NCBI GenBank assembly: GCA_003281085.1
Contig: QCCZ01000006.1
Location: 1-38,177, forward strand
DNA from: OCS155 cluster bacterium AG-349-E07
GTDB lineage: Bacteria > Actinomycetota > Acidimicrobiia > Actinomarinales > Actinomarinaceae
DNA length: 38,177 nt
Reading direction: 5' to 3'
The notes beneath the pieces are model-generated. The model saw nothing but the letters and a program-made list of their open reading frames with translations, did not search any database and had not been told where the DNA came from. Position 1 is the stretch's first letter; every line of letters starts with the position of its first letter. Shown piece after piece: positions 1 through 38,177 of the stretch. The position numbers and the translations under genes were made by a program.

Positions 1-38
1 GCTTTCCAGGGTTTATTTTCATGAAGTAAAATCAAAAT

Positions 39-872
39 ATGGAGCTCTATATTGTTGATGGTACATATGAATTATTTAGGTCGCATTTTGGTTACCCAAG
101 TAGAATTTCACCAGGTGGAACTGAAGTTGGAGCATTAAAGGGATATGTAACTCACCTCAACTCCTTAAAAAAACAATATGAATATTTGTGCGTATCTTTT
201 GATTCAACAGTTGAGTCATTTCGTAATGAGCTTTATGACGGTTATAAATCCAGTAATGATATTGATCCGGACATCCTTAATCAATTTCCTTTAGCAGAGG
301 AAGTAACAAAATTACTTGGAATAACCCTTTTGTCTATGAAGAAATATGAAGCTGATGATGGAATTGCATCGGTATGCGAACAATTTAGTGACAAAAATAT
401 AAAAATTATAATTGGATCATTAGATAAAGATTTAATGCAATGTGTAAAAGGAGATGAGGTTGTAATGTATTCGACTAGGTATAAAACTTTTACAAATGAT
501 AAAGGAGTAAAAGAAAAATTTGGTATTTTGCCAAATCAGATACCGGATTTTCTTGCTCTTACAGGAGATAGTTCTGATGGAATTCCAGGAATGAAGGGAA
601 TAGGTCAAAAGACTGCAGCTTTGCTTCTTCAAAAATATGAAAATATTGATTTAATTTTAAATGATGTAGACAATTGGAAAAAGACAGTTAGAGGCGGTGA
701 GAGACATGCTGAAACTATATCTAATAATTTTGAACTTTTAAAACTATTTAAAGAACTAACAACACTAAAAAAATCTGTGAATGTTCCAACAGACATCGAA
801 GACTACAAAGTAAAAAACATAAATCAAACTATGTTGATTAAATTTTCTGAAAAATACAGATTAAACATTTAG
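39..872 (+). CDS. Stand-alone 5'-3' exonuclease (PolA N-domain / FEN family)
   Basis: A 277-residue protein matching the 5' nuclease domain normally found at the N terminus of DNA polymerase I, here without a polymerase. It would remove 5' flaps or RNA primers. Visible motifs are an N-terminal VDGTYELFR (metal-binding Asp), YEADDGIA near residue 103, SLDKDLMQCV near 129, and the helix-3-turn region GDSSDGIPGMKGIGQKTA near 178-195. The last motif usually reads DN-IPG; here Gly replaces Asn, while the Asp residues are kept. The start is an ATG 9 bases after a TAA that may end the previous gene. The next gene follows after 63 bases on the same strand. Whether a full polA exists elsewhere cannot be seen, so this may be an extra nuclease of the Xni/ExoIX type. 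Family assignment is confident; the precise role is inferred. Confidence 0.88.
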   Translation: MELYIVDGTYELFRSHFGYPSRISPGGTEVGALKGYVTHLNSLKKQYEYLCVSFDSTVESFRNELYDGYKSSNDIDPDILNQFPLAEEVTKLLGITLLSMKKYEADDGIASVCEQFSDKNIKIIIGSLDKDLMQCVKGDEVVMYSTRYKTFTNDKGVKEKFGILPNQIPDFLALTGDSSDGIPGMKGIGQKTAALLLQKYENIDLILNDVDNWKKTVRGGERHAETISNNFELLKLFKELTTLKKSVNVPTDIEDYKVKNINQTMLIKFSEKYRLNI

Positions 873-935
873 CAATCGGTAAATAAAAATCATTAAATTC
901 TTCTTATTTCTAATTTCTTTTAGTAGTCTCATATT

Positions 936-1199
936 GTGAAAAAGTTTCTTTTAATTTTGGGTTTATTAATTTTGTTCTCTCCTGCAGGAATTGTAATTGC
1001 AGATGACCATACTGAAGGAGAAGTACCAACTCCCGCGATCGTGGTTGAAGAGCCACCAGAACAAATTGAAGATGTAGCATGGACCTACAGATTTTTAATT
1101 CCAACAACTGTTGCTATAGCAACATTAGTAATTCTTGGAAACGTTATTCAATATTTCAGACAAGTAACTCGAAAAAGATATAAGGTTATAGAGAAATAA
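936..1199 (+). CDS. Small secreted or membrane protein, unknown function
   Basis: An 87-residue protein starting with GTG. It has an N-terminal hydrophobic signal-like segment (residues 4-22, ending near IADD) and a short acidic/Pro-rich linker (about 23-47). A second hydrophobic helix (about 52-74) is followed by a basic C terminus (RQVTRKRYKV). The likely topology is a cleaved signal peptide, a short external linker, one membrane anchor and a cytoplasmic basic tail. It lies 15 bases before tilS on the same strand, so the two are probably cotranscribed. I do not recognise a named family. The ordered signal, linker and anchor plan, and the lack of a better frame, support a real gene. Confidence 0.66.
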   Translation: MKKFLLILGLLILFSPAGIVIADDHTEGEVPTPAIVVEEPPEQIEDVAWTYRFLIPTTVAIATLVILGNVIQYFRQVTRKRYKVIEK

Positions 1200-1214
1200 A
1201 AAAACTTTTTCTTT

Positions 1215-2480
1215 ATGACAGATATTAAAAATAAGATACTCAAATTAGTTAATAAGAACAATGAATATGTTTTAGCACTTAGCGGAGGTGTTGATAGTGC
1301 GGTATTAGCTTCAATCTTTACTGAACTAAATCTTTCTTATAGAACAATTTTTGTTAATCATAATCAGAAAGACTCTAGTTTATTACAAAAATCTGCTGAA
1401 GAAATTGCAAAAAATCTTAAAACAAGCCATGAAAATATAATTACAGATTTAGAAGAAAACGCCTCCGAAACAAAAATGAGAGAAAAAAGGTACGGTTTAT
1501 TATTTGATAATCTTAAAAAAAATGAAATTTTAGTAACAGGCCATCATAAAGATGATAAAGTTGAAACTTTTTTGATTAATCTATTTAGAGGCACCAGGCT
1601 AAAAGGGCTAATATCAATCAAAGCTGAAAATGAAAATTTATTAAGACCACTAATAAATACAAACAAGTCTGAGATCCAAGATTATGCAATAAAAAATAAT
1701 ATTGCATTTACTGAAGACACTACAAACCAAAATAATGAAATTACCAGAAATTGGATTAGAAACCAATTAATACCAGAAATAGATGAAAGATTTCCAGGAG
1801 AGATAAATAAAAAAATTTCCAATTTAATTTTGGAAATAGAGGTGCTACTTGAAAGTAAATTAGAAGTAAGAAAATTTATTAAGTTTGCAAAAGGATATTT
1901 TGAAGTACCGCTTTTACTTATTCAAGAAAATGATTCAAGATCAAATTACTTAATTTCTTTGATCTCTTCATCTATTGGACAAAGTGGTCTGCAAGGGGAT
2001 GATTTGAAAAAAATATTTTTATCAATTACTAGTGGAAGCCATGTTAGTTATCACAAAAACTGGGTGGTCTCTAATCAATCTGGTTTAGTTGTATTTATTG
2101 AAAAAGAAATGTGGAAACTAAATTCTGATGAAGACATGACTTTTGGTTATTTTAATTTTCAACATACTACAAAATGTAATTATTCGAACAACTGGAAACT
2201 TGGAATACCGCAAAATTTCGTGGAAAATTTCAATCTATCCCCAATCTCTAGTGGTGACAAGATTTCAATTAATGGTTCATCACAGAAAGTATCTGAGGCA
2301 TTTAGGTCTTTTGGAGTTAAAGAACCTCTCAGAGAAGTTTGGCCTATTGCAAAAATTGATAATGAAGTCATATGGATTCCAGGCATTAGAAAAAGTGATT
2401 TAGTAAAAGATTTTGATTCAGATAACAACAAACATATAATTACAACTTCAATAGAAAAGAGTAATTTTGAAAGTATCTAA
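1215..2480 (+). CDS. tilS: tRNA(Ile)-lysidine synthase TilS
   Basis: Converts C34 of the CAU-anticodon tRNA-Ile to lysidine using ATP and lysine, so that it reads AUA codons. The PP-loop ATP-binding motif SGGVDS is at residues 23-28. The family segments VTGHHKDDKVETFLINLFRGT (Zn/tRNA-binding region, near residue 105) and RPLI near 145 are also present. At 421 residues it has the N-terminal catalytic domain plus a C-terminal region. AUA codons are frequent in this AT-rich sequence, so the enzyme should be essential. The last 14 bases overlap the start of hpt in another frame, so the two are translationally coupled. The tilS-hpt-ftsH order is a widely conserved bacterial arrangement and supports the call. 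Confidence 0.93.
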   Translation: MTDIKNKILKLVNKNNEYVLALSGGVDSAVLASIFTELNLSYRTIFVNHNQKDSSLLQKSAEEIAKNLKTSHENIITDLEENASETKMREKRYGLLFDNLKKNEILVTGHHKDDKVETFLINLFRGTRLKGLISIKAENENLLRPLINTNKSEIQDYAIKNNIAFTEDTTNQNNEITRNWIRNQLIPEIDERFPGEINKKISNLILEIEVLLESKLEVRKFIKFAKGYFEVPLLLIQENDSRSNYLISLISSSIGQSGLQGDDLKKIFLSITSGSHVSYHKNWVVSNQSGLVVFIEKEMWKLNSDEDMTFGYFNFQHTTKCNYSNNWKLGIPQNFVENFNLSPISSGDKISINGSSQKVSEAFRSFGVKEPLREVWPIAKIDNEVIWIPGIRKSDLVKDFDSDNNKHIITTSIEKSNFESI

Positions 2481-2979
2481 AGTCCTGATTGAACAAGATG
2501 AAATTGAACAAAAAGTTAAAGAACTAGCTGAAAGAATCAACAAAGACTACTCGGGAGAAGAACTTGTAATAGTTGGAATCCTAAAAGGTGCATTCATTGT
2601 GATCAGCGACTTAGCAAAACAGCTAAATGTAGATATAACATTCGAATTTATGAGCATCCAATCTTATGAAGGAACAAAATCTACTGGTCAAATAAAAATT
2701 GATAAGGATTTGGATATAGATATAACGGGAAAAAATATATTGATTGTTGAAGATATTTTTGATACAGGTTTGACTATATCTCACTTAAAAAATTTGCTTG
2801 AATCTAGAAACCCAAAAAGCATTGAGATATTGTGTATGTTTATTAAAAAAGATGTTGCAACTGAACCAGTAGACATAAAATATTCAGGATTTGAGATAGG
2901 ACCAGAATTTGTTGTTGGATATGGTCTTGATTATGAAGGAAAATATAGAGAACTCCCTTTCCTCGGCGTTTTGTCATAA
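2467..2979 (+). CDS. hpt: Hypoxanthine (guanine) phosphoribosyltransferase
   Basis: Purine salvage: transfers phosphoribose from PRPP to hypoxanthine or guanine, giving IMP or GMP. The PRPP-binding signature VEDIFDTGLT sits near residues 94-103, with the paired acidic residues E95-D96. Other conserved pieces are VGILKGAFIV near 37, QSYEGTKSTGQ near 65 and the C-terminal VVGYGLDYEGKYRELP. The 170-residue length fits the family. The start is TTG inside the end of tilS; it gives the usual N terminus (VLIEQDEIEQKVKELA), and no better start is available. It sits between tilS and ftsH as in many bacteria. It may work with the nucleoside-type transporter downstream, but that link is only inference. 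Confidence 0.93.
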   Translation: MKVSKVLIEQDEIEQKVKELAERINKDYSGEELVIVGILKGAFIVISDLAKQLNVDITFEFMSIQSYEGTKSTGQIKIDKDLDIDITGKNILIVEDIFDTGLTISHLKNLLESRNPKSIEILCMFIKKDVATEPVDIKYSGFEIGPEFVVGYGLDYEGKYRELPFLGVLS

Positions 2980-3022
2980 ATCTCACTATTGCTTTTAAAC
3001 TCAACAGTATTAAATTAAGAAG

Positions 3023-4882
3023 ATGGAAAATAAAAAAGAAAACAAAAACAACAACAGGTCTTTTCTTCTTTATGTTGGGCTTGGTCTTTTAATATTTTTT
3101 GGAGTACAGCAATATAATTCAACTGTAAACTCACCAGAAAGTAAATCTTTCACAATATTTAAAAATGACATACAGTCTGGAAATGTATCTGAAGCAACTA
3201 TAAAAGAACAGTCCAATCTTGTTGAATTTAAATTAAATAATGATGACACAATTTATCAAACAGAGTACCCAGAAGGTTTTGAAGGAGAAGTCTTTCAACT
3301 CCTTGTAGATCAGGATATTATTTTGAATACAGACACGGAACCTGCAGGATTTCAGGACTACCTTTTTGCATTTTTACCGTGGCTATTCTTAGCTGCTTTT
3401 ATGTTTTATATGTTTTCTCAGGTTAGATCAAACGGAAATCAAATAATGCAATTTGGAAAATCAAAGGCAAAAGAACTAGATGAAGAATCTCCAAAAGTAA
3501 CTTTTAAAGATGTTGCTGGTGTAGAAGAAGCGAAAGAAGAACTTGAGGAGATTAAAGAATTCCTAAAGTCTCCAGAAAAATTTAATAAATTAGGTGCAAA
3601 GATTCCAAAAGGAGTTCTACTTGTTGGACCACCAGGAACCGGAAAAACTCTTTTAGCAAAAGCAGTAGCAGGAGAGGCAGGAGTACCATTCTTTAGTATT
3701 TCAGGATCAGATTTTGTCGAAATGTTTGTCGGAGTTGGAGCAAGTAGAGTTAGAGATTTATTTAAAAAAGCTAAAGAAGCATCTCCAGCAATAATTTTTA
3801 TCGATGAAATTGACGCAGTTGGAAGAATGAGAGGGGCTGGTCTAGGAGGAGGTCATGATGAGCGGGAGCAAACATTAAACCAACTTTTAGTTGAGATGGA
3901 TGGGTTTGAAGCAAATCAGGGCGTAATCCTTATGGCTGCGACTAATAGACCAGATGTTTTAGACCCAGCACTTCTTAGGCCCGGTAGATTTGATAGACAA
4001 GTCATTGTTGGTAGGCCAGATTTATCTGGAAGAACACAAATACTTAAAGTTCATGCAAAAGACAAGCCATTAGCAAAAAATGTCAATTTTGAAACATTAG
4101 CAAAACAAACACCAGGTTTTACCGGAGCCGATCTATCAAATTTATTAAACGAAGCAGCTTTATTAGCAGCAAGAAAAAATAAAAAAACGATTGGTATTGT
4201 AGATATTGAAAATTCCATAGATAGAGTCATGGCTGGTCCAGAAAAGAAAAGCCAAGTAATGACCGAAGAAGAAAAATTAATTATCGCTTATCATGAAACA
4301 GGCCATGCCTTAGTTGGATGGGCTCTTCCTAATGCTGATCCTATCCACAAAGTTACCATTATTCCCCGTGGTCGAGCTTTAGGTTATACTCAAGCACTTC
4401 CTGATAGTGAAAAGTATCTTTCATCCAAAGCTGAGCTTAAAGATAGGCTTGCAATGTTGATGGGAGGTCGAGTGGCAGAAGAATTAATTTTTGCTGATCC
4501 TACAACAGGTGCTTCAAACGACATAGAAAAAGCTACAGACATTGCTAGAAGAATGGTTATGGAATTTGGGATGAGTGAAAAGCTAGGGCCAATGCTTTAC
4601 GGAAAAGGATCTAATGAAGTATTTCTAGGAAGAGATTACGGAAGACAACAAGATTACTCCGATGAAATAGCTTCTTCTATTGACGACGAAGTAAGAAATT
4701 TATTAAACGATGCACATGTAATTGCTGGAAAGATTCTGAAGAAATTTAAGAAACAAATGGATGCAATGGTCAAACAGTTAATGGAAAAAGAGACATTAAA
4801 CAAAGACGAAGTAGCAGATATTTTTAAAACTATTGCAAAAGTTAAAATAACCGGTTCTGGAAAAAGCCTAAGGCTTGCTTAA
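3023..4882 (+). CDS. ftsH: ATP-dependent zinc metalloprotease FtsH
   Basis: Membrane-bound AAA+ protease that extracts and degrades misfolded membrane proteins and short-lived regulators. Two N-terminal membrane helices (about residues 13-28 and 113-134) flank an external domain. The AAA module has Walker A GPPGTGKT at 202-209, Walker [13 protein letters not shown], and the second region of homology [18 protein letters not shown]. The zinc site is HETGH at 424-428, with D500 in [13 protein letters not shown] as the probable third ligand. The 619-residue length is typical and nothing appears truncated. The stop codon shares its last A with the folE start (TAATG), so ftsH probably heads the folate/pantothenate operon, an arrangement known in other actinobacteria. 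Confidence 0.97.
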
Positions 4883-5439
4883 TGAGTTCTATAAATGAAA
4901 CTAAGAGCAATATTGAGATTGCTCTTTTCGAATTTTTAAAAACAAAGACTGACAAATCAGAAGAGGAAATAATGAAACTTTCCAAAAAGTTTCTTGAGCA
5001 AATAGAGTTAAAATTACACAAATCACACTTACCATCTGAAATTTTAACTAATCTTGACAACGTAGAACATAATCAACCTATCTACTTAAAAGGAATAAAT
5101 TTTGTTAGCTTATGTGAGCATCACCTACTTCCTTTTACAGGCTTGGTCAATATAGCTGTTTATCCAAATAGCAAAATAGCGGGAGTTTCTAAATTTAGTG
5201 AACTCGTAAATATACTTTCAAATAATTTAACTCTGCAGGAAACTCTAACAAAAAATATAGCAATTGAAATCCAAAATGCACTTAATCCTAAAGGAGTAAT
5301 GGTAAAAATAAGTGCAAATCACATGTGTTCAAGTTTGTTAAATATTGAAAATTCCCAAACTGAATTTGAAACAACTTACAGTACTGGAATCTACGAAATC
5401 GACCACACGCTTCGTAGTGAAGCCATATTAAATTTTTAG
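4882..5439 (+). CDS. folE: GTP cyclohydrolase I FolE, divergent and N-terminally short
   Basis: First step of folate synthesis: GTP to 7,8-dihydroneopterin triphosphate plus formate. The zinc ligands are present as C78 and H81 in CEHHLLPF and C149 in NHMCSS. GVSKFSELV and QETLT correspond to the family's GLSKxxRxV and QERLT segments. It is divergent: the N-terminal TPxRV motif is not evident, the usual ArgArgxQVQ stretch reads NNLTLQ, and MRGV after the Cys ligand reads LLNI. At 185 residues it is near the lower end of family length. The start overlaps the ftsH stop by one base. Four downstream folate genes strongly support the assignment. A related pterin activity is possible but less likely. 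Confidence 0.86.
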   Translation: MSSINETKSNIEIALFEFLKTKTDKSEEEIMKLSKKFLEQIELKLHKSHLPSEILTNLDNVEHNQPIYLKGINFVSLCEHHLLPFTGLVNIAVYPNSKIAGVSKFSELVNILSNNLTLQETLTKNIAIEIQNALNPKGVMVKISANHMCSSLLNIENSQTEFETTYSTGIYEIDHTLRSEAILNF

Positions 5440-5442
5440 AAA

Positions 5443-6186
5443 TTGTCCAATTGGAATCGTGCATTATCTTTAGATAATTCAAAAATATTAGGAATTATAA
5501 ATTTATCTAATGATTCATTTTCAGGTGATGGTGTATTTAATAAGGACGCTAAATTAAATAACTTATTGAATGCAGCAAAACAAAAAAATATCAATTTTAT
5601 TGATGTTGGTTGTGCTTCAACAAAACCAGGATTTGATAGTGTCACAACAGAAGAGGAGATTAAAAGGTTAAATTATTTTATAAATATAAATCAAAATAAA
5701 TTTTCATTTTCAATTGATTCATTTAATCCAATTGTTACAAAACATGCAGTTGAAAATAACTTTGAAATAATCAATGATGTAAGTGGCTTCATGAAAGAAG
5801 AAATGATTCGATTAGCCGTTGATTCAAAATCAAAAATCATCTTAGTTCATAGACATCCTAAATCAGAATCTTTGCATCATAAAATGATTTATAAAGATGT
5901 CGTGAAGGAAGTAAAGGAACACCTAAATTCAAAAATAAAATCACTAATAAGTTTGGGAGTTAGGGAAGAACAAATCGCAATTGATCCAGGTTTAGGGTTT
6001 GGTAAAAATTTATCTGACTCTGTTGATTTATTGCTGAATATCAAAAAACTTAAAGACAACTTTCCATTGATTGTTGGGTATTCAAAAAAGAAATTTATTA
6101 AAAATATTCCAATGTCAAATTCTGATTTATTTAAACACTGCGTTGATTCTGGGGTTTCACTAGTGAGAATGCATCTAACAAATTAG
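5443..6186 (+). CDS. folP: Dihydropteroate synthase FolP, divergent
   Basis: Condenses 6-hydroxymethyl-dihydropterin diphosphate with p-aminobenzoate to give dihydropteroate; the family is the sulfonamide target. Family landmarks occur in order: INLSNDSFSGDG (usual NVTPDSFSDGG), VGCASTKPG (usual GGESTRPG), FSIDSF, INDVSG, AIDPGLGFGK, VGYSKKKFI and the C-terminal RMH. The Asn, Asp, Lys, Arg and His residues that bind pterin and phosphate are all kept. Loops 1 and 2 are altered: SND for TPD, and CASTK for GESTR. Length is 247 residues, slightly short. The start is TTG, three bases after folE, and no upstream ATG is available. It sits between folE and folB/folK. Confidence 0.9.
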   Translation: MSNWNRALSLDNSKILGIINLSNDSFSGDGVFNKDAKLNNLLNAAKQKNINFIDVGCASTKPGFDSVTTEEEIKRLNYFININQNKFSFSIDSFNPIVTKHAVENNFEIINDVSGFMKEEMIRLAVDSKSKIILVHRHPKSESLHHKMIYKDVVKEVKEHLNSKIKSLISLGVREEQIAIDPGLGFGKNLSDSVDLLLNIKKLKDNFPLIVGYSKKKFIKNIPMSNSDLFKHCVDSGVSLVRMHLTN

Positions 6187-6226
6187 TAATTAGTGTAAGC
6201 TATTATTGTGTTTACAGAAAGGAAAT

Positions 6227-6697
6227 ATGGCTGGTTTAAAACCAAATGACTTTAACTGGATTATTGAAGGAAAACTAGCTGTTTCTGAATGTATTGGTGG
6301 TGGTGGATTAACACCAAGGAAAATTAGAAGAGAAGAAGAAATCCAGTGGATTAAGAGTCAAGGAATAAATGCAATTTTCTCTTTGTTAGACTCAGATTTC
6401 AATTTAAAGAACTATCAAGAGGTAGGATTCAGGACTTACCACTATCCTCTTGCAGACGATGTCCCAAAGGAGTCATTAAATATAATATTTGAGGCAATAA
6501 AAGAAGCACTATCAGACAAAGAAAGAAAGCTTCTAATACACAGAGAGTACTTAGATGAAGAGGTGCCAGGTATACTTGCTGGATATTTAATTTATTCTGA
6601 ACTTTTAGACGATCCAATTTTAGCTAGAACAATATTAGAAAAGATATTAGAGAAGCCACTATCTCCAAAGGCTATTGCCCTTATTCCAAATACTTAA
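6227..6697 (+). CDS. Dual-specificity-phosphatase-like protein without the catalytic cysteine
   Basis: A 156-residue protein resembling small dual-specificity phosphatases. It has an opening NDFNWIIEGKLAVSE like the F-x-W-I-x-x-x-L-A segment of that fold. An EEIQWIKSQGINAIFSLL helix-strand follows, then a mid-protein YHYPLADDVPKE like the general-acid loop, with D77/D78. The P-loop position reads LLIHREYLDEEVPG: H105 is present, but the expected Cys is R106 and the HCx5R motif is gone. It is therefore unlikely to act through a Cys-phosphate intermediate. The ATG at 6227 is chosen over an upstream TTG at 6206 because AGAAAGGAA lies just before it. Its place between folP and folB raises a folate-related role, which is unproven. 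Confidence 0.72.
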   Translation: MAGLKPNDFNWIIEGKLAVSECIGGGGLTPRKIRREEEIQWIKSQGINAIFSLLDSDFNLKNYQEVGFRTYHYPLADDVPKESLNIIFEAIKEALSDKERKLLIHREYLDEEVPGILAGYLIYSELLDDPILARTILEKILEKPLSPKAIALIPNT

Positions 6698-6700
6698 AAA

Positions 6701-7072
6701 ATGTCATATGACATAAATATTCTTGGGATCAAAACATCAGGAAAACACGGAATCTACGAAATTGAAAAGTCAAGTGATCAAAAATTCCTTGTAGATGTAA
6801 AAATTACTATAGATACTTTTCAAGGTGATGAAATATATGACACAATTAACTATGAAAACGTAGTGGATGATGTAATTGGAATTGTCAAAACTGAAAGCTT
6901 TAACCTCATCGAGACATTATCAAAAAAAATTACCCAAGAAATTTATAAAAAATATAATTCCGAAAGTAATGTAAAAATATTTGAAATCATTGTGACAGTT
7001 CATAAACCAGATACTATTTTGAAAGAAAAAACAAATAATTTATCAGTTACTTACAGTGAAAAATTTAAATAG
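6701..7072 (+). CDS. folB: Dihydroneopterin aldolase FolB
   Basis: Cleaves 7,8-dihydroneopterin to 6-hydroxymethyl-7,8-dihydropterin and glycolaldehyde. The 123-residue length and the pattern GKHGIYEIEKSSDQKFLVDV match the family's G-x-H-G-x-x-x-x-E segment with its pterin-binding Glu. Later come DTINYENVV, FNLIETLSKKI and the C-terminal VTVHKPDTI containing the conserved Lys-Pro. The start is ATG three bases after the phosphatase-like gene. Its 3' end overlaps folK by 17 bases, so the two enzymes, which act in sequence, are probably translationally coupled. No odd feature beyond the generally divergent, Lys/Asn/Ile-rich composition typical of this genome. Confidence 0.9.
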   Translation: MSYDINILGIKTSGKHGIYEIEKSSDQKFLVDVKITIDTFQGDEIYDTINYENVVDDVIGIVKTESFNLIETLSKKITQEIYKKYNSESNVKIFEIIVTVHKPDTILKEKTNNLSVTYSEKFK

Positions 7073-7529
7073 TATTTATCTTTCTTTAGGTTCAAATATC
7101 GGAGATAGAGCTGACAACCTTACTAAAGCAATTGTGAAACTTTCTAAAAAAATGAAAATTGTTAAATCGTCTTCTATTTATGAAACAGAACCATTACTTT
7201 TTGAAAACCAAAATAGTTTTTTAAATATGATTTTGGAAGTTGATTACAAAGGGTCTCCAGACCAATTGCTGGAAAGCATAAAGATAATAGAAAATGATAT
7301 GGGGAGAGAATCCACATTTAGATATGGACCTAGATTAATTGACATAGACATCATATTTTTTAACAATTACGAAGTTAATCAAGATAACCTGACTATTCCA
7401 CATTATGACTGGAAAAATAGATTATTTGTAATAGAGCCTTTATATGAAGTTTTAGAGTTAGAGTTGAATAAATCTGAATATAAAATTAATGGCCAAAAAG
7501 TTAAAAGAGTAGGTAATATAAATTTGTAA
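7056..7529 (+). CDS. folK: 6-hydroxymethyl-7,8-dihydropterin pyrophosphokinase FolK
   Basis: Transfers pyrophosphate from ATP to 6-hydroxymethyl-dihydropterin, making the FolP substrate. The N terminus YLSLGSNIGDRADNL is the family hallmark. ETEPLLFENQNSFLNM corresponds to the pterin-binding segment, and GPRLIDIDIIFF carries the Mg-binding Asp pair (D96 and D98). The ATP-side motif IPHYDWKNRLFVIEPL is a variant of PHPRLHERxFVLxPL. Length is 157 residues, normal for HPPK. The start is GTG inside the end of folB (17-base overlap). This places folB and folK next to each other as in many genomes. The gene is followed by 27 bases and then panC. Confidence 0.93.
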   Translation: MKNLNSIYLSLGSNIGDRADNLTKAIVKLSKKMKIVKSSSIYETEPLLFENQNSFLNMILEVDYKGSPDQLLESIKIIENDMGRESTFRYGPRLIDIDIIFFNNYEVNQDNLTIPHYDWKNRLFVIEPLYEVLELELNKSEYKINGQKVKRVGNINL

Positions 7530-7533
7530 GTAC

Positions 7534-7558
7534 GGGCACCATATTTAGGGCACGATAT
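7534..7558 (+). repeat. Tandem 11-base near-identical repeat before the panC start
   Basis: GGGCACCATAT at 7534-7544 is repeated as GGGCACGATAT at 7548-7558, 14 bases apart. The second copy runs into the panC start codon (ATG at 7557). No good Shine-Dalgarno sequence is visible besides the GGG in these copies. It may be chance, a local duplication, or part of the translation signal. Confidence 0.4.
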
Positions 7559-8384
7559 GACAAGAATAATAAATGAAATCGATAAAAAAATATTTCTTGA
7601 AGAGAAATGTTTTATTCCAACAATGGGAGCATTGCATAAAGGACATTTGTCATTAGTTAAACTTGGAAAGCAGTCTACAAATGGCAAAACAATTGTTTCG
7701 ATCTTTGTAAATAAAAGGCAATTTAATGATGAAAGTGATTACGATAATTATCCGATTGACCTTGATAAAGATATAGAACTCTTAAGAAAAGAGGAAGTTG
7801 ATTATATATTCGTACCAGATGAAAATTACATTTACCCAAAAGATTTTGTAGAACTAGATGGAATAGAATCTGGAGAAAAAGGAAGTTTGTTTGAAGGCGC
7901 TCACAGGCCAGGTCATTTTGATGGGGTCTTAACTGTTGTCAACAGGTTGTTTGAATTAGTAAACCCAACATCAGCAGTTTTTGGAAAAAAAGACGCTCAA
8001 CAACTTTATCTAGTTAAAGAATTTTTTGCTAATAAAAGCAATAATTTAAAAATAATAGAAGCAGAAATAATTAGAGATGAATATGGATTAGCTATGAGTA
8101 GTAGAAATCGTTTACTATCTAAAAGCGGTATTAATATTGCTAGGAATATTTTTCAAATTCTCAAGAATACAAAAGAACACTTCTTTCAAAATCAAGACAT
8201 TCAACAAGCTGAAGCTTTTGGCAAAGAATTATTCAATGAAAATGATATTGAGTATGATTATTTAAATTTTGTAGACCCAAAATATTTTGAAACACCAGAT
8301 AAAAATCAGAAGAAATTATTGTTAATTACTGCTGCTTATGTAGAAGGAATTCGATTAATTGACAATATGGAGGTAATACAATGA
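7557..8384 (+). CDS. panC: Pantothenate synthetase PanC
   Basis: Joins pantoate and beta-alanine with ATP to form pantothenate (vitamin B5). The nucleotide-binding motif IPTMGALHKGHLSL contains the HxGH signature. SIFVNKRQFNDESDYDNYP matches the SIFVNPxQF...YP region, with KR in place of Pro-x. HRPGHFDGVLTVVNRLF, VFGKKDAQQL and GLAMSSRNRLL, which hold the pantoate and ATP contacts, are all present. Length is 275 residues, as expected. The stop overlaps the coaX start by four bases (ATGA). Together with coaX it covers two successive steps towards coenzyme A. panB and panD are not in this window. Confidence 0.95.
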   Translation: MTRIINEIDKKIFLEEKCFIPTMGALHKGHLSLVKLGKQSTNGKTIVSIFVNKRQFNDESDYDNYPIDLDKDIELLRKEEVDYIFVPDENYIYPKDFVELDGIESGEKGSLFEGAHRPGHFDGVLTVVNRLFELVNPTSAVFGKKDAQQLYLVKEFFANKSNNLKIIEAEIIRDEYGLAMSSRNRLLSKSGINIARNIFQILKNTKEHFFQNQDIQQAEAFGKELFNENDIEYDYLNFVDPKYFETPDKNQKKLLLITAAYVEGIRLIDNMEVIQ

Positions 8385-9148
8385 GGAACATAATTGCTGT
8401 AGATATTGGCAATACAGAAACCACAGTAGGGATAGGAAGTAAAGATAATTGGGATTCCTACAGATTTACAACGAGAGACACAAATACACCAGACGAATTA
8501 TTAGCTCTTTTTAATTCAACTTTTCAAATTAAAAGTGAAGTTAAGAAAGATATTGAAGGCGCTATCATTTGCTCTGTTGTCCCACAGGCTACGAATAGCT
8601 TTAGTGAAGCTATTCGTAAATATTTAAATTTAGAACCAGTTATTGTTGGTCCTGGAATTAAGACTGGATTAAAAGTTAATATCGACAACCCAAAAGAACT
8701 TGGTCCAGATAGGATTGCTAATTCAGTAGCAGGATATCTCATAACTGAAACTGATACTGTGGTAATTGATCTTGGTACAGCTACAACTTTTGATGTAGTC
8801 AGTAAAAATAAGGAATATCTTGGAGGATCTATAGCTCCTGGAATCAAAATAAGTCTTGATGCATTAACTTTAAAAACAGCATCACTAAAATCGGTCGAAC
8901 TTGATACTCCAAACAAAGTTATTGGAAAAAACACATACGAAGCTATACAAAGCGGATTAATTATGGGGCATGCTTCAATGATTGATTCAATGGTCGAAAA
9001 GATAATATTAGAAATAGATATTGAACCAAAAATTATCTTAACTGGTGGATTAAGTAAAGTTGTTCAACCGATTCTGAATGTTAATGTTGAATATATAGAA
9101 AACCTAACATTAGTTGGTCTTGAAGAAATATTTAAATTAAATAATTAA
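8381..9148 (+). CDS. coaX: Type III pantothenate kinase CoaX
   Basis: Phosphorylates pantothenate, the first step of CoA synthesis. This is the ASKHA-fold type III enzyme, not CoaA. N-terminal VDIGNTETTVGI is the phosphate-1 motif with its catalytic Asp. Then follow PKELGPDRIANSVAGY (pantothenate site) and VVIDLGTATTFDVV (phosphate-2 motif). LGGSIAPGIKISLDAL and ILTGGLS complete the fold. Length is 255 residues, typical. The start is ATG overlapping the panC stop by four bases. The panC-coaX-lysS order following folate genes is a known actinobacterial arrangement. Confidence 0.95.
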   Translation: MRNIIAVDIGNTETTVGIGSKDNWDSYRFTTRDTNTPDELLALFNSTFQIKSEVKKDIEGAIICSVVPQATNSFSEAIRKYLNLEPVIVGPGIKTGLKVNIDNPKELGPDRIANSVAGYLITETDTVVIDLGTATTFDVVSKNKEYLGGSIAPGIKISLDALTLKTASLKSVELDTPNKVIGKNTYEAIQSGLIMGHASMIDSMVEKIILEIDIEPKIILTGGLSKVVQPILNVNVEYIENLTLVGLEEIFKLNN

Positions 9149-9157
9149 GCTGTAGTT

Positions 9158-10645
9158 GTGAGTGACTTATCTAAATCAGAGAATGAAATTTACTCTTTAA
9201 GAAAAGAAAAAGAGCAAAAAATAAAAGATAGTAAACTTGAGTCATTCCAAACAAGTTTTAAAAATTCTACTCCTATAGATTTCCTACACAGAGAACATAA
9301 AGATATAGAAAATGGTTTTAAGACAGATATAAATGCTTCAGTAAGGGGAAGAATTTTAAGCATTAGATCCTTTGGAAAATTAACATTTATTGATCTTAAA
9401 GATGAAACTGGAAAAATTCAGTTAGTTTATTCAGACAAAGACCTTTCAGAAGAGCTAATTGATTATCTTCAAAATCTTGATGTAGGAGATATTGTTGGAG
9501 TTTCTGGAATAATAATGAAAACCAAAAAAGGAGAACTATCAATATACATAAGTAATCTTTCATTACTTACAAAATCATTTAGAAATTTTCCTGAGAAATG
9601 GCATGGACTTAAAGACAAAGAAACTAGATTTAGACAAAGATATCTTGACTTTGTAGTAAATGAAGATGCAAAGAATACAATTTCAACAAGATTTAATATT
9701 TTAAAGTTAATCAGAGAATTCATGACATCAGAGGGTTTTACTGAAGTTGAAACACCAACACTCCAGCCAAAAGCAGGTGGAGCAATAGCGAGACCCTTTT
9801 CTACCCACCACAATGCAATGAATATAGATATGTATTTACGAATTGCTCCTGAACTTTATCTCAAGAGATTAATAATTGGAGGTTTTGAAAAAGTATTTGA
9901 GCTTGGAAAAGTATTTCGAAATGAAGGAGTTGACCAAACACATTCACCAGAATTCACGATGATGGAAAGTTATGAAGCATATACAGACGTCAATGGAGTC
10001 ATGGATATGGTTGAAAATATGTGCCAATATGTACTTGAAAATTTAAAAGTAGATAAAAGCATTGAATTTAATGAAAAAGTTGCTGATTTTAGTTTTCCTT
10101 GGGATAGAAAAAGTATGTTTGAATTGGTTAATGATAAGTTTGAAATAAACGTATCACATGATTCAAACCTTGATGAGGTTAAGGCATTATTAGAGTCAAA
10201 ATATCAAATTGAATCTGAATCAACCACAGTTGGAGAGCTTGTTTTTGACATTTTTGAAAATTATATTGAGCATGATATTGTAGACCCAGTGTTTGTTACT
10301 GATTATCCCAAAGAAGTATCTCCTTTTGCTAGAGAAAGTGATGAGAAAGAGGGGATCACTGAGAGATTCGAACTTTTTGCATTTGGTAGTGAATTAGCAA
10401 ATGGATTTTCAGAATTGATTGATCCTGTTGACCAAGAAAATAGATTGAAAAGCCAAGCAGAAAAAAAAGCTGAAGGCGATGAAGAAGCTCATGTTGAAGA
10501 TAGTGATTACATTGAAGCTTTAGAGTTCGGACTTCCTCCTACTGGAGGATTAGGCTTTGGTGTAGATAGGTTTGTAATGATGATTACAAACAATGATTCA
10601 ATAAGAGAGGTAATTGCTTTTCCTCATTTAAAACCTGAAAATTAA
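9158..10645 (+). CDS. lysS: Lysyl-tRNA synthetase, class II
   Basis: Charges tRNA-Lys. An N-terminal OB-fold anticodon domain (about residues 55-140, including VRGRILSIRSFGKLTFIDL) precedes a class II catalytic core. ETPTLQPKAGGAIARPF lies in motif 1, FELGKVFRNEGVDQTHSPEFTMME covers motif 2, and GLGFGVDRFVMM is motif 3. The RPFSTHHNA segment and PTGGLGFG support lysine rather than aspartate or asparagine specificity. Length is 495 residues, complete. It begins with GTG nine bases after coaX with no clear Shine-Dalgarno sequence. Its TAA stop shares the tetramer TTAA with the convergent prenyl synthase gene, so no terminator separates them. Confidence 0.96.
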   Translation: MSDLSKSENEIYSLRKEKEQKIKDSKLESFQTSFKNSTPIDFLHREHKDIENGFKTDINASVRGRILSIRSFGKLTFIDLKDETGKIQLVYSDKDLSEELIDYLQNLDVGDIVGVSGIIMKTKKGELSIYISNLSLLTKSFRNFPEKWHGLKDKETRFRQRYLDFVVNEDAKNTISTRFNILKLIREFMTSEGFTEVETPTLQPKAGGAIARPFSTHHNAMNIDMYLRIAPELYLKRLIIGGFEKVFELGKVFRNEGVDQTHSPEFTMMESYEAYTDVNGVMDMVENMCQYVLENLKVDKSIEFNEKVADFSFPWDRKSMFELVNDKFEINVSHDSNLDEVKALLESKYQIESESTTVGELVFDIFENYIEHDIVDPVFVTDYPKEVSPFARESDEKEGITERFELFAFGSELANGFSELIDPVDQENRLKSQAEKKAEGDEEAHVEDSDYIEALEFGLPPTGGLGFGVDRFVMMITNNDSIREVIAFPHLKPEN

Positions 10646-11625
10646 TTCGTTCTATTAATTAAATAATTGTTTATATTCTCTAAAACTGGAAACAACGAAT
10701 GGTTTTTTAGTTCAAATATTGACTCAATACTTTTATTAAAGTAGTCATTAATTATATCTTTAGAGTTACTAATTATTTCATCAGTTGTAAATTCATTAAT
10801 TACCGAATTAATTTCAACTTCCTCGTTTTGTATTAATTTTAAAATATCTTCATATTTTCCACGATTCATTTCTAATGCAATCAAGACTGGAAGAGTATAG
10901 GTTCCTTCCAAGATATCATTTCCAGATGGTTTTCCTAGAGTTTTCTCATCTGAAGTTAAATCTAAAATATCGTCAGATATTTGAAATATAATTCCACAGT
11001 TCCAACCCCATTCACTTAAAGCATCAATAATTTCTATATCTGCATTACTTGCAATTGCACCAAGTCTTGCACTTGTTCTTATTAAACTGGCTGTTTTGCC
11101 TTCGATAACTTTTAGGTAGTCCTCAACGCCATGATCTAAGTTAAATGAAAGATTTAATTCTTTAGTTTGTCCTTCTACTAATTCTGCATAAGTTGAAGCT
11201 AGTAATTTCACAGACTCTAGTCCTAAATTTTCGGCAGCTAACTCAGATGATCTTGCTAAGAGATAGTCTCCAGCCAATATAGATAAATTAGAATTCCATT
11301 TTGAATTTGAACTTTCAACACCCCTTCGTGTTGTAGCATTGTCCATTACGTCATCATGATAAAGGCTTCCAATATGAATCAACTCAACTGCAACACCTGC
11401 ATCTATAATTTTGTTAATATAATTTTTTTCGTCTCCAAATTTTCCCGAAAGTAGTGAAATTATGGGTCTAAATCTTTTTCCACCAGCTTTTATTAAGTAT
11501 TGTGAGATTGAAGATAGGTATTCATCGTTTGAACTAGAAACATCAATTAGCCGTTCTTCTAGTTTGTCCAAATTTTCCCACAAATCGTCAAATGGAATGA
11601 TTTTTTGTATTTCTGTACTTTCCAT
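10642..11625 (-). CDS. Polyprenyl diphosphate synthase (trans-isoprenyl chain elongation)
   Basis: Adds isopentenyl units to an allylic diphosphate to make a long prenyl chain, probably the side chain of menaquinone. Canonical motifs are GGKRFRP at residues 48-54, the first Asp-rich motif HDDVMD (D91-D92-x-x-D95) followed by RRGVES, KTASLIRTSARLGA, and the second Asp-rich motif FQISDDILDLTSD. Length is 327 residues, as for hepta- to nona-prenyl synthases. The small residues before the first Asp motif do not let me fix the product chain length. It converges on lysS with a four-base overlap and diverges from clpC. The geranylgeranyl reductase-like gene at 33643 may act on the same lipid. Confidence 0.9.
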   Translation of the reverse strand: MESTEIQKIIPFDDLWENLDKLEERLIDVSSSNDEYLSSISQYLIKAGGKRFRPIISLLSGKFGDEKNYINKIIDAGVAVELIHIGSLYHDDVMDNATTRRGVESSNSKWNSNLSILAGDYLLARSSELAAENLGLESVKLLASTYAELVEGQTKELNLSFNLDHGVEDYLKVIEGKTASLIRTSARLGAIASNADIEIIDALSEWGWNCGIIFQISDDILDLTSDEKTLGKPSGNDILEGTYTLPVLIALEMNRGKYEDILKLIQNEEVEINSVINEFTTDEIISNSKDIINDYFNKSIESIFELKNHSLFPVLENINNYLINRTN

Positions 11626-11704
11626 AGTTAAAGAATACGTGAAATGTATAAATACTTGTAATTTTCATTTAAGTGTATAAACGGATAGTTATTAATATGA
11701 GAAC

Positions 11705-14185
11705 ATGTTTGAAAGATTTACAGATCGTGCCAGAAGAGTAGTTGTTCTTGCCCAAGAAGAAGCAAGAAGATTAAATCACAATTATATTGGTACCGAGCAC
11801 ATCCTTCTTGGCTTAATTCAAGAAGGAGAAGGACATGCTGCAAAGGCCCTTGACGAACTTAACATCAACATAGATAGTGTGAGGTCAGAAGTTGTAGAAA
11901 TTATTGGCGAAGGGCAGCAGTCTCCAAGTGGACATATTCCATTCACACCTCGCGCAAAAAAAGTTTTAGAACTTTCATTGAGAGAAGCTTTACAATTAGG
12001 CCACAACTATATAGGCACGGAACATATTCTTTTGGGTCTTATTAGAGAAGGTGAAGGTGTAGCTGCACAGGTACTTAAAAAGCTTGGAGCAGAGCTTTCG
12101 CAGGTAAGACAAACTGTAATTAAATTAATTTCCTCATCAGGTGAAAGTAAAAAACAGCAGTCAGCATCAACTGGTGGTAGAGAGAGACCAGGATCAAGTA
12201 CCGGTTCTGCTATCTTAGATCAGTTTGGTAGAAACTTAACCAGAATGGCAAAAGAAGGAAAGCTCGATCCTGTTATTGGACGTACTACTGAAATCGAAAG
12301 AGTTATGCAAATTCTTTCACGTAGAACAAAAAACAATCCTGTTTTGATTGGAGAGCCAGGAGTTGGAAAAACTGCAATCGTTGAAGGACTAGCTCAAAAA
12401 ATTGTTTCAGGTGATGTACCTGTAACTCTTGAAGGAAAACAAATTTATACCTTAGACCTATCTGCTTTAGTAGCTGGTTCTAGATATCGAGGAGATTTTG
12501 AAGAAAGACTTAAAAAAGTTTTAAAAGAAATAAAAACTAGAGGCGACATTGTACTTTTTATTGATGAAATTCATACTCTTGTTGGAGCTGGAGCAGCAGA
12601 AGGTGCAATTGATGCTGCATCAATACTAAAACCAATGTTAGCCAGGGGAGAACTACAAACAATTGGCGCAACAACACTTGAAGAATTTAGAAAGCATTTT
12701 GAAAAAGATGCAGCTTTAGAAAGAAGATTTCAATCTGTTAAAGTTGATGAACCTAAGCTCTCTGATGCAATTGAAATTCTTGATGGACTAAAAGACAGAT
12801 ATGAAGTTCACCATGGTGTTCGATTTACAGACCAAGCTATAGCTTCAGCTGTAAATATGGCAGACAGGTATATTTCAGATAGATTTTTACCTGATAAAGC
12901 TATAGATTTAATAGATGAAGCTGGTAGCCGAATGAGAGTGTATAAGAAGCCTTTAGACCCAGAAAAACAAGAAGCAGCTGACAAACTTAAAAACTTAAGA
13001 GAACAAAAAATTGATGCTGTACAGTCACAACTATATGAAAAAGCAGCACAATTTAGAGATCAAGAAAAACTTCTTCTAGATGAGGTTTCTGGTAGCAACC
13101 CAAGTGAAGTATCAGAAATTGAGATGGTTATTGATGAAGAAGAAATAGCTGAAGTCTTAGCTCAGTGGACTGGTATTCCAGTACATAGACTAACTCAAGA
13201 AGAAACAGCTAGATTACTTGAAATGGAAAATGAATTACATAAAAGAATCATTGGACAGGAAGAGGCAATTTCAGCAGTTTCTAAAGCAATTAGAAGAACA
13301 AGATCAGGTCTAAAAGATCCAAAACGACCATCTGGCTCATTTATATTCTTAGGACCTTCTGGAGTCGGTAAAACTGAAACAGCAAAAGCCTTGGCAGAGT
13401 TCCTTTTTGGAGATGAGGATTCATTAATTCAAATTGACATGTCTGAATATATGGAAAAACATACTGTAAGTAGATTAATTGGTTCTCCTCCAGGCTACGT
13501 AGGTTATGATGAAGGTGGACAACTTACAGAAGCAGTTCGAAGGAAACCATTCAGCATAGTTCTTCTTGATGAGGTTGAAAAGGCACATCCAGATGTATTT
13601 AATACTCTTCTTCAAATTTTAGAAGATGGACGTTTAACTGATGCTCAGGGAAGAACTGTTGATTTCAAGAATACAATTATCATTATGACTTCCAACCTAG
13701 GAACCAAGGATATAGCGAAGAATGTTGGCTTTAGCAGTCTTTCAGAGATTGATAATTACGAAAAAATGAAATCGAAAGTTGGAGAAGAGCTAAAAAGATA
13801 TTTTAAGCCAGAATTCCTAAATAGAATAGACGAAACAATTGTGTTCCATGAACTCACATTAGATGAGGTAAAAGAGATTGTTGACCTTATGCTTGATAGA
13901 GTTCATGAACAATTAAAAAATTCAGACTTAGAAATTGTTCTTTCTGATGAAGCAAAAGAGTATTTGGCAACTGAAGGATACGATAAAGAATTTGGTGCCA
14001 GACCGCTCAGAAGATCTATTCAACGTCTTTTAGAAGATCCATTATCTGAAGAACTTTTAATGGGTAAATACAAGGCTGGATCAACTGTAATTGTTTCCCT
14101 TGACAGTGAAAATCAGAAGCTTGACTTTGAGCCTGTTGAAGCCCCAGACGAACCTCCAGTTGATTTTGTCGATTCTGAATCATAA
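11705..14185 (+). CDS. clpC: ATP-dependent Clp protease ATPase subunit ClpC
   Basis: AAA+ unfoldase that feeds substrates into ClpP. Residues 1-145 hold two Clp-N repeats, each with [17 protein letters not shown]-1 has Walker A GEPGVGKT near 217-224 and Walker [19 protein letters not shown]-type coiled region lies near 420-460. AAA-2 has Walker A GPSGVGKT near 550-557, [12 protein letters not shown], and [18 protein letters not shown] near 672-675 matches the ClpP-docking loop, so it is a ClpP partner rather than ClpB. The C terminus ends in an acidic tail. The 826-residue length is typical. It starts with ATG 79 bases from the divergent prenyl synthase start. TATAAA at 11676-11681 is a possible -10 box but has no convincing -35 partner. 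Confidence 0.96.
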
Positions 14186-14214
14186 TTTTGTCAAATTGAA
14201 CTAAAAAAGATATA

Positions 14215-14292
14215 TAAGAACACGTCTTCTTAAACAATTATTGTCTATTATGTATCTCGTATAGGTATTTTGTATACCTTCAACTAGTTGAA
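14215..14292 (+). promoter_or_regulatory. Leader with three inverted repeats before the BMP lipoprotein gene
   Basis: The 120-base gap after clpC contains TAAGAA/TTCTTA (14215-14232, six-base loop) and AGGTAT/ATACCT (14263-14279, five-base loop). The perfect palindrome TTCAACTAGTTGAA follows at 14279-14292. The last two share one base, and the palindrome ends one base before the AAGGAG ribosome binding site (14294-14299). TATTAT at 14246-14251 could be a -10 element. These may be operator sites or stabilising 5' hairpins; the sequence alone does not decide between them. No clpC terminator is obvious. Confidence 0.5.
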
Positions 14293-14305
14293 CAAGGAGT
14301 AAGAC

Positions 14306-15412
14306 GTGACTCGAATGAAGTCAAAATGGCTGATACTTTTTATGGTACTTGGCCTCGTAATGGTCGCTTGTGGTGGATCTGATACAGCAGAAGAAGTAGT
14401 TGAAGTTGCAGAGGAGCCAGCTGAAGAGTTAGAATCTCCAGCTACAACCGCTGCACCAACAACAACAGCTGGTCCAACTGCAAGTATTGGAATGGTATAT
14501 GACATTGGTGGTCGAGGAGACCTTTCATTTAATGACATGGCATATGCTGGCTTGGAGAGAGCTATCAATGAGTTAGGTGTTGATGGTGTTGACTTAGAGC
14601 CAAGCGAAGGTGGAGAAAACAGAGCAGAGCTTCTGGGATTATTGGCGGAACAAGGCAAAGATCTAATCATAGGTGTTGGATTCTTGTTTGCTGATTCTAT
14701 TACAGAAGTTGCAACTGCAAACGAAGGAGTAAACTTCGGTATTGTTGACTCAGTTGTAGAACCAGGTAACGTAGCTGGAATGGTGTTCACAGAACACGAA
14801 GGTTCCTTCTTAGTTGGTGTTGCAGCAGGACTTAAAACCACAACAAAACAAGTTGGTTTTATTGGTGGTGTTGAGTTCGCACTTATTCAAAAATTCGAAG
14901 CAGGTTTCGTTGCTGGTGTAGCAGCGGCTTGTCCAGAATGTACTGTAGACGTTAAATACGCAACAGTACCACCTGACTTTTCAGGGTTTAACTTACCTGA
15001 TAAAGGTAAAGAAATTGCTTTAGCACAATATGAAGCAGGAGCTGACATTATTTATCATGCTGCTGGTGGAACTGGTGCTGGACTATTTGAAGCTGCTAAA
15101 GAAGTTTCAGAGTCCACAGGTTCAAAAGTTTGGGCTATTGGTGTTGACGCAGATCAGTACCAAACAGTTAGTGATGAGCTAAAGCCATACATCTTAACAT
15201 CTATGCTTAAGAGAGTTGATAACGCAGTTTATCTTACAATCAAAGCAATAGTTGACGGCACATTTGCCGGGGGTGTATCAGTGTTTGATTTAAGTGTTGA
15301 TGGTGTTGGATATTCTACCTCTGGTGGATATGTTGATGACATTGTTGATCAGCTTGAAGATTACAAAGCAAGAATTGTAAGTGGTGAAATAGTCGTTCCA
15401 GACACACCATAA
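14306..15412 (+). CDS. BMP-family substrate-binding lipoprotein (nucleoside-type ABC receptor)
   Basis: Extracellular lipoprotein receptor of the basic membrane protein (Bmp/PnrA) family, whose characterised members bind purine nucleosides. A signal peptide ends in MVAC, with lipidated Cys about residue 22, followed by GGSD. Then come an acidic stretch and a Thr/Ala/Pro linker (ATTAAPTTTAGPT). The BMP domain opens with IGMVYDIGGRGDLSFNDMAYAGL, followed by GVGFLFADSI, VGFIGGVE, AGADIIYHAAGGTGAGLFEA and IGVDADQY. Length is 368 residues. The GTG start is favoured because AAGGAG lies six bases upstream; an ATG nine bases later is possible. The gene precedes matching ATPase and permease genes but is separated from them by a strong terminator, which should raise receptor expression over the transporter. 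Confidence 0.92.
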   Translation: MTRMKSKWLILFMVLGLVMVACGGSDTAEEVVEVAEEPAEELESPATTAAPTTTAGPTASIGMVYDIGGRGDLSFNDMAYAGLERAINELGVDGVDLEPSEGGENRAELLGLLAEQGKDLIIGVGFLFADSITEVATANEGVNFGIVDSVVEPGNVAGMVFTEHEGSFLVGVAAGLKTTTKQVGFIGGVEFALIQKFEAGFVAGVAAACPECTVDVKYATVPPDFSGFNLPDKGKEIALAQYEAGADIIYHAAGGTGAGLFEAAKEVSESTGSKVWAIGVDADQYQTVSDELKPYILTSMLKRVDNAVYLTIKAIVDGTFAGGVSVFDLSVDGVGYSTSGGYVDDIVDQLEDYKARIVSGEIVVPDTP

Positions 15413-15430
15413 AATTATTTGTTAATATAG

Positions 15431-15465
15431 TTTTGGGGCCATAAGATATGGCCCCAAAATTTTTA
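15431..15465 (+). terminator. Rho-independent terminator between the BMP receptor and transporter genes
   Basis: A perfect 12-base stem, TTTTGGGGCCAT/ATGGCCCCAAAA, encloses the five-base loop AAGAT (15443-15447) and is followed directly by TTTTTAT. The G+C-rich core followed by a T run is a textbook intrinsic terminator. It ends only about five bases before the next ATG (15471), leaving no room for a separate promoter and leader downstream. It probably works as a partial terminator that sets the receptor-to-transporter ratio. Confidence 0.93.
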
Positions 15466-15470
15466 TAAAT

Positions 15471-16982
15471 ATGAATACAGCAATAAGTATCGAAAATATT
15501 TCAAAGTCTTTTCCGGGAGTATTAGCTAATGACTCTGTTTCTTTTGACATAACAAGTGGAACTATTCATGCAATAGTGGGTGAGAATGGTGCTGGAAAAT
15601 CTACTCTGATGAAAATTTTATATGGTATGCAAAAACCAGACAATGGAATTTTAAAAATTAATGGAGACATAGCAAAATTTCAATCTCCAAAAGATGCAAT
15701 TGCATCTGGTATAGGAATGGTACATCAACATTTTATGCTTGCCGACAATCTTACTGTTTGGGAAAATATAGTTCTGGGCATTGATGGTTCAAATCTATCA
15801 AAAATTAAAAGATCAAAATATATTCCTGAAATCTCAGATTTATCAAAAAAATATAGCCTACCAATTGATGTAAATTTAACCATTGATGATTTGGGAGTCG
15901 GTGAAAAACAGAGAGTTGAAATACTCAAAGTTCTATATAGAGGGGCTAACATTTTAATTCTAGATGAACCAACAGCTGTACTTGTTCCTCAGGAAGTTGA
16001 AGAATTGTTTGAAAACTTGAAAAATTTAGTCAGCCAGGGAGTAACTATACTTTTTATTTCTCACAAATTAGATGAGGTCATGGAAATAGCAGACAGGATA
16101 TCTGTTATGAGGGGTGGTCAACACGTAGGGACAGTCAATAAGGAAGAGGCTTCAAAAAAAATACTTGCTGAAATGATGATTGGAAAAGATTTACCAACCC
16201 CACCAAATAGAGAAACTATGATTTCAAGTGAAAATTGTCTTCAGCTTAAAGATTTAAATGGAGAACCCAGCTTGGGAAAAATACCTTTTGAAGATATCAA
16301 CTTAGAAATTAAAAAAGGTGAAATATGTGGAATAGCAGGTGTTGAAGGTAATGGTCAAAGAGAATTAAGTGAAGCAATTTTAGGCCTATACCCAGTTGAA
16401 TCAGGACAAATATTCTTAGAAGATATAGAAATTACAAAATTATCAACAAGAGAAAGAAGGCTCACAGGTATTAGTTTTATACCAGAAGACAGACAATCAC
16501 AAGGTCTTGTAGTAGAGTCGAATCTTATCGAAAATATCATTTTAGGAAAACAAAGTAGTAATACATATAGTTCTAGATTTAGAAATGTTTTGTTTAAAAA
16601 TGCTTCAAAAAATTCTAAAGACGTTGTAGAAAACTATGATGTTAAAACTCCAAGCGTACAAACTTTAGCTCTTGCTCTATCTGGAGGCAATCAACAAAAA
16701 TTTGTAGTTGGAAGAGAAATAGACGGCAAACCCAGATTTCTTTTAGCTTCCCAACCAACAAGAGGTGTAGATATTGGGGCCCAGGCTCTAATTTGGGATA
16801 AACTAAAAGATGCTAGAGACATGGGCCTTGGTGTCTTATTAATTTCGGCAGATTTAGATGAGCTTCTTGGACTATCTGACAAATTGTATGTTATTTATGA
16901 AGGTAAGCTGGTTAAACAGCTAGAACCTAAAGAAGCTACACCAGAACAATTAGGATCATATATGACTGGACTAGGTATATGA
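15471..16982 (+). CDS. ABC transporter ATP-binding protein, duplicated (nucleoside/sugar type, NupO/RbsA-like)
   Basis: Drives uptake through the two following permeases. Two ABC modules are fused. The first has Walker A GENGAGKST near residue 37, signature LGVGEKQRVEI and Walker B ILILDEPTAVL. The second has the degenerate Walker A GVEGNGQREL usual in this subfamily, signature ALSGGNQQKFVVGREI and LASQPTRGVDIGA. The missing P-loop Lys in the second half is normal for RbsA/MglA/NupO-type ATPases. Length is 503 residues. It starts at ATG just after the terminator, with no Shine-Dalgarno sequence (TTTATAAAT precedes it). It overlaps the first permease by four bases (ATGA). Confidence 0.94.
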   Translation: MNTAISIENISKSFPGVLANDSVSFDITSGTIHAIVGENGAGKSTLMKILYGMQKPDNGILKINGDIAKFQSPKDAIASGIGMVHQHFMLADNLTVWENIVLGIDGSNLSKIKRSKYIPEISDLSKKYSLPIDVNLTIDDLGVGEKQRVEILKVLYRGANILILDEPTAVLVPQEVEELFENLKNLVSQGVTILFISHKLDEVMEIADRISVMRGGQHVGTVNKEEASKKILAEMMIGKDLPTPPNRETMISSENCLQLKDLNGEPSLGKIPFEDINLEIKKGEICGIAGVEGNGQRELSEAILGLYPVESGQIFLEDIEITKLSTRERRLTGISFIPEDRQSQGLVVESNLIENIILGKQSSNTYSSRFRNVLFKNASKNSKDVVENYDVKTPSVQTLALALSGGNQQKFVVGREIDGKPRFLLASQPTRGVDIGAQALIWDKLKDARDMGLGVLLISADLDELLGLSDKLYVIYEGKLVKQLEPKEATPEQLGSYMTGLGI

Positions 16983-18070
16983 AAGTCTATCTAAAAATCT
17001 TAAGTTTTTTAACCCCTCTTATAGCTTTAGCTATTTCATTTGGTCTAACTACTTTTATATTAATTTTGATTGATAGAGATCCTGTTGAAACTTTTACATT
17101 AATGTTTGATTATGGTACGACTGGTAAGTCAATAATTTCCATACTTAATAGGTCTATCCCGCTTTATATTTCAGCAGTTGCTGTAGCGGTAGGTTTTAAA
17201 ATGGGTATGTTTAACATAGGTGTAGAAGGTCAATATATCCTTGGTGCGTTAATTGCTGCACAGGTTGGTGCTGTATTAATACTCCCTAGACCTTTACATG
17301 TTCTTACTATTTTTATTGTTGCGGCAGTAGTCTCTGGAATTTGGGCAGGTATATCTGGATACTTAAAAGTTAAAAAAGGGGTTCATGAAGTTATTTCAAC
17401 AATAATGCTAAATTACATTGGTGCAGGTATAGTAGCTTACCTTCTAGCAAACATTTTTTTTGAAAAAGATGAAGACAATTCTCTTAAAGTTCCTCAAACA
17501 AACTATTTATCAGAGTCTGGTCAACTTCCTCCACTAAACAACATTTTAGGACTTGAAGAATTACCCAATTTAAATAGTTTTATCGTTGGTGCTGTTTTTG
17601 TGGGGATTTTTTACTACTGGTTAGTTTGGAAAACATCTCTCGGATTTGATTTAAGAGCTACGGGGCTTAATCCTGTTGCTGCAAAATTTAGTGGTGCCGA
17701 TCCCAATAAATTAATAGTTTTAGCAATGCTTATATCCGGAGGTATTGCTGGATTAGTAGGAATGAGTAACTTAGTTGGGTACTTCCACCGTTATACGATA
17801 GATTTCCCAACAGGTCTAGGTTTTGCTGGAATTACAGTCGCATTGCTAGGAAGGAATCATCCAGTTGGTATGGCGTTAGGTGCTTTATTAATATCTTTTT
17901 TAGAAAGATCTTCTCAAATACTTGATTTAAATAACATACCAAAAGAAATAGAGAGAATAATGCAAGGGATAGTAATTTTGGTAGTAGTTGTCTCTTATGA
18001 GGTTGTTAGAAGATATATATTAACTCAAGAAGTAAAACTAGCATCAAGAATGGTAGATAAAGATGAGTAA
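16979..18070 (+). CDS. ABC transporter permease 1 (BPD_transp_2 type, NupP-like)
   Basis: Integral membrane subunit of the BMP-dependent transporter, with about nine or ten hydrophobic segments over 363 residues. The family's conserved segment FKMGMFNIGVEGQYILGALIAA lies near residue 76, and GLGFAGITVALLGRNHPVGM is in the C-terminal half. FDLRATGLNPVAAKFSG is the probable coupling-helix region that touches the ATPase. The ATG start overlaps the ATPase stop by four bases, and the 3' end overlaps permease 2 by eight. With its partner it would form the heterodimeric channel. Purine nucleoside is the best substrate guess, from the characterised family members only. Confidence 0.92.
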   Translation: MKVYLKILSFLTPLIALAISFGLTTFILILIDRDPVETFTLMFDYGTTGKSIISILNRSIPLYISAVAVAVGFKMGMFNIGVEGQYILGALIAAQVGAVLILPRPLHVLTIFIVAAVVSGIWAGISGYLKVKKGVHEVISTIMLNYIGAGIVAYLLANIFFEKDEDNSLKVPQTNYLSESGQLPPLNNILGLEELPNLNSFIVGAVFVGIFYYWLVWKTSLGFDLRATGLNPVAAKFSGADPNKLIVLAMLISGGIAGLVGMSNLVGYFHRYTIDFPTGLGFAGITVALLGRNHPVGMALGALLISFLERSSQILDLNNIPKEIERIMQGIVILVVVVSYEVVRRYILTQEVKLASRMVDKDE

Positions 18071-19316
18071 TTTTTTAAATTTTATTAAGGATAACAAAGA
18101 AAAGACTTTTTTTATTTTTATTTTATTTTGGTTATTAGTAATTGCACAAATAGAGACATATTCTCAACTAACAACCAGTGGTACTTTCGCTGCAACAATG
18201 AGGCTTGCCATTCCTATTCTTTTGGCTGGTCTTGGAGGAATATTTTCTGAAAGATCTGGTGTTGTCAATATTGGACTTGAGGGCATGATGATTATGGGAA
18301 CTTGGTTTGGTGCTTGGGCAGCCTGGTTGTATGGTCCATGGTGGGGTGTAGCTGCGGGTATTTTTGGAGGATTAATCTTTGGTCTAATACATGCAATAGC
18401 AACGGTATCTTTTCAAGTTGACCATATTGTTTCAGGAGTTGCAATAAATATATTGGCTGCTGGCACTGCAAGGTTTTTTTCAGTCGTTGCATATGCAAAC
18501 GAATCTCAAGGAGGTGCTACCCAGTCTCCTAGGATTTCTGGCGAGATATCATCTTTCTCACTACCATTCCTTTCAGGTGGAACTTTTTTGGGCAATGAAA
18601 CTAGTGATCTATTACGGAACCTCGAAGATTTAAATTTATTTTTCATATCAGATATTTCTGGCCTTCTGGGTGGATTAACTAGAGATATATCTTATCTTTC
18701 ATTTATAGCCTTATCATTAGTTCCAATATGTATGTGGGTCTTGTGGTCTACTCCATTTGGTCTTCAACTGAGGAGTGTTGGAGAGTTTCCTGTAGGCAGT
18801 GAATCTTTAGGAATTAATGTATATTTGATGAAGTATATTGGAGTAACTTTATCTGGTGCTTTTTCTGGACTAGCTGGTGCTTATTTAGTAATCGAAAGTT
18901 CAGGAATTTACAGAGAAAATCAGACTGGTGGTAGAGGATTTATTGCGTTAGCTTCAGTTATATTTGGGAACTGGAGGCCAACAGGCGTTCTGATGGGCTC
19001 AGGATTATTTGGATATGCCGACGCTTTACAGTTGAGGTCTGAAGAGTCTGTTCACGGGCTACTCTTACTCATAAGCATCGTCTTGCTTGCTTTATCTGTT
19101 TATCTCTTATTTAATAAAAAGTCCAGAAATGGTGCAATATCTCTATTAATGGCATTTGGATTTGGTATATGGTTTTTAAATTCAACATCTGTTCCAAATG
19201 AGTTTGTATACTTTACTCCTCATATAACCACACTTGTTGTGTTAAGTTTTGCAAGTCAAAGGCTCAGAATGCCAAAATCAGTTGGTCAACCGTATAAAAA
19301 AGGTGAAGGTGGCTAG
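18063..19316 (+). CDS. ABC transporter permease 2 (BPD_transp_2 type, NupQ-like)
   Basis: Second membrane subunit of the same transporter. GIFSERSGVVNIGLEGMMIMG near residue 60 is the diagnostic segment for the NupQ-like half. Later come FGLQLRSVGEFPVGSESLGI (coupling helix) and GRGFIALASVIFGNWRPTGVLMGS. It has 417 residues, longer than many homologues because of a loop around residues 150-215 and a hydrophobic C-terminal extension (about 335-395) with extra predicted helices. It starts inside the end of permease 1. Its TAG stop lies in the tetramer CTAG, shared with the convergent gene at 19313-20131, and no terminator separates them. Confidence 0.92.
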   Translation: MSNFLNFIKDNKEKTFFIFILFWLLVIAQIETYSQLTTSGTFAATMRLAIPILLAGLGGIFSERSGVVNIGLEGMMIMGTWFGAWAAWLYGPWWGVAAGIFGGLIFGLIHAIATVSFQVDHIVSGVAINILAAGTARFFSVVAYANESQGGATQSPRISGEISSFSLPFLSGGTFLGNETSDLLRNLEDLNLFFISDISGLLGGLTRDISYLSFIALSLVPICMWVLWSTPFGLQLRSVGEFPVGSESLGINVYLMKYIGVTLSGAFSGLAGAYLVIESSGIYRENQTGGRGFIALASVIFGNWRPTGVLMGSGLFGYADALQLRSEESVHGLLLLISIVLLALSVYLLFNKKSRNGAISLLMAFGFGIWFLNSTSVPNEFVYFTPHITTLVVLSFASQRLRMPKSVGQPYKKGEGG

Positions 19317-20131
19317 CCCCTTCCATAAAAAGTAATTTCTTGAATTGCACATTCATCAAACGCCTGATTTGTCCCTACATCTTCGCCAGGGAATGCACTA
19401 AGAATGTCAATTTTGAGATATGAAGTTGTTTGATTTATATCTATCCACTGAGAAGTATTATCATTTTCAAGTTCTTTGTTTAATAAAAACTCACTATCAG
19501 TTGTAGTGATTGCAATATCTCTTGCTTTAAAATTTCGTTTAAAGGATTTTGAATCTTCAAGATTTTGAAAAACTATAAAGTCAATATAAATTTCTTGAGC
19601 AAAAGAGAATTCAACCCAACCATCTTTACATTGAAGAGCATTATCTTGCCAAGATGACGGATCTTGGTCGTAAAGATTTTCACAAGAATAACCATCGCCA
19701 TCGCTATATGAGCTAGAGGCAGAACAACTAATAGGATATGCTTTTCGTAAAATGTCCTGAATAGTGGTTGTTGACGAAGTAGTAGTAATTTGTTGAACAA
19801 CCTCTACTTGTTCTATAACTTCTTCTGAAACATTTAAATTATAAAAATAACTAGCCAGTGCTATAACAGGAATCAAAAAGGTAAGGAAAAATACAGCTCT
19901 TATTCCCGGCACCTCTTTTCTTGAAGGCATAGGGGTGGCACCATATGTTGATAGAGGTTTATTTAACAACTGTTCGGGAACTCTTGTTGTTCTCTGAACT
20001 TTATCTTGTTGAGTAGATTGTTCGTTTTCCATATCTTGAAGACTTAACCCGAGCCAATCACCACAGCTCGAACAAAACTCTATAGACTTATCTACTACAG
20101 CAGAACAACTTTTACATTCAATTTTTTCCAT
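19313..20131 (-). CDS. Zinc-ribbon, single-helix membrane protein with discoidin-like external domain
   Basis: A 272-residue modular protein. Residues 6-23 form a short zinc ribbon (C6-x2-C9, C20-x2-C23). A polar linker follows to about 75, then one membrane helix (about 79-97), a Thr/Ser-rich stretch (TTTSSTTT), and a C-terminal beta domain from about 140. The beta domain has CSASSSYSDGDGYSCENLYDQDPSSWQ, DGWVEFSF and IDFIVFQNL. This resembles the F5/8 type C or NADase-type glycan-binding fold, in which a Trp and an aromatic strand face the ligand. The predicted topology is zinc ribbon inside, discoidin-like domain outside. Function is unknown; carbohydrate or cell-wall binding is a guess. 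It diverges from disA, with an AT-rich 80-base gap between them. Confidence 0.78.
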   Translation of the reverse strand: MEKIECKSCSAVVDKSIEFCSSCGDWLGLSLQDMENEQSTQQDKVQRTTRVPEQLLNKPLSTYGATPMPSRKEVPGIRAVFFLTFLIPVIALASYFYNLNVSEEVIEQVEVVQQITTTSSTTTIQDILRKAYPISCSASSSYSDGDGYSCENLYDQDPSSWQDNALQCKDGWVEFSFAQEIYIDFIVFQNLEDSKSFKRNFKARDIAITTTDSEFLLNKELENDNTSQWIDINQTTSYLKIDILSAFPGEDVGTNQAFDECAIQEITFYGRG

Positions 20132-20211
20132 AAAATATAAACTAATTACTAATAATAAAATAATACAGTAACATTCAAATAAAAAAATAACTCATATATA
20201 AAAGAGGAAAT

Positions 20212-21264
20212 ATGGAAAACGGCAATGAACTAAATCAACTACTGCCTGGCCAGCCGTTGAGAGTTGGAGTAGATTTAATTGCAGATAAAAATTCAGGAGC
20301 ATTGATAGTCATTGGTACTTCAAATAAGTTAGAAAAAATTTCATCAGGAGGAATAAACTTAATTGATTGTAGCTATTCTCCAGAAATGCTTAGTGAATTA
20401 TCAAAAATGGATGGAGCAATTATTGTCAGTAATGATGTGACCAAAATATTAAAAGCTAATGTCCATTTAAATCCTTCTGATTCTCTACCTACTTCTCAAA
20501 CTGGTACAAGGCATAGAACAGCAGAAAGAACAGCTGAAGAAACTGATTTAACTGTTATAACTGTTTCAGAAGAGTCATCTTTGGTAAAAGTCTTTAATAA
20601 TGCCGGCACAACTGAACTAGAAGAGCCATCAGTCACATTGGGTCGAGTCAATGAATCATTACAGTCAGTTGATAGAATGAGAAGAAGATTTGATGATGCT
20701 GTAGCCGAATTGGGTGAATTAGAAATTGAAAACTCTCTTACTAATCAGGAAGTGTTAGAAGTTATTCAAAGAGGCGAGTTATTAACCAGATTAGCCAAAC
20801 AAGTTAGAATTGAGGCTTTAAAACTTGGTGGCGAAGCTGGTTTAATTTTGATTCAGATTGATTCTTTTGAGTCTGGAGTTAAAAATACTTTTAACCTAGT
20901 TTTAAAAGATCATTTGCCATCTAAAAAATATAGAAATATTTCTAAAGCAGTAGAAGAAATTTCACAACTTTCTTATGAGGAATTAAACAACATTGACTTC
21001 CTTGGTTCAGTGCTGAGTAAACTCCCACTTGATGACCTGTCTATTGCGAAAGGCTACAGAGTTCTTGCGAGGTTGCCGAACCTACCAGAAAATTTACATG
21101 ATTCTTTAGTCCAAAAATTTAAAACACTACCTAAATTACTTAATTCTTCTCCAGAAAATCTTTATAGTGTCGAGGGCATTGGACGTGGTAGAGCCCAACA
21201 ATTAAGGGATTATTTTGATACATTATTAAAAAATGTTGGTTTTTCCTATCTAAATGGCCATTAA
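20212..21264 (+). CDS. disA: Diadenylate cyclase / DNA-scanning protein DisA
   Basis: Makes cyclic di-AMP from two ATP and, in studied bacteria, scans DNA for branched structures. The N-terminal DAC domain has the catalytic DGA motif at residues 67-69 (KMDGAIIVSND), followed by ANVHLNPSD. The RHR motif is at 100-102 within GTRHRTAERTAEE. A helical spine (about 150-280) leads to a C-terminal helix-hairpin-helix DNA-binding part with YSVEGIGRGRAQQLRDYF. Length is 350 residues, as in Mycobacterium and Bacillus. ATG is preceded by GAGGAAAT. It is followed by carD, as in other actinobacteria. No c-di-AMP phosphodiesterase is visible here. Confidence 0.94.
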   Translation: MENGNELNQLLPGQPLRVGVDLIADKNSGALIVIGTSNKLEKISSGGINLIDCSYSPEMLSELSKMDGAIIVSNDVTKILKANVHLNPSDSLPTSQTGTRHRTAERTAEETDLTVITVSEESSLVKVFNNAGTTELEEPSVTLGRVNESLQSVDRMRRRFDDAVAELGELEIENSLTNQEVLEVIQRGELLTRLAKQVRIEALKLGGEAGLILIQIDSFESGVKNTFNLVLKDHLPSKKYRNISKAVEEISQLSYEELNNIDFLGSVLSKLPLDDLSIAKGYRVLARLPNLPENLHDSLVQKFKTLPKLLNSSPENLYSVEGIGRGRAQQLRDYFDTLLKNVGFSYLNGH

Positions 21265-21298
21265 ATAGATTTCAATCTATAGTAATGTTGTAATCTAT
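21265..21298 (+). promoter_or_regulatory. Inverted repeat with a third copy over the carD start codon
   Basis: ATAGATT (21265-21271) can pair with AATCTAT at 21274-21280, and equally with a second AATCTAT at 21292-21298 that covers the first bases of the carD ATG (21297). No Shine-Dalgarno sequence is visible before carD. Two mutually exclusive pairings, one covering the start codon, could influence translation. The elements are short and AT-rich, so chance is possible. Confidence 0.35.
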
Positions 21299-21854
21299 GG
21301 CAACTAAAACTAAAAAAAATCCAAAAGATAAATACAAACCAAATCAATTTGTTGTCCACCCTCATCACGGTGCAGCAAAAGTAATTAGAAAAGTTAATAA
21401 AAATGTAGAAGTATTTGTTGAAGGTGAACCAAAATCGAAGAGAATTCAGTATTTTGAAATCGAAGTTCTTACGGACGGTTTATTAGTTATGGTTCCGGTT
21501 GATAGTGTTGATGAAGTTATAAGACCTGTTATTTCAAAGAATGCAGTTTCAAAAAAAGTATTCCCAATTTTTAAGGAAAAACCTGAAGAAGCAGGAACGA
21601 ATTGGAGTAGATGGTACAAAGTCCTAACTGAAAAAATGACATCTGGAGACGTGATACAGGTTGCTGAAGTTGTGCGAGACTTGACACATGCACAAATCAA
21701 TAAAGGTATTTCTCCAGCATTAAAAAGGATGTTAGCCAAAGCAAGGATGACTCTTGCTAGTGAAATTGCATGCGCACTTAATGTTGATGAGGAAACTGCA
21801 ATAGATAAAATTAATCAGCAACTTCCAGAAGAAGATCCTGAAGACGGTTTATAA
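21297..21854 (+). CDS. carD: CarD-family RNA polymerase-binding transcription regulator
   Basis: Binds the RNA polymerase beta subunit and stabilises open promoter complexes, notably at rRNA promoters in actinobacteria. The N-terminal Tudor-like RNAP-interaction domain shows KPNQFVVHPHHGAAKV, IQYFEIEV and VMVPVDSVDEVIRPV. The C-terminal helical DNA-binding domain contains NWSRWYKVLTEKMTSGD, with the conserved Trp that contacts the -10 edge, and VVRDLTHAQINKGISPALKRML. Length is 185 residues, with a short Lys-rich N-terminal extension and an acidic tail. It is 32 bases after disA and 30 bases before ispF. Such carD-isp-cysS neighbourhoods are typical of actinobacteria and support the lineage inference. 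Confidence 0.93.
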   Translation: MATKTKKNPKDKYKPNQFVVHPHHGAAKVIRKVNKNVEVFVEGEPKSKRIQYFEIEVLTDGLLVMVPVDSVDEVIRPVISKNAVSKKVFPIFKEKPEEAGTNWSRWYKVLTEKMTSGDVIQVAEVVRDLTHAQINKGISPALKRMLAKARMTLASEIACALNVDEETAIDKINQQLPEEDPEDGL

Positions 21855-21884
21855 TCAAATTAAACCAAGTTATCTGAGGTAATT

Positions 21885-22355
21885 ATGTTGGTTGGAATAG
21901 GTTTTGATATACATAGACACTCTCAAGAGGACCCTCTTTATTTAGGCGGTCTTAAAATAGATGGTCCTGGGTTCGAAGCACATTCGGATGGCGATATTCT
22001 TTTACATACTTTGTGTGATGCCCTGCTTGGAGCTTTATCTAAAAAAGACTTAGGTCACTACTTTCCATCTAACAGTGAGACGCCTAAAAAAATATCAAGT
22101 GTTGAAATGCTTGAAGAGGTTCTAAGCATTATTGAGTACAAAAATTATATCGTAAACAACATTGACATTATTGTTATTTCGCAAATAATAAATATTGCAA
22201 ATATTAGAAATGAATTGATTGAAAATTTAGGTATTTTATTAAATATTGATACATCAAAAATTAATATAAAGGGTAAAACAACTGACAATATCGGAACAAT
22301 TGGAAGTAAAGAGGCATCAGCATGCCAAACTATAATATCCTTATCACATGCTTAA
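21885..22355 (+). CDS. ispF: 2-C-methyl-D-erythritol 2,4-cyclodiphosphate synthase IspF
   Basis: Methylerythritol phosphate pathway step producing the cyclic diphosphate precursor of isoprenoids. The metal ligands are D8 and H10 in GFDIHRH and H41 in SDGDILLHTLCDALLGAL. DLGHYFPS and the C-terminal IKGKTTDNIGTIGSKEA correspond to the trimer-interface and substrate loops. The latter is a variant of GxKATTxExLGxxGRxEG, with Asp where Glu or Asn is common and KEA for REG. Length is 156 residues, normal. The usual neighbour ispD is absent between carD and ispF. The 3' end overlaps cysS by eight bases. The product would ultimately feed the prenyl synthase at 10642-11625. Confidence 0.93.
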   Translation: MLVGIGFDIHRHSQEDPLYLGGLKIDGPGFEAHSDGDILLHTLCDALLGALSKKDLGHYFPSNSETPKKISSVEMLEEVLSIIEYKNYIVNNIDIIVISQIINIANIRNELIENLGILLNIDTSKINIKGKTTDNIGTIGSKEASACQTIISLSHA

Positions 22356-23742
22356 GTTATACAACACATTTACTAAATCCTTGGAGACTTTAGAAAGTAC
22401 TGGTTCCGACATAAAGATATATCTTTGTGGCCCAACTGTTCAATCCTCTCCTCACATAGGACACGGTAGGTCTGCAGTAGTATTTGATTTTATGGTCCGA
22501 TACATAAAATTTTCTGGTAACAGTGTTATTTTTGCTAGAAACATTACAGATATTGATGACAAAATTATTGAAAAATCAATTGAAGAAAATATTACATATC
22601 AAGAGTTAGGCGAGAGAGTAACTAAAGAGTTTAGAGATTCTTATGATGCGTTAAATTGTCTTACTCCAGATTTTGAACCAAAGGCAACTGAAACTATTGA
22701 TCAGATGATTGAATTAATTGATGATTTAATTAAAAAAAATTATGGTTACATTACTCAGTCTGGTGTTTACTTTGATGTAAGCGAATACGATTCTTATCTA
22801 GAGCTATCAGGTAGAAGTTTTGATGAAGTGTTAAGAGGAACCAGAGTCAATGTTGAAGAAGATAAGAAAAATCCGGAAGATTTTGCTTTGTGGAAAATTT
22901 CAAAAGATGATGAGCCGAGTTGGGAATCCCCATGGGGCAACGGTCGACCAGGCTGGCATATTGAATGCTCAGCAATGATTCATGATATTTTTAAAGGAGA
23001 AATCGATATTCATTGTGGTGGCAATGATTTAATTTTTCCACATCATGAAAATGAGAGAGCTCAATCCACCTCAGCATTTAATCATGAATTTGTAAAACAC
23101 TGGGTACATAATGGAATGATAAATTTTTCAGGTAAAAAAATGTCTAAATCTGAAGGAAACTCTAAATTTCTTCAAGAGTATATTGACAATTACGGTGGCA
23201 ATGTATTGAGGTACTTTTTTCTAAGGGCTAACTACAGAAAACCTCAAGAATTTTCCGAAGCTCTTTTAGAAGAATCAAAAGTAACTTTTAACAATATAGA
23301 AAGTTTAATTTCTGGAGTTGAAGCTAATTTAAAAGATAGCAATCTTGAAACAATATTTATTGAATCAATGAATGATGATTTAAACACTCCAAAATTTCTT
23401 GGTGAAATGTTTGAATATATCAATAAAAATAAAAACGAAGATCAAACTCAAATAACTAATATGAAATCAACAATCAAATTTATATTTGAGATTTTAGGAT
23501 TTGTTTTCGAAGAAAACAAACAAACAATAGATAACAAATTGTTAGAAGATATATTAAGAGAACAAAACATAGAAATTGAAAATGATATTAATGTGTCAAT
23601 TAATAAATTTGTTACAAAAAGAAATGATTATAGGAAGAATAAAGAATTTGAAATTGCTGATTACATGAGGAATAGATTAGAAGAAGTTGGAATTGTGATT
23701 GAAGACGGGAATGAAAGTGGATGGCGTTGGAAAAATAATTGA
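22348..23742 (+). CDS. cysS: Cysteinyl-tRNA synthetase
   Basis: Charges tRNA-Cys. This class I enzyme has HIGH at residues 36-39 (PHIGHGR) and the KMSKS loop as KKMSKSEGN. Zinc ligands are C27 in YLCGPTV, the Cys of WHIECSAM, and the His/Glu pair in FPHHENERAQS. The motif CGPTVY reads CGPTVQ here, a local variation. Length is 464 residues, complete, with a C-terminal helical bundle. The mycothiol ligase MshC shares the fold, but the full length and the DALR-like C-terminal region fit CysS. It starts within the end of ispF, and its own end overlaps the rlmB-like gene by roughly 32 bases. Confidence 0.95.
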   Translation: MLKLYNTFTKSLETLESTGSDIKIYLCGPTVQSSPHIGHGRSAVVFDFMVRYIKFSGNSVIFARNITDIDDKIIEKSIEENITYQELGERVTKEFRDSYDALNCLTPDFEPKATETIDQMIELIDDLIKKNYGYITQSGVYFDVSEYDSYLELSGRSFDEVLRGTRVNVEEDKKNPEDFALWKISKDDEPSWESPWGNGRPGWHIECSAMIHDIFKGEIDIHCGGNDLIFPHHENERAQSTSAFNHEFVKHWVHNGMINFSGKKMSKSEGNSKFLQEYIDNYGGNVLRYFFLRANYRKPQEFSEALLEESKVTFNNIESLISGVEANLKDSNLETIFIESMNDDLNTPKFLGEMFEYINKNKNEDQTQITNMKSTIKFIFEILGFVFEENKQTIDNKLLEDILREQNIEIENDINVSINKFVTKRNDYRKNKEFEIADYMRNRLEEVGIVIEDGNESGWRWKNN

Positions 23743-24436
23743 AGGCGTAAATGCATTAGAGGCAGCATTAAATTCGAATAGAGTAAAAAAAGTTATTGTT
23801 CTAGATACTGAGCTCAATAAATCAAATAAGTTCAATTTTTTAATTGAGGATATTAAAAAACAAAATATAGAAATTGAAATTGTCAAAGATAATAAATTAT
23901 GGGAATTTCACTCAAGGCACAATATAGTTGGAATTTGTGAGGAAAAAGAAATATTTGATGAAAAAAATTTTGAAAATATAGTTTCTGAGAGAATATTAAT
24001 ACTAGACCATTTTCAAGATACAAATAATCTGGGAGCGGTTGCTAGAAGTGCAGCAGCATTTGATTTTCAAACAATATTTTTGCCAAAAAAAAGATCTGTA
24101 CAAATTACTGACAAGACATTTGCAATATCTTCAGGAGGAATGGAGTATGTCAATATTGTTATGTATAACTCAATATTCTCGTTAATTAAAAAGATTAAAA
24201 ATCTTGGTTATTGGACAATTGGTTTAGATATGAATTCATCAAATCAAATAAAAGATTTAGATTTAAAAAATCAAAATATTGGATTAATTGTTGGATCAGA
24301 AGAGACCGGATTAAGTAAAGAAATTCAAAAAAAATTAGATCTAATTGTTGATATCTCAATGACAAAAAATATGGAATCTTTAAATGCATCTGTTGCAACA
24401 GCAATAGCAATGCATGAAATTTTTATAAAAAAATAG
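23711..24436 (+). CDS. rlmB: SpoU/TrmH-family RNA 2'-O-methyltransferase (RlmB-like)
   Basis: Probably methylates the ribose of a guanosine in 23S rRNA. The N-terminal substrate-binding segment IIEGVNALEAAL is like RlmB. The trefoil-knot SPOUT motifs are DHFQDTNNLGAVARSAAAF (motif 1), IGLIVGSEETGLSKEI (motif 2) and SMTKNMESLNASVATAIAM (motif 3). About 241 residues from the ATG at 23711. A TTG at 23699 and a GTG at 23717, which has GGGA six bases upstream, are alternative starts, and the sequence does not settle which is used. It overlaps the end of cysS, the common cysS-rlmB order in bacteria. tRNA methylation by a TrmH-like enzyme is a less likely alternative. Confidence 0.87.
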   Translation: MKVDGVGKIIEGVNALEAALNSNRVKKVIVLDTELNKSNKFNFLIEDIKKQNIEIEIVKDNKLWEFHSRHNIVGICEEKEIFDEKNFENIVSERILILDHFQDTNNLGAVARSAAAFDFQTIFLPKKRSVQITDKTFAISSGGMEYVNIVMYNSIFSLIKKIKNLGYWTIGLDMNSSNQIKDLDLKNQNIGLIVGSEETGLSKEIQKKLDLIVDISMTKNMESLNASVATAIAMHEIFIKK

Positions 24437-24474
24437 ATTTATTCAATTATCTCTTTGCTATTATTTTAATGTTC

Positions 24475-24550
24475 GCCGGAGTAGCTCAGTGGCCAGAGCA
24501 GCCGACTTGTAATCGGCAGGTCAGGGGTTCGACTCCCCTCTCCGGCTCCA
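24475..24550 (+). tRNA. tRNA-Thr (anticodon UGU), CCA encoded
   Basis: A complete cloverleaf can be folded. The acceptor is GCCGGAG/CTCCGGC, the D arm GCTC/GAGC, and the anticodon stem GCCGA/TCGGC with loop CTTGTAA, giving UGU (Thr). A five-base variable loop, T arm AGGGG-TTCGACT-CCCCT, discriminator T and genomic CCA complete it, 76 bases in all. It sits in the gap between the rlmB-like gene and a membrane protein gene, both on the same strand. The next gene's GTG begins only one base after the CCA. Confidence 0.97.
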
Positions 24551-24551
24551 A

Positions 24552-25400
24552 GTGACTAATTATCTCAAAACATTTAGAAATATATTTTACTTTGTTTTAG
24601 CCATACAGGCTTCATTAGTTTTTTTTGGAATCTTACGTCCTTCAATCATTTATGACTACTTAGATAATTGGCCATTATCTTTACTGCCAATCTTAATTTT
24701 ATTTTTTAACAAAATATATTTAAGCAACTCTAAATTCGATAATTATATCTATGGTTTTTTAATTATTATCTATTCACTATTCCCGGCTGTGCTTTTATCA
24801 AGCCAAGAAATATTAACAACAAACACTTACAGTTCGAGTTTTCGTAGCAGCAATTTTGAAAAAGATATTGTTTACAGTCTAAATATAGACATAGATGGAT
24901 CAGTTAATTTAAATTCTTTTGAAGGATCAGGCTATATTATTGACATCCAAAATAGACCTGGAAATATTGGATTTCCAGAAGCTGTAGAATCAAATTTAGG
25001 AAATCCTCGACTCATTCAATTTAGAGAAATAGAAACGGATAGGTTGCTGCAGGTAAAAGGCTGGGACTTGCAACTAGGAAATCAGACATTATGGAATTTA
25101 TATTTATTGTCATTTGGATCATATATAAATCTGAATGATATAAATCTTATAACGACTGAAATAATTGGTACAGGAGAGATAAATCTTGGGGATAACTTAA
25201 ATTCAGGAGATATTGTTATAAGTGGAAATTTTAATATTTATGTTGATTCAAACTTACCAATAGCTGTTGTTGGCCAAGCAGAAGTACCAGCAGGATGGAT
25301 AAATGCTACAATAGGATATTTAAACCAAACAAATGAAAATTATAAATTGAAGGTTATTGTTGAAGAAGGTTCAAACGTGGTTTTTCAAAATGGAGAATAA
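24552..25400 (+). CDS. Membrane protein with C-terminal beta-rich domain, unknown function
   Basis: A 282-residue protein. Three hydrophobic N-terminal segments (about residues 11-30, 40-53 and 64-84) are followed by a soluble domain, probably extracellular. That domain is rich in Asn, Ile and Gly, with repeating beta-like stretches such as GTGEINLGDNLNSGDIVISG. The C-terminal part loosely recalls the LiaF/toast-rack repeats, but I do not assign it. The start must be GTG at 24552. There is no other start codon before the first membrane segment, and the frame is closed upstream by TAA inside the tRNA anticodon loop. There is no room for a ribosome binding site outside the tRNA. The gene is four bases before the livH-like permease and may be cotranscribed with it. 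Confidence 0.75.
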   Translation: MTNYLKTFRNIFYFVLAIQASLVFFGILRPSIIYDYLDNWPLSLLPILILFFNKIYLSNSKFDNYIYGFLIIIYSLFPAVLLSSQEILTTNTYSSSFRSSNFEKDIVYSLNIDIDGSVNLNSFEGSGYIIDIQNRPGNIGFPEAVESNLGNPRLIQFREIETDRLLQVKGWDLQLGNQTLWNLYLLSFGSYINLNDINLITTEIIGTGEINLGDNLNSGDIVISGNFNIYVDSNLPIAVVGQAEVPAGWINATIGYLNQTNENYKLKVIVEEGSNVVFQNGE

Positions 25401-25404
25401 TTAG

Positions 25405-26322
25405 GTGCTAGATCAACTAGGCAATGGTTTATTATTAGGAATAATAATCTCGGTAGCATCCGTTGCATTATCTTTACTATATGGAGTAACGAGAATTGTA
25501 AACTTTGCTCACGGAGAAATAATTGCATTGGGTGCAATTATGACCTTATTTTTTTCTAGTCCCGTAGATTATAGAGTGCTATTTTTAGATAAATATTCAC
25601 CATTAGGATATAATTTTGCCCTATCTTGCATTCTTGCAGTAATCGTCTGTGGGCTTTTTGGTGCCTTATTAGAAATTTGTCTTTTTCGACCTTTAAGAAA
25701 GGGTAATGTTGGAAATATTGCGGTACTGGTTGTAACAATTGGACTCTCAATATTTATAAGACATCTGTATCTTTTGTTTGCAACAGGAAAGGTACAAGAT
25801 TTTCCGCTTGAACTTCAGAGAAGACAAACATATTTATTTTTTGATATGACTCCGAGAAACTTAAATGTTCTTATTGCTGGAATTGTCGTAATGTTAATAT
25901 TTGGCTTTCTACTTACTTATACACGATTAGGTAAGGCGATGAGAGCGGTAAGAGATTCTGAGGAGCTATCAAGCGTTTCAGGCATAAATTCTGACAATAT
26001 TATTTTGATAACATGGATTTCATCCAGCATGCTAGCTGGTCTAGCAGGAATATTTCAAGCAATCATTAACGACGTCAGATGGAATATGGGCTTTCTAATA
26101 CTTCTACTAATTTTTGCCGGAACTGTTTTAGGAGGGATTGGAACATCTTTCGGAGCAATGGTTGGAGGCTTTCTGATTGGAATTTTAGTCCAAGTCTCAG
26201 TTGGTCTTCCATTTATGGAGGGACACACTGAAGCTAAAAATGCGGTAGCTCTTGCAATTATGATTTTAATTTTACTTTTTAGACCCCAGGGAATTTTTGG
26301 ACAAAAAGAAAGAATCTCATGA
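25405..26322 (+). CDS. livH: Branched-chain amino acid-type ABC permease LivH-like
   Basis: First membrane subunit of a HAAT-family (LivHMGF) amino-acid importer. About eight membrane helices over 305 residues. Family landmarks are SLLYGVTRIVNFAHGEIIALGA near residue 22, FRPLRKGN, TRLGKAMRAVRDSEELSSVSGI (the coupling region contacting the ATPases) and AGTVLGGIGTSFGAMVGGFLIG. The start is GTG, with GGAG about nine bases upstream inside the previous gene. The ATGA overlap with livM shows tight coupling. The substrate may be branched-chain amino acids, other amino acids or urea. The sequence does not decide, although the separate LivJ-like receptor argues for a typical amino-acid system. Confidence 0.92.
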   Translation: MLDQLGNGLLLGIIISVASVALSLLYGVTRIVNFAHGEIIALGAIMTLFFSSPVDYRVLFLDKYSPLGYNFALSCILAVIVCGLFGALLEICLFRPLRKGNVGNIAVLVVTIGLSIFIRHLYLLFATGKVQDFPLELQRRQTYLFFDMTPRNLNVLIAGIVVMLIFGFLLTYTRLGKAMRAVRDSEELSSVSGINSDNIILITWISSSMLAGLAGIFQAIINDVRWNMGFLILLLIFAGTVLGGIGTSFGAMVGGFLIGILVQVSVGLPFMEGHTEAKNAVALAIMILILLFRPQGIFGQKERIS

Positions 26323-27374
26323 AAATTTCAAATAAATTTTTATTTGCTGTCTTTTTAACAGGATTTTCAATTTATTTAGTATTTGCATTAAATCCTGAAG
26401 GTGCATCAAGAATATTATTAAACTTACTGACTTTTGCGGGCATTTATGGACTAAGTGCAATTGGTTTAAATGTTCATTTTGGCTGGACTGGACTATTAAA
26501 TTTTGGGCATGCCTCTTTTATGGGTGTTGGTGCTTATGTCACCCTTATATTAATGCCACACGCAGCTGGTAGAGAAGGAGAAATTACCTCTACTGGTCTC
26601 CCATTTATTGTTGCTTTAATAATCGGAATATTATCTGCTGCATTGTTTGGACTTCTTCTAGGCTTACCAGCTATTAGGTTGCGTGGAGACTACTTAGCAA
26701 TTGTAACTATTGCAGCAGCGGAAATATTTAGACTACTTGTTAGAGACTTAGAATCAATTACAGGTGGTGTTTATGGGATTATAAATTACACAGAAAATTT
26801 ACAACAATACCGACCGAATTTTATTAATAATTTTTCAGAAAGTTTAGGATTTTCACCCTCTCAAGCGTGGGTTTGTTTAGTTGCCTGGATTTCAATATTA
26901 TTTACAGTTCTTTTTTTAAAACGTTTGAATAATTCTCCTTGGGGAAGAGCTTTAAGAGCTGTTAGAGAAGACGAAGATGCAGTAAGGGCTATGGGTAAAA
27001 ATGCTGTCTGGCTTAAATTACAGAGCTTTATGTTGGGAGCAGGAATTGCAGGACTATCAGGAGTTTTGCTTGCATTTAATTATGGGTCATTAGAAACTAC
27101 TGTATTTGTCCCTCTACTTACATTTTATGTTTGGGCAATAATGATCCTTGGGGGAGTAGGCACCATTACTGGTCCTATATTTGGTTCGATTATTTTTTGG
27201 GTCATTATTTCTGAAACTGATCGATTAGCATTTATTTTATTTGAAAACGCAAACGGACAACAATTAGCAGGCGTGAGGTTTCTCCTTGTTGGTTTGTTGA
27301 TAATGGCACTAATGATATTCAGACCAAGTGGGTTATTAGGCAAGAAAGAAGAGTTACTTTTAGATGTCAAATAG
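26319..27374 (+). CDS. livM: Branched-chain amino acid-type ABC permease LivM-like
   Basis: Second membrane subunit of the HAAT importer, 351 residues with about ten hydrophobic helices. Diagnostic segments are AIGLNVHFGWTGLLNFGHASFMGVGAY near residue 47, LPAIRLRGDYLAIVTIAAAEI, SPWGRALRAVREDEDAVRAMG (coupling region), and ILGGVGTITGPIFGS. A C-terminal IFRPSGLLGKKEELL tail is typical. The start overlaps livH by four bases, and the end overlaps the livG-like gene by 11. All four transporter genes are packed with overlaps, which indicates one transcript with coupled translation. Confidence 0.93.
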   Translation: MKISNKFLFAVFLTGFSIYLVFALNPEGASRILLNLLTFAGIYGLSAIGLNVHFGWTGLLNFGHASFMGVGAYVTLILMPHAAGREGEITSTGLPFIVALIIGILSAALFGLLLGLPAIRLRGDYLAIVTIAAAEIFRLLVRDLESITGGVYGIINYTENLQQYRPNFINNFSESLGFSPSQAWVCLVAWISILFTVLFLKRLNNSPWGRALRAVREDEDAVRAMGKNAVWLKLQSFMLGAGIAGLSGVLLAFNYGSLETTVFVPLLTFYVWAIMILGGVGTITGPIFGSIIFWVIISETDRLAFILFENANGQQLAGVRFLLVGLLIMALMIFRPSGLLGKKEELLLDVK

Positions 27375-28134
27375 CCTTATTGAAGTAAACAATTTGAAAA
27401 AAACCTTTGGAGGTTTAACAGCAGTCGATATTAAACAGTTAGGGTTTAATAAGGGTCAGTTAACTTCAATTATTGGTCCAAACGGTGCTGGTAAAACAAC
27501 ATTTTTTGATTTAATTTCAGGCTTTCAGAATTCTGATAGTGGTGATATTCATTTAAAAAATAAAGATATCTCTAATTTTCAACCTTACAAAATTGCAAGA
27601 ATGGGAATGGTCAGAACTTTTCAGCTTACAAAAGTTTTTGATAGGATGACAGTTTTAGAAAATTTACTATTTTCTGGATCAGAAATAAGTAATGACTCTT
27701 TATTTAAATCTGTAATTAAATCAAAATCTCAAAAGAAATATGAAGAAAATCTGAAAGACAAAGCTAAAAACATAATGGAAGAACTAAACATCTTGCATAT
27801 GGCAGATTCTTATGCAAGAGAACTTTCTGGTGGTCAAAAAAAATTACTTGAATTAGCAAGGTCAATTATTAATGAACCTGAAATACTGTTATTAGATGAA
27901 CCATTAGCTGGAGTAAATCCAAAATTAGCTGAGGATATTTTGTTGCTCATAAAAAAACTTTCAAATGAAGGTATAACAATATTGATGGTAGAACACAATA
28001 TTGAAGCAGTAATGAAAATCTCTGAAAGGATTGTTGTTCTAGCTGAAGGGTCGCTAATTGCAGATGGAAACCCAAATGAAATTAGAACAGATAGAAATGT
28101 AATAGAAGCATATTTAGGAAAAGATAATGACTAA
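27364..28134 (+). CDS. livG: Branched-chain amino acid-type ABC ATPase LivG-like
   Basis: One of the two ATPase subunits of the HAAT importer. Walker A is GPNGAGKTT near residue 38, the Q-loop region RTFQLTKVFDRMTVLENLL, signature ELSGGQKKLLELARSI, Walker B ILLLDEPLAGVNPKLAE and the switch VEHNIEAVM. RMGMVRTFQ and the inserted helix before the signature distinguish LivG-type from LivF-type subunits. Length is 256 residues, normal. It starts with ATG inside the end of livM and ends eight bases into livF. It presumably pairs with the following LivF-like subunit under the LivHM permease pair. Confidence 0.93.
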   Translation: MSNSLIEVNNLKKTFGGLTAVDIKQLGFNKGQLTSIIGPNGAGKTTFFDLISGFQNSDSGDIHLKNKDISNFQPYKIARMGMVRTFQLTKVFDRMTVLENLLFSGSEISNDSLFKSVIKSKSQKKYEENLKDKAKNIMEELNILHMADSYARELSGGQKKLLELARSIINEPEILLLDEPLAGVNPKLAEDILLLIKKLSNEGITILMVEHNIEAVMKISERIVVLAEGSLIADGNPNEIRTDRNVIEAYLGKDND

Positions 28135-28843
28135 ACCAATATTGGAATGCAACGGTATCGCTGCAGGCTATGTAAAAGGGTTAAACATTTTACAAGGAGT
28201 AGATGTAGTAGTTAATGAAGGTGAAATAGTTTCAATAATTGGACCTAATGGAGCAGGTAAGTCCACTTTATTAAAAGCAATAATGAGTTTGATAAAAGTA
28301 TCCGCAGGGAGATTCTTTGTAAATGGAGAAGAAAAAACAAACCTATCTACTCATAGAATTGTTATGGAGGGAATAGGTTATGTTCCACAAGTAGCAAATG
28401 TTTTCCCATCTTTAACTATTGATGAAAATTTAGAGATAGGGTCATGGAGTATTAAAAGAAATAAAAAAGAAGCACTCACAAAAATTTATAATGACTTTCC
28501 AATGTTGGGAGATAGAAAAAAAGACAAAGCAGGCAATCTCTCTGGGGGACAAAGGCAAATATTAGCTTTAGCAAGAGCGTTGATTACTTCTCCAACTCTA
28601 TTGTTACTCGACGAACCTTCTGCAGGATTATCTCCGGTAGCAATTAATGAGGTTTTTACATCTATAAAAGAAATAAACGATTCTGGAGTTTCAATTCTTT
28701 TAGTTGAGCAAAATGCAAAAAGAGCACTTTCTTTTAGTGACAGAGGCTATGTTCTTGACCAGGGTCGCAATGCGTATCAAGGAAAAGGCGAAGAGCTGCT
28801 AAACGATCCTAGAGTAATAGATTTATATTTAGGAAAACTATAA
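28127..28843 (+). CDS. livF: Branched-chain amino acid-type ABC ATPase LivF-like
   Basis: Second ATPase of the HAAT importer, 238 residues. Walker A is GPNGAGKSTL near residue 39, GIGYVPQVANVFPSLTIDENL is the LivF-type Q-loop segment, signature NLSGGQRQILALARAL, and Walker B LLLLDEPSAGLSP. The switch is VEQNAKRAL with Gln, as usual for LivF. Its start overlaps livG by eight bases. The stop TAA runs directly into the perfect palindromic terminator at 28843-28874, which also serves the convergent receptor gene. This is the last gene of the forward operon that probably begins at the tRNA-adjacent membrane protein. Confidence 0.94.
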   Translation: MTKPILECNGIAAGYVKGLNILQGVDVVVNEGEIVSIIGPNGAGKSTLLKAIMSLIKVSAGRFFVNGEEKTNLSTHRIVMEGIGYVPQVANVFPSLTIDENLEIGSWSIKRNKKEALTKIYNDFPMLGDRKKDKAGNLSGGQRQILALARALITSPTLLLLDEPSAGLSPVAINEVFTSIKEINDSGVSILLVEQNAKRALSFSDRGYVLDQGRNAYQGKGEELLNDPRVIDLYLGKL

Positions 28844-28874
28844 AAAAAAGGCCTGATTAATCAGGCCTTTTTTT
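28843..28874. terminator. Bidirectional Rho-independent terminator between livF and the receptor gene
   Basis: A perfect 32-base palindrome with a 14-base stem (seven A, then GGCCTGA, pairing with TCAGGCC and seven T) and the loop TTAA. It gives a G+C-rich hairpin followed by a T run when read from either strand. It begins at the last base of the livF stop codon and ends 15 bases from the stop of the convergent lipoprotein gene. It is the only terminator seen between convergent genes in the window. Confidence 0.95.
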
Positions 28875-28889
28875 AAATCTAATTAAAGA

Positions 28890-30188
28890 TTATGAACCGA
28901 AATCTACTGATTTAAGAACAGGGTTAGTATCACCCTCAGTTGTCCAAATATCGTAAGTAGCTGCTGTTGGATCACCAACTGCATTTAATTCGATTTCACC
29001 AGATGCGCCAACATAGTCAACATCTACACCGTCAGCTGCAAGTGCAATACATGCAACTCCGATACATTTTTCACCACCAGATGATGCAGCAACTAAACCA
29101 GAAGCAATTTCTGGACCAGTTACACCATTAGCAGCTGCTGATATTGCCATGAGCATTACAGCATCATAAGCTTGTGGAGCAAAGATGAAAGTTGGAGAAC
29201 CATCTGCAGAAACTTCTGCGTAGGCTGCTTCAAATGCATCTTTTGCCTCACCTGCTGCGGAACCAGGTGCTGTTCCCTTGAATCCATCAAGTGCAGTTCC
29301 TAGACCACACAATGATGCAAGACCAGCATCTTTGACACCGTCAGTCATGTACCAAGGAGTGTCAAGAAGACCTTGTTCGAACGCAGGTTGAAGAACACCA
29401 CAACCAGTTTCTGGGAATAAAATTCCCACAATTGCATCAGCACCACCTTTACCGACAGCAGTTACTTCAGAAGTAAATTCTGATGCATCTGTTGCGTGGT
29501 AAACAATAGTCTTAACTGTTCCACCAGCTGCTTCAAAAGCTGCAGCAGTAGCTTCAGCAAGACCTCTACCATAAGAGTCTGCTCTTGAAATTATAGAAAC
29601 TGTTTGTACTCCATCTTCAACTAAGAGTGATGCTAAAACATCACCTTGAAGAAGATCTGATGGAGCAGTTCTTGCATAAAATCCTTTTTTATCAATTTTT
29701 GTAAATTGAGGACTTGTATTTGATGGAGAAACCATTACAACTTCAGCTGCAATTGCTGTGTCAAGTATTGCAAGAGAAGTACCACTACATGCGGCTCCCA
29801 TTACACCTTGTGCACCTTGTGCAATTACATCATTTAAGCTTGTAAGAGCCACAGCTCCATCACAACCACTATCACCTTCAATAAGTTGAACTGGTTGTCC
29901 ATTTATACCGCCAGCAGCATTGATTTGCTCAACAGCAAGAGCTGCACCCAGTGCAATACCAGGTCCTAACGATGCAAGGTCACCAGATAAAGGCATTAAA
30001 GATGCCAGAATTAGCGGATCACTAGCAGGCGCAGGAGCAGCTGTAGTTGTAGGGGCTTCAGTAGTTGCTGGTGCTTCAGTTGTTTCAACTTCCACTACCG
30101 CTTCATCACTTCCACCATCACTACCGCCACAAGCCGCAGCAACAAGTGCTAAAATCGCAATCAAAGCCAAAGCTTTGCGATTCTTCAT
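28890..30188 (-). CDS. LivJ-type amino-acid-binding lipoprotein
   Basis: Extracellular receptor for the LivHMGF-like importer (periplasmic-binding-protein type I fold). The signal peptide of about 21 residues ends LVAAAC before GGSDGG. An acidic and Thr/Ala/Pro-rich linker (TTEAPTTTAAPAPA) then leads to the ligand-binding domain, with ILASLMPLSGDLASLGPGI, AVEQINAAGGINGQPVQLIEGD, GVMGAACSGTSLAI, VSPSNTSPQF and YDAVMLMA. Length is 432 residues from the ATG at 30188. That ATG is chosen over GTG at 30209 because GAAAGGAAA lies just upstream of it. The gene is visibly richer in G+C and Ala than its neighbours, as expected for a highly expressed secreted protein. It has its own leader and is convergent with the transporter operon. 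Confidence 0.92.
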   Translation of the reverse strand: MKNRKALALIAILALVAAACGGSDGGSDEAVVEVETTEAPATTEAPTTTAAPAPASDPLILASLMPLSGDLASLGPGIALGAALAVEQINAAGGINGQPVQLIEGDSGCDGAVALTSLNDVIAQGAQGVMGAACSGTSLAILDTAIAAEVVMVSPSNTSPQFTKIDKKGFYARTAPSDLLQGDVLASLLVEDGVQTVSIISRADSYGRGLAEATAAAFEAAGGTVKTIVYHATDASEFTSEVTAVGKGGADAIVGILFPETGCGVLQPAFEQGLLDTPWYMTDGVKDAGLASLCGLGTALDGFKGTAPGSAAGEAKDAFEAAYAEVSADGSPTFIFAPQAYDAVMLMAISAAANGVTGPEIASGLVAASSGGEKCIGVACIALAADGVDVDYVGASGEIELNAVGDPTAATYDIWTTEGDTNPVLKSVDFGS

Positions 30189-30199
30189 ATATAATTTCC

Positions 30200-30214
30200 T
30201 TTCAGTCACTGAAA
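30200..30214 (-). promoter_or_regulatory. Inverted repeat abutting the receptor ribosome binding site
   Basis: On the reverse strand, TTTCAG-TGA-CTGAAA is followed immediately by GGA. The 3' arm therefore runs into the GAAAGGAAA ribosome binding site of the LivJ-type gene (start 30188). The hairpin could protect the 5' end or limit ribosome access. A similar palindrome abuts the ribosome binding site of the BMP receptor gene. Confidence 0.45.
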
Positions 30215-30216
30215 TT

Positions 30217-30240
30217 AAAAAAACCTACATAATTTGTAGG
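30217..30240 (-). terminator. Possible attenuator hairpin in the receptor leader
   Basis: Read on the reverse strand, CCTACA-AATTA-TGTAGG forms a six-base stem with a five-base loop, followed by seven T. This is an intrinsic-terminator layout placed about 30 bases before the LivJ-type start codon. The stem is short, so it may be a weak attenuator, or simply a 5' hairpin if transcription begins just upstream. Confidence 0.45.
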
Positions 30241-30249
30241 AATTCTTAA

Positions 30250-30277
30250 ACAATAGCGGAAATTTAGTACTATTCAA
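30250..30277 (-). promoter_or_regulatory. Putative promoter of the LivJ-type receptor gene
   Basis: On the reverse strand, TTGAAT (30277-30272) and TATTGT (30255-30250) are separated by 16 bases, resembling -35 and -10 boxes of the main sigma factor. Transcription would begin close to the base of the leader hairpin at 30224-30240. In AT-rich DNA such matches occur by chance, so this is tentative. Confidence 0.35.
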
Positions 30278-30305
30278 TAGCAGAGTTAAATAATTTAATC
30301 ATAAT

Positions 30306-31319
30306 ATGAATAACGCAATTGAAACCTTACTTTTAAGCCTAAGAAATTTTCAATATATTGAGCTATTTGTATATATTTTCATAATATTTTTTATAATTTA
30401 TGGTTGGAGAAAAGGGTTTTTACTTCAGTTTTTTTACTTAATGACCTTATTAATTTCAGTTGCTTTTAGTTTCAGATATTCATATCAAGTTGGATCTTAT
30501 ATTAGCAGTTGGTTCAACTCCAATATTCAGTTGTCAGAAATATTTGGTGGAGTATTGATTTTTATTACTATTTTGACAATTTCTTCTTTCTTTCAAAATT
30601 TTATAACAAATAATCAAAAACAAAGAGATGTTGGCAATAAGCTTCTTGGAGCATCTTTTTCACTGCTAGTTAGTAATTTAATACTTACTCTTTTATTCAC
30701 TGTTGCATCAATTATTTCTGTTCCAAGCTTTTTACAAAAATCAATTGAAAATTCAAACCTTATCTCGTTTTATACAGATACTAACGGAACTCCTCAACAG
30801 GCGTTAGAGCTTATTACAGGAACGGATCTTATAAAAGTAGTAACTAGAATTAAAGACCTTACTGGAAAATCTTCAGTAGTAGTTAGTGAACAAGGATGTA
30901 TAGAGATACCTAAATATTCTCTATCTAACTTATCAAACAATATACAACAAAAAGATGAATTGTATGAACTGTTGATATTTGAGAGAAGTGAAGAAAGTTT
31001 AGTTCCACTTGAACTAAGTGAAACTTTATCAGAGGTAGCACTCAATTATGCTTATGAAATGTATCAGGAAGGTTTTTGGTGTCATAAGAATCCAACCAAT
31101 GGTGAACTTGTTGGAGACAGATTATCAAAAAAAGGTTTCCCTTATATAGACATAGGTGAAAATTTAGCCCTTTCATCTTCAGTAAGATCTGGTCATAACA
31201 GTTTGATGAATTCAGAGTCACACAAAAACACAATTTTAGATAACGAATTTAAACGAGTCGGAATCGGGATTGTTTCTGGACCTTTAGGACTCATTATTGT
31301 TCAAATATTTTCCTCATGA
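30306..31319 (+). CDS. CvpA-like membrane domain fused to an extracellular CAP/SCP domain
   Basis: A 337-residue protein. The N-terminal 150 residues have about four membrane helices with IFFIIYGWRKGFLLQFFYL, the pattern of CvpA-family proteins. From about residue 215 follows a CAP (SCP/PR-1) domain: ELYELLIFERSEESLVPLEL, ALNYAYEMYQEGFWCHKN (conserved His), GDRLSKKG, IGENLA and SHKNTILDNEFKRVGIGI. CvpA proteins are linked to secretion and envelope traits, and CAP domains are extracellular. The combination suggests an envelope-anchored CAP protein. Its target is unknown. The stop overlaps the next gene by four bases, which suggests coexpression with the small protein and the MATE transporter. 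Confidence 0.82.
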   Translation: MNNAIETLLLSLRNFQYIELFVYIFIIFFIIYGWRKGFLLQFFYLMTLLISVAFSFRYSYQVGSYISSWFNSNIQLSEIFGGVLIFITILTISSFFQNFITNNQKQRDVGNKLLGASFSLLVSNLILTLLFTVASIISVPSFLQKSIENSNLISFYTDTNGTPQQALELITGTDLIKVVTRIKDLTGKSSVVVSEQGCIEIPKYSLSNLSNNIQQKDELYELLIFERSEESLVPLELSETLSEVALNYAYEMYQEGFWCHKNPTNGELVGDRLSKKGFPYIDIGENLALSSSVRSGHNSLMNSESHKNTILDNEFKRVGIGIVSGPLGLIIVQIFSS

Positions 31320-31621
31320 ATTTTCAATTTTCTCAATTAGTATCTCAGATAATTAAAGGTTTAAAATCTTATTTTGAAAAAAACCAAATTAAAGTAAATG
31401 AAAATTTTTATGAAGAATTAATGAATATATTAAATATTGAACTTTCTAAACCATTTAATAAGCAAACATTTACACCAACACAGATATTAAATGATTATAT
31501 TAAAAATGAATTAAAAGTGGATTTAAAGATTACTCCCCATGAGTTAGGAAGTGAACTTAATAATTCTTTAATTTTATGGGGTATAGAAAAAGCTAAGTAC
31601 TTTAATGACAAATCAATTTAA
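31316..31621 (+). CDS. Small soluble protein, unknown
   Basis: A 101-residue, Lys/Asn-rich protein with no signal peptide or membrane segment. It looks mainly alpha-helical (LVSQIIKGLKSYFEKNQI, FYEELMNILNIEL), with a short middle TFTPTQILNDYIKNELKVDLKI. I recognise no motif. It is probably real because it overlaps the CAP gene by four bases (ATGA) and the MATE gene by 17, the packing seen throughout this region. It may be a cytoplasmic partner of one of these membrane proteins, but nothing in the sequence shows this. Confidence 0.6.
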   Translation: MNFQFSQLVSQIIKGLKSYFEKNQIKVNENFYEELMNILNIELSKPFNKQTFTPTQILNDYIKNELKVDLKITPHELGSELNNSLILWGIEKAKYFNDKSI

Positions 31622-32894
31622 AAAAAAAGAAGTTTGGCTCAATACTTATCCCATTTTTTTATGGTTAGTTTCTGAACCATTAGTTGGTCTAATTGATTCA
31701 AAAATTGCAAGTTATATAGATATTGATGTTCTATCTGCTGTAGGTATAGGAGAAACGGTATATTTTGTCTTTATTTGGATTTTTGTTTTCTTAGCATACG
31801 GTACAACACCTTACGTGTCTAATCTTCATGCAACAAGACAAATACATAAATTAAATTACTTTATAACATTTGGTAGAAAGTCATCAGTACTTATAGGGTT
31901 AATATCTGCTGGTTTACTAATTTTTGCTTCTGCTCAGTTAATTAAATTTTTTGAACCTACAATAGCTGTTTCTTATAAGGCAAATTCATATTTAATATTA
32001 CGAAGCCTTGGTTTGCCATTCTATTTGCTAAATATGCACTCAACAGCTGTATTAAGGGGAATGAAATATCCAAAAATTACTTTATATTCCTCGGCAATTG
32101 TTGGAGTAGCAAATGTGATATTAAGTTACTTTCTTGGGATAGTTTTAAGTTTTGGAGTTGAAGGTATCGCGATTGCAAGTTCAATAGCTTTTTTAATAAG
32201 CTCAATATATTCAACAAAAGTCTTGATTAACACTCAAACGCAAACGTCAAACATTGTTAAGACACATGAAAAAAAAGAGATTAGTAAAAAGTTTTTTAGT
32301 ATTGGATTTTTCATTTTTATAAGATCAATGTTTCTGACACTATTTATGGCTTATTTAAGAAATCAAGCTTCACTAATGTCAATGTCAGAAATAGCTTTGC
32401 AACATGTTTTATTACAACTCTGGTCTTTTGGTTATGTTTTTGTTGATGCATTAGCTATAGCGGCTCAAACCTTAGTCGCAGAACATAAAGCAAAATTTAA
32501 TATATACAAAAATTCAGAACTTAAAAAATATCTCAACAGTCTAACTTTTAAAATTGCAATCTTTCTCTTTATTACTTCCTTTATATTTCTCGAAAATATA
32601 GTTCTTTTAATCACAGAAGCATCTCTTGTTTTAATTATTGATAATGAACTTAAAATGTTGTTTGCATTGAGTTTACTAATTGGAAGCTTCGCATTTTTAT
32701 GGGATGGCGTATTGTTGGGATTAGACAAATCTAAACAGTTTTCAATTATGACTGTTATATCATCTTTGATTGGATTTTTATCTTGTATATATTTGCTAAG
32801 TCAAGACAACTCATTGTCTAGTTTGTGGATAGGTTTAAATTTAAGTTTATTATATCGGGGAGTAATGGGTTTTTACTATCAGATAGAAGATTAA
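31605..32894 (+). CDS. MATE-family efflux transporter (DinF-like)
   Basis: A 429-residue protein with twelve likely membrane helices arranged as two related halves, typical of the multidrug and toxin extrusion family. The N-terminal segment WLVSEPLVGLIDSKIASYIDIDVLSAVGIGETV matches the MATE opening, with its conserved Pro, Asp and Gly. FGVEGIAIASSIAFL and the later ALAIAAQTLVAEHKAKF correspond to family segments in helices 6 and 8. It would export cationic compounds or lipid-like substrates with Na+ or H+. The DinF branch is the closest by eye. ATG starts inside the preceding gene, with no clear ribosome binding site. The stop shares TTAA with the convergent rex gene. Confidence 0.87.
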   Translation: MTNQFKKKEVWLNTYPIFLWLVSEPLVGLIDSKIASYIDIDVLSAVGIGETVYFVFIWIFVFLAYGTTPYVSNLHATRQIHKLNYFITFGRKSSVLIGLISAGLLIFASAQLIKFFEPTIAVSYKANSYLILRSLGLPFYLLNMHSTAVLRGMKYPKITLYSSAIVGVANVILSYFLGIVLSFGVEGIAIASSIAFLISSIYSTKVLINTQTQTSNIVKTHEKKEISKKFFSIGFFIFIRSMFLTLFMAYLRNQASLMSMSEIALQHVLLQLWSFGYVFVDALAIAAQTLVAEHKAKFNIYKNSELKKYLNSLTFKIAIFLFITSFIFLENIVLLITEASLVLIIDNELKMLFALSLLIGSFAFLWDGVLLGLDKSKQFSIMTVISSLIGFLSCIYLLSQDNSLSSLWIGLNLSLLYRGVMGFYYQIED

Positions 32895-33535
32895 TCTACG
32901 GCTTTTAATATTGGTCGGTCAAGATAATAACTTAATATCTGTAATTCTTGTGACAAGTCAACTGATCTTATTTGAACATCTTTAACATTTTTCAGGAGAA
33001 CAGGTGCAAAATTAAGTATTGATCTAACTCCACAATTTATTAAGTCATCTGCCACATCTTGTGCATATTCCCCTGGTGTGGCGATAATTCCTATTGCAAC
33101 ATTGAATTTGTTACAGTAGTCTTGCAAATCACTTAAAGGCTTGACGACAAGTCCTGCAACTTGACTATTAATTTTTTTTGGATCGTCATCGAATAAACCA
33201 ACAACTCCGAAACCTTTGTCTTTGAAACCACCATAGTGAGCTAAAGCAGAACCTAAATTTCCTACTCCAACAATCACAGCACTCCAGCCTTCAACAAGTC
33301 CGAGTTCTAATTGAAGTTGATTTCTAAGTGTAGATACATCATATCCAACACCTCTTGTACCAAGGGTGCCTAAATATGAAAGATCTCTTCTAACTTGAGC
33401 ATCATTAACTTTTGCTAATTCTGCAAGTCTTTTTGAGGAAATACCAATAGCATCTTGGTCAACTTGATCAAGACATTGTAGATAAAGAGGCAGTCTCTTT
33501 ACCGTAGCCGGAGGTATTTTTTTAATTTCTTTCAC
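32891..33535 (-). CDS. rex: Redox-sensing transcriptional repressor Rex
   Basis: Senses the NADH/NAD+ ratio: NADH binding releases it from DNA and derepresses respiratory genes. The N-terminal winged helix includes ISSKRLAELAKVNDAQVRRDLSYLG, with recognition helix at about residues 44-56. The Rossmann domain has VIVGVGNLGSALAHY with GVGNLG at 90-95, GLFDDDP and IGIIATP. The C-terminal helix YYLDRPI swaps between subunits in the dimer. Length is 214 residues, typical. A matching operator is found at 34957-34974 before nuoA, about 1.4 kb away. No equally good site is visible in its own 107-base divergent upstream region, so autoregulation is not supported here. Confidence 0.95.
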   Translation of the reverse strand: MKEIKKIPPATVKRLPLYLQCLDQVDQDAIGISSKRLAELAKVNDAQVRRDLSYLGTLGTRGVGYDVSTLRNQLQLELGLVEGWSAVIVGVGNLGSALAHYGGFKDKGFGVVGLFDDDPKKINSQVAGLVVKPLSDLQDYCNKFNVAIGIIATPGEYAQDVADDLINCGVRSILNFAPVLLKNVKDVQIRSVDLSQELQILSYYLDRPILKAVD

Positions 33536-33642
33536 TAATGCACAATCTAATTAGATATGAAAATTATATGTAATTAAATCAAATTATTTATTGTGGTTAA
33601 TTAGTTTCTTATTAATGAATTTTCAATGTATGTTAGTAAATA

Positions 33643-34908
33643 ATGCAAAAATACACTGATTTATATGATGTTTTGATTATTGGGGCCGGTCCTGCTGGCT
33701 CAAATGCAGCAATTTCGTATAAAAAATTAAATCCCACTTTAAAAGTAGGTCTTATAGATAAAGCTGTATTTCCAAGAGATAAATCATGTGGTGATGCAAT
33801 TGGTCCGGGTGTAATTAGTGCCTTAAAAAGGTTCAATAATGAACATATTTTAGAAAACGAGCCACAGGTAGTATCAACTACTCTTTACGGTCCTGAAAAC
33901 ATTGGTATTCAAAATTACATACCCGAAGTAAAGAACAAAGAAGATTCAATAGTTTATGTCATACCAAGGATAGATCTTGACAATAGAATATTAAATTTAG
34001 CAAAAGATTTAGAAGTAGATGTATTTGAAGGTTATAGCTTTGTAGCATTTGAAGAAGACATAGATAAAAAATTAGTCGTAGAAATTAAAAATGAAAACCA
34101 CAATTTAAAATTTGGAACAAAAATTTTAATAGGCGCTGATGGAGCAAATTCACGGGTAAGAAAGCAACTAAATGTTAAAAAGAATAGTGATTGGCATAAG
34201 GCAATAGCGATAAGAGCTTACATAAACAGTCCGAATTATCTTGAAATTTTTAAAGAAAGGTCTTTAATGTTTGAAATTAATGTATCAGCTGAAAAAGGTT
34301 ATGCATGGGCTTTTCCAAGTAAAGGTAATTTATTAAACATCGGAATCGGAGTGCCTTTAAGCATTTTTAAAAAGGAAAAATTAGACATTAATGAGTTACT
34401 TCAAGACTTTATAGAACAGTTAGAAAAAAGAGGAGTAGTAGTTGAGAATGTAAGGGATGAAAAATCATATCTGCTTCCATTTGCATCATCAAGACCAAAG
34501 ATTACACAAAAAGTAAATGTCACCTTAATTGGGGATGCAAGCTCAATGATTAATCCAATGAGTGGGGAAGGAATTTTTTACGGAATGGAATCGGGTTATC
34601 TTTTAGCAAAGAATACTCATAATCTTTTAGACTCACCAGATTTGAACAAGGGCATTAGATCATATGAAAAAGCATTTTCAAAAAGATTTAAAAAGCATTA
34701 TTTAAGTTGTGCATTAGCACGTCTTGTGCTCCAAAGCCCTTTTATGACCAAGAGACTTTTAAAAGTAGCTTCAAACGACCAGGATACAATTGATTTTGTA
34801 GTAGAACTTCTATTTGACGAAGCTTATTTAACATTTGGGGAAGTGGTAAAAATTATGTATAAATTTTTACTCCCTTCAAAATTGCTTTTTTTGGTATCGA
34901 AAAACTAA
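33643..34908 (+). CDS. Geranylgeranyl reductase-family flavoprotein (menaquinone side-chain reductase MenJ-like)
   Basis: FAD enzyme that probably saturates a double bond of a polyprenyl chain, with the menaquinone side chain as the likely substrate. Motifs are the dinucleotide fold VLIIGAGPAGSNAAI near residue 10, SCGDAIGPG near 49, GADGANSRVR, and LIGDASSMINPMSGEGIFYGMESGYLLA (the second FAD motif). Length is 421 residues, as in the family. It lies between rex and nuoA on the nuo strand, 79 bases from nuoA. Similar genes sit near nuo in other actinobacteria, as far as I know. The substrate is inferred from family and neighbours; archaeal-type lipid or chlorophyll roles are unlikely here. 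No ribosome binding site is visible before the ATG. Confidence 0.85.
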   Translation: MQKYTDLYDVLIIGAGPAGSNAAISYKKLNPTLKVGLIDKAVFPRDKSCGDAIGPGVISALKRFNNEHILENEPQVVSTTLYGPENIGIQNYIPEVKNKEDSIVYVIPRIDLDNRILNLAKDLEVDVFEGYSFVAFEEDIDKKLVVEIKNENHNLKFGTKILIGADGANSRVRKQLNVKKNSDWHKAIAIRAYINSPNYLEIFKERSLMFEINVSAEKGYAWAFPSKGNLLNIGIGVPLSIFKKEKLDINELLQDFIEQLEKRGVVVENVRDEKSYLLPFASSRPKITQKVNVTLIGDASSMINPMSGEGIFYGMESGYLLAKNTHNLLDSPDLNKGIRSYEKAFSKRFKKHYLSCALARLVLQSPFMTKRLLKVASNDQDTIDFVVELLFDEAYLTFGEVVKIMYKFLLPSKLLFLVSKN

Positions 34909-34956
34909 TAGTCAGATAAAAATAACCTGATATTAATAGTAAAATAAGAGGTAGGC

Positions 34957-34974
34957 TTGTGAAAATTTTCACAA
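34957..34974. promoter_or_regulatory. Rex operator before nuoA
   Basis: TTGTGAAAATTTTCACAA is a perfect 18-base palindrome that matches the known Rex consensus TTGTGAA-N4-TTCACAA at every fixed position. It lies 14 bases from the nuoA ATG (34988), just upstream of the GGAGGG ribosome binding site (34979-34984). A possible -10 box, TAAAAT at 34940-34945, would place the operator over the transcription start. A rex gene is present 1.4 kb away. This predicts repression of complex I genes at low NADH. Confidence 0.9.
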
Positions 34975-34987
34975 ATACGGAGGGAAC

Positions 34988-35392
34988 ATGACTGATTGGT
35001 TACCTATTTTGATAATGTTTATTGTTGCTGTAGGGTTTGCACTAGCTTCGCTTGGTGCTTCGTACTTATTGTCTCCTAAAAAAGCAACGCCTGAAAAATT
35101 AGCACCATATGAATGTGGTATATTTCCTGAAGTAGAACCTTCGCAGCGATTTCCAGTTAAATTCTATATGGTTGCAATGCTATATATTGTTTTTGATATT
35201 GAAATTATATTTTTATTTGCTTGGGCCACAAGATTTAATGATCTTGGTTGGTATGGAATATTAGCAATTTCTATTTTTACTTTTTTCGTTCTTGAGACTT
35301 TGTATTATGTCTGGAAAAAAGGAGTGCTTGACTGGAACATTCCAAGAAGAGAACGTTATCTAAAGCAAGATTTAACTAAAGAGGCAGCTTAA
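34988..35392 (+). CDS. nuoA: NADH-quinone oxidoreductase subunit A
   Basis: Small membrane subunit of complex I near the quinone chamber, 134 residues with three predicted helices (about 5-27, 62-82 and 88-112). Conserved segments are [44 protein letters not shown], with the ND3-type loop Cys (YECG) and the membrane-embedded Glu. ATG follows GGAGGG, one of the best ribosome binding sites in the window, and lies just downstream of the Rex operator. It shares one base with nuoB (TAATG). It heads the nuo gene block. Confidence 0.95.
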
Positions 35393-35853
35393 TGTATACA
35401 CCTGACAACATTCTTACAACAACTATTGATAAAGCTGTAAGGTGGTCTCGAACCCAGTCTATGTGGCCAGTAACCTTCGGTCTTGCATGTTGTGCAATAG
35501 AAATGATGGCAGCTGGTAGTGCTAAATATGATTTAGCGAGATATGGGATGGAAGTTTTTAGAGCATCTCCAAGACAAGCAGATTTAATGATTGTTGCGGG
35601 AAGAGTTTCACAAAAAATGGCTCCTGTTTTAAGACAAGTATATGACCAGATGGCTGATCCAAAATGGGTTATCGCAATGGGTGCTTGTTCATCAACCGGT
35701 GGAATGTTTAACAATTATGCATTAGTTCAGGGAGTAGATCATATTGTACCAGTTGATATTTATGTTCCAGGTTGTCCTCCTGGACCACAGTCCTTGATGC
35801 ATGGAATTCTAACTTTGCATGACAAGATCATGGATGGTGAGATAAATCGATGA
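35392..35853 (+). CDS. nuoB: NADH-quinone oxidoreductase subunit B
   Basis: Peripheral-arm subunit carrying the terminal cluster N2, which passes electrons to quinone. The four cluster ligands are visible: adjacent C33-C34 in [12 protein letters not shown]99 in [10 protein letters not shown] and C128 in [29 protein letters not shown] is also typical. Length is 153 residues, near the short bacterial form. Its start shares one base with the nuoA stop, and its end overlaps nuoC by four. No anomalies. Confidence 0.96.
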
Positions 35854-36263
35854 GTTCTGAAATAATTAATACATCTGTTGAAGAATACAAAAAATTAGTT
35901 GAGTCTTTGCATTCGGAAAATTATGAGATGATGGTAGATCTAACTGTTGTAGATTGGTTTAGAAAAAAAGAACCGAGATTTGAGGTGGTTGTTCAATTTT
36001 TATCTATTTCAAAAAATCAAAGGAAAACAATAAAAGTTTTTGTTGATGATGAAGGTTTATCAATACCATCAATAACTGATATTTACCCAAGTGCCAATTT
36101 TTATGAAAGAGAAGCTTTTGATATGTTTGGTATAAATTTTTTAGAACATCCTGATCTAACAAGAATTTTGATGCCAGATGATTGGAATGGCCACCCTTTA
36201 AGAAAAAATTATGGTTCTGGCAGAATCCCAGTCCAATTTAAAAATGCACCAAAGGTTGAATAA
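35850..36263 (+). CDS. nuoC: NADH-quinone oxidoreductase subunit C (short)
   Basis: Structural subunit of the complex I peripheral arm (30 kDa subunit). The conserved core is present: [75 protein letters not shown]. At 137 residues it is shorter than most actinobacterial homologues, which carry a longer N-terminal part; the missing piece is upstream of the core. The ATG start is fixed by the four-base overlap with nuoB. NuoD begins immediately after the stop, separate rather than fused as in E. coli. Confidence 0.93.
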
Positions 36264-37628
36264 TTGAAGAAAGATACTAGAAAAAATAAATTTAAAGACA
36301 AGTTCGATTTCTGGGCAACAAATTCTGAAGAAGGCGGCTGGAACATTTCTTCTACTGATGAAGGCTCTCAGAAAATGCTTGAAGAAGAAAATGCAAAACA
36401 AATAAAAATTCAAACAGGGACAGATGTCATCGATGATTTTGTAATCGATGAAGACACTTCTGATGATGAAAGAATGATTGTTAATATGGGACCTCAGCAT
36501 CCATCAACTCATGGTGTTTTAAGGCTACAAGCTGAACTAGAGGGAGAAGTAGTTAGAAGAGTTAAGCCAATAATTGGATACTTACATACTGGAATGGAGA
36601 AAACTGGAGAAGAATTAAATTATTTTCAAGGTCCAACAAATACAACAAGAATGGATTATTTATCTCCATTATTTAATGAGTTGGTCTTTTCCTTAACTAC
36701 AGAAAAATTAATTGGGATTGAAGTTCCAGATCGAGCAAAAAATATAAGAATTCTTATGACAGAGCTAAACAGAATATCTTCACATTTAGTTGCTCTGGCA
36801 ACTGGTGGAATGGATATAGGTGCTTTATCAATGATGATTTTTGGGTTTAGGGAGCGCGAGTTAATACTTAATTTTTTTGAAAAAACTACAGGTCTAAGAA
36901 TGAACCATAATTATATTCGTCCAGGCGGAGTAGCAGCAGATCTTCCTGATGGATGGCAAAAAGATATCGAAGAAATTTTAAAAATAATTCCTGAAAAACT
37001 TCAAGATTACGATGATATGCTGCTTGACAATCCAATTTGGAAAGGACGTTTACAAAACGTAGGTATTCTCACAACAAAAGAGTGTTTTGCTTACGGTGTT
37101 ACAGGACCAAGTTTAAGAGCAAGTGGTCATTCTTGGGATTTGAGAAAAGCTCAACCATATTCTGGAATTGAAAACTTTGAATTCGAAGTACCAGTTCTGA
37201 ATGAAGGAGATGTTTTTGCAAGATGGAGAATTAAAGTTCTTGAAATTTTTGAGAGTTTAAAAATTGTAGAACAAGCACTTAACAAAATGCCAAAAGGTCC
37301 ATACAAAATTCAAGACAAAAAAATTACACCTCCGCCTAGAAAAAGACTTGATGAGTCTATGGAAGCACTAATTCATCATTTTAAAATTTACACTGAGGGA
37401 TTTAAAGTTCCTGAAGGAGATGCATATGTTGCTATAGAATCTCCAAGAGGAGAGCTCGGTTGTTATATAGTTTCTGATGGTTCTTCAAAACCATACAGAA
37501 TGCACGTCAGAGGTCCTTCATTTTGTAATCTTCAGGCCTTGCCTGTAATAATGACTGATAGTCCAATTGCCGACGCTGTTGCTGCTATCGCATCATTAGA
37601 TCCCGTGATTGGAGATGTAGACAGATGA
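36264..37628 (+). CDS. nuoD: NADH-quinone oxidoreductase subunit D with N-terminal extension
   Basis: 49 kDa subunit that forms the quinone pocket with NuoB. The canonical opening MIVNMGPQHPSTHGVLRLQAEL starts only near residue 71. It is preceded by a charged extension (residues 1-70: basic first, then acidic, with VIDDFVIDEDTSDDE). Later segments are GYLHTGMEKTGEE, GPTNTTRMDYLSP, SSHLVALATGGMDIGA, MNHNYIRPGG and ESPRGELGCYIVSDGSSKPYRMHVRGPSF. TTG directly follows the nuoC stop. Length is 454 residues. A later start would remove the extension, but no good start codon lies close to the core. The ATGA overlap leads into nuoE. Confidence 0.94.
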   Translation: MKKDTRKNKFKDKFDFWATNSEEGGWNISSTDEGSQKMLEEENAKQIKIQTGTDVIDDFVIDEDTSDDERMIVNMGPQHPSTHGVLRLQAELEGEVVRRVKPIIGYLHTGMEKTGEELNYFQGPTNTTRMDYLSPLFNELVFSLTTEKLIGIEVPDRAKNIRILMTELNRISSHLVALATGGMDIGALSMMIFGFRERELILNFFEKTTGLRMNHNYIRPGGVAADLPDGWQKDIEEILKIIPEKLQDYDDMLLDNPIWKGRLQNVGILTTKECFAYGVTGPSLRASGHSWDLRKAQPYSGIENFEFEVPVLNEGDVFARWRIKVLEIFESLKIVEQALNKMPKGPYKIQDKKITPPPRKRLDESMEALIHHFKIYTEGFKVPEGDAYVAIESPRGELGCYIVSDGSSKPYRMHVRGPSFCNLQALPVIMTDSPIADAVAAIASLDPVIGDVDR

Positions 37629-38177
37629 GCTGGAATGATTCAATGATAAAGCAAGCTAAAAAGATAATAAAAATGTATCCCCAGAAAAGATCAGCAATTG
37701 GTCCACTTTTACACCTTGCACAAAGTAAAGATGGCTATATTTCCGACGACTCTATTGCCGTAATTAGTGAATTGGTGGGCATTACAGAGGTTCAGGTAAA
37801 ATCGGTGTCAACTTTTTATTCTATGTACAAGCAAGAACCAACAGGAAAATATCTTTTAAGTGTTTGTAAATCTATTTCCTGTGAGATAAACAATTCTAAA
37901 GAGATAATTGATGTTGTTAAAGACTTTACAGGGCTAAACAATAACGAAACTGATGAGAACGACTTATTTACATTTGAAGCAGTTGAATGCATAGGAGCAT
38001 GCGGTGGAGCTCCTGCAATGCAAATAAATTATGAAACTGTTGAAGGTCTGTCTTCTGAAAACACTATAAAACTCTGCGAGTGGCTAAAAGAAGAACAACC
38101 CGATGTCATAATTGCTGAAGAAATGCAAGATAATTTCGGAGGAACAAAATCTTTTGACTGGGCTATTAAAGACCAAT
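37625..38177 (+). CDS. nuoE: NADH-quinone oxidoreductase subunit E (partial, runs off the window)
   Basis: 24 kDa subunit with the [2Fe-2S] cluster N1a near the NADH end of complex I. My translation from the ATG at 37625 stays open to the window end, about 184 residues. The thioredoxin-like cluster ligands are C81 and C86 in VCKSISCE, and C122 and C126 in CIGACGG. The N-terminal helical part reads IGPLLHLAQSKDGYISDD and VKSVSTFYSMYKQEPTG, as in the family. The reading continues beyond the usual end of the E. coli protein, so there is a C-terminal extension of unknown length. The start overlaps the nuoD stop (ATGA). The remaining nuo genes presumably follow. Confidence 0.94.
   Translation, partial: MSWNDSMIKQAKKIIKMYPQKRSAIGPLLHLAQSKDGYISDDSIAVISELVGITEVQVKSVSTFYSMYKQEPTGKYLLSVCKSISCEINNSKEIIDVVKDFTGLNNNETDENDLFTFEAVECIGACGGAPAMQINYETVEGLSSENTIKLCEWLKEEQPDVIIAEEMQDNFGGTKSFDWAIKDQ

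Follow-up and report, generated by a model that had tools for sequence, protein, structure and literature searches.

An 18-base perfect palindrome, TTGTGAAAATTTTCACAA, lies directly before nuoA in Candidatus Actinomarina, and I put the probability that it is a genuine operator of the redox-sensing repressor Rex at roughly 0.92, with binding, repression and the response to NADH predicted from sequence. The observations themselves are the palindrome, how strongly it is conserved, the presence alongside it of a Rex with retained contact residues, and its specificity for the nuo genes of the NADH type. The window, meaning the whole stretch of 38,177 bases analysed here, is contig C6 of a 24-contig, 954,793-base genome (~0.95 Mb), and the features that matter for the argument are as follows.

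32891-33535, minus strand: rex, redox-sensing repressor of 214 aa, GTG start as listed (PF06971 and PF02629)
33643-34908, plus strand: geranylgeranyl-reductase family gene (GGR, MenJ-like; TIGR02032 above cut-off)
34940-34945, plus strand: putative -10-like hexamer TAAAAT, from the alignment of nuoA promoters
34957-34974, no strand assigned: predicted Rex operator (ROP) TTGTGAAAATTTTCACAA, perfect palindrome conserved in 38/38 nuoA promoters of the genus
34979-34984, plus strand: Shine-Dalgarno sequence GGAGGG of nuoA
34988-35392, plus strand: nuoA, first gene of the NADH-type complex I operon (PF00507)
35392-35853, plus strand: nuoB (PF01058)
35850-36263, plus strand: nuoC (PF00329)
36264-37628, plus strand: nuoD (PF00346)
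37625-38176, plus strand: nuoE, cut by the contig end (PF01257)

The probable operator at nuoA and its conservation

The palindrome equals its own reverse complement, as originally claimed, and ends 13 bases before the nuoA ATG at 34988. It carries the Rex operator sequence TTGTGAA-N4-TTCACAA and is the window's single match to that pattern at 0 mismatches; allowing up to 3 gives 9 matches against 6.9 expected, which is the chance level, so only the perfect match is meaningful. Across the whole genome 3 perfect matches were observed against ~0.013 expected from base composition. Two further one-mismatch matches in this genome (C1:204400 and C5:12784) fall within coding sequence and were taken as chance. 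Over 42 genomes the pattern with at most 1 mismatch was matched 192 times, against 43 for a reversed control pattern.

A search of relatives for the palindrome, proposed as a check in the original prediction, found it perfect before nuoA in all 38 genus genomes with a readable nuoA promoter. None of the 14 fixed bases differs among them, while the flanks and the two central bases do, and the distance to the nuoA start is 13-18 nt, mostly 13. Such conservation excludes chance. The gene order rex-GGR-nuoA is likewise stable (38 of 40 loci), and the GGR gene, which has no operator of its own, is taken from its position as a synteny partner only. Two public records filed as Chloroflexi bacterium SAT182 and Flavobacteriaceae bacterium NAT175 contain Actinomarina rex-GGR-nuoA loci, with Rex identities of 88% and 83%, respectively, and their titles look wrong.

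The operator is also specific to NADH-linked genes. Actinomarina genomes carry a second nuo cluster, without EFG, which is presumed to be F420-dependent (PMC7771536). The cluster in the window includes nuoE and is therefore of the NADH-oxidising type. The operator stands before the NADH-type nuoA in 38/38 genomes and before the F420-type nuo cluster in 0/21 loci, where the best match has at least 3 mismatches; it thus tracks NADH oxidation, and the contrast supports the published idea that the second cluster does not oxidise NADH. Outside the genus, a class-wide search found an operator match, itself with 2 mismatches, at nuoA in only 1 of 30 other Acidimicrobiia, in a search that may miss high-GC operators, and so the Rex-nuoA link does not seem ancient across the class. 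Despite the unconserved nuoA operator, of the 34 other Acidimicrobiia in which a single contig carries rex and nuoA, 32 have the two genes within 30 kb of each other.

The -10-like hexamer reads TANAAT in nearly all relatives and stands ~11 nt before the operator at a near-constant distance, and from this the operator would probably span about +5 to +22 of the nuoA transcript, a placement that depends on the alignment-derived -10 element. A consensus promoter scan called no plus-strand promoter at nuoA, and no clear -35 was found there.

Rex and the rival readers of the palindrome

The original prediction placed rex about 1.4 kb away on the other strand, and its start is indeed 1,421 bases from the operator, on the minus strand; no other gene in the whole genome has a Rex N-terminal domain. 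The product combines an N-terminal Rex winged helix (PF06971) with a C-terminal NAD-binding Rossmann domain (PF02629), both above cut-off, scores 272.9 bits against a cut-off of 226 for the NCBIfam Rex equivalog NF003992, matches solved Rex chains in the PDB (E 6e-47) and is 97% identical to the Rex of a record titled Candidatus Actinomarina. Compared with Thermotoga maritima Rex in its DNA complex (PMC8836258), the protein shares 9 of the 12 residues that contact DNA (R12, S33, Q46, R48, S52, G58, R60, G61 and Y64) and differs in three (K49 to R, K43 to N and E34 to K). The NAD(H) residues N92, A96, Y100, D115, K120 and D191 are kept, among them the nicotinamide tyrosine (Y100) and the switch aspartate (D191). 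Judged by these domains and residues the gene is a true rex, and its product is predicted to bind DNA in an NADH-sensitive manner. The claim that rex lacks an upstream site was borne out: in the 130 bases before it the best 18-mer has at least 4 mismatches in all Actinomarina loci checked, and from this missing site rex is predicted to be free of autoregulation here.

Proteins of the CRP/FNR family would read a palindrome of the form TGTGA-N6-TCACA, and the sequence before nuoA fits their half-site spacing exactly. However, a cNMP-binding (CRP/FNR) domain was found in 0 of 42 genus genomes by a search that was positive in 10 of 14 control genomes, and the bases conserved beyond the CRP core, the inner AA/TT and the outer T/A, are those that Rex requires. 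With the protein missing from 42/42 genomes I reject this reader as exceedingly improbable. The inverted repeat could also act as RNA, as a hairpin in the nuoA leader that controls translation or stability, and a 7-bp stem just before the Shine-Dalgarno sequence (-7.4 kcal/mol for the local segment) is possible. But the 14 arm bases are invariant in 38 genomes with no compensatory change, which is the wrong pattern for a fold, the identical sequence recurs before unrelated genes at distances of 13-76 nt, and a matching DNA-binding protein is present; a hairpin is accordingly rejected as highly improbable.

A third possibility is that the palindrome serves some other, unrecognised regulator and that Rex acts at different sites, for the genome does encode WhiB proteins and further small regulators, and Rex binding is a prediction. 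Against this, the sequence is identical with the Rex consensus in the literature (TTGTGAAWWWWTTCACAA for S. aureus; TTGTGAANNNNTTCACAA as the search motif for S. avermitilis), nuo and WhiB genes are Rex targets in Streptomyces, and the base-contacting Rex residues are kept except for K49, replaced by R, all of which makes another regulator very unlikely. A Rex operator that controls nuo, with rex nearby, is strongly supported as a prediction: the site is conserved, so are the Rex residues, and CRP/FNR proteins are missing.

Other genes that carry the site

The original prediction held that control is aimed at complex I within a self-contained circuit, and on both counts it was too narrow. In this genome a WhiB1-like gene and the gene for a 64-aa protein are also preceded by perfect operators, and the gene for a rhodopsin proton pump by a two-mismatch site; relatives add a UbiA/UbiE operon. 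This list rests on pattern searches. The WhiB1-like gene (WhiB class B) has a perfect operator in 27/27 genomes (C3:57157 in this genome; L008:5158-5175), in an intergenic region shared with a divergent GDPD gene, and WhiB1 is the closest to its product among solved structures. No operator was found before WhiB classes A and C. The 64-aa Cys/His-rich protein (C-x4-C ... C-x2-H), encoded ahead of a small HMA/CopA-like pair, has a perfect operator in 37/37 genomes (C1:255459 in this genome; L007:5460-5477), nearly always with the core TATA; searches of Pfam, NCBIfam and PDB sequences gave no family match for it. A paralogue of it in this genome (~53%) lacks such a site. Two relatives have an extra perfect operator upstream of a gene for a 157-aa putative lipoprotein (L352:1752-1769 and L353:1577-1594).

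An operon of a PNPOx-UbiA fusion followed by a UbiE-type methyltransferase has a one-mismatch site (TTGTGCATTATTTCACAA or close variants) in 29/29 genomes, 18-20 nt before the PNPOx-UbiA start (L179:1793-1810; L230-L259). In the present genome this promoter is lost at a contig end, and the site is known from relatives. The operon probably serves late synthesis of menaquinone or a menaquinone-like quinone.

Thirty rhodopsin loci were compared, and 19 have a canonical or near-canonical site before the proton-pump gene. In three of these, all from one clade, twin perfect operators 41 bp apart lie between the rhodopsin gene and a divergent class II photolyase gene, each ~30 nt from one of the two start codons (L178:1583-1641, which is G041:C1:34082-34140; also L201 and L202). 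One more locus has a perfect site and two have a site with one mismatch, about 60 nt upstream, and the other 13, including that of the present genome with its two mismatches, have 1-2 mismatches at 32-34 nt in the form nnGTGAT-N4-TTCACAA, a block that is largely invariant in the rhodopsin promoter alignment. Ten further loci (L218-L227) have a putative variant site, TGTGAACGTTTCACA (TGTGAA-N3-TTCACA), 29-30 nt upstream, with a spacer of 3 bp rather than 4 bp and invariant in its clade; 1 of the 30 loci has no site. For the 19 canonical or near-canonical loci, 0-0.2% of shuffles of the 110 upstream bases matched as well as the real sequence did; these loci are related, so that the trials are not independent. 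From these sites Rex control of rhodopsin is likely, if unproven, and I would give it somewhat better than even odds. Full-text literature searches for Rex with rhodopsin, most subscription journals lying outside their scope, returned no relevant paper, and such control appears to be unreported in the searchable literature.

A proposed circuit and its known relatives

At a low ratio of NADH to NAD+, a Rex dimer would occupy the operator between the nuoA -10 element and the ribosome-binding site and block transcription of the NADH-type nuo operon. As NADH builds up it would bind Rex and release it, so that complex I could be made and NADH re-oxidised. The nuoA operator would belong to a small Rex regulon, with the WhiB1-like regulator and the 64-aa Cys/His-rich protein as further members and with a probable extension to late quinone synthesis and to the rhodopsin proton pump. 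I lean, with some reserve, towards a reading in which a single NADH sensor, Rex, has joint control of complex I of the NADH type, of late quinone synthesis and of the light-driven pump (together, in one clade, with the class II photolyase divergent from it), and photoheterotrophy would then be tuned by the NADH/NAD+ ratio and not by a light sensor. The data hint that one sensor couples respiration to light use.

To my knowledge, the regulation of proteorhodopsin-type genes in uncultured oligotrophs is largely an open question, and an NADH-sensing operator before a rhodopsin gene is a specific and testable proposal about it. A photoheterotroph that ranks among the most streamlined of the surface ocean would also gain a concrete regulatory circuit; Rex goes unmentioned in the Actinomarinales genome paper, which credits these bacteria with 'little regulatory capabilities' (PMC7771536).

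The closest known system is that of S. avermitilis, where Rex, bound to TTGTGAANNNNTTCACAA-like operators, holds nuoA1-N1 and the WhiB gene wblE under direct repression until NADH releases it, and where wblE is named as a WhiB1 homologue (PMC5355995). This control has been demonstrated, so the nuo and WhiB parts of the proposed regulon are of an already known type, and the WhiB under the Actinomarina operator is likewise closest to WhiB1. The two systems differ in other respects. The Actinomarina sites are perfect whereas those of S. avermitilis have 1-3 mismatches, and the nuoA operator would sit at about +5 to +22 instead of -42 to -16. In Streptomyces rex is autoregulated, unlike Actinomarina rex, which lacks a site in the 130 nt upstream in the loci checked. 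Cytochrome bd (cydAB; PF01654), a target of the Streptomyces-type Rex regulon, was found in 0/42 genus genomes by a search positive in 10 of 14 control genomes. Conversely, the UbiA/UbiE operon, the gene for the 64-aa protein and rhodopsin carry sites in Actinomarina, unlike in S. avermitilis. For S. aureus, the operator consensus TTGTGAAWWWWTTCACAA, as quoted in two papers (PMC5355995; PMC2883068), is fitted letter for letter by TTGTGAAAATTTTCACAA. The S. aureus Rex targets are genes of fermentation and nitrate respiration, whereas in Actinomarina the same operator would serve genes of aerobic respiration and, probably, of light energy.
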